Positions 1-47,173 of a DNA stretch of 47,173 nucleotides are shown here, piece by piece. The stretch lies in contig REEL01000132.1 of NCBI GenBank assembly GCA_007695095.1, positions 1 through 47,173 on the forward strand. The letters run 5' to 3'. Each line of letters starts with the position of its first letter. Position 1 is the stretch's first letter. Origin of the DNA: Chitinophagaceae bacterium (lineage in GTDB: Bacteria; Bacteroidota; Bacteroidia; Chitinophagales; REEL01). A program made the position numbers and the translations under genes. A model generated the notes under the pieces. It did not search any database and was not told where the DNA came from. It was given only the letters and a program-made list of their open reading frames with translations.

Positions 1-1317
1 GAAAATGCAGATATACTGATTCGAAACGGGAAAATTGTTTCCGTTGGTCAAAATATTTCAGCGCCTTCAAATGCCATTACAATAAATGGAAGCGGAAAGC
101 ATGTAACACCCGGATTAATAGACGAACATTCACACATTGCGATAAGTCGCGGAGTTAATGAATGGACACAGTCGAGCACTGCGGAAGTAAGAATTGGAGA
201 TGTAATAAATTCTGAGGATATAAATATCTTTCGCCAATTGGGAGGAGGAGTTACGATGGCTCAGCTTTTACACGGTTCTGCAAATGCAATCGGCGGGCAA
301 GCTCAATTGATAAAAATGCGCTGGGGCTCAACACCTGAAGAAATGAAAGTAGAAAATGCACCCGGCTATATTAAATTTGCTTTGGGAGAAAATGTAAAAC
401 AATCAAACTGGGGAGAAAGAAATACCATTAGATTTCCACAAACCAGAATGGGCGTTGAGCAGGTATATTATGATGCCTTCACCAGAGCTAAAGAATATCA
501 GGAGGAGTGGAGCAACTTTAACAGCCTCAACAGAAGACAAAGAGCAAATACAACTCCTCCGAGAAGAAGCCTTGAGCTGGAAGCATTAAGTGAAATTTTA
601 AATGAAGAACGATTTATATCCTGCCACTCTTATGTACAATCTGAAATTAATATGCTAATGAAAGCTGCGGAGGATTTGGGCTTTAGAGTTAGAATCTTTA
701 CCCATATTTTAGAGGGGTATAAAGTAGCAGATAAAATGAAAGAGCATGGAGCCGGCGGTTCCAGTTTTGCAGACTGGTGGTCATTTAAATTTGAAGTTAT
801 TGATGCAATCGCTCACAATGCGGCCATTATGAATGAAGTGGGGGTGATAACTGCCATAAACTCAGATGATGCAGAAATGGGAAGAAGGTTAAATCAGGAA
901 GCTGCAAAAACAGTGAAATATGGTGGAGCTTCTGAAGAAGATGCATTAAAAATGGTGACACTAAACCCCGCAATCTTGCTTCAGGTTGATAATCAAACCG
1001 GCAGTTTGAAAGCCGGGAAAGATGCAGATATTGTTATATGGTCTGATCATCCTTTGTCTATTTATGCTGTTGCTGAAAAAACATTTGTAGACGGAAGACT
1101 CCTTTATGATAGAGAAAGATTACCGGATATATTAGAAAGTATTGAAGATGAAAGGCATCGATTATCAAAAAGAATGTTAGAAGCAAAAGCGAATGGGGAA
1201 AGAGTCAGACAGCCTCAAAAACAACATCAACATATTTATCATTGCGATGACATACATGACTATCGCTTTGAACACCATTTGCATGATCACGGGCATGGGC
1301 ATGGACACGGACATTAG
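1..1317 (+). CDS. Amidohydrolase (imidazolonepropionase-like), 3' part, truncated by window edge
   Basis: The frame is open from base 1, so the gene begins outside the window; the visible part is 438 codons. It starts in the small beta-sandwich typical of amidohydrolases and reaches the first metal-binding motif GLIDEHSH (HxH at visible codons 43 and 45). Further candidate metal ligands are H209 (FISCHSYV), H235 (FTHILEG) and the Asp of INSDDAEM near codon 290. The fragment ends with the usual GSLKAGKDADIVIW segment that returns to the beta-sandwich. The family hydrolyses C-N bonds of cyclic or peptide-like substrates; the substrate cannot be read here, and in Bacteroidota such proteins are often exported. 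Odd: the last about 35 residues are very His-rich and end in a (HG)n tail, which may bind metal. An in-frame TTG at 238 is not the start because homologous sequence continues upstream. Confidence 0.88.
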   Translation, partial: ENADILIRNGKIVSVGQNISAPSNAITINGSGKHVTPGLIDEHSHIAISRGVNEWTQSSTAEVRIGDVINSEDINIFRQLGGGVTMAQLLHGSANAIGGQAQLIKMRWGSTPEEMKVENAPGYIKFALGENVKQSNWGERNTIRFPQTRMGVEQVYYDAFTRAKEYQEEWSNFNSLNRRQRANTTPPRRSLELEALSEILNEERFISCHSYVQSEINMLMKAAEDLGFRVRIFTHILEGYKVADKMKEHGAGGSSFADWWSFKFEVIDAIAHNAAIMNEVGVITAINSDDAEMGRRLNQEAAKTVKYGGASEEDALKMVTLNPAILLQVDNQTGSLKAGKDADIVIWSDHPLSIYAVAEKTFVDGRLLYDRERLPDILESIEDERHRLSKRMLEAKANGERVRQPQKQHQHIYHCDDIHDYRFEHHLHDHGHGHGHGH

Positions 1318-1759
1318 GCTTTAATGTGATTTTGGATAGGAGAAAACCTCCCCCTGCCTGTCATGCTGACGATAGGTAGCATCTCCGTATTTCCATTGAA
1401 CCTGTTAATTAATGGGTAGACAGGTGGCTGAGCGGAGTCGAAGTCAGCGGACTTGAAAATATTAAAATATAACTTAAGAAAATAGGCTTTGAACATTGAA
1501 TGCCAGCCGGAGAGAGTTTTACCCACATTATCCATTATCAATTTTTACTCCTTGGAATTTGGTCTCTTGGGTCTTGGTCTTCTTGGGACTTGCAAAGAAT
1601 ATTTTCCATCATAATTTTTACATAAACAGCTACCTTATTCCTTTCAGACTTTATAAACTTTCTACTTTCAACTTCTTCCCTTGAGACTTGGGTCTTTCAC
1701 TTGCCTACTGCCTACTGCCGCTGCCTACTTTCCCTTGGGTCTTCTTTCCTCCCCCCTCT
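1318..1759. repeat. Intergenic patch of dispersed repeat modules
   Basis: 442 bp without a credible gene. It holds short modules that recur in the gap at 40597-41091: 1359-1387 matches 40755-40783 at 27 of 29 bases; TGAGCGGAGTCGAA at 1429-1442 recurs inverted at 40616-40629; 1501-1516 (TGCCAGCCGGAGAGAG) matches 40655-40670 with one change; 1601-1620 equals 40681-40700 exactly. The right half is rich in CTTGGGACTTGG-type words related to the 73-bp repeats at 41029 and 42706, and 1702-1728 holds a short TGCCTAC tandem. The patch ends at the TAG stop of the minus-strand gene at 1760. Confidence 0.75.
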
Positions 1760-3784
1760 CTACTTTTTCCAAAGGCGTAATAGTAAAATTTCAAAAGCAA
1801 GAAAAAGCAGAGCAATAGCAATACACCATTTCCAAAAATCACTACCAAAGTTAAGGCTTACCATCGCCTTTTGAATTTCAGCGAATTTAGTAACCTCAAG
1901 AATTTCAAAATTTGTTTGCGGAAGATAATTTCTAAGCGTTGCAGCATCGACAAATGACATTTCGGATTCACTTCTGTCGTAGTTAAATGCCAGAACAGGA
2001 CTTTCACTTTGCTCAGGGATATCCAACGAATAAAATCCGGCTTCCGGGAGATCTTCTTCCAGATATAAGCGTATTCTTGAAGCCGCAGGCATTTGACCCG
2101 GAATTATTTCATAATCATTGCCACTTAAACGAATTGCCCTTTCAGTATCCGTTAAGCCAACGTCTAAATCTATTGTTTTAGATTTTCCAATCACGTAAGA
2201 AGTCGGATATCTGTTTGTGCTGCCAAGGGCTGCGTTTATCATTAACGGAACTATAATTGCATGCTGCTGAAAATCAGTCCACTCCTGATGCAGAGGTACT
2301 GCCGATACATACAAATTCCCCAGTCCTTTTCTGAACTGACTTACGAAAGGCTCCCCTCTTCTAAATTCGAGAACCGGTATCTCGTTTGTCGCTGCCCGGC
2401 CAATAGTGTAGTGCTTATGAGCCGTTGGAAGTGAGATATTCTCCGGTACACTTTCAAAAACCTGCCTGAAAATATCACTTTCTGTATTTAAAACATTCAC
2501 ATTTCTGCGACTTTCAGAAATCGACTGAAAAGGCCGTGCCTCTAAACGTCTTAAAAACTGATTGTAAGCAGATAAGTCAATTTCCCGGGCCGGAAATAAA
2601 AATACATTCCCACCTTCATTAACAAAGGTTTCCAGCGCATTGGACAAACCTGTCGGAACACTGTTTAAATGTTCCAGCACTATGAAATCATATTGTTGTA
2701 TAGTTGAATAATCGAGTTGCCTGACACCACGGTTATCCAGCTGAAAATAAGTCTCAGCAGTAAAGAGAGGAGATAAAAAACGACCGGGGTTGTTTTCATA
2801 AATTAGCAGTACATTGCTTCGGTCTTTTACATTGAAGCTAAAGTAATAATGATCGTCAAAATCGATTGGATAGTCATTAATCGATAAGCGTGCTTTGTGC
2901 CAGCCGGCTTCTTCCACCGTAAAGAAGACAGTATCTGTCAGGGTTCCGCTTCCTTCAATCCTAAAGTCACTAATCGCTTTTGTTTCATCATTTACAGACA
3001 GCGTTAGTCGGTTATTTCCGCTATCTCCTTCTCCATAGCGTCTGATTCTTACGATTACTTCAGCTGCCTCTCCCGGCCTTACTACCGGAGTATTCATCCA
3101 TACCGTATCTATTAATATATTTGCAGCCTGTTCACTTTTAATGGGAATCAAATATACCCTGTGAGAAGTGTCTGAGACTTCCTCCACAAAACTTCGCTGA
3201 AAATCTGATAGAATAAATCTTTTATAACTTTCTGCACCACTAACAGAAAAAGCATCTGCTTGTCTGTTTAACACCTGCCCCAAGGTTCGGCTTACAGGCG
3301 TTATTTCAACCTCTTCCAGCAACTCTAAAAATTCATCTCTGCTTACAAATCGCTGATGACGCCCTTCAAAATCATTCGTCAGTAATTGAAAGCGGTCATT
3401 AGGACCGGATTCCAAAGCAATTTGCTCAGCACCGGCAACCGCTTCCTGAAATAGTGGTCTGTCAACTCCTTCTACCTGCATGCTAAAAGAGTTATCTACA
3501 TATATGCTGATGTGATTTGAGCCGGTAGTGATTTCCGTATCATCTTCCGGTAAAAAAGGCTGGGCAAAGGCAAAAACCAAAAAGGCAACAGCCATTAATC
3601 TGGAAAACAAAACCAATAAATGCTTCACTTTTGAGCGGGCAGCTTTATCTTCTTTTATTTCTTTTAAAAAACGGGTATTTGAAAAATATATCGTTTTATA
3701 TCTGCGAAAATTAAACAAATGTATGATAATGGGTATTGCTAATAACAAAAGAGCCCAAAGGAATGCAGGATATAAAAATTGCAT
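1760..3784 (-). CDS. BatA-like double-transmembrane protein with vWA-like region
   Basis: 674 aa membrane protein. The N-terminus is the 'aerotolerance regulator' (BatA N-terminal) module: TM1 about residues 3-24, the conserved basic segment with RRYKTIYFSNTRFLK, then TM2 about 55-77. A von Willebrand A-like domain follows, with a MIDAS-type D97-x-S99-x-S101 (DNSFS). The middle has beta-rich domains, including a segment around 325-420 resembling the glutamine-amidotransferase-like fold of these proteins (VLLIYENNPGRF, then FVNEGGNVFLFPA). A final TM lies about 646-670. Family members in Bacteroidota occur in Bat/MoxR clusters or alone; here it is alone, 116 bp downstream of the acyl-CoA synthetase on the same strand. 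The role is probably envelope-related, but the precise function is unknown. The stop TAG at 1760-1762 abuts a repeat patch. Confidence 0.85.
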   Translation of the reverse strand: MQFLYPAFLWALLLLAIPIIIHLFNFRRYKTIYFSNTRFLKEIKEDKAARSKVKHLLVLFSRLMAVAFLVFAFAQPFLPEDDTEITTGSNHISIYVDNSFSMQVEGVDRPLFQEAVAGAEQIALESGPNDRFQLLTNDFEGRHQRFVSRDEFLELLEEVEITPVSRTLGQVLNRQADAFSVSGAESYKRFILSDFQRSFVEEVSDTSHRVYLIPIKSEQAANILIDTVWMNTPVVRPGEAAEVIVRIRRYGEGDSGNNRLTLSVNDETKAISDFRIEGSGTLTDTVFFTVEEAGWHKARLSINDYPIDFDDHYYFSFNVKDRSNVLLIYENNPGRFLSPLFTAETYFQLDNRGVRQLDYSTIQQYDFIVLEHLNSVPTGLSNALETFVNEGGNVFLFPAREIDLSAYNQFLRRLEARPFQSISESRRNVNVLNTESDIFRQVFESVPENISLPTAHKHYTIGRAATNEIPVLEFRRGEPFVSQFRKGLGNLYVSAVPLHQEWTDFQQHAIIVPLMINAALGSTNRYPTSYVIGKSKTIDLDVGLTDTERAIRLSGNDYEIIPGQMPAASRIRLYLEEDLPEAGFYSLDIPEQSESPVLAFNYDRSESEMSFVDAATLRNYLPQTNFEILEVTKFAEIQKAMVSLNFGSDFWKWCIAIALLFLAFEILLLRLWKK

Positions 3785-3900
3785 GCTGATTTTTTAAAAA
3801 CTTATTAACGTTATTTTATGAAACTAACAACGTGCACAAAGCGAAAAAGATTATAAAGTAAAAGCCTTTAGTTTTGCAAAAGGTCTCATATAAAGTTTTG

Positions 3901-5673
3901 TTAATTAGGGTTTTTGTAAATATTTTCTACTGTATCGGCATATTTTTCCATAATCACCTTTCGTTTTACCTTCATGGTGGGCGTGAGTTCCCCGCCTTCA
4001 ACAGACCATTCCTCCGGCATTAAAACAAACTTTTTAATTTGCTCGACTCGCCCAAATTCAGGGTTGAAGCGGTCTACTTCCGTTTGAAAAAGAGAAATCA
4101 CATCTGCATGCTCTACCATTTCTTTATGTGATTTGGCATTGACTCCATTTTTCATACACCAGTTTGATAGATTTATGAAAGAGGGTACTATCAAGGCTGA
4201 TACAAAGTTTTTATTTTCTCCGATAACGATAATCTGCTCTATATAAATAGATTCTTTGAATTTATTTTCTACCACCTGAGGGGCAACGTATTTGCCTCCC
4301 GAAGTTTTAAACAACTCTTTAATTCTGTCCGTTATTTTTAAAAACTTTCCGTCAATCCACTCTCCTTTGTCCCCTGTGTGCAACCATCCATCTTTATCTA
4401 TGGTTTCCGCAGTCAGGTCAGGGCGTTTGTAATAGCCCATCATCAAATTAGGTCCTCTGGCAAGAATTTCACCGGTTTCTTCGTCGATTTTTACTTCTAC
4501 TCCCGGTATAGGAACGCCCACGGTAGATAAATTATAATCTCCTTCTTCAAAACGGTTAAAAGTGATTACCGGAGAAGATTCCGTTTGTCCGTAACCCTCC
4601 CTAACATGTATGCCGGCAGCATTAAAAACTCTGGCAAGCCTCGGCTGAAGCGCTGCTGCACCACTGCAAATTCCAATAATCTCCCCTCCCAAAGCTTCTT
4701 TCCATTTGCTAAAAATGAGTTTTCGGGCAATATTTAACTGGAAATTATACATATTGCTGTTGTTTCCTTTTTCATCAAACTCAAGACCCAATTCAAGTGC
4801 CCAGAAAAAAAGTTTCTTTTTAATGCCTGTCAATTCATTGCCCTTGGCAACAATTTTGTCGTAAACTTTTTCTAAAAGTCTTGGTACACTGGTAAAAAAA
4901 TGAGGCTTAACTTCTTTTAAATTGTCTGCTATCGTTTCAAGATTTTCAGCATAATATACGGAAACACCTTTGTAGATATAGGTGTATAAAACCATTCTTT
5001 CAAAAATGTGACATAAAGGTAAAAAGCTGAGTGCTCTGTGTGCAGACTCTATCGGCAAACATTTTCCGGTTGACTCTATATTGCTAACTATATTGTAATG
5101 TGAAAGCATTACCCCCTTTGGAAGACCGGTAGTTCCGGAGGTATAAATAATTGTTGCCAAATCTTCAGAGGCTATAGTTGATTTTATGTTTTCTACTTCT
5201 GAAAGGTCAACATTCTTGCCCATTTCTGATAGTTTTGACCAGTGATCAGCACCTTCAATTTTATCAAAAGTAAAAATCCCTTTCAATGAGGGGATGTCGT
5301 TTTTTATGTTTTCAGCTTTTTGAAAAAGGTCTTCGTCAGAAACAAAAATCATTTTCACTTCCGAATCATTAAAGATAAATTTATAGTCAGACTCCGTAAT
5401 TGTCGGATAAACAGGGACATTCACGGCACCTATTTGCAGCATAGCTAAATCTACAATATTCCATTCCGGGCGATTATTTGAAATCATAGCTATCTTATCG
5501 CCTTTTTGGATGCCGTATTTTAACAAGCCGACACTCAATTCATTTACCTTGTCGATTATATCAGCAGAAGTGAGCTTCACCCATTTTCCATCGATTTTAG
5601 AAACTAAAGCATCATCCTGTGGATAATTTTCTTTTTGGTGATAAATAGCGTCAAAAAGGCGTTTAAATTCCAT
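3901..5673 (-). CDS. Long-chain fatty-acid--CoA ligase (AMP-forming)
   Basis: 590 aa, full length for the FadD15/FAA1-like branch of the ANL (acyl-adenylating) superfamily. It activates fatty acids to acyl-CoA via an acyl-adenylate. The phosphate-binding motif YTSGTTGLPKG is at residues 177-187. Further ANL motifs follow: GYGQTESSPV, the hinge segment WLHTGDKGEW and ITDRIKELFKTSGGKYV. The C-terminal lysine region TPTMKVKRK is present, giving a complete active site. No signal peptide is evident, so it is cytosolic or membrane-associated. It lies upstream of the BatA-like gene on the same strand and diverges from the ketoacyl synthase at 5914. The start ATG at 5671-5673 is the first in frame and is followed directly by conserved sequence. 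Confidence 0.93.
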   Translation of the reverse strand: MEFKRLFDAIYHQKENYPQDDALVSKIDGKWVKLTSADIIDKVNELSVGLLKYGIQKGDKIAMISNNRPEWNIVDLAMLQIGAVNVPVYPTITESDYKFIFNDSEVKMIFVSDEDLFQKAENIKNDIPSLKGIFTFDKIEGADHWSKLSEMGKNVDLSEVENIKSTIASEDLATIIYTSGTTGLPKGVMLSHYNIVSNIESTGKCLPIESAHRALSFLPLCHIFERMVLYTYIYKGVSVYYAENLETIADNLKEVKPHFFTSVPRLLEKVYDKIVAKGNELTGIKKKLFFWALELGLEFDEKGNNSNMYNFQLNIARKLIFSKWKEALGGEIIGICSGAAALQPRLARVFNAAGIHVREGYGQTESSPVITFNRFEEGDYNLSTVGVPIPGVEVKIDEETGEILARGPNLMMGYYKRPDLTAETIDKDGWLHTGDKGEWIDGKFLKITDRIKELFKTSGGKYVAPQVVENKFKESIYIEQIIVIGENKNFVSALIVPSFINLSNWCMKNGVNAKSHKEMVEHADVISLFQTEVDRFNPEFGRVEQIKKFVLMPEEWSVEGGELTPTMKVKRKVIMEKYADTVENIYKNPN

Positions 5674-5862
5674 GAGTTTCTATTTAGATAAATAAATTGT
5701 TTGTGAACATAAGATTAATGATGCTAAAGTTAAAATTTTTTTAAAAATTAGTTAATCCTGTATTTGTATTTCCTGTGATTTTCGGACGTTCAATTTCTTA
5801 AGTCCGGGCATTAAAAACAAGGTGAAATTTAAGCCTTCACAGTATTTATCTTTTCTCAATGG

Positions 5863-5892
5863 TTGAATTCAGCTTTGCAAACTGTATTTTTG
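5863..5892 (+). promoter_or_regulatory. Bacteroidota-type promoter for the ketoacyl synthase gene
   Basis: TTG at 5863-5865, a 19-base spacer, then TATTTTTG at 5885-5892. This fits the Bacteroidota -33/-7 consensus (TTG, 17-21 bases, TAnnTTTG). Transcription would begin a few bases downstream, leaving a short leader before ATG 5914. That argues against the in-frame TTG at 5863 being the start codon. Confidence 0.6.
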
Positions 5893-5913
5893 CAGCATAA
5901 TAAGTGCAAAAGT

Positions 5914-7092
5914 ATGAATGAAGAGAAGGGGATATTTATAGAGGATTATTCATCCGTTTCCTGCCTTGGCAAAGACAAAGAAAGTGTTTACCTGAATTGG
6001 TTAACAGATAAAACCGGCATTATTTCCAAAAATTTTCCGGACAAAACCTATGCTGTAGCACCATTAAATGATGAAGTTGAAAAAGCAATATCAGCCTATA
6101 TAGATAGTGACAAGACGCTTAAAAACATCGATCGGACAGCTGTTTTGGCAATGTACGCAGCAGAAAAACTAAAAGCATCCTGCCATACTTCCGACAAGCT
6201 GTGTATTAATATAGGTTCATCCAGAGGGGCAACGGCTGTTTTTGAGAAGTTATACAGGCAATTCATCAAGGATAAAAACTCTTTACCGCCTTATACTTCT
6301 CCACTTACAACCTTGGGAAATATATCGGGCTTTGTGCGTAAAGTTTTTGATAAAGAGGCTTTCATCTTTAGTCATTCTGTAACTTGCAGTACAGCTATGC
6401 AATCATTAGCGAATGGAGTGGCATGGCTGAAGTCAGAAATGGCAGATGTTTATATCGCCGGCGCCTCAGAGGCTCCCTTAACTCCTTTTACACTGGCACA
6501 AATGGATGCCCTGAAAATTTATTCTAAGCAACTGAATAATCCTTATCCCTGCAGGCCGCTTGAGTTTTTGGAAAACACTATGGTACTTGGAGAAGGGGCT
6601 TTTTTATTCAAACTAACTTACAGAAAGCCATCTGAAGTAGAAGGTTCTCCTGTGGAACTTTTATCGGTCGGTTACGCCTCCGAGGAGCCTCCGAATTTTA
6701 GTGGTATTCAGGATAGTGGAACGGCATTTAAAAAAAGCATGCTTATGGCGATGGAAAAACTACCAAAGGGAGAAAAACCTGATGCCATTTTATTGCATGC
6801 TCCCGGTACCATTAAAGGCGATAGAGCTGAAATGAATGCAATAGAGCATATTTTTGGCAATGAAAAACCACTTTTGATACCGTCAAAATGGAAAACCGGT
6901 CATTTATTGGGAGCGTCAGCAGCCATAAGTTTGGAATTAGCAATTCTAATGTTGCAAAAAGTTTTTATACCTTCTTTTCCATCTTATTTAACCAATGATA
7001 AAATTCTTTCAAAGCCAATCGAAAGTATAATGATTAATGCTGCAGGTTTTGGTGGGAATGCCGGTTCTGTAATTGTGAGAAAAAGACGGTAA
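5914..7092 (+). CDS. Stand-alone beta-ketoacyl synthase (KAS/thiolase fold)
   Basis: 392 aa from ATG 5914; the frame also opens at TTG 5863, but that codon lies in the promoter. KAS-type catalytic residues are visible: Cys158 in SVTCSTAMQ, His295 in LLHAPGT, and Lys325 and His330 in SKWKTGHLLGAS. The fold supports Claisen condensation of acyl-ACP with malonyl-ACP. The first His motif is HAPGT rather than the canonical HGT(S/G)T of FabF, and overall similarity to housekeeping FabF looks low, suggesting a specialised enzyme. Comparable stand-alone ketoacyl synthases occur in Bacteroidota aryl-polyene or flexirubin clusters, but no ACP, dehydratase, ketoreductase or aromatic-lyase gene is nearby, so that pathway is not supported. 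It ends 12 bp from the convergent ChrA gene. Confidence 0.82.
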   Translation: MNEEKGIFIEDYSSVSCLGKDKESVYLNWLTDKTGIISKNFPDKTYAVAPLNDEVEKAISAYIDSDKTLKNIDRTAVLAMYAAEKLKASCHTSDKLCINIGSSRGATAVFEKLYRQFIKDKNSLPPYTSPLTTLGNISGFVRKVFDKEAFIFSHSVTCSTAMQSLANGVAWLKSEMADVYIAGASEAPLTPFTLAQMDALKIYSKQLNNPYPCRPLEFLENTMVLGEGAFLFKLTYRKPSEVEGSPVELLSVGYASEEPPNFSGIQDSGTAFKKSMLMAMEKLPKGEKPDAILLHAPGTIKGDRAEMNAIEHIFGNEKPLLIPSKWKTGHLLGASAAISLELAILMLQKVFIPSFPSYLTNDKILSKPIESIMINAAGFGGNAGSVIVRKRR

Positions 7093-7104
7093 AAAGTAAA
7101 AAAA

Positions 7105-8292
7105 CTAAAATCCCCACTCCAAAATCAACCCGCCTATCAAAGCCATCACAATTAATAAAGGTGCGGGTAAGCGGGTGAATTGCAGCAATACAAAGGAAAG
7201 AGCAATTAGGAGAACATTTAGAAAATTTGTTTCCAATTCAAAAAACAGCAGAACGGCAGCAGAAATCACCAATCCGGAAGCAGCTGCATTTATTCCTTCC
7301 AGCGAGCGCACAACTACGGTAAATGTTTTCAGGTAATTCCAAAGTGGATAAGTAAAGAAAATCAATAAAGTTCCGGGTAAAAATATACCTACAGTTCCAA
7401 TTACAGAGCCCAATAATTGCCAGCTCCAACTACCGTCATTCATCGCTAAACCTCCGGCAAATGCAGCAAAGGAAAAAACCGGACCCGGCATAGCCTGTGT
7501 AATTCCGTAGCCGGTCATAAACTCCTCGGCAGACATATACTCGCGGTGATTCACAAATTGCTCGAGCATCATCGGTATTAAAACCTGTCCGCCCCCAAAA
7601 ATCAAACTGCCAAAACGATAAAAGTTTTCAAATAAAACAACCGGTTTATAATTTGTAAAAAGAGCTATTACACCGGTAAGTATAAAAATACCGGCAAAAA
7701 TTTTCAGATAATTCCAGTTGGGTTTAATCGGTAATCGGGTTTCCTTATTTTGTCCTTTTTCCTTATTCGTCATATTGGTAAGGACCCCTCCAACGATTAA
7801 GCTTGCCGGAAACACCCATGGAGAGCTTAGTAAAAGGGCTGCTATTACTGAAATGGCAGTTATAAACCAGGCCATTTGCGTTTTGACAACCTTGCTGGTA
7901 ATCTTAAAAGCTGCGTAAGAAACAAAACCTACCGCTACCGGATATATAAACTGCAGAAAGTCCAAAGACCACTGGTTTGCTTTAATATAGGTTATAAAAA
8001 AGGAAACTAAGGTCATAAAAGTAACCGCCGGCAAAAACCAAAAAAACAAAGTCAGCAATGCTATTCCCGGACCTCCTCTTTTCATTCCAATTGCTGTAAT
8101 CGTTTGAGTAGAAGTGGGTCCCGGAAGCAATTGGCAAAGGGCAGTCAGCTCCACTAATTCTTTTTCAGTAAGATAATTCCTTTTTTCAACTAACCTTTCA
8201 AGCATCATGGCCAAATGACCCTGAGGGCCTCCAAAAGCAGTCAGAGAAAGAATAAAAACATCCCTGAGGAAAACAGCATTACGTTTTCTCAT
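7105..8292 (-). CDS. chrA: Chromate-transporter family (ChrA/CHR) membrane protein
   Basis: 395 aa polytopic membrane protein with the duplicated CHR architecture. The first half carries FGGPQGHLAMM and LCQLLPGPTSTQ; the second half repeats the pattern with FGGGQVLIPMM and GITQAMPGPVFSFA. The PGP and FGG motifs in both halves are diagnostic of the long-chain CHR family. Members export chromate in proteobacteria; in most Bacteroidota the physiological substrate is not established, so chromate efflux is a family-level inference. It is 27 bp downstream of the 2OG-Fe(II) oxygenase on the same strand and is probably co-transcribed with it. Confidence 0.88.
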   Translation of the reverse strand: MRKRNAVFLRDVFILSLTAFGGPQGHLAMMLERLVEKRNYLTEKELVELTALCQLLPGPTSTQTITAIGMKRGGPGIALLTLFFWFLPAVTFMTLVSFFITYIKANQWSLDFLQFIYPVAVGFVSYAAFKITSKVVKTQMAWFITAISVIAALLLSSPWVFPASLIVGGVLTNMTNKEKGQNKETRLPIKPNWNYLKIFAGIFILTGVIALFTNYKPVVLFENFYRFGSLIFGGGQVLIPMMLEQFVNHREYMSAEEFMTGYGITQAMPGPVFSFAAFAGGLAMNDGSWSWQLLGSVIGTVGIFLPGTLLIFFTYPLWNYLKTFTVVVRSLEGINAAASGLVISAAVLLFFELETNFLNVLLIALSFVLLQFTRLPAPLLIVMALIGGLILEWGF

Positions 8293-8319
8293 GTATTGGG
8301 GTTCTGTTCTATAAGAGAC

Positions 8320-9279
8320 TTATTTTTTAAGTCCTATTTCAATTAGTCTTTGGTCCAGATATTCTCCTGCTGAAATTGGATCATAGGCTTTCGGATTGGA
8401 AGCATCTATACAATTATCTAAGCAATCTAAGCGCATTTCAGAACGTGGATGCAAGAAGAATGGAATAGAAAATCTGGATGTATGCCACTTTTCTCTTGGA
8501 GGATTTACTACCCTGTGAGTAGTTGAACGTAGTTTATTATTGGTAAGGCGTTGCAACATATCACCCACATTTACGATAATCGCTCCCGGCTTAGCCACAA
8601 CATCCTGCCATTCCCCTTTTTTATTTAATAGCTGCAAGCCTTCAGCAGAAGCACCCACCAAGAGTGTGATTAAGTTTATATCTTCATGTTGCTCTGCACG
8701 TATAGCCGATTCAGGCTCAGAAGTTATTGGTGGATAGTGAATAGCTCTTAAAATGCTGTTGCCATTGAATATTTTATCGTCAAAATAATCAGCCTCCAGG
8801 TTGAGGTATTCAGCTATAGCAGTCAAAAGCTTATTCCCGGCATTTTCAAAGTTTTTATAAAGGGTAATACCGGTTTTGTTAAAATCAGGCATTTCTTCAA
8901 CCTCTACGTTCGACGGATAATCTTTTCCAATTTCATCATCGCCTTCTATTTCCTGTCCAAACTGCCAGAATTCTTTTAAATCAGCTACATTGCTATGCTT
9001 AGCATGTTCTTTTCCAAAAGAGGTATATCCTCTCTGGCCTGAAAGTCCGGGAACTTCGTATTTCTTTTTAATTTCTGTAGGCAGGGCAAAAAACTTTTGC
9101 ACTTTATCATAAAAAGAATCAATGAGGGCTTTGTCAATTCCATGATTTATAACAGAGACAAAGCCAACATCTTCGTAAGCATTTCCCAGCTTTTTTACAA
9201 AAGCCGCTTTTTGTTCAGGAGTTCCGTTTGTGTATTCACTTAAGTCAACTACCGGCACGATGTTATTATTTTCTTGCAT
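8320..9279 (-). CDS. 2-oxoglutarate/Fe(II)-dependent oxygenase (isopenicillin N synthase-like)
   Basis: 319 aa, the usual length for the family. An N-terminal DIOX_N-like region (PVVDLSEY, then GFVSVINHGID) precedes the double-stranded beta-helix core. The iron ligands are H198 and D200 (QHEDINLITLL) and H255 (STTHRVVNP). The 2OG-anchoring RxS is R269/S271 (SRFSIPFFLHP). Family members carry out hydroxylation, desaturation or ring closure; the substrate is unknown. It is the first gene of a two-gene minus-strand unit with the ChrA-type transporter. No biosynthetic partners are nearby, so assignment to antibiotic or ethylene formation is not supported. Confidence 0.88.
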   Translation of the reverse strand: MQENNNIVPVVDLSEYTNGTPEQKAAFVKKLGNAYEDVGFVSVINHGIDKALIDSFYDKVQKFFALPTEIKKKYEVPGLSGQRGYTSFGKEHAKHSNVADLKEFWQFGQEIEGDDEIGKDYPSNVEVEEMPDFNKTGITLYKNFENAGNKLLTAIAEYLNLEADYFDDKIFNGNSILRAIHYPPITSEPESAIRAEQHEDINLITLLVGASAEGLQLLNKKGEWQDVVAKPGAIIVNVGDMLQRLTNNKLRSTTHRVVNPPREKWHTSRFSIPFFLHPRSEMRLDCLDNCIDASNPKAYDPISAGEYLDQRLIEIGLKK

Positions 9280-9513
9280 TTTTTTGGTTTATAGGTTTAA
9301 AATATGATTATAAAAAGCTAATAATTTTTTTAAAATAAAAAGACCAATCGGGATTATTGTAAATTTGCCCTTTTAGGAATTCTCAAAGTTATAAAAATAA
9401 AACTATGTTTACGTTAATCATAATTTTTAATAAGAGAACCTGATTTAAAACTCGTTTATTTAAGGGCTTTTATTTCAAGCAAATCAAGAAAAAAACAATT
9501 TTTTAAAATTAAT

Positions 9514-10755
9514 ATGATAAAATATACAACTACCCGGCTACAAAATGGACTTACTTTAATCATACATGAAAACAGGACTTCACCGCTGGCCTTAGTGAAT
9601 GTTTTGTATAAAGCAGGCTCAGCTCATGAAAATCCCCAAAAGACCGGTTATGCTCATTTACTGGAACATATAATGTTTTGTGGTTCAGAAAATATCGACG
9701 ACTTTGATTATATAGTTCAAAAAGCCGGAGGAAATAATAATGCCTTTACCACGAGTGACTATACAAATTACTACATAAATCTTCCGGCGGATAATATAGA
9801 AACTGCCTTTTGGTTAGAGTCTGACAGAATGCGCTTTGCAGGTTTTAAAGAGGAAAGCGTGTTGGTTCAAAAGCAAGTCGTTATTGAGGAGTTTAAGGAA
9901 GGCTATATTAATCAACCTTATGGAGATATTTGGCATCTTATCAGTGAATTGGCATATAAAAAGCATCCTTACAGATGGCCGACTATCGGACTTAGTGTAG
10001 AACATATAGAAGAAGCTACGGTCAATGATCTGAAAAGCTTTTACAATAAGTTCTATCAGCCACAAAATGCCATACTTTCTATTTCTTCACCACTTATTAC
10101 TGATAAAGTTATCCGTATGGCAGAAAAGTGGTTTGGGAGCCTGAAAAATACTAGTGAAAGCCCCGTAGTGAATTTGCCGGCAGAGCCAGTTCAGGAAAAT
10201 GCCCGTTTTTTGGAAGTTGAAAGAGAAGTTCCGGCAGATATGATAATTAAATCTTTTCATATGGATAAAAGGCTTTCAGAAGAGTATTATTTCGGTGATA
10301 TTTTGACTGATATATTATCTCAGGGGCAATCTGCCAGATTACATGAGCGCTTAGTTAAGCAAGAAAATATTTTTAGCCATATAGATGCATACGTAACAGG
10401 AACCAATGATCCCGGGCAAATAATTATTGAAGCCAGATTAAGCGATGGGATTAGTTTTAAAGAGGCTGATGCGAAAATTAACAAAGAGCTGGAAGAAATT
10501 GCAACAGCCGGGCCCGGTGAAAAAGAAGTGAAAAAAGCAGATAATCAAAAAAGAACCCAGCTGGCTTTTAATAATCAAAACATGTTTGAAAAAACGTTTC
10601 AGTTAGCCTATTTTGAAATGCTCGACAGCGCAGAGAGAATTAACCGCGAAATGGAGATTTATAAAGAGATAAAGCCACAAGACATAAAAACTACGGCCGA
10701 AAAAGTTTTTGATAAAAGAAACAGCTCTACGATTTTTTATAAAGCAAAAAACTAG
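9514..10755 (+). CDS. M16 family zinc metallopeptidase, catalytic subunit
   Basis: 413 aa. The inverted zinc motif HxxEH is H48-L-L-E51-H52, and the distal glutamate lies in VVIEEFKEG near residue 125. The GGNNNAFTTSDYTNYY segment is typical of M16B (PqqL/mitochondrial processing peptidase-like) enzymes. No clear signal peptide is visible, so it may be cytosolic. The second M16 gene begins 2 bp after its stop codon; such pairs form heterodimers in which one subunit holds the zinc and the other helps bind substrate. A 234-bp intergenic region separates it from the divergent oxygenase gene. I saw no clear -7 element close to the start. Confidence 0.92.
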   Translation: MIKYTTTRLQNGLTLIIHENRTSPLALVNVLYKAGSAHENPQKTGYAHLLEHIMFCGSENIDDFDYIVQKAGGNNNAFTTSDYTNYYINLPADNIETAFWLESDRMRFAGFKEESVLVQKQVVIEEFKEGYINQPYGDIWHLISELAYKKHPYRWPTIGLSVEHIEEATVNDLKSFYNKFYQPQNAILSISSPLITDKVIRMAEKWFGSLKNTSESPVVNLPAEPVQENARFLEVEREVPADMIIKSFHMDKRLSEEYYFGDILTDILSQGQSARLHERLVKQENIFSHIDAYVTGTNDPGQIIIEARLSDGISFKEADAKINKELEEIATAGPGEKEVKKADNQKRTQLAFNNQNMFEKTFQLAYFEMLDSAERINREMEIYKEIKPQDIKTTAEKVFDKRNSSTIFYKAKN

Positions 10756-10757
10756 GA

Positions 10758-12038
10758 ATGCAAACAGATTTTAGAAGAAGTGCGCCCCAAATAAAGGAAG
10801 TTGAAAAGATATTTCATGAGGAAGTACAGGAAAAAGTTTTAGCAGAAAATACGGTTTTCAGTTATATAAACGATACAAATAACCCAACGGTTAAGCTATC
10901 CTTAAAACTAAATGCAGGAAGTTGGTTTGAGCATAAAAAACTGATAGCAACCACCTGTGCCAGATTAGCAAAATCAGGAACCATTAGTCAAAAATCCGCT
11001 CAAATTGCAGAAGCGATTGATTGCAGTGGAGGAAAGCTCATTTTTAATTGCATGGAAGACCATGCCTGGATAACCCTCAGATGTTTAAGTGAAAATTTAC
11101 CGGAATTACTCGGAATTTTAAGTCAGTTGTTTAAAGAAAGCACTTTCCCTCAAACAGAATTGGATATACATAAGAAACATAGGCTACAGCAACTCAAGTT
11201 GAACAATAAAAAAACGGAATATCTGGCTCAAAAACATTTTTTTGCTTCCGTTTTTGGCTCGGAACACCCCTATGGCTTTTATACTGAGGCCGCATTTATA
11301 GATGCTTTAGAAAGAAAAGATTTGCTGGACTTTTTTGAAAGTAATTATACCAGGGAAAATCTTCAGATAATGGGGGTCGGTAATTTTAACGAACAATATT
11401 TCGGCGAAATAGAAAAATTGATTCAATCCGTTAAAAGTGGAGAGGGCGAAAAACAGAACTTTATGCATCCCATACAACCTGCTTTAAACAAAGAAATATT
11501 TATTCCTGTTAAAGATGCAGAACAGGTTTCGCTGGCAATGGGGAATAGATCTCCTCTCAGAAGCGATCCGGAGTATATTGATTACTCCATTATGATTGCT
11601 TTGTTGGGAGGCTATTTCGGTTCAAGATTGATGATGAACCTGAGAGAGAAAAAAGGTCTTACTTATGGTATTTATGCACAGATTCAAAATTATAAACATT
11701 CCGGTTGTTTAGTTATACAGGCAGAATTAAAAAAAGGTAGTGGTGAAAAAGCAATCGGGGAGGTCTTTTTTGAGATGGAAAGATTGAAACATGAATTGGT
11801 CTCAAATGAAGAACTAAGGAATCTTAAACAATATTTATCAGGCAATTTATTGTCTATGCTTGACGGAAAATTGCGACAATATGAAATGTTAAGACAGTTT
11901 AAAACGTTTGGATTAGACGAAGATTTTTTGTATCGTTACTTTAACCGTATTAAAAAGATTGAACCGGAGGACATTCAGCAACTGGCACTGAAATATCTGG
12001 ATAAAAATAGTTTTTTCACGGTAATAAGCGGCGCCTAA
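10758..12038 (+). CDS. M16 family peptidase-like, non-catalytic partner subunit
   Basis: 426 aa with M16 architecture but no HxxEH where the zinc motif should be (the equivalent region reads TTCARLAKSGT near residues 65-75). The substrate-binding R/Y pair of the C-terminal half is kept: R296 and Y303 in LREKKGLTYG. This is the pattern of the inactive partner of a two-subunit M16B protease. It starts 2 bp after the catalytic subunit and is followed 19 bp later by a T9SS cargo gene. Assembly with its neighbour is inferred from order and the complementary motifs. Confidence 0.9.
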   Translation: MQTDFRRSAPQIKEVEKIFHEEVQEKVLAENTVFSYINDTNNPTVKLSLKLNAGSWFEHKKLIATTCARLAKSGTISQKSAQIAEAIDCSGGKLIFNCMEDHAWITLRCLSENLPELLGILSQLFKESTFPQTELDIHKKHRLQQLKLNNKKTEYLAQKHFFASVFGSEHPYGFYTEAAFIDALERKDLLDFFESNYTRENLQIMGVGNFNEQYFGEIEKLIQSVKSGEGEKQNFMHPIQPALNKEIFIPVKDAEQVSLAMGNRSPLRSDPEYIDYSIMIALLGGYFGSRLMMNLREKKGLTYGIYAQIQNYKHSGCLVIQAELKKGSGEKAIGEVFFEMERLKHELVSNEELRNLKQYLSGNLLSMLDGKLRQYEMLRQFKTFGLDEDFLYRYFNRIKKIEPEDIQQLALKYLDKNSFFTVISGA

Positions 12039-12057
12039 ACAAATTTATAATTTTAAT

Positions 12058-13863
12058 ATGTATCAACAATTTTTTATGAAATTTTATAATGCAGGACTTC
12101 TACTGCTTTTTACTGTAGTTTTTTGTTTTATTGGTGGAGTAAAACAACTATCGGCACAAACCATAATGGCTCCCGAAATTCTTTGCGTATCCACAGATGA
12201 AAACACCGGAGATGTAACAATCAGTTGGGAATTGCCAACCGACAACTGTGGCCCTTTTGAAGCGTATGTTTTATATGGTGCAACAAATATTAACGGCCCC
12301 TATCTGGTAATTGACACTATTTTTGATCCTTTACAGGAAGAATATGTGCACCTGAACGCCAATGCTACTATTTTAACCTGGTTTTATTATATGGAAACCC
12401 TGAGGGACTGTCCGGGCTTTGTTTCTTTGCAGTCAGATACAATTCAGGAAGAGGAGTTGATTACCCCGGAAATAGAATATGTAACTGTTACAGAAGATGG
12501 AATTGAGTTTTTCTGGGATGTAAGTCCCTCTACTCAAACGGAAGGTTATATTGTGTACTACTATGTAGGAGGAGGTTTTGCCAATATAATCGATACGGTT
12601 GACGGCAGGTTTAATAATAATTTCATAGACACAACAGCAGATCCGAATAGCGGGTCAGTTTCTTATACAGTAGCAACCTTGGGATGTAACCAAACGTCAT
12701 TATTCAACCCCAGTTTTCACTCTACTGTTTATTTAGAGGCCGGTTTTCAAACTTGTGAAACGAATGTTGCACTTAACTGGACGCCCTATGAAGGTTGGGA
12801 CAGTACTTTTTTAGAATATAGGGTTCTCTATTCTTCTGATGATATTGATTATGATGTAGGAGGAACTCTTACGAACACTGAGTTTGCGCTTCCTCTGAGT
12901 TTAGTGGAAGGGGATTCGGTTTGCGTATTTGTGGAGGCAGAAAATACACAGAATGGATTTATTTCAGCTTCTAATAAAGTTTGTTTAAATCTGGATCTAG
13001 TCAGACCGGTTGCTTATCAACACATGAGAAATGTAACAGTAAATGAAAATAATGAAGTTCTGATTGAGTGGTATCAAGATGGACAGGCAGATATTAATTC
13101 AATATCGGTTAACCGAAGTGACCAATCTACCGGGTTTAGTCCGATTTTTACAGAAACAGTAGTTCCCCCTTTAGATCCAATCGGCACTTTGACTGATACG
13201 GAGGTTAATGCTTCCCAAAGCAGTTATTATTATACCACAACTGTTCAGGATGATTGTGACAATACACTGAATAGCGGTTTCGCACGAACGATAAGACTTC
13301 AGGGTGAGGCTGCCAACAGTCAGAACAATTTGAACTGGAATGCTTTTGAGATGGAAAATGCAGTTATAAATCAATATGTTGTTTACCGCCTGGAAAACAC
13401 CTTGCCGGTTCAAATTGGGACAACAGCTCCCGGGGAAAGGACTTTTTCAGAAATGGTGGAAGGAGATGATGTAACAGAAAGCGGTGCCTTTTGTTATGTC
13501 GTTAAAGCGGAGTATACCCTTGATATAGCGGACATAGCTGTTACCGAAAATCTTGAGTCGCGGTCAAATATTTTTTGTATTGACCAGGAATCTATAATTT
13601 ACATGCCGAATGCATTTGTTCCCGGTGGAACTAATAACAGATTAGTTCCTGTTATAACATTTAACAGGCATCAAAGCTATGAATTTAAAGTGTTTGACCG
13701 TTGGGGAAAAGTATTGTTTCAAACCAATAACATTAACGTAGGTTGGGATGGAACGGCATCAGGAAGTGACTTGCCGCTTGGAGGATATGCCTATGTTGTC
13801 CGTTTGGTAAAAGAAAACGGGGATGTTTATGAGAAAAAAGGTACAGTAGTATTAGTGAGATAA
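12058..13863 (+). CDS. Secreted protein with gliding-motility-associated C-terminal (CHU_C) sorting domain
   Basis: 601 aa. A hydrophobic export signal follows a short N-terminus (AGLLLLFTVVFCFIGG) and ends near LSAQT; M7 is an alternative start. The body is a series of fibronectin-III-like beta-sandwich segments (DVTISWELP, ALNWTPYEGW, VLIEWYQDG, NNLNWNAFE). The last about 90 residues form the CHU_C/T9SS type B domain: MPNAFVPGG, FKVFDRWGKVLF, GWDGTASG, LPLGGYAYVV. It should therefore cross the outer membrane by T9SS and remain cell-surface attached or released. No catalytic motif is seen, so an adhesive or structural role is possible. It sits between the M16 pair and hflX with gaps of 19 and 8 bp, an unusual operon context for a surface protein. 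Confidence 0.88.
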   Translation: MYQQFFMKFYNAGLLLLFTVVFCFIGGVKQLSAQTIMAPEILCVSTDENTGDVTISWELPTDNCGPFEAYVLYGATNINGPYLVIDTIFDPLQEEYVHLNANATILTWFYYMETLRDCPGFVSLQSDTIQEEELITPEIEYVTVTEDGIEFFWDVSPSTQTEGYIVYYYVGGGFANIIDTVDGRFNNNFIDTTADPNSGSVSYTVATLGCNQTSLFNPSFHSTVYLEAGFQTCETNVALNWTPYEGWDSTFLEYRVLYSSDDIDYDVGGTLTNTEFALPLSLVEGDSVCVFVEAENTQNGFISASNKVCLNLDLVRPVAYQHMRNVTVNENNEVLIEWYQDGQADINSISVNRSDQSTGFSPIFTETVVPPLDPIGTLTDTEVNASQSSYYYTTTVQDDCDNTLNSGFARTIRLQGEAANSQNNLNWNAFEMENAVINQYVVYRLENTLPVQIGTTAPGERTFSEMVEGDDVTESGAFCYVVKAEYTLDIADIAVTENLESRSNIFCIDQESIIYMPNAFVPGGTNNRLVPVITFNRHQSYEFKVFDRWGKVLFQTNNINVGWDGTASGSDLPLGGYAYVVRLVKENGDVYEKKGTVVLVR

Positions 13864-13871
13864 AAAAATAT

Positions 13872-15053
13872 ATGATAGAAAATCAAAATACAGAAAAGGA
13901 AAAAGCAGTTTTGGTCGGTTTGGTTCATCAGCATCAAACAGAAGAGCAATTGACGGAATATTTAGATGAGCTTGCTTTTTTGGCTGAAACCGCCGGAGCA
14001 GTTACAAAAAAAACTTTTATACAAAAACTTCCACATCCGGATAAAAGAACTTTTGTAGGCAAGGGGAAATTAGAAGAGATTAAAGCATACATTGAAAAAA
14101 ATGAAATAGACATATTAATTTTTGACGACGACCTAAATGGAAGTCAGCTAAGAAATTTAGAAAGAGAAATCAAATGCAAAATCATTGACAGAAGCCATTT
14201 AATTTTAGATATTTTTGCTCTGAGGGCAAGGACAGCTCAGGCAAAAACTCAGGTTGAACTGGCTCAGTTACAATATTTATTGCCCAGACTAAGAGGTATG
14301 TGGTCGCACCTTGAGCGACAAAAAGGGGGTATTGGATTGAGAGGACCCGGTGAAAAGGAAATAGAAACAGATAGAAGGGTGGTCAATGATAAAATAGCCA
14401 AGCTTAAGGAAAAGCTCTCTAAAATTGATAAACAAAACCTCACACGCAGAAAGCAACGTGAACAAATGATAAGAGTTGCTTTGGTAGGATATACAAATGT
14501 CGGTAAGTCAACGATAATGAATGCTTTGAGTAAATCAGAAGTTTTTGCCGAGAATAAACTTTTTGCGACACTGGACACGACTGTTCGTAAAATTGTTATC
14601 GAGAGAATGCCCTTTTTACTTTCTGATACAGTAGGATTTATAAGAAAATTGCCCCATCATTTAATTGAAAGTTTTAAAAGCACTTTGGATGAAGCCGGGG
14701 AATCCGATATTTTAATACATGTGGCAGACATTTCTCATCCGGCTCATGAAGACCAAATAAAAGTCGTAAACGAAACCTTACTTTCTTTGGGCATCAAAGA
14801 CAAAACGGTAATGATGGTTTTTAACAAAATGGATCTTTACGAGCAAAAAAACTTTGATGAATACCTGAACGACGATATAAAAACCGAGATTAAAGAAAAT
14901 ATAAAAACAAAATGGGACACACTAAATCCTAATCAGTGTCTTTTTATTTCTGCTTTAAGCAAAAAAGATCTTAAGAAGCTCAAGAACGACCTCTATTATG
15001 AAGTTCGGAAATTGTATGAAGAAAGATATCCTTATATGGCTGAAAAGTTTTAA
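13872..15053 (+). CDS. hflX: GTPase HflX (ribosome-associated)
   Basis: 393 aa. The N-terminal HflX domain has RTFVGKGKLEEI and FDDDLNGSQLRNLE; a linker helix contains the conserved GIGLRGPGEKEIETDRR (about 153-169). The GTPase domain follows: G1 GYTNVGKST at 206-214, G3 DTVGF at 252-256, G4 NKMD near 316, G5 near FISALS. HflX binds the 50S subunit and splits stalled ribosomes during stress. It lies 8 bp after the CHU_C gene and 3 bp before the subtilase gene, so it appears to be in one transcript with secreted proteins. All motifs are intact. Confidence 0.95.
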   Translation: MIENQNTEKEKAVLVGLVHQHQTEEQLTEYLDELAFLAETAGAVTKKTFIQKLPHPDKRTFVGKGKLEEIKAYIEKNEIDILIFDDDLNGSQLRNLEREIKCKIIDRSHLILDIFALRARTAQAKTQVELAQLQYLLPRLRGMWSHLERQKGGIGLRGPGEKEIETDRRVVNDKIAKLKEKLSKIDKQNLTRRKQREQMIRVALVGYTNVGKSTIMNALSKSEVFAENKLFATLDTTVRKIVIERMPFLLSDTVGFIRKLPHHLIESFKSTLDEAGESDILIHVADISHPAHEDQIKVVNETLLSLGIKDKTVMMVFNKMDLYEQKNFDEYLNDDIKTEIKENIKTKWDTLNPNQCLFISALSKKDLKKLKNDLYYEVRKLYEERYPYMAEKF

Positions 15054-15056
15054 AAA

Positions 15057-17189
15057 ATGAGTCTACAAAAAAGAATTTCTGTCTTCTGCACCCTTTTGCT
15101 AAGTGTAACTTTTCTGAGTACGGAAATTTTATATGCAAATTCAGGGCGAAATAAGGGAGAAGTGATTCTTCAATTGACCTCAGATAACATAAACCCTTTA
15201 CTGGAAACTTTAAGTGCAGAAATGCCGGAAAGTAATTGGGAGCTAAAGCAAAAGTTAGTCCCTTCAATGCCTATTTGGTTGTTGGGCTTTGATGAAAGTA
15301 AAACCGATATAAATCAATTACTCTCAAAGCTTAATCGTAAAGAATCGGTGCTTTTTGCACAATGGAATCACCATGTTCACATAAGAGAGTTAATCCCGGA
15401 CGATACATTATTTAATGCTCAGTGGAATTTAAAAAATACGGGACAGGGAAGTGGTATTCCCGGGGCAGATATAGATGCTGCCAGAGCCTGGTCAATCAGC
15501 AGCGGAGGCGTTGCACCTACCGGAGACACTATGGTTATTGCTATTATTGACGGGGGCGTGGATTTAAACCATCCGGACTTAAATATTTTCACAAACATGA
15601 ATGAAATTCCAGGCACAGGGACAGATGTTGATTCTAACGGTTACATAGATGATTATAACGGCTGGAATGCTGCCTCTGAAAATGGGAATATACCTCCAAA
15701 CTCTCACGGTACTCATGTTGCCGGAATTGCCGGAGCAATTGGCAATAACTTAACCGGGGTAGCCGGTGTCAGCTGGAATGCCAAGATATTACCGGTGGTT
15801 GTTCAAAATGTAGGAAATGAGGCTCAGGTCGTTGCTGCCTATGGGTATGTGTATGAGATGAGAAAGCTGTATAATGAAACCAATGGTGCTGCCGGCGCTT
15901 TTATCGTTTCAACCAATGCCTCTTTTGGAATAGATGGCGGCAATCCCTTAGATTATCCGATTTGGTGCAGCATGTATGATAGCCTTGGGAAATTAGGTAT
16001 TTTAAATGCCGGAGCAACGGTTAATTTTGAAGCGAATATTGATGAACTTGGAGATATGCCAACAGCTTGCCCTTCACCCTGGTTAATTAGCGTTACCAAC
16101 ACCAACCGCATGGATCAAAAGAATGCCGGAGCCGGATATGGGCCAAATACTATTGATATTGGAGCTCCGGGAACAGGAATTTTGTCTACCCGGCCATTTG
16201 AAAATTACGGAAGTTCAACCGGCACTTCTATGGCAAGTCCGCATTTAGCCGGAGCTGTTCCACTTCTTTTATCAGCCGCTTGCGATTCCTTTTTTATAGC
16301 TTATCTGCAAAAACCGGACAGCATGGCGCTTATTGTAAAGGATGCTATCATTAAAGGCGTTGATATTATTCCGGACCTAGCCGAAAGAACGGTTTCCGGT
16401 GGTCGTCTGAATGTCTATAAATCTATGCTGAGAATAATTCATGAACATTGCAATGATTGTATGGATGGAACGATTGCCACTACTGCAACTCTATGCTCCG
16501 GAAGTTCTGACGGAACTGCTTTGTTTGAATTGACTTCAGGTAATAATGATGTGAGTGTTTTGTGGCCGGATAGTAGTGTTGCTTTTTTTAGAGATGATTT
16601 AGAAGCCGGAAGTTATATCGTCTGGGCAAGCGATACTGCCGGTTGTGAAAAAGCTTTTTTTGCAGAGATTCCGGGTCAGGAACCGCTTGAACTTAATTTT
16701 ATAACAAACCCTTCCGTTGGGGGATATAATAACGGAACGGCAACAGCAATTGCATCCGGAGGTGTTGCTCCTTATGGATTTCAATGGAATGATGCAGCAA
16801 ACAGCCAAACACAATCTGTTACTCAGCTTTTGTCAGGGATGTATGTCGTCACGGTAACAGATGATAATGAATGTGTATTTACCGATAGCGTATTTGTAGA
16901 TAATATAAGCAGCATTATTGAAACTAAGAAAGCCTCACCGGAAGTTTTGATTTATCCGAATCCTTATAAAAATCCACCATTAACAGTAAGCTTTAACGCT
17001 GAAAATACCCATGAGCTTATTATTTTGCTAAAAAATGTAAATGGAAAAACTGTCTTTCGTCAAAAAGCCCTTTCACCGGATGGATCCACAGAGCTGTATT
17101 TACCTGAATTGCCCGCCGGTGTTTATTTCCTGCAAATACAGCAATCTGAATACAAACCTATCCTCAAAAAAATTGTAATTTTACCCTGA
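15057..17189 (+). CDS. Secreted subtilisin-like serine protease (S8) with T9SS sorting domain
   Basis: 710 aa. Signal peptide about residues 1-27 (ending LYANS), then a propeptide-like region to about 115. In the S8 domain the triad is D165 (AIIDGGVDLNHPD), H217 (SHGTHVAG) and S391 (GTSMASPH). Downstream are two beta-sandwich segments, the second a clear SprB-type repeat (ASGGVAPYGFQWND, then LSGMYVVTVTDDNECV). The final about 75 residues are a T9SS type A sorting domain (VLIYPNPYKNPP through GVYFLQIQQSEY). It is predicted to be exported and act at or outside the cell surface. It begins 3 bp after hflX; recJ follows after 56 bp, possibly from its own promoter (TAAATTTA near 17214 is one mismatch from the -7 consensus). 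Confidence 0.92.
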   Translation: MSLQKRISVFCTLLLSVTFLSTEILYANSGRNKGEVILQLTSDNINPLLETLSAEMPESNWELKQKLVPSMPIWLLGFDESKTDINQLLSKLNRKESVLFAQWNHHVHIRELIPDDTLFNAQWNLKNTGQGSGIPGADIDAARAWSISSGGVAPTGDTMVIAIIDGGVDLNHPDLNIFTNMNEIPGTGTDVDSNGYIDDYNGWNAASENGNIPPNSHGTHVAGIAGAIGNNLTGVAGVSWNAKILPVVVQNVGNEAQVVAAYGYVYEMRKLYNETNGAAGAFIVSTNASFGIDGGNPLDYPIWCSMYDSLGKLGILNAGATVNFEANIDELGDMPTACPSPWLISVTNTNRMDQKNAGAGYGPNTIDIGAPGTGILSTRPFENYGSSTGTSMASPHLAGAVPLLLSAACDSFFIAYLQKPDSMALIVKDAIIKGVDIIPDLAERTVSGGRLNVYKSMLRIIHEHCNDCMDGTIATTATLCSGSSDGTALFELTSGNNDVSVLWPDSSVAFFRDDLEAGSYIVWASDTAGCEKAFFAEIPGQEPLELNFITNPSVGGYNNGTATAIASGGVAPYGFQWNDAANSQTQSVTQLLSGMYVVTVTDDNECVFTDSVFVDNISSIIETKKASPEVLIYPNPYKNPPLTVSFNAENTHELIILLKNVNGKTVFRQKALSPDGSTELYLPELPAGVYFLQIQQSEYKPILKKIVILP

Positions 17190-17245
17190 CAGAGGCTTCA
17201 TCCAAGTAAATATTATTAAATTTACACAGCTCAAAAAACAGAACC

Positions 17246-18973
17246 ATGCAATTACCGGAAAAAAAATGGATTTTAACTCCGGCAGACAAGGAGAAGGTTG
17301 CTTCATTGAAAAATGAGTTAAAAGTAAGTGAGGAGATTTGTACATTACTGGTACAGCGGGATATATATACTTTCGACTCGGCAAAGGACTTTTTCAGACC
17401 TGAGCTCAGTCATTTGCACAACCCTTTTCTGATGAAAGACATGGACAAAGCTGTTGACAGAATTTTGGAGGCTATTTCTCAAAATCAAAAAGTTTTGGTT
17501 TACGGAGATTATGATGTTGATGGTACCACAGCCGTGACGCTTATGTACGACTTTTTAAGCCACGCTATTCAAAATCTGGACTTTTATATTCCGAACCGAT
17601 ATAAAGAAGGTTATGGCATTTCTACCGCCGGAATTGAGTTTGCCTCCCGGGAAGGCTTTCATTTAGTTATCGCATTAGATTGCGGAATAAAAGCCGTTGA
17701 AAAAATTAAATATGCAAAAGAGCTGGGCGTAGATTTTATAATCTGTGACCATCACCTGCCCGGAGAGGAATTGCCCCCGGCTCATGCAGTTCTGGATCCA
17801 AAACAAAGTGATTGTAACTATCCCTATAAAGAATTAAGCGGTTGCGGAGTTGGCTTTAAACTCATTCAGGCACTGAAAGCAAAAACAAACAATCCCGCTT
17901 TCCCAGACCCTTGTGATTATCTTGACTTACTGGCTATAAGTATTGGTTGCGACATAGTGCCCATTACAGGCGAGAACAGAGTTTTAGCTTATTATGGACT
18001 GCAAAAAATTAATGAAAGTCCGCGAAAGGGCGTAGAAGCAATACTAAAGACCGGCAGCATAAAAAAAGAAATCACTATCATGGATTTAGTATTTGTGATA
18101 GGTCCTCGTATTAATGCAGCAGGCAGGATTGCAGATGCTAAAAATGCAGTCTATACTTTGCTTTCCAAAAATGTAGAAACGGCAAATGACGAGGCAAAAA
18201 TTTTGAATAAAAGAAATACAAACCGAAAAGAATTAGATAAACAAATTACAGAATCAGCAACGCAGTTAATTTTGAATGACCCTGAATATCCCGCTAAAAA
18301 AACTACGCTTGTTTTTCATCCGGAATGGCACAAAGGAGTTATCGGCATTGTAGCATCCAGATTAGTTGAGCGCTTCTACAGGCCAACAATAGTCTTTACG
18401 GAATCAAACGATATGATAACTGCTTCTGCCCGTTCAATAGAAGGCTTTAATATACATGATGCGATTAAAAAAGCTTCCGGGAATCTTGAGCAGTTTGGGG
18501 GGCATTTTTATGCTGCCGGATTATCATTGAAAAAAGAAAATTTGCAAGCCTTTATGGAAGAATTTGAAAGAATTGTAGCAGAAACTATTACTGAAGAGCA
18601 ATTGATACCGAGAGTGAAAATTGATGCAGAGCTTGACTTTCAAAGAATAAACCCTAAGTTTTTACAAACCATTAATCAGTTTGCTCCTTTTGGTCCGGGC
18701 AATATGCGGCCAATTTTTGTGAGCAAAGCCCTTCATAAATACGGCAACTACCGAATTGTTGGCGACCACCATTTAAAAATCACTTTTAAAGCAGAAAAAA
18801 CGGCGGCGATTCCGGCTATAGGCTTTAATTTAGCAGAAAAAGCAGGTTATCTTGGCGAGACAGAAATGTATGATATTTGCTATTGTTTATCAGAAAACGA
18901 ATGGCAGGGTGTGAAAAGTCTGCAACTGGAATTGAAAGATCTTAAAAAAAGCAGTTTAGCCGTATGGAATTAA
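17246..18973 (+). CDS. recJ: Single-stranded-DNA-specific exonuclease RecJ
   Basis: 575 aa, the normal RecJ length. The DHH phosphoesterase domain shows motif I YGDYDVDG (86-93) and DHH at 168-170. The DHHA1 part includes the FGGHFYAAG motif, and a C-terminal OB-fold segment follows ([15 protein letters not shown]). RecJ degrades single-stranded DNA 5' to 3' in recombination and mismatch or base-excision repair. Its last 10 bases overlap the start of lptB, implying translational coupling. Confidence 0.95.
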
Positions 18974-19704
18974 GAGCTGAAAACCTGGCAAAAAGCTATA
19001 AAGGCAGAAAAGTAGTTGATAATGTTTCAGTCAATGTGAAACAGGGCGAAATTGTAGGCTTACTGGGACCGAATGGAGCCGGAAAAACAACCAGTTTTTA
19101 CATGATAGTGGGGCTCATAACTCCGGATGAAGGGGAAGTATATCTGGACAGACAAAATATCAAAAAGCTCCCAATGTATAAACGGGCCCGACTGGGAGTT
19201 GGTTATTTGCCACAGGAAGCGTCTATTTTTCGAAAAATGTCAGTTGAAGACAACATCACATCGGTACTTGAAATGACTAATTTGAGCAAAAAGGAACAAA
19301 GAGATAAAATGGAAAGCCTGCTCGAAGAATTTGGTTTAAATCATGTGCGCAAAAGTCCGGGGGATGTGCTTTCAGGAGGCGAACGCAGACGAACAGAAAT
19401 TGCCAGAGCGCTTGCTGTAGACCCTAAATTTATTTTACTTGATGAGCCCTTTGCGGGAATTGATCCCATAGCAGTAGAAGATATACAGCAAGTAGTGGAG
19501 AAGTTGAAATTTAGAAATATCGGAATTTTAATTACAGATCATAATGTGCAGGAAACTCTATCTATAACAGATAGAGCATACCTCCTGTTTGAAGGTAAAA
19601 TTTTAAAAGCCGGAACGCCCGAAGAGCTGGCAGCTGATGAGCAGGTACGAACGTATTATTTAGGAAAAAACTTTGAGCTAAAGAAAAAAAGAAGGGATAA
19701 TTAA
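18964..19704 (+). CDS. lptB: LPS export ABC transporter ATP-binding protein LptB
   Basis: 246 aa ABC ATPase. Walker A GPNGAGKT at 35-42, Q-loop YLPQEASIF near 81-89, signature LSGGE at 136-140, Walker [14 protein letters not shown] about 156-168, and switch His in [10 protein letters not shown]. The [12 protein letters not shown] and [10 protein letters not shown] segments are characteristic of LptB. It powers LPS extraction from the inner membrane with LptF/LptG, which are not in this window. The start overlaps the 3' end of recJ by 10 bp, and a GH3 gene follows after 21 bp. Confidence 0.95.
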
Positions 19705-19725
19705 TAACACTCAGAATAAAAACTT

Positions 19726-21249
19726 ATGCATCTTTTTAATAGTTTGTTGACGTGGTTTGTGAAACATCGGATTGAACAAATTGAAAGCTTTACCAGGCAT
19801 CCTGTAGAAACTCAAACAGATGTTTTCCAATATCTCATTCAAAAAGGGGTGAATACAGAATTCGGAAAGGAGCATAAGTTTAAAAAAATAAAAAGCATAA
19901 AAGATTTTCAGGAAGCCGTTCCCATCAGGGATTATGAAAGTATAAAAGTTTATATTGAGCGAACCATGAAAGGGGAGGAAAACGTCTTATGGCCTTCAAA
20001 AATCAGTTGGTTTGCAAAATCTTCCGGAACGACAAGCGATAAAAGTAAGTTTATCCCTATTACTAAAGAAGGGCTGGATGATTGCCACTACAAAGGTGGC
20101 AAGGACTTAATAGCTGTGTATTGCAATAATTATGAAGACACAAAACTATTTACCGGAAAAGGGCTGATTATGGGTGGCAGCAATCAAATAAATCAGTTGA
20201 ATGAAAACTCAAGATATGGAGATATTTCAGCTGTGATGATGCAAAACATGCCTTTTTTAGCTTCCTTGATACGTACCCCGGAGCTTTCCATAGCCCTCAT
20301 GGATGATTGGGAAGAAAAAATACAGCTCATAGCTGAAACAACCTCTAAGCAAAATGTAACGCATTTAGTAGGCGTCCCGACCTGGACAATCGTGCTCATC
20401 AATCGTTTGTTTGAAATGCATAAAATTGACAATCTACTGGACCTTTGGCCGAACCTGGAACTTTATATCCATGGAGGAGTCAGCTTCTCACCTTACAGGG
20501 AACAGTTTAAGCAGTTAATTCCATCAAAAGATATGCATTATATGGAGACCTATAATGCCTCCGAAGGTTTTATCGCTATTCAAAACGATCCGAATGAAAA
20601 TGATTTGCTGCTGATGCTGGACTATGGGATCTTTTATGAGTTTGTTCCTATGAGCGAACTGAAGAATGAAAAACCTAAAGCATATACACTCGATCAGGTA
20701 GAAAAAGATGTAAACTATGCCTTAGTGCTATCCTCCAATTGTGGATTGTGGCGATATCTGATTGGGGATACCGTTAAATTTACAAATTTGAATCCTTTCA
20801 AAATTAAGATTACCGGTCGTACCAAACACTTTATAAATGCTTTTGGAGAAGAGGTTATGGTAGATAATACCGATGAAGCACTGGCAAAAACATGCAAACA
20901 AACCTCAAGCAATGTATCTGATTATACTGTTGCCCCGGTATATTTTTCAGAAGGAAGTAACGGAAGCCATGAATGGTTAATAGAATTTAAAAAAATCCCG
21001 GAAAATAAGGATGAATTTGTACGCATTTTGGATAAACATTTACAAACGGTAAACTCTGATTACGAAGCAAAACGATTTAAAGACATGGCACTTTTGTTGC
21101 CCAAAGTGCACTTCTTATCTGAAGGAACATTTAATGATTGGCTCAAGTCCAAAGGCAAGCTGGGCGGCCAAAATAAAGTACCTCGTTTATCCAATAACCG
21201 TGAACTTATTGATGAAATCCTAAAGTTTATTCAGCAAACAAGTGCTTAA
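19726..21249 (+). CDS. Bacterial GH3-family acyl-adenylate/amide synthetase-like protein
   Basis: 507 aa, matching bacterial GH3 ('auxin-responsive promoter') proteins. The nucleotide-binding motif is SSGTTSDKSKFIP (about residues 102-114). Later conserved motifs include YNASEGF, the CGLWRYLIGDTVKF segment and ITGRTKHFINAFGEE. Plant GH3 enzymes adenylate a carboxylic acid and join it to an amino acid; the bacterial substrate is unknown. It is 21 bp downstream of lptB on the same strand, so an envelope or lipid link is plausible but only from context. Confidence 0.9.
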   Translation: MHLFNSLLTWFVKHRIEQIESFTRHPVETQTDVFQYLIQKGVNTEFGKEHKFKKIKSIKDFQEAVPIRDYESIKVYIERTMKGEENVLWPSKISWFAKSSGTTSDKSKFIPITKEGLDDCHYKGGKDLIAVYCNNYEDTKLFTGKGLIMGGSNQINQLNENSRYGDISAVMMQNMPFLASLIRTPELSIALMDDWEEKIQLIAETTSKQNVTHLVGVPTWTIVLINRLFEMHKIDNLLDLWPNLELYIHGGVSFSPYREQFKQLIPSKDMHYMETYNASEGFIAIQNDPNENDLLLMLDYGIFYEFVPMSELKNEKPKAYTLDQVEKDVNYALVLSSNCGLWRYLIGDTVKFTNLNPFKIKITGRTKHFINAFGEEVMVDNTDEALAKTCKQTSSNVSDYTVAPVYFSEGSNGSHEWLIEFKKIPENKDEFVRILDKHLQTVNSDYEAKRFKDMALLLPKVHFLSEGTFNDWLKSKGKLGGQNKVPRLSNNRELIDEILKFIQQTSA

Positions 21250-21351
21250 TTTTTTATAGTAAGGGTTTATTTTTTTTAATCAAAAAAACATCACAAAAAG
21301 CTTCCTCAAAACCAATGGTGTATTCCGCAAAAAGAATTTAAAAAATTGTAA

Positions 21352-21822
21352 ATGGACAAACGTGTAAAAAGGTATAAGAGGTTAATTCGCTTGATTAACT
21401 TTTACCCGCCTTATATTGGTGCCGGAATACGGTTAAAAGAAATAAATGATGATTGCACGCGTCTGGTTGTGCAAATGAAACTGAGGTGGTGGAACAAAAA
21501 TATGGTAGGTACTCATTTTGGCGGATCACTTTATTCAATGTGTGACCCCTTTTTTATGTTTATCTTAATGGTGAACCTTGGGGAAAACTATATAGTATGG
21601 GATAAAACCGGCTATATAGACTTTAAAAAACCCGGTAAGGGAAAGGTAACTGCAGTATTTAGTATGAGTCAGGATGAAATTTCAGCTGTGAAAAAAAGAG
21701 TAGAAGCTGACGGAAAGACTATAGTCGAATTACCATGTAAAATAACAGACGAACAAGGCGAAACAGTAGCAGAATTAAATAAGGGAATTTATGTGCGTTT
21801 AAAAGAAATGTCAAAAAAATAA
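21352..21822 (+). CDS. DUF4442 hotdog-fold (thioesterase-like) protein
   Basis: 156 aa. The pattern matches DUF4442 (YiiD C-terminal-like) hotdog proteins: an N-terminal helix with NFYPPYIGAGI, then KLRWWNKNMVGTHFGGSLYS, a hydrophobic helix (FFMFILMVNL), and beta strands through KPGKGKVTAVF. Hotdog proteins commonly act on acyl-CoA or acyl-ACP thioesters; activity here is inferred. The gene follows the GH3 synthetase after 102 bp on the same strand. Confidence 0.82.
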   Translation: MDKRVKRYKRLIRLINFYPPYIGAGIRLKEINDDCTRLVVQMKLRWWNKNMVGTHFGGSLYSMCDPFFMFILMVNLGENYIVWDKTGYIDFKKPGKGKVTAVFSMSQDEISAVKKRVEADGKTIVELPCKITDEQGETVAELNKGIYVRLKEMSKK

Positions 21823-21893
21823 AATTAAGAATTTGTTTTTTGCATTATGTTTTTTTTAATTTAGATGCATCAACTCCAATTTAATTTCAAATC

Positions 21894-24119
21894 ATGAATA
21901 AATTCATTGTTTTATTTATATTTTTTTTGATGGGATATTACTGTCTGAAAGCAGATAATATTTTCCAAAATTACCAACCCATTGAAAGTTCAGGTTTTAT
22001 ACCGGAACATCTGATTACCAGGTCTTCCGAGAGATATCGACAGCGTTTGGAAGAAATTGATGCAGAAGACAGAAGAAGTAGGCGAGCCGAAGCGCGTTTT
22101 GCATTATCTTCCAGTTTTGTGGTCGATCGCTTGCTCAGAAATGGGCAATTACTATTCAATGACACTCTGACTTCGTATGTCAACAGAGTTACAGATATTG
22201 TATTACAAGATAATCCTGATTTAAGGGAGGAGATAACCGTTTATGTGGTAAAAAATCCGACTGTTAATGCATTTGCCAGTGGCGACGGATTTGTTTTAAT
22301 ATGTATGGGCTTACTGGCTCAGGTTGAAAATGAAGCTCAGCTTGCCTTTATAATCGGGCATGAAATCACCCATTATAAAAAAGAACACTCCATGAATCGT
22401 TTCAAAAAAGTTGAAGGAGTAAATCGTGGCAGAGGTGTCTTGAGGAACCCGGGCAATCAAAATAATTTATTAGACATACATGCTTTTTCCAGAGATATGG
22501 AAATGGAAGCTGATGAAATAGGCTTGGATTTTTTAAGAAATACTGATTATGATTTGTGGGAAGCAGAAAAGGTTTTCGATGTATTACACTATTCATACCT
22601 TCCGTTTAACGAAAAAGTTTTTGATCCTTCTTTTATTGTTTCCGGGGCTTCTAACATTCCAAACACATTTTTAACTGACGAACTAAATGAAATACGGGTT
22701 GACAGAGAGGCTTATGACGATACAGAGTCTACACACCCAAGTACTGCCCAAAGAAAATCACTTATTATCAGGCTTATTGAAAGAATGGAAAGGGAAAATG
22801 GCACCAATGCCAGAAAGCCTTTTATACTTCCCGAGGAGGATTTTCGCTATATTCAAAATATTGCCCGATTTGAGCAGACCTATGCTTACACCAAGCAGGG
22901 GGACTATATGAAAGCCTTATACAATGTTTATTTATTAGAAGATGAATTTCCGGATAATTTGTTTTTGAACCGGATAAAAGCAGAATGTTTGTATACGATT
23001 TCAAAATTTATCAACAGAAATAAAGCCAGAGATGTCTTGCCGAGACACAATCGTATAGAGGGGCAAAGTCACCAAATGTATTATATGCTCAATCAGATGA
23101 GAGATGAAGATATAAACATTTTTGCTCTGGCGAATATTTATGAAAGCCATTTGAAATTTCCTGACGAAAAGCTGTTTAAGCTTTATTCTGAAGAATTGAT
23201 GGAAGATTTGTTTGTATATCATGATATTTCAGCCGGTTCATTTTCAACTGAGGCTCCGGAGATTAAGGCAGAAGAAGAAAAAGAAACAGAAGTGGAAGAG
23301 GAGCAGGAAGAAGACCGGTCAAAATATGAAAGAATTAGAAGATTGAGAAGTGAGAGGATAAGTGAAGGAGAAGATTCTTACAACAGATATGCGTTTACAG
23401 ACATCTATAGTAAAGATCCGGATTTTTTCTTAAAACTGGAAAGAGCATATCTTCTCAGTAAAGAAATTGAAAAAGAAGCTATTGATGGAGAAAAAGATGA
23501 GAGCCGTTTAGTAGAGAATAAGTCAAGTGGAGTTAAGAAAATAGTAGAATTAGACCCTATGTACTTTAGAATTGACGCAAGAAGGTCTTTGCAAATGGAT
23601 TATTTAGGAGCAGAACAACGCGAATCATTTATAGAAAGAGAGGTTAATTCAATTGCACGCTCATTAAATGTGGAAGTAAACCATTTGAGAACTACAAACT
23701 TAGACAAAGATGACGTTGATAAATTTAATGATATAGCCTTTTTGAAAAGTTGGTATGGAGCAAGAATTGCAAACTCAACTGAAGTCCCAATCCTATCAGC
23801 AGATATAGACAGAATAGACGGATTGATTGAAACTTATGGAACGCAGTATTTCAGCTGGAGAGGATTAATAACATTAAGAGAAAGACATCAGATTAACTCA
23901 GCTTTATTACTTTCCGGTTGTTTACTTCCTCCGCTTTTACCTTATGCATTAGTAGAAACAATTTCACCTTCCATCAGCTCATTGTATTTCAATATTGTTT
24001 TCGATATTAAATCAGGAGATGTAGCTCATTTATATGTTACAGAGTTTGGTTATAGTGACTCAAATGTTTTTTTGAAGTCTAAAATATATGACAACATCTA
24101 TCTTATGAGTAGAAATTAA
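21894..24119 (+). CDS. Secreted M48-family metalloprotease with long C-terminal extension
   Basis: 741 aa. N-terminal signal peptide about residues 1-20 (FIVLFIFFLMGYYCLKA). The M48 domain carries the zinc motif H156-E157-I-T-H160 and the third ligand E205 in MEMEADEIGLDFL, preceded by the family segment NAFASGDGFVLICMGLL. The protease domain ends near residue 300. The remaining about 440 residues contain helical, possibly TPR-like stretches, a highly acidic then basic segment (about 430-475) and no domain I recognise. It probably acts in the periplasm like BepA/LoiP-type proteases. It is 12 bp upstream of a small envelope protein gene, suggesting a two-gene unit. TAATTTAG near 21858 is one mismatch from the -7 consensus. 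Confidence 0.88.
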   Translation: MNKFIVLFIFFLMGYYCLKADNIFQNYQPIESSGFIPEHLITRSSERYRQRLEEIDAEDRRSRRAEARFALSSSFVVDRLLRNGQLLFNDTLTSYVNRVTDIVLQDNPDLREEITVYVVKNPTVNAFASGDGFVLICMGLLAQVENEAQLAFIIGHEITHYKKEHSMNRFKKVEGVNRGRGVLRNPGNQNNLLDIHAFSRDMEMEADEIGLDFLRNTDYDLWEAEKVFDVLHYSYLPFNEKVFDPSFIVSGASNIPNTFLTDELNEIRVDREAYDDTESTHPSTAQRKSLIIRLIERMERENGTNARKPFILPEEDFRYIQNIARFEQTYAYTKQGDYMKALYNVYLLEDEFPDNLFLNRIKAECLYTISKFINRNKARDVLPRHNRIEGQSHQMYYMLNQMRDEDINIFALANIYESHLKFPDEKLFKLYSEELMEDLFVYHDISAGSFSTEAPEIKAEEEKETEVEEEQEEDRSKYERIRRLRSERISEGEDSYNRYAFTDIYSKDPDFFLKLERAYLLSKEIEKEAIDGEKDESRLVENKSSGVKKIVELDPMYFRIDARRSLQMDYLGAEQRESFIEREVNSIARSLNVEVNHLRTTNLDKDDVDKFNDIAFLKSWYGARIANSTEVPILSADIDRIDGLIETYGTQYFSWRGLITLRERHQINSALLLSGCLLPPLLPYALVETISPSISSLYFNIVFDIKSGDVAHLYVTEFGYSDSNVFLKSKIYDNIYLMSRN

Positions 24120-24131
24120 TAAAATAAACGT

Positions 24132-24872
24132 ATGAAAAATATTTCTTGGATTCTTCTTTTTTTCTTTCTGACGCATTTAGCAAATGATGCGGAGGCTTCC
24201 GCCCCCGGCTATTTAGGAAAGAACTTTTCCATTGCATATAAAGGAGCTGCTAACCCTATTTTTTTGAATGAGTCAAAAAATAAAGTAAAAGGTCGAGTTA
24301 GATTTGATGTAAATTTCTTTCATAATTTTCAGTTAGAATATTCTATTAGCAGAAGACGGTCATTAAGTTTGCAATATGAAAGAAGCAGAGCGGGCTTTAC
24401 CGGTACACTTAAACCCATAGGCTCTAACCAGAGTGATGATGAGCAGTGGTATTTTTTAAATTATAGAAAGAATTCGTTTTCGTTCAATGCAAATACCTCT
24501 TTAAGAGGAGCTATTTCTCCTATTGGTTCTTACACAAGTTTAGGGTTTTATATCTCCAGATTAACAACAATTGATCCTCCGGAAGGCTCACCCAATGCTG
24601 ATATCTTTGAAAGCTCTAATTATGGGTTTTACAGGTACCCTCAGATTTGGGATTATGGCATTAAATTTTCTTATGGCAGGAAATTTCCTTTAGCCAAAAT
24701 AATTTTATTAGATGTTGGAGTAGAAACTAATTTAATTAGCAGGAGTTTAGTTGTTTCTGTTTTTGGCGATGAGTTCACTCAACTTGAAGGGGCCGGTTAT
24801 GATCTTTTAATTAGAGACTATATGCATGGAATCTTTAAGATTTATGCCGGCATTCACTTTTTAGCATTTTAG
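24132..24872 (+). CDS. Exported beta-rich envelope protein of unknown function
   Basis: 246 aa with a signal peptide (SWILLFFFLTHLANDAEA). The mature part has alternating amphipathic strands with aromatic residues (FQLEYSISRRRSLSLQYERS, SLGFYISRLTTI, IFKIYAGIHFLAF). It ends in F, consistent with a small outer-membrane beta-barrel, though a soluble beta protein is not excluded. I do not recognise a family. It follows the M48 protease gene by 12 bp and is probably co-transcribed, so it may be a partner or substrate of that protease. Confidence 0.72.
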   Translation: MKNISWILLFFFLTHLANDAEASAPGYLGKNFSIAYKGAANPIFLNESKNKVKGRVRFDVNFFHNFQLEYSISRRRSLSLQYERSRAGFTGTLKPIGSNQSDDEQWYFLNYRKNSFSFNANTSLRGAISPIGSYTSLGFYISRLTTIDPPEGSPNADIFESSNYGFYRYPQIWDYGIKFSYGRKFPLAKIILLDVGVETNLISRSLVVSVFGDEFTQLEGAGYDLLIRDYMHGIFKIYAGIHFLAF

Positions 24873-25405
24873 AGAAATAAGCTTTTAGCGTTCATTTATT
24901 GTTAAAAATGAATTTCCCTGTTTAGTGTTGATTGTTTTTATAAGAAAAAGGGAGTGCTTACGGCCTCTCAACAACGTCATTGTAAACTTCAATATAAGAT
25001 ACGTGAGGGTATGCTTGAAGTATAAAAATCGTAAGGCATTAAAAATACTTTTGTAACCCTTGTTTATTTAAAAACAGTACATTTTCTCCCTGTGAAGTCT
25101 ACAGTTGAAAGACACCTCTTGGCCACTCTTAGTGACTAAAAACGTTCTAACTTTTTTGGAAAAAAGTCTACAAAAAATATCGCAGGGGAATCCTTCCTTG
25201 ATTTGTTATCTTATTGCGTACTAAAAATTTTAAATTTCATCTAAATACATTATATGCGATTTAGGTGAAATGTTATTTGTATTGAAAACCCCGATACTAT
25301 GTCTGACTTTTTGCCCAAGCTTATTGTACAAAAAAATATAACACCCACGCTCTCAAAATGAGCGTGAGTATTATGTTTTCTTTATCTAATTATATAGATG
25401 GATAT
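24873..25405. other. 533-bp intergenic region with two hairpins
   Basis: No credible gene on either strand. At 25235-25270 a 12-bp stem (TTTCATCTAAAT with ATTTAGGTGAAA, one G-U pair on the plus strand) encloses a 12-base loop and is not followed by a U-tract, so it is not an obvious terminator. At 25330-25374 lies the terminator of the minus-strand gene. The rest is AT-rich sequence in which I see nothing specific. None of the repeat modules of the other large gaps occur here. Confidence 0.6.
25330..25374 (-). terminator. Rho-independent terminator of the CotH-kinase gene
   Basis: On the minus strand the arms 25374-25360 and 25352-25338 form a 15-bp stem with a 7-base loop. The stem is continuous on this strand with two G-U pairs, whereas the plus strand has two C-A mismatches, so the hairpin is oriented for the minus-strand transcript. 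A run of seven Ts follows two bases beyond the stem. It begins about 30 bp after the stop codon of the gene at 25406. Confidence 0.8.
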
Positions 25406-28039
25406 TTAATCCATATAAATAATTTTGGTTACTTTTCTGAAGTCAGGTGTTTTGAAGTAAATAAAATACATACCCGGTGCTAATCCATAAGAACGGAAAT
25501 TGAATTCCAGGTCATATATACCCCATTCATGTACCATATTATCCGGCAGTAAATCCGCCATTAATTGGCCGGTAATATTAAACAACTTCATCTGAACTTC
25601 CATATTCTCCGGTAACTGATAGGCAATAGTTAAAACATCACTTGTTACTGTTGGAAAGGCTGTCATATTCGTATATGGCACTTCCAAAGGAACTTCAGGT
25701 ATTGGCTCCGGGTCTGGTTCAGGGTCCGGAATTGGGTCCGGGTCAGGATCAGGAATTGGGTCCGGGTCAGGATCGGGGTCCGGGATTGGGTCCGGATCAA
25801 CCGGAGGAACGATTTCTTTAAAATGTGCAATTATTGTGTCTCCCTCGGTAAAGTTTAAAACAATATTTGCGGTAGTATCATTTGGTAAAACTATATTATT
25901 ATTTAATTCCCAGTAATCAAAAGTATAGTTCCCGGCAGGTAAAGCTTCCAGCAAATTATCAAGATTTCCAAAATAGGAAGCCATATAAGGAAACTGAAAC
26001 AATGTTAATGTATTAAATTTAACAATCCCGGCTCCGGCAGGCTCAATGTCTACTACAACATCGTATGGACCAACCATATCATAACAATCTTCCATTCCCT
26101 GAGCCATATAATCACAGCGTGCCAGTATAAAACTCTTTAATGAGTTTACATTATTTTGCCAGCCATTATAGTTTCCACCCCAGCGATCAAATTGACCTTG
26201 CATTTCCGGCTCTATTCTATCTAATAATTCATCCAGCAAGTCAATCATATAATCACAAGAAAAAATAGTGTTCATCAAATCTGCATATCGAGATAGATAA
26301 TACTGTCTGAAAACATCGCTTTCATCCAAAAGCTTATTCAAAATAAGGGAGTGTCCTTGTCCGCCTGGATTTGGTAATGCTTCAGCAAAACAAGGGTCAG
26401 CTGTAGGGCTTGTGTTGGGTATGCCGGTATAATTTATGTAATGCCCAAAAACAGCATCCATATCCCATAAAGTATACCTCCACCGTAGTTGCTCACCCGA
26501 TGGATTCGTTCCTCTCCACCATTTTGTATTCCAGTTTAACCAGTCCATTGCAACTATATAGGTGTTGATGATTTTATGGTCGGCAAAACTTTTTAAATCT
26601 ATTCTTGCCCTGACAAAATTATAGTTTGCCTCTACTGATAAATCATTATTTAAAGCAAAGTTTCTTACTAAATTCCAGTCGTCAAAAGCTGCCTGTCCAC
26701 CGTAATTTGCCCAGGTTCCTCCCCAGGTTTTGAGGTAATAAACATCTTCCATTCTTTGTCCGTAGTAATACTCCGTAAAGTCTTTATCATCTATTTTTTC
26801 ACGTGTTTCATATACTCCCCAATACTGACCGTTAACGTATAAAATTGCAGGCTCATAAGTTCGTTCATCTAAGTGTAAGTTTCCCCTTTGTGAAAGAGTT
26901 TGCACAAAAGCATCCCTTATGTGAGCCCCTCCCGATTCAAAGGGATAATTATCATTGGCTCCGGCCTTCCACATAACCCGCTGAAATTCTGTTCTCGATT
27001 TTCCGGCAAAGATCTTGTGATGTAATGCATTTCCATAACCGAAATCATCCCTTGAAATGAAATCCACCCCTCTTTGTCCATAAGACCAGCTGTCATTTCC
27101 ATGCTTATTAAATTCACCGGTTACCTTTGTTTTGAACTCCATATCTTCAAAGTATTCAACACTTCCATGTGGTCTTATCTGAGTGCCTCCAAACAAAGTC
27201 AACAACCCGGTACCTGAAACTGAAACTACCGGAACGCTATGGCTTACATCAATAAAGTAAGTGTTGAATTCATATAATCCCGGTAAAATCTGATTGTCAT
27301 TATGAAAAACACGTGCTTTAACAACAGTTGTAGAGTTTATCGTTAATGGACCATTATAAATATCTGAGGTTGGTGTCGGTTCAGTACCGTTTGTTGTATA
27401 ACGAATAACTGCATTCGTTTCATTAGTAGTTATGTTTACGGTAACCGGCCCATTGTAAAACCCACCCTGCACATCAAATTCCGGAATTTCTGTATAGCGG
27501 TCATAAGCTACGGAACTATTATTTGAAGAACCAAAAGTAGGGTTGGTAAATACGCTCCAGGTAGAAGCTCCATCTGTAGTTCGCCCGTAGGAGTGATTTG
27601 TTAATGTAATATGATTATGAAGATTATAGCTTTCAAGAATATTACCTGACGGGTCTGCAAAAACAATAAATTCCGGATTTGCCTTTCGCTGAGATAACTT
27701 AAAGTTTGTATGTACCTGCCCGGCAGCAAATTCATCTTTTCGGGAAGCCCAAACTCTTAAATGACCATTTGCAGGAACGACAACTCCCTGTGGGAATTCC
27801 CACTTTGTTGGATTATTAATACGGTCACTTAAATGATACCCACTTATATCATAAGGGGTAGCAGATGCATTGTAAATTTCTATCCAATCTTCATATCTGC
27901 CGTAATTATCCTGGTATTGGTCAAAGTTTGAACAAGAAAATTCATTTATCATTACCTGCCCATTTAATGGCAAACTAAATATCACCAATGCTATAGAGGC
28001 AAACAAAAATGAAAAAAATACATTTTTAAACTCCATCAT
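25406..28039 (-). CDS. CotH-kinase/lamin-tail-domain secreted protein with T9SS sorting domain
   Basis: About 877 aa from ATG 28039. The frame also opens 10 codons earlier at 28069, but the signal peptide (FFSFLFASIALVIFSLPLNG) follows MMEFKN naturally. Order: lamin-tail domain (VMINEFSCSN, DWIEIYNASA, ISGYHLSD); a chitobiase C-terminal-like segment (VRYTTNGTEPTPTS type); a CotH kinase domain with VNGQYWGVYETREKID and the metal-site LWDMDAVFGHY; a Pro-Asp-rich linker; and a T9SS type A domain at the end. CotH proteins are atypical kinases that phosphorylate proteins outside the cytoplasm; activity here is inferred from the retained motifs. The linker is encoded by a hexamer-based DNA repeat. 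A strong terminator follows the gene. Confidence 0.86.
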   Translation of the reverse strand: MMEFKNVFFSFLFASIALVIFSLPLNGQVMINEFSCSNFDQYQDNYGRYEDWIEIYNASATPYDISGYHLSDRINNPTKWEFPQGVVVPANGHLRVWASRKDEFAAGQVHTNFKLSQRKANPEFIVFADPSGNILESYNLHNHITLTNHSYGRTTDGASTWSVFTNPTFGSSNNSSVAYDRYTEIPEFDVQGGFYNGPVTVNITTNETNAVIRYTTNGTEPTPTSDIYNGPLTINSTTVVKARVFHNDNQILPGLYEFNTYFIDVSHSVPVVSVSGTGLLTLFGGTQIRPHGSVEYFEDMEFKTKVTGEFNKHGNDSWSYGQRGVDFISRDDFGYGNALHHKIFAGKSRTEFQRVMWKAGANDNYPFESGGAHIRDAFVQTLSQRGNLHLDERTYEPAILYVNGQYWGVYETREKIDDKDFTEYYYGQRMEDVYYLKTWGGTWANYGGQAAFDDWNLVRNFALNNDLSVEANYNFVRARIDLKSFADHKIINTYIVAMDWLNWNTKWWRGTNPSGEQLRWRYTLWDMDAVFGHYINYTGIPNTSPTADPCFAEALPNPGGQGHSLILNKLLDESDVFRQYYLSRYADLMNTIFSCDYMIDLLDELLDRIEPEMQGQFDRWGGNYNGWQNNVNSLKSFILARCDYMAQGMEDCYDMVGPYDVVVDIEPAGAGIVKFNTLTLFQFPYMASYFGNLDNLLEALPAGNYTFDYWELNNNIVLPNDTTANIVLNFTEGDTIIAHFKEIVPPVDPDPIPDPDPDPDPIPDPDPDPIPDPEPDPEPIPEVPLEVPYTNMTAFPTVTSDVLTIAYQLPENMEVQMKLFNITGQLMADLLPDNMVHEWGIYDLEFNFRSYGLAPGMYFIYFKTPDFRKVTKIIYMD
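25701..25800 (-). repeat. In-frame hexamer-based tandem repeat coding a Pro-Asp linker
   Basis: On the plus strand, units of 30, 24 and 30 bp plus a partial one each begin ATTGG (25701, 25731, 25755, 25785). They are built of 6-bp words such as GGGTCC and GGATCA. They encode alternating Pro-Asp with periodic Ile between the kinase domain and the sorting domain. Unit lengths are multiples of 6, so copy-number change keeps frame. Confidence 0.8.
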
Positions 28040-28199
28040 AAGAGACTCATTTATAGGTAAAAAACACATAAATATAATAAGTTAACACAACTTTATCAGT
28101 ATTTTACATCTTTTTTTATGTATACCGTCTAAAATTAAATGTAAAAGTGCAACTGTTAGAATATTTTAATCTTAAGCTTTTAAATTATGTATTCTTGTT

Positions 28200-28207
28200 T
28201 ATATTTG
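28200..28207 (+). promoter_or_regulatory. Candidate -7 element (TATATTTG)
   Basis: Exact TAnnTTTG match 27 bases upstream of ATG 28235. It lies inside the longer open frame, which supports the internal start. No clear TTG -33 element is seen at the expected distance. Confidence 0.45.
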
Positions 28208-28234
28208 GGTATTAATTTTAAAAATCAAAATACC

Positions 28235-29890
28235 ATGCTTAGAAAAGCTTTTTCAATCTTATTTTTAAGTGTTTTTTCATTAACATGCCTGCAGGCACAA
28301 TCAACAGACACTTTATTTTACGATGGGTTTGATAATCCATCGAATTGGAACCTTACCGGAAGCACTCCAAACAGTAATGTTTGGGTCATTAACAGTGTTT
28401 ATCAGGGTGGACAGATAAGTGGAATTATAAACATACCCAATGTTCCTTCTCAACCTGCCACCATTCAAAATCCAAACACAAACTATTTACATCCGGCTAA
28501 TACAAGTTTAGCAGCTCCTTCCGGAATAAACAATGCAAATTACTTTCTCGGACTTGGAGGAAATTCAATTGATGCCAGAAATTTGGTTTCTATAAATACT
28601 GAAAACTATCAGGATGTAACTGTTTCTTTTTACCGTACCGGTGGCCTTAACGGACTTTCTCTTATATATAGTACTGACGGTGGAGGAACATGGTTGGTCG
28701 CCGCTGATTTAACCGGCTCACCGGCAAACTGGACACAGGAAACTCATCAGCTGGCAGTTTTTGACGGACATCAGCAACTGAGAATCGGTTTTCGTTTCAA
28801 TGATGGCGCTGCGGGCGATCCGGCTCCTTCACATTATCACAGTATAGATGAAGTTAGGGTTACAGGTGTACCGGCTGCTCCACCTGTAGTTATTGAAGCA
28901 GAATCAGATAATTTAACATATTGTACCGGAGACACGATTACCGTGAGTTATACAGTAACCGGCGATATAGACCCGGGAAATACCTTTACGGCAGAACTTT
29001 CAGATGCAAATGGTGATTTTACAAATCCTCTTGTGTTAGGTACGCAAACAGGCACAACGGATGGCGTTATCGTGGGTGTAATTCCCGAAAGCATTCCTCC
29101 GGGAACTTCTTACAGAGTTCGTGTAAATAGCAGCCAACCTCCTGTTGAAGGAATGGAAAGCTTGCAGGATATAACGATAAATATTTCTCCAAAAGTAAAC
29201 CTGACACCATCTCAAACGGTAGTTTGCCCGGGCGATACGGTAGTTTTAAGTTCCGGTGGCGCTGCTACATATTCATGGACACCAACCACTGATGTTTTTC
29301 CTGATAGCGGAAATGAAGTGCAGGCTGTTATAAACCAATCTACCGGCTTTGAAGTTGTCGGCACTTCAGCAGAAGGTTGTACAGATAATGCCTCGGCTAC
29401 TATCAACATACATAATTTGCCTCCACAGCCGGAAATTAGCCAAAACAGCAATACTCTTAGCGTGAATAATCCGGATGGCGCAGACGTACAATGGTATTTT
29501 GATGGTGAGCCAATTAGCGGAGCAAATCAGGATGATTATGATGCAGAAGCATTTGGACTTTATCAGGTTGTGATAACTACAAGTGACGGATGTGTTCTGG
29601 TTTCTGATGAATTTAATTATTTCACTATCTCCGTGCAGGAAGTTATTTCATCAAACATAAATGTTTACCCTAATCCGGTACAAAATCAATTAAATATTTC
29701 CTGGATTGAAAATGATGTTACTTCTGTCCATTTGATTAACATGAAAGGGCAATATGTATATTCAAATACTGAAATTTCAGGAGGCAATAGTCTTGAAATT
29801 CAAACCCGTGACTGGCCGGCTTCAGTATATTTTTTACATATACAGTTGAAAGACGGTAAAACTCTTCAGGAAAAAATCATCGTTCAGTAA
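28235..29890 (+). CDS. T9SS cargo protein with Ig-like domains
   Basis: 551 aa from ATG 28235; the frame opens at 28187, but the ATG at 28235 starts directly with a signal peptide (MLRKAFSILFLSVFSLTCLQAQ) and lies just after a -7 element. The N-terminal part (DTLFYDGFDNPSNW, then VSFYRTGGLNGLSLIYSTDG and a later HYHSIDEVRV) resembles a jelly-roll/MAM-like module often found in such cargo. One or two Ig-like beta-sandwich segments follow (ITVSYTVTGDID, SPGDTVVLSSGGAATYSW type). The C-terminus is a T9SS type A domain (INVYPNPVQNQLNISW through SVYFLHIQLKDGK). No catalytic motif is seen. Its 3' end overlaps the convergent PP-loop gene by 7 bp. Confidence 0.85.
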   Translation: MLRKAFSILFLSVFSLTCLQAQSTDTLFYDGFDNPSNWNLTGSTPNSNVWVINSVYQGGQISGIINIPNVPSQPATIQNPNTNYLHPANTSLAAPSGINNANYFLGLGGNSIDARNLVSINTENYQDVTVSFYRTGGLNGLSLIYSTDGGGTWLVAADLTGSPANWTQETHQLAVFDGHQQLRIGFRFNDGAAGDPAPSHYHSIDEVRVTGVPAAPPVVIEAESDNLTYCTGDTITVSYTVTGDIDPGNTFTAELSDANGDFTNPLVLGTQTGTTDGVIVGVIPESIPPGTSYRVRVNSSQPPVEGMESLQDITINISPKVNLTPSQTVVCPGDTVVLSSGGAATYSWTPTTDVFPDSGNEVQAVINQSTGFEVVGTSAEGCTDNASATINIHNLPPQPEISQNSNTLSVNNPDGADVQWYFDGEPISGANQDDYDAEAFGLYQVVITTSDGCVLVSDEFNYFTISVQEVISSNINVYPNPVQNQLNISWIENDVTSVHLINMKGQYVYSNTEISGGNSLEIQTRDWPASVYFLHIQLKDGKTLQEKIIVQ

Positions 29891-30576
29891 GCAGGTTTAA
29901 CCTCTAAGAAATAAAATGCATAGGCAGGGTCGTTTTTATACTTTTTTAAAACGGCTCTGCCTTTTTTAATCTCAAGCGCATTTGAAAAATAAGGCGCATT
30001 TAAAACCAGACTGTGATATTCTCCATTTTCTCCGCAGGGATCCACGTTTTCAGGTATACGCTGCCTGAAAGTTTCATTCAGATGTTGACCTAAAAATTCT
30101 TTTCCTAATAATTGGCTATTTGTGCAGATGACTAAAGCATCAAAACGCTTGTCTATAAATTCTTTTAATAGTTCGCCGGTTGGTTTATTCCAAAGCGGGA
30201 AATAAATCTCCATACCGCTACCTTCAAACAATTTTTCCCGATAATCTCTGAGATCCTGTAAAAATATATCCCCAAATGCTACTACTTCAATACCCTTAGT
30301 CAAAAGACTTTCTGAAAAGTCTGAAAAAACCTGCTCATAAATAGCATTATCGACTTCACCCGGCAAAATCATTTTTTCCAGTTTTATTCCGCAGAGTTCT
30401 GCCTGCTTTTCAATCAACTCAAGCCTGACTCCATGCATGCTGACTCTGTTCGTTTCGCTATTTATAGTTGTCGCCAGACACTGAACTTCAATACTTTCAT
30501 CCCTTAACAAATATTCAAGTGCAAGCGCACTATCTTTTCCTCCACTCCAAAATAAGCAACATTTTTTTCTTTTCAT
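29884..30576 (-). CDS. PP-loop ATP pyrophosphatase, Dph6/MJ0570-like
   Basis: 230 aa. The PP-loop SGGKDS is at residues 11-16, after KCCLFW. Later conserved features are the HGVRLELIEKQAELCGI and VAFGDIFLQDLRDYRE segments and the C-terminal VDPCGENGEYHSLV motif, typical of the diphthine--ammonia ligase-like family. Eukaryotic and archaeal Dph6 completes diphthamide on EF2; bacteria lack diphthamide, so the bacterial role is unknown. It lies 15 bp downstream of the RsmI-like gene on the same strand. Its stop overlaps the 3' end of the convergent T9SS gene. Confidence 0.88.
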   Translation of the reverse strand: MKRKKCCLFWSGGKDSALALEYLLRDESIEVQCLATTINSETNRVSMHGVRLELIEKQAELCGIKLEKMILPGEVDNAIYEQVFSDFSESLLTKGIEVVAFGDIFLQDLRDYREKLFEGSGMEIYFPLWNKPTGELLKEFIDKRFDALVICTNSQLLGKEFLGQHLNETFRQRIPENVDPCGENGEYHSLVLNAPYFSNALEIKKGRAVLKKYKNDPAYAFYFLEVKPAY

Positions 30577-30591
30577 TTTAGCTTTTTCGAT

Positions 30592-31308
30592 TTACGATTG
30601 TAGTAAAAAAACAGTTGGCTTTTTGTGAATATCCGGCAATTCTGTTTTTCTCCAGTCTTGAACTGTCATAGTTCTAACATACTCATCTTCACAACTCAAG
30701 TTAGAGGCAACACATAAAAAAGTTGAAGGGTTTAATGTTTTTAAAATGAAAGCTAAAAATTTAATGTTCCTGTAAGGCGTTTCCATAAACAACTGCGTTT
30801 GATTTTTAGCTTTTGATTCATTTTCCAAATATTTCAGGCTTTTTATTTTCTCATTTTCCTGAACCGGCAGATACCCGTGAAAGGCAAATTGCTGACCATT
30901 CAGACCGGAAGCCATTAAAGCCAATAAAAACGATGAGGGCCCTGTAAAAGGCTTAACCTGATAACCTTTTTTATGTGCCATTGCCACCACCAAAGCCCCC
31001 GGATCACCAACAGCAGGACAACCGGATTCAGATAAAATCCCCACATCATTTCCCTGCTCAAGCGCTTTTAACATCAATGGAATTTCTTGTTCACGGCTAT
31101 GCTTATTTAACAAACTCATTTGGGTTTCTTCCAAAGGAAAATTCCGGTCAAGTGCTTTTAGAAATCTACGTGCCGTGCGTTCATTTTCTACAATAAAATT
31201 CCGGCATTCCAGGATTTCCATTTTAACCCCCTCCGGTATGGAATAATTAATTTCTCCTCCGATAGTACAGGGAAAAAGCTTTAAACTTGCTTTTGGCAAT
31301 TGGCTCAT
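30592..31308 (-). CDS. RsmI/tetrapyrrole-methylase-family SAM-dependent methyltransferase
   Basis: 238 aa, somewhat shorter than E. coli RsmI. The SAM-binding features of the class III methylase fold are present: VGILSESGCPAVGDPGALVV (about 88-107) and the VKPFTGPSSFLLALMASGL segment. RsmI 2'-O-methylates C1402 of 16S rRNA; short members are common in Bacteroidota, and whether they share this target is not shown by sequence alone. It is the upstream gene of a two-gene minus-strand unit with the PP-loop gene. Confidence 0.85.
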   Translation of the reverse strand: MSQLPKASLKLFPCTIGGEINYSIPEGVKMEILECRNFIVENERTARRFLKALDRNFPLEETQMSLLNKHSREQEIPLMLKALEQGNDVGILSESGCPAVGDPGALVVAMAHKKGYQVKPFTGPSSFLLALMASGLNGQQFAFHGYLPVQENEKIKSLKYLENESKAKNQTQLFMETPYRNIKFLAFILKTLNPSTFLCVASNLSCEDEYVRTMTVQDWRKTELPDIHKKPTVFLLQS

Positions 31309-31400
31309 TTTTATTTATTTTTTGGAAGTATATGAATTTTTATCTTTTTTGCAATCATACATTTGCTACAATTTTAAGAGAATAAACTTAATTTCGCAGT

Positions 31401-32153
31401 ATGATTTCACTGAAAGATATTAAAGAACGAATACTGTTTGAAGATGATTCACTCATAATTCTCAACAAACCGGCCGGCATTTCTGTCGCCGGAGGAAACA
31501 GCGCTGAAACACATTTGCTGGGCATTCTTCAGAAACTGAAAAAAAGTGACTTATTCCTTTGCCATAGAATTGATAAAGAAACGACCGGCTGTTTAGTTTT
31601 TGCCAAAGACAAAGAAATTTTCAAAAAAGTTTACAGCCAGTTCAGTAATCACAAAGTAAATAAGGTCTATCAAGCTCTACTTACCGGAGTATATCCGGAA
31701 AGACCAAAAATAATTGAGCTTTCATTAAGAGAAACCTCTACGAAAACACTTATTGATAAAGAAGGGAAGTTTGCACATACTGAAATTATTCCTTTATTCT
31801 CCTTTGGGCAACATTTTACTCTATGCGCTTGCAAACCATTGACAGGAAGACGGCATCAAATTAGAATACACGCAGCTCATGACGGACATCCATTGGCAGG
31901 TGATGAACTCTACGGCGGGAAGCCCGTTTTTCTTTCGCATTATGACAAAAAATTTAATTTAGGCAAGTTCGAAGAAGAAAAACCGATTAGTGGAAATGGT
32001 TTTTTACTCCATGCTCATACTATAGAATTTTTGCATCCGGAAACCGGAGAGCACTTTAGTGTCAATGCTCCCTTACCAAAACAATTTAATGCTTGCCTGA
32101 CTCAATTAGAGAAAAAAATAGGCAAAAGAGCTTATCCTAAGTTTGAAAATTAA
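31401..32153 (+). CDS. RluA-family RNA pseudouridine synthase
   Basis: 250 aa. The catalytic motif is CHRIDKETTGCLVFAK, with Asp58 the nucleophile in the HRxDxxTxG signature. Supporting segments are LNKPAGISV near the N-terminus and GRRHQIRIHAAHDGHPLAGDELYGG. There is no N-terminal S4 domain, as in TruC/RluA-type enzymes. The RNA target (23S rRNA or tRNA) cannot be assigned. Its TAA and the TAA of the convergent asnS share one TTAA at 32150-32153. Confidence 0.92.
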   Translation: MISLKDIKERILFEDDSLIILNKPAGISVAGGNSAETHLLGILQKLKKSDLFLCHRIDKETTGCLVFAKDKEIFKKVYSQFSNHKVNKVYQALLTGVYPERPKIIELSLRETSTKTLIDKEGKFAHTEIIPLFSFGQHFTLCACKPLTGRRHQIRIHAAHDGHPLAGDELYGGKPVFLSHYDKKFNLGKFEEEKPISGNGFLLHAHTIEFLHPETGEHFSVNAPLPKQFNACLTQLEKKIGKRAYPKFEN

Positions 32154-33673
32154 GGCAACAGTCTGCCATACATTCTCGGAAATGGAATTGTTTCTCTTAC
32201 GTGATGCAATCCACATATCCAGGCAACAAAGCGTTCAAGACCCATACCAAAACCTGCATGAGGAACCGACCCGTAACGTCTTAAATCCAGATACCATTCA
32301 AATGCTTCTAAAGGCAGCTTATGCTTGTGAATTTGTTCAATGAGATAATCCTTATCCGTTTCCCTTTCGCCACCACCAATGATTTCTCCGAAACCTTCGG
32401 GAGCTAATAAGTCAACCCCTTTCACCAGGTCAGGATTGTTTTCGTCCTGTTTCATGTAAAAAGCTTTAATTGCTTTAGGCCAGTTGTAAACCATCACCGG
32501 CGCATCAAATAATCTGGTTAAAACCGTTTCATCTGAGCCTCCGAAATCATTGCCATGCTGAAAATTACGTGCCGATTCAATCCAGTGCGGAATGTTTTGT
32601 GAGCGCTCCTGCAAATCTTTTGCTTCTGCTTTCAGCTTTCCAATTTTGTTTAAATTGAAGTTGCGCTCACCTTTTTTAATACCGGCTTGTTTTATTTTTT
32701 CTTCTCTCTCAGCAATCTCGGCTTTAATTGCCACTATCTGTTCATTGATGTTTTTCAAATCCGTTTCCAGCGTTTCAATTGAAGTTAATCCTTTAACCTT
32801 CATCTCACCACGAAGAATTTTAACGGCATCGTCATAGGGTATTCTGGGAAATTCTTTTTTTACGTTTTTCAGGCTTTCTGTATCCCTTTCTATCAAAGCC
32901 AGTTCAGCTTCTGATTTTGAAAGAACTTCCGTTACCACGTGTCTCACAAAAGATTCAATCAAATCCATGTTCATGTTCAAATCATAAAATGCCATTTCGG
33001 GCTCTATCATCCAAAATTCTGACAAATGACGTCTGGTTTTCGATTTTTCGGCTCTGAAAGTAGGACCAAAAGTATAAATTTTACCTTGTGCAAGCGCCAT
33101 GGCTTCACCATACAGCTGACCGGATTGAGAAAGGTATGCCGTATCTCCGTAAAAATCGGTTTCAAACAATGTACTTGTTCCTTCACAGGCATTCCCGGTA
33201 AATAAAGGCGCATCCATCTGAATGAATCCGTTTTGTTGAAAAAAACCGTGTACAGACTGTATAATGGTGTTCCGGATGCGCATAATTGCCCATTGCCTTC
33301 TTGACCTCAACCACAAATGCCTTTTATCCATTAGAAAATCAATACCATGCTCTTTCTTAGCAATCGGGTATTCTTCCCCTATATGATAAATTTCCAAATG
33401 ATTTACCTGTAATTCAACACCACCTTCCTGGCGTTCATCTGCTACCACCTTTCCCTTTAAGGATACGGCACTTTCCAACGTAAGCTTATTGGCATTTTCA
33501 AAAACTTCTGCAGTAACCTCCTCAGCAGAGACAACCGCCTGCACAAATCCACTTCCGTCTCTTAAAATTATAAATTCAAGGCCTTTGCTGCTTCTTTTGT
33601 TTGAAACCCAACCTTTTAACTCAACTTCTTCTCCTATCTTTGCCTTTAAGCTTTTAATATAATCGTGTGCCAC
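32150..33673 (-). CDS. asnS: Asparaginyl-tRNA synthetase with coiled-coil insertion
   Basis: 507 aa from a GTG start; no in-frame ATG lies close upstream. The N-terminal OB-fold (VELKGWVSNKRSSKGLEF) binds the anticodon. Class II motif 2 is TFGPTFRAEKSKTRRHLSEF (201-220) and motif 3 includes the GFGMGLERFVAWI segment near the end. It charges tRNA-Asn. E. coli AsnRS is about 466 aa; the extra length is an insertion at about 288-375, between RIPYDDAVKIL and the core segment VMVYNWPKAIKAFYM. The insertion is rich in Lys, Glu and Ala and probably a coiled-coil hairpin (TDLKNINEQIVAIKAEIAER region). The 3' end overlaps the convergent pseudouridine synthase gene by 4 bp. Confidence 0.94.
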   Translation of the reverse strand: MAHDYIKSLKAKIGEEVELKGWVSNKRSSKGLEFIILRDGSGFVQAVVSAEEVTAEVFENANKLTLESAVSLKGKVVADERQEGGVELQVNHLEIYHIGEEYPIAKKEHGIDFLMDKRHLWLRSRRQWAIMRIRNTIIQSVHGFFQQNGFIQMDAPLFTGNACEGTSTLFETDFYGDTAYLSQSGQLYGEAMALAQGKIYTFGPTFRAEKSKTRRHLSEFWMIEPEMAFYDLNMNMDLIESFVRHVVTEVLSKSEAELALIERDTESLKNVKKEFPRIPYDDAVKILRGEMKVKGLTSIETLETDLKNINEQIVAIKAEIAEREEKIKQAGIKKGERNFNLNKIGKLKAEAKDLQERSQNIPHWIESARNFQHGNDFGGSDETVLTRLFDAPVMVYNWPKAIKAFYMKQDENNPDLVKGVDLLAPEGFGEIIGGGERETDKDYLIEQIHKHKLPLEAFEWYLDLRRYGSVPHAGFGMGLERFVAWICGLHHVRETIPFPRMYGRLLP

Positions 33674-33727
33674 AAAAAATTTTTTAAAATTAATTAAATA
33701 TGAAAAGTCTACTTAGATTCAAGTTTG

Positions 33728-33747
33728 CAAAAATAATTATAATTTTG
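33728..33747. promoter_or_regulatory. Back-to-back -7 elements for asnS and rpoN
   Basis: TAATTTTG at 33740-33747 on the plus strand faces rpoN (ATG 33784). TATTTTTG on the minus strand (33735-33728) faces asnS (GTG 33673). Both match TAnnTTTG, but neither has a good -33 TTG at the expected spacing. The elements lie only 4 bp apart, so the two promoters would compete. Confidence 0.4.
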
Positions 33748-33783
33748 CTTAATTGAGGAATGTTAGAATATAATTGAAAAGAG

Positions 33784-35241
33784 ATGTTAAATCAAAAATT
33801 ACAACAGAAGCTACAACAGAAATTATCCCCGCAGCAAATTCAGTTGATGAAGCTGTTACAAATACCTACTATACATCTTGAACAACGTATAAAAGAGGAA
33901 CTTGAAACAAACCCTGCTCTTGATGAAGGAAATGAGTATGATGACGAGGAGGATAGCACTTTTGATGAGCTGAGTCGTGATAAGGAAGAAAATAATACCG
34001 ATGAAAAAGAAGAGTTTGATTTTTCAGACTATATCGATGACGATATCCCGGATTATAAAACCCGCGACTACAACTATACCAATGATGAAGAGGACAAAAC
34101 TATGCCCGTTACTGTTTCTCAATCCTTTCATGAACATTTGGAAAGTCAGGTTGGCATGTTAAACCTAAATGAGCAGGAAGAAAAAATTGCCAGACAACTT
34201 ATTGGAAGCATAGACGATGACGGCTATTTACGAAGAGAGATTGATGCGATTTCTGACGATTTGGCTTTTTCTCAAAATGTTATGGTTGAAGAAAATGAAA
34301 TTCGCTTAGTGCTGGATAAAATTCAACAAATGGACCCTCCGGGTGTAGGCGCTACAAATTTACAGGAGTGTTTGCAAATACAACTTGAAAAAATTGACAG
34401 AGAGGACAGTGAGTTTGAGGTTGCCCTAAGAATTATAGAAGATCACTTTGATTCTTTTACCAAAAAACATTACGAAAAAATTCAAAAAAGCATGAGTATC
34501 TCTGAGTCTGAGCTTAGAAATGCTTTAGAAATTATCCTCAAGCTAAATCCCAAGCCGGGAAGTGCCTTTAACAGCGCCGGGAAAAGCCAGCAATACATAA
34601 CCCCGGACTTTATAATTACAAATCAGGCAGGGGAGCTTATTCTCCAACTGAATCAAAGAAATTCGCCTGAGCTTAGGATTAACAAAAGCTACCGCGAAAT
34701 GCTTGAGAATTTTAGTGTAAAGAAAAAAAGCAATAAGTCTGAAAAAGATACCGTGCAGTTTATAAAGCAAAAAATAGATTCAGCCAAGTGGTTTATAGAT
34801 GCTATCAATCAAAGAAAAAACACTTTAGAAATTACTATGCGTGCAATTATGCAGTTTCAATATGAATTCTTTATCAGCGGGGATGAAACCAAATTAAAGC
34901 CCATGATTTTGAAAAACATAGCTGACATTACCAAAATGGATATTTCTACTGTTTCAAGGGTAGCAAACAGTAAATATGTGCAAACAGAATTTGGAATTTT
35001 TCAATTGAAATACTTCTTTTCTGAATCATTACAAACTGATGACGGAGAGGAAGTTTCTACCCGGGAAGTGAAAAAAATCCTCAGCGACCTGATTGAAGCG
35101 GAAAACAAGAAAAAACCCCTTTCAGATCAAAACTTAATGGAATTGTTGAAAGAAAAAGGGTATAATATTGCGCGTAGAACCGTAGCAAAATACAGAGAGC
35201 AGCTGCATATTCCGGTAGCTCGCTTGAGAAAAAGTCTGTAA
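33784..35241 (+). CDS. rpoN: RNA polymerase sigma-54 factor RpoN
   Basis: 485 aa, usual length. The N-terminal Gln-rich activator-interacting region (LQQKLSPQQIQLMKLLQIP) is followed by an acidic linker (about 45-95). The core-binding domain follows, then a DNA-binding domain with the helix-turn-helix region (KNIADITKMDISTVSRVANS). The C-terminal RpoN box ARRTVAKYRE contacts the -24 promoter element. It directs transcription that depends on AAA+ enhancer-binding proteins, none of which is encoded here. It is 20 bp upstream of a PAP2-like membrane protein gene. Confidence 0.95.
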   Translation: MLNQKLQQKLQQKLSPQQIQLMKLLQIPTIHLEQRIKEELETNPALDEGNEYDDEEDSTFDELSRDKEENNTDEKEEFDFSDYIDDDIPDYKTRDYNYTNDEEDKTMPVTVSQSFHEHLESQVGMLNLNEQEEKIARQLIGSIDDDGYLRREIDAISDDLAFSQNVMVEENEIRLVLDKIQQMDPPGVGATNLQECLQIQLEKIDREDSEFEVALRIIEDHFDSFTKKHYEKIQKSMSISESELRNALEIILKLNPKPGSAFNSAGKSQQYITPDFIITNQAGELILQLNQRNSPELRINKSYREMLENFSVKKKSNKSEKDTVQFIKQKIDSAKWFIDAINQRKNTLEITMRAIMQFQYEFFISGDETKLKPMILKNIADITKMDISTVSRVANSKYVQTEFGIFQLKYFFSESLQTDDGEEVSTREVKKILSDLIEAENKKKPLSDQNLMELLKEKGYNIARRTVAKYREQLHIPVARLRKSL

Positions 35242-35261
35242 CTTTAAATAAAATTGTATTT

Positions 35262-35870
35262 ATGCGCTACTTAGCAAATGCTGTAAGCATCGTTTTTCAT
35301 CCTTTCTTTTTGCCTACATATGCATTGTTGTTGTTGTTTGCAATAAACCCCTTTTTGTTTTCAGATGATACCGGTGGACTTCAGGCAAGATTGATTATGA
35401 TAGTAATGATAAATACTTTCATTTTTCCATTTATCGCCATACTGATAATGAAACAAATTGGTTTTGTCAGTTCCACGGAATTAGACAGCCGGGAGGAAAG
35501 AATACTACCCTATATAGCTGCTTGCCTGTTTTATTTTTGGTGTTATATGTCCATAAAAAGTTTACCCATCAACTTTGTAGCCTCTCAGCTAATGCTTGGA
35601 GCTACAATCTCTGTTTTTGCTACCTTTTTCTTTAATTTATTTTTTAAAATCAGCGCCCATTCAGCTGCTATGGGAAATCTATTAGCATTGATAATACTTG
35701 TATACCCGCTCTCCGTTTATAATCTGAATGCTTTAATTTTTGTGATAATTTTCTTGGGGGCTGTTGTCGCTACTGCCAGATATTTTTTAAACAAACACAC
35801 CCTTGTTCAATTGGCAAGCGGTTACATTGTTGGATTTATTTCCCAATGGATAGCCTTTACTTTTTTTTAA
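35262..35870 (+). CDS. PAP2-like integral membrane protein
   Basis: 202 aa with about five or six transmembrane helices. Weak resemblance to type 2 phosphatidic acid phosphatase motifs can be seen: SREERILPY near residue 78 (a form of KX6RP), KISAHSAAMG (motif 2 SxH-like), and NKHTLVQLASGYIVG (motif 3 HTxxDxxxG with Asp replaced by Gln). The degeneracy suggests either an inactive or a divergent lipid phosphatase. It follows rpoN by 20 bp. Its TAA shares a TTAA with the stop of the convergent DUF2279 gene. Confidence 0.72.
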   Translation: MRYLANAVSIVFHPFFLPTYALLLLFAINPFLFSDDTGGLQARLIMIVMINTFIFPFIAILIMKQIGFVSSTELDSREERILPYIAACLFYFWCYMSIKSLPINFVASQLMLGATISVFATFFFNLFFKISAHSAAMGNLLALIILVYPLSVYNLNALIFVIIFLGAVVATARYFLNKHTLVQLASGYIVGFISQWIAFTFF

Positions 35871-36904
35871 AAAAAGAGCCAATGCCAGCGAAGCTTGTCT
35901 TGTGAGTTATATTCCAAAGCCGGGGCCGGTAGTTTTACGATATTAAGCACTTCCAGCAAAACATCCAATACTTTTGAATTCGTTTCTATTCTGCTGAAAT
36001 CTATATCGGGCGATAAATAATACTTTCGAACCCGGGGGATATGACTGTAATCCATGATCATTTCCGGAGGGCAATCAGAAATATCTGCTGAGTTATTCAG
36101 TCCGCACCAAACATTTTCAAAACCTCCGTACATGCCCCCTGCACCATACCCGACAGCCATATTTAACCAGGCAGGCAGCCAGTCCGGTTTTTCGTTTAAA
36201 AAAGATGCCGGATTTACAGACAGCCAGCCTGTAATGGCATTGTAATCTTTTAAAACCATTTCGTGTAAACCCGTGCCATACAAATATTCTGCCCGCTCAG
36301 TCAGTTTATCCGGATAGTTTTGAGGAAAAGCAGATAATTTGATGCTTATTCTTTGCTCCTGCCAGGCCAACTCTTGAGCTATAACAATTCCGGAGCCCAG
36401 CATATTAGCACCAAAATCGCTAATAGAAAAACCCCATTCAGCTGAAAATCCGTCCAAAATCTCAACTGCCGATAACAAAAATGTACCTGTCAGTCCCCCA
36501 ATCCAAATCGCTTTTTTCTCCTCTAATCCGGTCCAGCGATACAATCCTGTACCGAACCTGCTCATATAATATGAATTATAAACATGGCCTACCTTGTCCA
36601 TTTGAAGCCACTCACGACTATCATCAAAGAATTGAAAGGAAGTTCTTTCATAGTCCTTATACCACAATTCATTCAATCCGATAAGTGTAATGCCCCAGGT
36701 ACCTACAAGTCCTCCACTCACACCCCAAAGCCTGCCCCTGTTCAACTCTGTGGCTCGTTCCAAAAAGGAATATTCAGGGACTTCTTCAGCGAAGTCTATT
36801 TCAACATCAAATTCTATATTACCGGGAGTGTAGGCATGCGTTTTAAAAGAAAAAAACTCATGAGAAATTAACGTAAAAATAAGTATGAATACCCGTATTA
36901 ACAT
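35867..36904 (-). CDS. DUF2279-family exported protein
   Basis: 345 aa. Signal peptide about residues 1-25 (FILIFTLISHEFFSF). The core shows the DUF2279/YfiM pattern: MDKVGHVYNSYYMSRFG (conserved His), then a hydrophobic region leading to EILDGFSAEWGFSISDFGANMLG with the conserved E, D and N residues. Function is unknown; it is probably periplasmic or associated with the outer membrane. The start ATG overlaps the TAA stop of the upstream phosphohexomutase gene by one base (TAATG), so translation is probably coupled. Confidence 0.8.
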   Translation of the reverse strand: MLIRVFILIFTLISHEFFSFKTHAYTPGNIEFDVEIDFAEEVPEYSFLERATELNRGRLWGVSGGLVGTWGITLIGLNELWYKDYERTSFQFFDDSREWLQMDKVGHVYNSYYMSRFGTGLYRWTGLEEKKAIWIGGLTGTFLLSAVEILDGFSAEWGFSISDFGANMLGSGIVIAQELAWQEQRISIKLSAFPQNYPDKLTERAEYLYGTGLHEMVLKDYNAITGWLSVNPASFLNEKPDWLPAWLNMAVGYGAGGMYGGFENVWCGLNNSADISDCPPEMIMDYSHIPRVRKYYLSPDIDFSRIETNSKVLDVLLEVLNIVKLPAPALEYNSQDKLRWHWLFF

Positions 36905-38304
36905 TAATCTAAAATAGTTGCTTTTACCGCTTTTAGCATTTTCTGAACTTCCTCTGCATCTTTACCTTCTGCATAAACTCTCAGGACCGGCTCCGTTCCG
37001 GAAGGTCTAATCATAATTGTGCGATCGTTTCCGAGATAAAACTTAAAGCCATCGGTTTTTTCAATTTTCTCTACTTTGTACTCTCCAAAAGCCTGATACT
37101 TATCATTTTTGCAAAAATCAATGATTGATTGTTTCTCGGAATCTTTAAGCCTTAAGTCATTTCGTTCATATGAGAAAGGACCTACAATGCTATACACTTC
37201 ATCAATTAAGTCAATCAGGGTTTTCCCTGTTTTAGCCATAAATTCCAATAAAACTATTCCATCCCAGATGCCGTCTCTTTCCGGTATATGTCCTTTTACG
37301 GCTATTCCTCCGGACTCTTCGCCACCTACTAAGGTGTCTTCCTTCATCATAATTTCGCAGATATGCTTAAATCCAATTTTTGTCACTTCATACTCAAGTC
37401 CGTAGTGCTCACAAAGTTTTTTTACTTTATTACTGACAGAAAATGCAATAACAACTTTGCCGGTCATCTTTTTGTATTTTACCAGATAATGAATCAACAG
37501 TAAAATTACATGGTGCGAATCAACGTATTTTCCCTGATTGTCAAACAAAGCAATTCTGTCAGCATCTCCATCCACAGCTAAGCCTAAATCTATATCTCCG
37601 GAGCGCTTAATTGTCTCAGAAAGTTCTGTTAAGTTTTTTGCTAAGGGTTCGGGAGCAACTCCGTTAAATAAGGGATTATGCACACAGTTTAGCAAAACAG
37701 AATCCGGTAATACTGCCGGAATTACATTTTGGCCTGAACCATACATAGCATCATAAGCAATCGTTAATCCGGATTTTTTAATCATTTCAAAATCAAAATT
37801 TCCTACTAATTCATCTATATACATTTTCTCCAAATCAACATATTCAAAGAGGCCGTCCTTTTTACAATCTTCAAGGTTTAAATCAGGAACTTCCGCTTTT
37901 TCGGGTATCAGTGCTTCTACCTCGTCAATTTCAGACTGCAAAGCCGGTCCGCCAAATGGAGATTTGATTTTATATCCGTTATACAAAGGAGGATTGTGGC
38001 TGGCAGTAATGATGATACCCAATCCTGTATTTAGTTTTTTAGCTGCCAGTGAAATCATGGGAGTAGAAACAAAGCCGTCAGACATTTTTACTTTGATACC
38101 CTTGCTGCAATAAACTTTTGCACAGGCCTCAGCAAACATCACTCCGCCAAAACGGCAATCATAGCCCAGTACGATTTCCTTCTTTTTATTATTTTTCAAA
38201 ACCCAGTCGGCAGTTGCCTCAGCAACTCTTGCCAGGTTATCAATGGTGTATTCTTTTGCTATAATTGCCCGCCATCCGTCTGTACCAAACTTTATCTTTG
38301 TCAT
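36904..38304 (-). CDS. Phosphoglucomutase/phosphomannomutase family protein
   Basis: 466 aa alpha-D-phosphohexomutase. Four domain signatures are visible: catalytic Ser102 in TASHNPPLYNGYK, metal loop DGDADR (AVDGDADRIALFD), sugar-binding loop GGEESGG, and phosphate-binding RPSGTEP at the C-terminus. It interconverts hexose-1- and hexose-6-phosphates for glycogen, LPS or exopolysaccharide precursors; Glc versus Man specificity cannot be read. It has a good Bacteroidota promoter 20-50 bp upstream and is followed by the DUF2279 gene with a one-base overlap. Confidence 0.93.
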   Translation of the reverse strand: MTKIKFGTDGWRAIIAKEYTIDNLARVAEATADWVLKNNKKKEIVLGYDCRFGGVMFAEACAKVYCSKGIKVKMSDGFVSTPMISLAAKKLNTGLGIIITASHNPPLYNGYKIKSPFGGPALQSEIDEVEALIPEKAEVPDLNLEDCKKDGLFEYVDLEKMYIDELVGNFDFEMIKKSGLTIAYDAMYGSGQNVIPAVLPDSVLLNCVHNPLFNGVAPEPLAKNLTELSETIKRSGDIDLGLAVDGDADRIALFDNQGKYVDSHHVILLLIHYLVKYKKMTGKVVIAFSVSNKVKKLCEHYGLEYEVTKIGFKHICEIMMKEDTLVGGEESGGIAVKGHIPERDGIWDGIVLLEFMAKTGKTLIDLIDEVYSIVGPFSYERNDLRLKDSEKQSIIDFCKNDKYQAFGEYKVEKIEKTDGFKFYLGNDRTIMIRPSGTEPVLRVYAEGKDAEEVQKMLKAVKATILD

Positions 38305-38324
38305 ATCATATATTTTTATGCGGG

Positions 38325-38356
38325 CAAAGTTAGAATATTCTTTTTATTCCTCACAA
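38325..38356 (-). promoter_or_regulatory. Bacteroidota-type promoter of the phosphohexomutase operon
   Basis: On the minus strand TTTG (38356-38353), a 20-base spacer and TAACTTTG (38332-38325) give a near-ideal -33/-7 pair. The predicted start lies about 15 bases ahead of ATG 38304, giving a short leader. Confidence 0.65.
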
Positions 38357-38552
38357 ATCTGTTTTATTTAAAATTTATTTCTGCCTTTTTCCCGGCAGAT
38401 GCAGCTTTACATTTGGTTAAAATTTGAAATGCGAAATGCTTTGTAAACCTGATTTTGAGCAAACCCTCTTTACTTTTTTAAATTTTTTTTCAGCGAATTA
38501 GGTACTGAATTAAGTAAAGGTTAACTTATCTTTACGCCACTAAACTTTTGAA

Positions 38553-39212
38553 ATGCGCGCTTATACGGACAGTTACAGACATAAAGGATTGAGGAAACGG
38601 CTGCTGAAAGAATTGAGAGAAAAAGGAATTACCGACGAGACTCTGCTGGAAGCTATGAATAATTTGCCAAGACATTATTTCTTTGACAATGCCTTTATGG
38701 AAAGTGCTTATGAGGATAAGGCATTTCCGATTGGAGAAGGACAAACGATTTCACAACCCTTTACGGTAGCATATCAAACTCAGCTATTGCAGATTAAGCC
38801 CAATGAAAAAGTACTTGAAATAGGAACCGGCTCCGGTTATCAGGCCTGTATATTAGCAGAAATGAATGCCCGTGTATACACTATTGAGAGGCAGAGAAAG
38901 TTATTTGAACATACCCGCGAACTTTTACCCAAGATCGGATATTCCAATATAAAACTATTTTTTGGAGACGGATATGCCGGACTGCCGGCTTTTAGCCCTT
39001 TTAAGAAAATTTTAGTGACTGCAGCAGCTCCTGAAATACCTCAACCCTTATTAGATCAGCTGGATATTGGCGGGATGATGGTTATTCCGGTAGATGAAAA
39101 TGAAAATGTTCAGCGAATGCTGAGAATTACAAAAATAGATACCGAGGATTTTGATAAAGAAGAATTTGATACTTTTCGCTTTGTTCCATTACTAAAAGGA
39201 AAGCAATTTTAA
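38553..39212 (+). CDS. pcm: Protein-L-isoaspartate O-methyltransferase
   Basis: 219 aa. SAM-binding motif I is [11 protein letters not shown] (87-97), and the PCMT signature GQTISQP is at 63-69. Later motifs [12 protein letters not shown] and [24 protein letters not shown] complete the family pattern. The enzyme methylates isoaspartyl residues to start repair of aged proteins. It has its own upstream region of about 250 bp shared with the divergent phosphohexomutase. Its TAA and that of smpB share a TTAA at 39209-39212. Confidence 0.95.
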
Positions 39213-39667
39213 TATCGCTTCATTTCGCGATCCATTTCTTTTTTAATGTCTCTTTCCTTTATAGTACTTCGCTTGTCATGTACTTTTTTTCCTTTTGCTA
39301 AAGCCACCACAAGCTTTGCCCACCCCCTTTCTGAAAGAAATAATTTCACCGGTACAACCGTGAGGCCTTTTTCCTTTACTTTATCATGAAATTTTGACAA
39401 TTCTTTCTTTTTTAAAAGAAGTTTTCGCTCTCTGATGGGGTCGTGATTATGTATGTTCCCGAACTTGTATTCAGAAATATGCATGTTCTTAATCCATAAG
39501 TTTCCGTTATTATCAAAATAGCAGTAGGCTTCATTTATCGTTGCCTTTCCCTCTCTTACAGACTTTATTTCAGTGCCGGTGAGTATAATTCCTGCCGTTA
39601 TTTTTTCGACCAGTTCATAATCAAAGCCGGCCCTTTTATTCCTGATATTAATATTTTGATTAGCCAT
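39209..39667 (-). CDS. smpB: SsrA-binding protein SmpB
   Basis: 152 aa, usual length. The N-terminus [15 protein letters not shown] is followed by the conserved [16 protein letters not shown] and the [12 protein letters not shown] segments. The C-terminal tail is highly basic ([15 protein letters not shown]). SmpB delivers tmRNA to stalled ribosomes for trans-translation. The upstream hotdog gene ends 8 bp before it on the same strand, so they are probably co-transcribed. It converges on pcm with a 4-bp overlap. The ssrA gene itself is not in the window. Confidence 0.96.
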
Positions 39668-39675
39668 TTTATTGT

Positions 39676-40074
39676 TTATTGCGCCTTCAAGTGCTCAAAA
39701 TGTTGATTAATTTTTTGCTTTTTTAAAATTTTTTGTCCCTGCACACCTTTTGCAATCAAACGCTTTCCTACATAAGCTTCAAATGTACAAATGAGTTCAT
39801 TCCCTTTTATGGTATCAACTTCGGCAGTGAATGAAACACTTTCTCCTATAAATGCCGGTGCCGAATGCTCAATATTCAATTTAGTACCTATACCTTCCTC
39901 ATCTTCCTTTTTGCAATCTATTACAAATAAGCGGCAACACCATTCTGCATCTCTTGCAAGTGCAAAAGTGGCATACACATCATGTACTCTTCCTGACTCA
40001 AAAGCAGCCACATCTTCCGGCTTTACTTTTTTGACAAATGTTTTTTTATCCCCTTTTTTAAGCTTTTCAAACAT
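39676..40074 (-). CDS. Hotdog-fold thioesterase-like protein (FlK-like)
   Basis: 132 aa from ATG 40074. The frame extends to a GTG at 40098, but that codon overlaps the -7 element, so the ATG is preferred. The sequence has the pattern of fluoroacetyl-CoA-thioesterase-like hotdog proteins: [15 protein letters not shown] at the start, [20 protein letters not shown] with the conserved His, and a long strand pair ending [15 protein letters not shown]. The substrate is unknown; general acyl-CoA housekeeping is more likely than fluoroacetate resistance. It is followed after 8 bp by smpB. Confidence 0.8.
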
Positions 40075-40097
40075 AAGGTTTTGGTAGTGGTACTCCA

Positions 40098-40105
40098 CAA
40101 ATTTA
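40098..40105 (-). promoter_or_regulatory. Candidate -7 element (TAAATTTG) for the hotdog-smpB unit
   Basis: Exact TAnnTTTG on the minus strand, 23 bases before ATG 40074. It covers the alternative GTG at 40098, which favours the shorter protein. No clear -33 TTG is seen. Confidence 0.45.
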
Positions 40106-40192
40106 GAAACAATTAAAGACTTCGAGGACGAAAAAAGAATTTCTGTGTATATTCGAACTTTACATAGTCTTAAGCTGTTCGGTGAATGTTAA

Positions 40193-40200
40193 TATTTTTG
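40193..40200 (+). promoter_or_regulatory. Candidate -7 element (TATTTTTG) for the CoA-binding protein
   Basis: Exact TAnnTTTG 27 bases upstream of TTG 40228, the same distance seen for the gene at 28235. This supports transcription starting just ahead of the TTG start codon. The -33 element is weak. Confidence 0.42.
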
Positions 40201-40227
40201 TTTCACATGCCATAAACCCCAAAGCTT

Positions 40228-40596
40228 TTGGAAGAAAAAAAGACGACACTTGTACTTGGAGCCTCAGAAAACCCTTCCAGATATAGCTATCTGGCAATTG
40301 AAAGGTTGTTAAATGCCGGCATTGAGGTAGTGGCCGTCGGAGCTAAAAAAGGGAATGTTCATCAGCATGAAATTAACGATAAAATACCCTTTGACAGGGA
40401 GATACATACGATAAGCATGTATTTATCTGCCAAAAATCAGCAAGCTTATTTTGATGATATTTTAAAGTTAAAGCCAAAAAGAATCATTTTTAATCCCGGT
40501 GCAGAAAATCGTTTATTAGAAAAGACTGCTACAGAAAACCAAATAGAGGTTTTACATGCCTGCACTTTAGTGATGCTATCCACAGATACTTTTTGA
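40228..40596 (+). CDS. CoA-binding domain protein (YccU-like)
   Basis: 122 aa with a TTG start: an in-frame TAA lies at 40213-40215 and no ATG occurs between it and the conserved VLGASENPSRYS. That glycine-rich segment (about residues 9-20) is the nucleotide-binding start of the Rossmann-like CoA-binding fold found alone in YccU-type proteins and in acyl-CoA synthetases (NDP-forming). The C-terminal part (LKPKRIIFNPGAENRLLE, then ACTLVMLS) fits the family. Function is not established. Confidence 0.85.
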   Translation: MEEKKTTLVLGASENPSRYSYLAIERLLNAGIEVVAVGAKKGNVHQHEINDKIPFDREIHTISMYLSAKNQQAYFDDILKLKPKRIIFNPGAENRLLEKTATENQIEVLHACTLVMLSTDTF

Positions 40597-41091
40597 TACT
40601 ATAATTTTAACTTGTTTCGACTCCGCTCAATACAAGTTGCTCAGGCTGCGGCGATGCCAACCGGAGAGAGCTCTCACAACATTTTCCATCATAATTTTTA
40701 AATTAAAAATACATTCTAACCCTTTTATTAAATAAGCAAACCCTTCACCCTAACTGTCATGCTGACGACAGGAAGCATCTCCGGATTAATTGGGAGACTT
40801 TTCTCTATATTCAAAATGACAACCGTAGTTAGCTCCCCCCACATTATCAATTTTCAATTATCCATTAACCATTTCTAACTCTTTCTATTCAGGAGATTAT
40901 TACACGCGACTTAGGAGCATGTACAAAATCCAATATTTACGGTAGTCGCGCTCATAATGACGGAAGTTTTTTAGGTTTTCCTTTTTATGAGCGGGCTAAT
41001 AAAACTGCTGCCTTTGAATTTTTGAATTCTTGGGACTTGGGCTTCTTGAAATTTGGTCTCTTGGGCATTGCGCAAGCACTTCCCACCCTGT
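40597..41091. repeat. Intergenic patch of dispersed repeat modules
   Basis: 495 bp without a credible gene. It carries the same modules as 1318-1759: TTCGACTCCGCTCA at 40616-40629 (inverted relative to 1429-1442), TGCCAACCGGAGAGAG at 40655-40670, the 20 bases at 40681-40700 identical to 1601-1620, and 40755-40783. The 40755-40783 copy contains ATGCT/AGCAT arms around a 10-base centre, like a small REP hairpin. Low-complexity CATTATCAATTTTCAATTATCC follows near 40841. The right end holds the first copy of the 73-bp repeat. Confidence 0.75.
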
Positions 41092-41101
41092 CTACTCCTT
41101 A
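41029..41101. repeat. 73-bp direct repeat, copy 1
   Basis: Starts CTTGGGACTTGGGCTTCTTG and matches 42706-42778 at 69 of 73 bases in the same orientation. It contains the palindrome TTGCGCAA. It overlaps the last codons and the TAG stop (41092-41094) of the T9SS gene on the minus strand. Confidence 0.9.
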
Positions 41102-42594
41102 ACCAACTTCCCCCGGGCAATAACCTCATGCTTACTGACTACTTTGTAAAAATAAATACCCGCTTGTAGCATGGGTTTGTCCAATCTATACGTTAAAGTC
41201 TCCTGATTGTCTGCCTTGGTTTTTAGTTCTTTAACAACTTTTCCCTGTATGTCATATATACGGCAAATGGCATCATGAGCCGGACGACCGTCTAATGCGA
41301 CTTCTATCACAGCCTGCCCGCTAAACGGATTCGGATAGACTTTGGACTGCAAATATTGCGGTGAGATGTCTATAACCCCTACTGTATCTGATGTATCTAT
41401 ATGGCAACCCGGCTCCAGACAACCCATGCTGTCAAGTTTTACTAACCAGATGTCCTGATCATTATAGACAGTATGACCGGTGAGGATAAATCCATTATCC
41501 GGTGTTGGCTTTACATCATAAAAATAGGCATGTATTGGATACAGCGGGCTTTCTTCATATTTGTAGCGCCTCGTCCAGAGAATATTTCCGTTTGCATCCA
41601 TACGGGCAATCCAACCCCCTAAAATTTGCGGGCTCATATCCATGTTTTTATAGGTGCCGGCTATAACGATATCCCCATTTGACAGTTCCCTTATACTTCG
41701 CACATCATGTTCCTCATATTCGTCAAAGGGAAGCATTTTTGTCCAGACAGAATCACCTTCAGATGTTAATCTTCTTAATCTGGTAAGGCCGGCAAAAACA
41801 GTATTTCCCGGACGAACAATTTGACTAAATACAATATCATTATTTTCCAAGACAATTATATTATAAAGAGAACTTGTAGAATAATTTTCATCTTCAAATA
41901 TTTTGTCCCACAAGATATTCCCTAAAGAATCTATTTTTATCAGCCAACCTTTTTCTTCATTATAAGTACACCCTAAATAAAGATTGCCATTTGAGCCTAA
42001 TTGAATAGATCCACCGGCATTGTAAGTAAAATTTGTTCCATAAATATTTTGCCACATGAAGTTACCAAGACTATCAACTTTTACCAGAAAAACATTGTCT
42101 CCCCCTGACTTAGTTCTTCCGATTGCAGCATATCCGCCATCATGTGTTTTTATAACATCCTGACCAATAGTCCAAAAACCCGGTATTCCAATGGTATTTA
42201 TAAAAACAGTATCACCTAAGGCATCAAATTTTGATAGAAATACCTGACTAGCACTTCCGTCTTTATACTGAATACTACCACCTACAATAAACTCATTCTG
42301 TTCATTCATTTCCCAGGAACTGTTTCCGGGATATAAATTTACATCCGGATTTCCATGCGTATTTACCCATTCAACTTCTCCTTCAAGATTCGTTTTGGTA
42401 ATAGCAGTTAATATATGATATTCTGGTGTATCTAAAGAGGTATTTCCACAAATATAATACCCATCTTCAGTTGCAAATACATTCCATCCAATTTCTAAAC
42501 CACCAACATCAATGGCTTTGCTGAAGGTAATTTGTTGCGCATTACACATAAAAAAAAGGCTTATCATTAAATAGACGGCTACTATACTTTTCAT
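41092..42594 (-). CDS. T9SS cargo protein with beta-propeller-like repeats
   Basis: 500 aa. Signal peptide about residues 1-19 (VAVYLMISLFFMCNAQ). The body has repeated units of the form 'DSLGNxxWxxxYG' and 'GxxxxxxDGGYAAIGRT' (VKVDSLGNFMWQNIYG, IKIDSLGNILWDKIF, MDANGNILWTRRY), as in Bacteroidota propeller-like surface proteins. The C-terminus is a T9SS type A domain (KVYPNPFSGQAVIEV through GIYFYKVVSKHEVIARG). No enzyme motif is seen. The gene is bracketed by two 73-bp direct repeats, and its stop codon lies inside the downstream copy. Confidence 0.85.
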   Translation of the reverse strand: MKSIVAVYLMISLFFMCNAQQITFSKAIDVGGLEIGWNVFATEDGYYICGNTSLDTPEYHILTAITKTNLEGEVEWVNTHGNPDVNLYPGNSSWEMNEQNEFIVGGSIQYKDGSASQVFLSKFDALGDTVFINTIGIPGFWTIGQDVIKTHDGGYAAIGRTKSGGDNVFLVKVDSLGNFMWQNIYGTNFTYNAGGSIQLGSNGNLYLGCTYNEEKGWLIKIDSLGNILWDKIFEDENYSTSSLYNIIVLENNDIVFSQIVRPGNTVFAGLTRLRRLTSEGDSVWTKMLPFDEYEEHDVRSIRELSNGDIVIAGTYKNMDMSPQILGGWIARMDANGNILWTRRYKYEESPLYPIHAYFYDVKPTPDNGFILTGHTVYNDQDIWLVKLDSMGCLEPGCHIDTSDTVGVIDISPQYLQSKVYPNPFSGQAVIEVALDGRPAHDAICRIYDIQGKVVKELKTKADNQETLTYRLDKPMLQAGIYFYKVVSKHEVIARGKLVKE

Positions 42595-42619
42595 ATGAGT
42601 TGTGTTTTAATTAAGTATT

Positions 42620-42627
42620 CAAATATA
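42620..42627 (-). promoter_or_regulatory. Candidate -7 element (TATATTTG) for the T9SS gene
   Basis: Exact TAnnTTTG on the minus strand, 25 bases before ATG 42594. No TTG -33 element is obvious at the usual spacing. Confidence 0.42.
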
Positions 42628-42705
42628 ATCATTTTATAATTCAGATTAAAAGCCGATGTCAGATACCCCCACACATTTTCCATTATCCATTTTCCATTCT
42701 TCTCC

Positions 42706-42778
42706 CTTGGGACTTGGGCTTCTTGAAATTTGGGCTCTTGGGCCTTGCGCAAGCACTTCCCACCCGGCCTACTCCTTA
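42706..42778. repeat. 73-bp direct repeat, copy 2
   Basis: Second copy of the 41029-41101 repeat, same orientation, four mismatches. It lies about 110 bp upstream of the T9SS gene start. It contains the 10-bp palindrome CTTGCGCAAG. Confidence 0.9.
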
Positions 42779-43199
42779 TTTTATCCGGTTAAATAAGATA
42801 AAGTTTGCTAATTGATATAAGGAAGCTTGCGGGTTTCTTATATGTATATAAATCAAAAGTAATAAAATTTGGCCATATTTTCATATCCAACTTTTGTGTC
42901 GCACAAGTAAAGTTGTTGAGCAGTCATCTGATGAATAATTTATTTAACGGTAATATAATACTGTATCAACAGAAGAAGCAGAAAGCTGAAATATCAACTA
43001 TTTTTATGCAGAGAAAAACTTTTTACATACAAGTTAAAATTTAATTTGTATATTTATTCAATTAATTATAGGGATTATAGCTTGCCAAAATAGACCATTT
43101 ATCCCGGATTTAAGGCCAGTTGCCTGATAGATAAGGTTAAAAAATATAAGAAGTTTCTATAAGGCTTGTTCGCTTTTATTAAAGGAAAAATTTTCAGTA

Positions 43200-46082
43200 A
43201 TGAGAAAGGGATTATTTTATACTAAGCTTTTTACCAAATTTTTAATGGTATTTGTACTGATACTACTATCAAATACCTCTTTATGTTCTCAAAACTGTTG
43301 GCAGAATTTCTACCCAATAATCTCCGGATTTACTAATTCATTTAAATATAGTAAGATTTTCCCGCATTCAAACGGGTTTTATGTTTATGAATTGGGCTCC
43401 GCATTTTCGAATGGTTATCAAAACAGGTATTTGTACAGTTTTGACGAATATGGGAATCTGGTTTTTAAAAAATATATATCTAACAACACAACAAATGTAA
43501 CAGGAAATAACATATCTGTTGCTGAAGATGGTGCATTTTTCTCAGCAACCACAAAATTAAATGGGATAGATTTTGTTGCACAGAACGGCGATACCGTTGA
43601 ATATAAAAATCTTATTCTCCGGAAATATAATCAACAGGGAATTTCTACCTCTAATGAATGGGAGTTTATTTATTTTGATAACCAAAACTATATAGGGGGA
43701 GAGCTTTTTGTAAAAGAGTTGGACAATGGAGATATTTTAGGGGCATTTTCTATTTGTGACATCACTTTACTTCCGGACTCTTGTTTTGCTACTCATACCC
43801 GTCTGATTCGCTTAACAAGCGATGGGAATCTTGTCTTTATAAATGATTATGAAGATTTTGTCTTTACTGGAATTGTTGGACTGGATGATGGAAGCTATCT
43901 AGTGTCTGCTTATGATCGCCAATCCACATTAAGCGGTAGTTTGCATTTATTAAAATTAAATAATAACGGAGATACACTGTGGTCAGTTGATTATAATGAA
44001 AATGCTAATTTTCTTAGCTCTATTCATAAAACAAGCGATAATCATATTTTACTGCAAAGTTTAGGCAGATTATTGAAAATTGATTTAGACGGAGATACTG
44101 TCTTCACAATAGGACCGGGTGCATCCTATCAAAATGTACAGGCTATTGAAAATGGTCAATTTGTCGGACTAACCTCAACAGGTCATGGTAATCAATTTAG
44201 ATTAGGACTACAGAAATTTGATGCAAATGGACAGTTGATTGATGAGCTTACATTACCAAATGATTCACTTTCCGGTCCTTTAGGTGATGCTCAAAGTAGA
44301 TTTTTTAGACACGATTTAAAGATTACCGATGATGGCAGGTATTATATTTCTGCTTTTCGTCAAAACAACTCTAGTGGCCCTCAGGGACTTTTTGTAATGT
44401 CTATGGATGGGATGCAAACTTGTCCGGAACCAATAAGCGAAGAAGAGAATATCGGAAAACCGAATTGTATGTTTTTAGATGCCGGAAATGTAAAAGCAAG
44501 CTTATGTACCGATGGTTTGCTTTTTTCTCCGATTTATGATGGTGGTTATTTTACACCCTCTGATAGCATAACATCAACAATTTTTACTTCTAATTTTTGG
44601 ATGGGCGGTGTAGATGCCAATACAGACAGTCTGCATGTTTCGCAAAAAGTATACAATATTAACGGACAATACTGGCCCGGACAAAGAAGCGAAAATAATA
44701 TATTAAGTCCCGCTGAATCTAATCTATGGGATAAAGTTTGGCAGGTTCGCCATACAGATGTAGTCAATCACATCAATGATTTTCTTCAAAATGGCCAAAT
44801 TGACAATCCGAATCCATTCATTTTTGAATGGCCGGGTAAGGGAAATATACACGCAATTGGAAATAATGGAAACCCTTTATTGGTAGATAATGAAGCGGCT
44901 CCTTTTGTAGATTTAAATGGCAATGGAATTTATGAGCCTCACTTAGGCGAATATCCGGCAATTAAAGGTTGTCAAATGCATTGGTTTGTAGTGAATGATT
45001 ATTTGCATGACGAGTACCTATATTACAATAATTGGTCAGCGGGAGATAAAGTTGGAGCAGACATACAGGTTTCAGCTTATGCTTTTTCCGATGCAGATGA
45101 CCCGGAATTATACAATTCAATTATTACAGAGTTTAAAGTTATCAACCGCTCAGGTCGGGATTATGAAGACTTTTATTTTGGCAATTTTATTGACTTTGAA
45201 ATAGGGTGTTTTAATACGGATTATATGGGTTCAAATATTCCAACACATACCTTTTATGGTTACTCCGCAACAGAAACAGATCCGGATTGTTCAACACCGG
45301 GCTATGGTCAGCACCCTCCCGTACAAACAGCCACTTTTTTAAATCACTCAATGTCAAGTTTTAGGTTATATACTTCATCTTTTAGCCCACCACATGCCCA
45401 ACCATCAACAAAAGAACATTTTTATAATTTTCTATTAGGCCTATGGACTGATGGTTCCCCTATTACTGAAGGTGCACCCGGGATAGGCGGCACCGTACCC
45501 ACAAAATATATGTTTTCAGGTAATCCGGCAAACCCGCAAGAATGGAGTGAGTGCTCTGAGAATATTACTCCGGGCGATCGTAAAGGCTTTGCCAGTACCG
45601 GACCATTTTCATTACCTCAAAATGCCTCACTGGAGATTAAGATGTTATATACCACTCACTATCAGGAAGACTTAGGGGGTTGTTTTGATTTTGATGCAAA
45701 AGTAAAGCCGGTGGTTGAGGATTTAAGAAACAGCTTTCCAAATTATGTAGAATGCATAAATGAAGGTGCAATTCCTGAAATACCTGATTCAATGATAATT
45801 TATGATATAGAAGAAGTGCTGCACGACTCTTTGTTTATAAATCTGTATCCTAATCCCTCAACAGGTCAATTTATACTTGAGCTTCATTTTGAAGAAAATA
45901 CAGATTTTCAAATAAAGGTTTACAATGCTTTAGGCCAGAAAGTCTATCGTTCCGAAAACCTATTCACTTTTGCAAATCAAGTCGTTAAAGAGGAAATTGA
46001 CATTGGGTACACCAAAGGGGTTTATTTTTTACAACTGATTATGGGCGGTGAAAAGCTACATAAAAGATTAGTTGTTCAGTAA
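43200..46082 (+). CDS. Large T9SS cargo protein
   Basis: 960 aa. Export signal near the N-terminus (FLMVFVLILLSNTSLCSQ, about residues 15-32). Residues 40-400 have propeller-like repeats (YSFDEYGNLVFKKY, LIRLTSDGNLVFIND, LLKLNNNGDTLWSVDY). A second, beta-rich region (about 430-870) contains DLNGNGIYEPHLGEYPAIKG, resembling a Ca-binding-like DxNxNG loop, and VINRSGRDYEDFYFGNFIDFEIG. This two-part layout recurs in large Bacteroidota T9SS proteins. The end is a T9SS type A domain (NLYPNPSTGQFILEL through GVYFLQLIMGGEKLHKR). No catalytic motif is recognised. It converges on the next T9SS gene. Confidence 0.85.
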   Translation: MRKGLFYTKLFTKFLMVFVLILLSNTSLCSQNCWQNFYPIISGFTNSFKYSKIFPHSNGFYVYELGSAFSNGYQNRYLYSFDEYGNLVFKKYISNNTTNVTGNNISVAEDGAFFSATTKLNGIDFVAQNGDTVEYKNLILRKYNQQGISTSNEWEFIYFDNQNYIGGELFVKELDNGDILGAFSICDITLLPDSCFATHTRLIRLTSDGNLVFINDYEDFVFTGIVGLDDGSYLVSAYDRQSTLSGSLHLLKLNNNGDTLWSVDYNENANFLSSIHKTSDNHILLQSLGRLLKIDLDGDTVFTIGPGASYQNVQAIENGQFVGLTSTGHGNQFRLGLQKFDANGQLIDELTLPNDSLSGPLGDAQSRFFRHDLKITDDGRYYISAFRQNNSSGPQGLFVMSMDGMQTCPEPISEEENIGKPNCMFLDAGNVKASLCTDGLLFSPIYDGGYFTPSDSITSTIFTSNFWMGGVDANTDSLHVSQKVYNINGQYWPGQRSENNILSPAESNLWDKVWQVRHTDVVNHINDFLQNGQIDNPNPFIFEWPGKGNIHAIGNNGNPLLVDNEAAPFVDLNGNGIYEPHLGEYPAIKGCQMHWFVVNDYLHDEYLYYNNWSAGDKVGADIQVSAYAFSDADDPELYNSIITEFKVINRSGRDYEDFYFGNFIDFEIGCFNTDYMGSNIPTHTFYGYSATETDPDCSTPGYGQHPPVQTATFLNHSMSSFRLYTSSFSPPHAQPSTKEHFYNFLLGLWTDGSPITEGAPGIGGTVPTKYMFSGNPANPQEWSECSENITPGDRKGFASTGPFSLPQNASLEIKMLYTTHYQEDLGGCFDFDAKVKPVVEDLRNSFPNYVECINEGAIPEIPDSMIIYDIEEVLHDSLFINLYPNPSTGQFILELHFEENTDFQIKVYNALGQKVYRSENLFTFANQVVKEEIDIGYTKGVYFLQLIMGGEKLHKRLVVQ

Positions 46083-46121
46083 TGAAAGCTGAACTGGTTT
46101 TTCTTTCACTTCCCCATAGCG

Positions 46122-46136
46122 CCTTTTAAAAAAAGG
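46122..46136. terminator. Weak bidirectional hairpin between convergent T9SS genes
   Basis: CCTTTT (46122-46127) and AAAAGG (46131-46136) form a 6-bp stem in the 56-bp gap between two convergent genes. The stem is AT-rich with no strong GC core, so its function as a terminator is only possible. Confidence 0.28.
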
Positions 46137-46138
46137 TA

Positions 46139-47173
46139 TTAAAATATTTTTATCCTATGATGACTAATAATCCCATCGGCCAATTCAATTTGAATAAAAA
46201 ACACCCCTGATTTTCCACTGAAATCAACTTCCATCTGAGCTTGTTCGGTAATATTTTTACGGTAAACTACTTGCCCGACACTATTATATATTTTAATTTT
46301 TCCGGAAGATTGAATCTCCTTTAAATCAATAAAAAACTTAGCCGTTGCCGGATTTGGGTAAATAAGAATGCGGTTTTCACTTATATCAAAATCCTTAGTG
46401 CTGATTAGCATATATGGAATACATTCTGATACTTCTGTACAACCATCTTTGGTAATTTCAACCGCATAATTTCCATTATCCATTGGTAAGAATGATTGCT
46501 GAGTTTCCCCACTTACCGGAGCAAAGTTATCATCACAGTTCAGCCACTGATAGGTTGCCTCAGATTGGTTACTAATGAGTGTTAACCAAGTGAGGGTTAT
46601 AGACGTATCTATTTCCACTATAGTTAAATCCAAAAAGGTAATATCACAATTCATTGTGTCGGTATACAATCCGGATTCTGTATATGTTTGCTGGTTAACT
46701 TCCCACATAAAACTTCCACAATTAGATACAGTTACTGTATCAAAAGTTGACTCTGAAATACTAAGTTGCAAAACATGGGTTACGCAATTTATTTCTTCTG
46801 TAAATTCACCGGATTCTGTATAAGTTTCTCCGTTAATACTCCATACATAGCTGTCACAGGCAGTAACTACAGTGGTATCTGCAGAGGATTCTATGATAGT
46901 CAGTTCTAAAACTTCGGTTACACAGCCCACAACTTCCGTAAAAGTGCCTGATTGGGAGTAGGTTTCTCCGTTAACTGTCCAAACATAGCTATCACAAGCC
47001 GAAACAGTATCTATATTTGTTGAAAAATCGCAAACGGTTAAGAGCGCTGAATCGCTGTTTATTGCACATTCTCCATCATTCATAACAACCGCTCTGTAAA
47101 GATAACCGTCCTCGCTTAAAGTCGCATTGCTCACTATCAAACTTGAATCTGTTTCATTGGCAATATCTGTAAA
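46139..47173 (-). CDS. T9SS cargo protein with tandem 46-aa repeats, truncated by window edge
   Basis: Only the C-terminal 344 codons are visible; the frame is open to base 47173, so the start lies outside and the in-frame TTG at 47140 is not the start. The visible part begins in an Ig-like domain (FTDIANETDSSLIVS, then EDGYLYRAVV). Three tandem repeats of period 46 aa follow (SACDSYVW, TACDSYVW, SNCGSFMW at 46-aa steps, each with NGETY-like and SGxFT-like words). Then come another Ig-like segment (ATYQWLNCDDNFAPVSGE) and a T9SS type A domain (ILIYPNPATAKFFIDL to GVFFIQIELADGI). Cysteines recur at fixed repeat positions, suggesting a disulfide within each repeat. It is probably a surface adhesin or structural protein. 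Confidence 0.85.
   Translation of the reverse strand, partial: FTDIANETDSSLIVSNATLSEDGYLYRAVVMNDGECAINSDSALLTVCDFSTNIDTVSACDSYVWTVNGETYSQSGTFTEVVGCVTEVLELTIIESSADTTVVTACDSYVWSINGETYTESGEFTEEINCVTHVLQLSISESTFDTVTVSNCGSFMWEVNQQTYTESGLYTDTMNCDITFLDLTIVEIDTSITLTWLTLISNQSEATYQWLNCDDNFAPVSGETQQSFLPMDNGNYAVEITKDGCTEVSECIPYMLISTKDFDISENRILIYPNPATAKFFIDLKEIQSSGKIKIYNSVGQVVYRKNITEQAQMEVDFSGKSGVFFIQIELADGIISHHRIKIF
46601..47014 (-). repeat. Three in-frame 138-bp tandem repeats
   Basis: The coding repeats of the T9SS gene: period 138 bp, protein period 46 aa. The first two copies are close, sharing ACDSYVW, NGETY and CVT; the third has diverged (NCGSFMWEVNQQTY). Confidence 0.8.

What the first reader, a model, noticed from the sequence alone, without database searches (positions are those of the whole stretch)
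41029..42778. 73-bp direct repeats bracket a T9SS cargo gene, one copy containing its stop codon
41029-41101 and 42706-42778 match at 69 of 73 bases in the same orientation. Together they enclose the 500-aa secreted-protein gene, and the downstream copy supplies its last codons and TAG stop. Recombination between them would remove the gene and leave one repeat. The gene could be a cassette in a set of exchangeable surface-protein genes, or the repeat may be a terminator-like element that spreads between genes. The match and layout are seen; the recombination role is inference.
Basis: partly seen in the sequence, partly recalled or inferred. Interest (0 to 1): 0.55.

Follow-up and report, generated by a model that had tools for sequence, protein, structure and literature searches.

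The report
Scattered mosaic repeat flanking secreted-protein gene
The two matching 73-base stretches are two of about fifty copies of a patchwork repeat that fills gaps between genes in this bacterium, so they look like ordinary repeat copies and not a special device around this gene, although such repeats could help nearby genes be gained or lost.

Summary
The 69-of-73 match is real, and the gene between the copies carries a type IX secretion tail. The gene is on the minus strand, so the left copy (41029-41101) is the downstream one and supplies AAG GAG TAG. The pair is not a private bracket. Both copies belong to a composite intergenic repeat that I find at 49 loci of this genome (listed in 39). 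Modules lie on one strand in a rough order: heptamer-like words, a 150-base module with a CGTC-tagged palindrome, more words, more palindromes. Among 48 repeat stretches, 48 alignments are at least 70 bases and 92% identical; this pair ranks 44th by score and 22nd by identity. Stop codons touching the repeat recur. Most flanking genes are unrelated; no terminator was found. The nearest known kind is the neisserial intergenic mosaic element. Exchange of the gene is untested: no close relative or read set is held. One hint keeps it open: all six neighbouring pairs within 3.2 kb share strand and, among genes with a Pfam match, enclose only type IX cargo or genes I recall as toxin-antitoxin type.

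The parts
41029..41101 (-). Left (downstream) 73-base copy: words C/T/B of the mosaic; its end gives the gene's last two codons and TAG stop
42706..42778 (-). Right (upstream) 73-base copy: same words, in the divergent spacer between the 500-aa and 960-aa genes
41092..42594 (-). 500-aa secreted protein with type IX secretion sorting domain (Por_Secre_tail)
   Evidence: no close paralogue found in the genome (next best match 32% identity over about 100 aa)
40884..41035 (-). Module A: about 150-base repeat; 13 near-full copies aligned, this one included
40892..40962 (-). Imperfect palindrome inside module A; on the minus strand it starts CGTC and ends CTCC
40754..40782 (+). Palindromic module E (TGTC...AGCAT CTCC)
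40663..41074 (-). Whole mosaic downstream of the gene, order T B J A1 A2 Q E K Q
42660..42705 (-). Words D and Q: continuation of the upstream mosaic towards the gene's start
1358..1719 (-). Third mosaic of the same family in the window, between two other genes

Best explanation
The two 73-base sequences are homologous segments of two copies of a composite intergenic repeat of this genome (a mosaic of short heptamer-like words and CGTC/TGTC-type palindromes). The family spreads among spacers by copying and by recombination between copies (inferred). One copy starts at the gene's stop codon and the other lies in the divergent spacer upstream; they share a sub-type that probably arose by a local copying or recombination event (inferred). 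The repeats most likely have no dedicated role for this gene. Like any repeated spacer they give homologous recombination a place to delete, duplicate or import what lies between, at low rate (inferred).
For: Copies at 49 loci of the own genome (listed in 39). One strand and a rough module order in the 35 clusters scored, apart from single reversed words in L090 (two) and L104 (one) and the nearly self-complementary word Q. Forty-eight alignments of at least 70 nt and 92% between 48 stretches; the window pair is 44th by score and 22nd by identity, and 46 of the 48 link different contigs. Thirteen near-full module A copies aligned. A stop codon inside the same word also at C70, and 12 of the 15 ORFs whose stop faces a mosaic end within 60 nt of its first word. 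Flanking genes include citrate synthase, gyrase A, ribosomal L27 and S6, CoaE and others; 34 of 41 outer flanking genes are not type IX cargo.
Against: Bases 42-60 of the repeat in this form occur only at this pair (2 hits with up to 3 mismatches, none elsewhere), so a local event is needed on top of general spread. All six neighbouring pairs within 3.2 kb are of one strand and, among genes with a Pfam match, enclose only type IX cargo or genes recalled as toxin-antitoxin type, which a purely passive repeat does not predict. No mobilising enzyme was identified. The word order is not strict (C follows B in several clusters).
Confidence: 0.85

Rival explanations
1. Neisseria-like exchange: mosaic arrays serve as homology anchors through which accessory genes (type IX surface proteins, toxin-antitoxin pairs) are imported, swapped or lost; the 500-aa gene with its own upstream region came in as such a cassette.
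For: Six of six neighbouring mosaic pairs within 3.2 kb share strand; their enclosed genes with a Pfam match are four Por_Secre_tail proteins, DUF433, DUF5615, PIN, DUF2442 and DUF4160. Precedent in meningococcus: pilC1 flanked by such arrays in one strain, with repeats that might be its integration or deletion site in another (PMC3898611, passages).
Against: Six pairs, noticed after the fact; an 80-aa ORF at C113 has no Pfam match and three ORFs of 53-56 aa beside the mosaics were not scanned. Type IX tails number at least 148 over the cut-off in this genome and such genes often stand alone in large spacers (inference). The gene's G+C (0.379) equals the window's (0.374). No empty site seen because no close relative is held.
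Confidence: 0.15
2. Tandem duplication and loss: a type IX gene with its 3' mosaic was duplicated in tandem and one gene was later lost, so the upstream copy is the relic of a lost gene's 3' end.
For: The ten bases T AAG GAG TAG are shared by both copies although only one is coding; tandem type IX paralogues exist at C145.
Against: AAGGAG(AAAG)TAGG is itself close to variants of the family's word, so no gene remnant is needed; in the right copy the same frame has a TAA 12 bases before the TAG (sequence); the C145 paralogues have no mosaic between them (18 bases between the ORFs).
Confidence: 0.1
3. Terminator or RNA-processing element selected at gene ends.
For: When an ORF's stop faces the mosaic, 12 of 15 lie within 60 nt of the first word; palindromes are present.
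Against: No intrinsic terminator-like site in 40560-43250, no Rfam family in six sources, 14 of 29 clusters do not follow a co-directional gene, and the right copy lies in a divergent spacer.
Confidence: 0.05

Closest known systems
Neisserial intergenic mosaic elements (NIMEs: dRS3 palindromes plus RS repeats)
   Same: Intergenic arrays of several hundred bases made of interleaved short palindromes and longer repeat words, many copies, a surface-protein gene lying between arrays (PMC3898611 and PMC3733652, passages)
   Different: Palindromes seen here differ in sequence from the printed dRS3 pattern; modules lie on one strand in a recurring order; 49 loci and not about 700 dRS3 copies; no phage integrase target is known
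CGTC-tagged REPs (PMC3733652)
   Same: CGTC or TGTC tag, AT at the start of the stem in A, E and F, intergenic, reported in Bacteroidetes, no dedicated transposase known
   Different: Tail is mostly CTCC and not CCA; palindromes are longer or have larger loops than stem 8-9 and loop 4-5
Short tandemly repeated heptamers and small dispersed repeats of cyanobacteria (recalled); TAACTGA repeats of Beggiatoaceae (PMC4679880, listing and start of abstract only)
   Same: Words of about seven bases in intergenic arrays
   Different: Here three or more different words in a recurring order, interleaved with palindromic modules
RAYT-associated REPs / BIMEs
   Same: The genome holds a Y1 transposase on C101 between inverted copies of its own palindrome
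   Different: That palindrome is not module A, E, E2 or F; I saw one similar copy beside a mosaic (L153) and did not search for more

Membership tests
Dispersed intergenic mosaic repeat (general kind) | Many copies at unrelated spacers of one genome | tested here: met
   49 loci, varied flanking genes
Dispersed intergenic mosaic repeat (general kind) | Copies built from recurring modules | tested here: met
   35 clusters scored
CGTC-tagged REP | CGTC (or TGTC) at one end | tested here: met
   A 14 of 14, F 10 of 11 CGTC; E 18 of 20, E2 7 of 7 TGTC; only matches reaching both ends of the module were counted, so these shares lean upward
CGTC-tagged REP | Stem of 8-9 bp with 4-5 base loop and CCA tail | tested here: not met
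   Tail CTCC in A 13 of 14, F 9 of 11, E 17 of 20, E2 6 of 7; modules of 29-72 bases with other stems and loops; definition from PMC3733652 section 6
NIME | dRS3 20-mers ATTCCC(N8)GGGAAT with RS repeats | not tested
   Pattern not searched; palindromes seen differ in sequence
Intrinsic terminator | G+C-rich stem followed by T run | tested here: not met
   0 sites in 40560-43250
Exchangeable cassette between direct repeats | An allele or read with one repeat and no gene | not testable with these tools
   No reads; no close relative (the 58 other genomes share only the order; the 25 loci are at 56-61% protein identity)
Integron gene cassette array | Integron integrase and attC sites | not tested

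The most novel reading that the evidence does not exclude
A Bacteroidota counterpart of neisserial mosaic elements: same-strand mosaic arrays act as homology anchors around single accessory genes, type IX surface proteins and toxin-antitoxin pairs above all, and so generate presence/absence variation of the secreted repertoire.
Probability: 0.15. Interest if true: 0.55.

Novelty: new member of a known kind. Interest (0 to 1): 0.25.

Why it matters
It shows that a striking 95% repeat pair around one gene can be ordinary family similarity once the whole genome is searched, and it documents a mosaic intergenic repeat family, found as a whole in only one of 396 genomes of its order in a coarse search, that fragments this assembly (32 of 49 loci lie within 1 kb of a contig end). 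If the accessory-gene pattern holds in relatives, it would give type IX-secreting bacteria a route for exchanging surface proteins like that proposed for meningococcus.

Tried and rejected
Replication-strand bias of the mosaics: contigs seemed to carry mosaics of one orientation, but GC-skew sign agreed in 16 of 31 stretches only, and C83 carries both orientations; dropped.

Words widespread in the order: the B-word pattern gave 17 hits in the 58 other genomes against 67 for its reversed control, 45 of these in one genome (summed from its table); dropped for that word. A result against full genome-specificity: a D-word stretch of the window matched two other genomes over 29-32 bases at 91-93% (G021, G047). 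The C113 mosaic as a whole matched only the own genome of 396, but that search scored two candidates per genome and returned only four matches even in the own genome, so it would miss partial copies. Word scans of 25 loci from distant relatives gave isolated hits only.

Phage or plasmid origin: no match in phages with window 40600-42800, in plasmids with the C113 mosaic, or in viral contigs for one exact 34-base pattern. An RNA family: none at gathering score in the window and five loci.

Module A as a coding remnant: one frame is open for 77 codons up to 41101, the other two are broken. I treat it as a palindromic repeat.

Y1 transposase as the mover: two matches in the genome; the C101 gene is flanked by a different palindrome; no link shown.

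Type IX enrichment: 7 of 41 outer flanking genes against roughly 150 per 2,500-3,000 genes (the gene number is my estimate) gives P from 0.004 to 0.06 by the baseline chosen; 5 of 49 loci at a type IX 3' end gives P 0.10 to 0.42. The 41 are mostly the nearest ORFs of at least 100 aa in the loci and the window; flanks of the loci fetched were left out.

Rows dropped before counting 49 loci: nine two-mismatch hits and five one-mismatch hits, taken as likely chance.

Literature: seven word searches listed no title that describes this family; only two papers were opened, in passages and one section.

Full report
Observation. The two stretches match at 69 of 73 bases in the same orientation, far beyond chance. 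They flank a 500-aa ORF on the minus strand, 41092-42594, whose C-terminus matches Por_Secre_tail, the type IX sorting domain. The copy at 41029-41101 is therefore downstream of the gene, and its last ten bases encode AAG GAG TAG plus one base of the preceding codon.

It is one family among spacers. A search of the whole genome (3.49 Mb, 186 contigs) with the left copy gave 30 matches at E up to 1: the two window copies at full length and 28 partial ones, most of them within bases 1-37. Bases 42-60 occur in this form only at the pair. The DNA around the left copy, 40884-41066, has 22 further matches of 80 bases or more (40 of 72 candidates scored); thirteen near-full copies, the window's included, align at 88% mean column identity. 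With word searches I list 49 mosaic loci; nine two-mismatch hits and five one-mismatch hits were left out as likely chance. In one search the pattern had 56 hits and its reversed control 8.

Anatomy. In the 35 clusters of three or more words that I scored, words lie on one strand in a recurring order: C (GGCAGTA heptamers), B (CCCAAG words), J and module A, K, D (GGAAAAT heptamers), Q, then palindromic modules E2, H, G, E, F and M. The order is not strict: C follows B in several clusters. Exceptions to the single strand are reversed words in L090 (two) and L104 (one) and the nearly self-complementary Q. Some clusters run through the order twice (C113, C164, C88). Read so that the tag comes first, module A and F begin CGTC (14 of 14, 10 of 11), E and E2 begin TGTC (18 of 20, 7 of 7), and most end CTCC; only matches reaching both ends were counted, so these shares lean upward. 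The centre of module A folds as an imperfect hairpin; three of 30 predicted pairs show changes on both sides, which is weak support.

The pair inside the family. Read on the minus strand both copies run from a C-like word through TTGCGCAA to B words. After them the right copy goes to D and Q words, and the left copy has module A first, so the two look like the same mosaic start with and without module A. In an all-against-all comparison of 48 stretches covering the 49 loci, 48 alignments are at least 70 nt long and 92% identical; the window pair is 44th by score and 22nd by identity, and 46 of the 48 link different contigs. Many of these cover other modules than the pair does. The similarity of the pair is therefore what copies of this family show elsewhere; what is local is the shared sub-type.

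Stop codon. Of 29 clusters with an ORF on the 5' side (mechanical ORFs of 80 aa or more), 15 follow a co-directional one and 14 do not; in 12 of the 15 the stop lies within 60 nt of the first word. At C70 another gene also ends inside the same word, GAG TAG GCAGGG. A stop codon in the repeat is thus a recurring consequence of mosaics abutting gene ends.

Neighbours. The genome has at least 148 type IX tails over the cut-off (150 matches; 150 of 213 candidates scored). Five of 49 loci lie within 150 bases of the 3' end of such a domain, and 7 of 41 outer flanking genes carry it; the others include citrate synthase, gyrase A, L27, S6, CoaE and response regulators. Enrichment is weak and depends on the baseline. 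A result against the plain reading: the six neighbouring pairs within 3.2 kb (C15, C113, C132, C141, C145, C156) all have one strand and enclose type IX proteins (C132, C156, two at C145) or PIN, DUF433, DUF5615, DUF2442 and DUF4160 genes, with one 80-aa ORF lacking a Pfam match and three unscanned ORFs of 53-56 aa. That these DUF and PIN genes are toxin-antitoxin type is recalled. The sample is small and was noticed after the fact.

Spread. The whole C113 mosaic matches none of 395 other genomes of the order, in a search that scored two candidates per genome and found only four matches in the own genome. Short D-word matches occur in two other genomes of the order. Phages, plasmids and viral contigs gave nothing. 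The loci found by a neighbouring enzyme are 56-61% identical, so no genome close enough for an empty-site test is held.

Mechanism. Shown: a dispersed, modular, largely single-strand family; a pair of ordinary similarity; stop codons inside or beside the first word. Inferred: spread by copying and recombination between spacers, and a local event for the shared sub-type. Not shown: any deletion, insertion or exchange of the gene.

Comparison. Neisserial mosaic elements are the nearest kind. Passages of PMC3898611 describe arrays of dRS3 and RS repeats, and pilC1 lying between such arrays in one strain with the corresponding repeat region in another. PMC3733652 (passages; section 6) places dRS3 among CGTC-tagged REPs and reports such REPs in Bacteroidetes. 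The palindromes here share the tag but mostly not the CCA tail or the short stem and loop, so I do not file them as members.

Verdict. A repeat family of a known kind, which I did not find described in the listings of seven paper searches, explains the finding; the cassette reading stays open at low probability.

Noticed in passing
L107 3104-3691 (contig C101): A 195-aa Y1 (IS200-like, RAYT-like) transposase gene lies between inverted copies of a palindrome with GTCCGTAGCG...CGCTACGGAC; a similar palindrome sits beside a mosaic at L153.
   Followed up: partly
L152 1121-2533 and 2552-3916 (contig C145): Two tandem type IX cargo paralogues with very similar C-terminal tails, 18 bases apart, enclosed by two same-strand mosaics.
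   Followed up: partly
49 mosaic loci: 32 of 49 mosaic loci lie within 1 kb of a contig end, so the repeat probably breaks the assembly and the copy count is a lower bound.
   Followed up: partly
window 25695-25799: Overlapping short direct repeats (TCCGGGTCAGGA-like units) inside the ORF 25406-28069 on the minus strand.
   Followed up: no
L102 5057-5290 and L103 5033-5265: In both loci the middle of module A is replaced by the same other repeat, with arms AACCCGCAAGGTT and AACCTTGCGGGTT.
   Followed up: no
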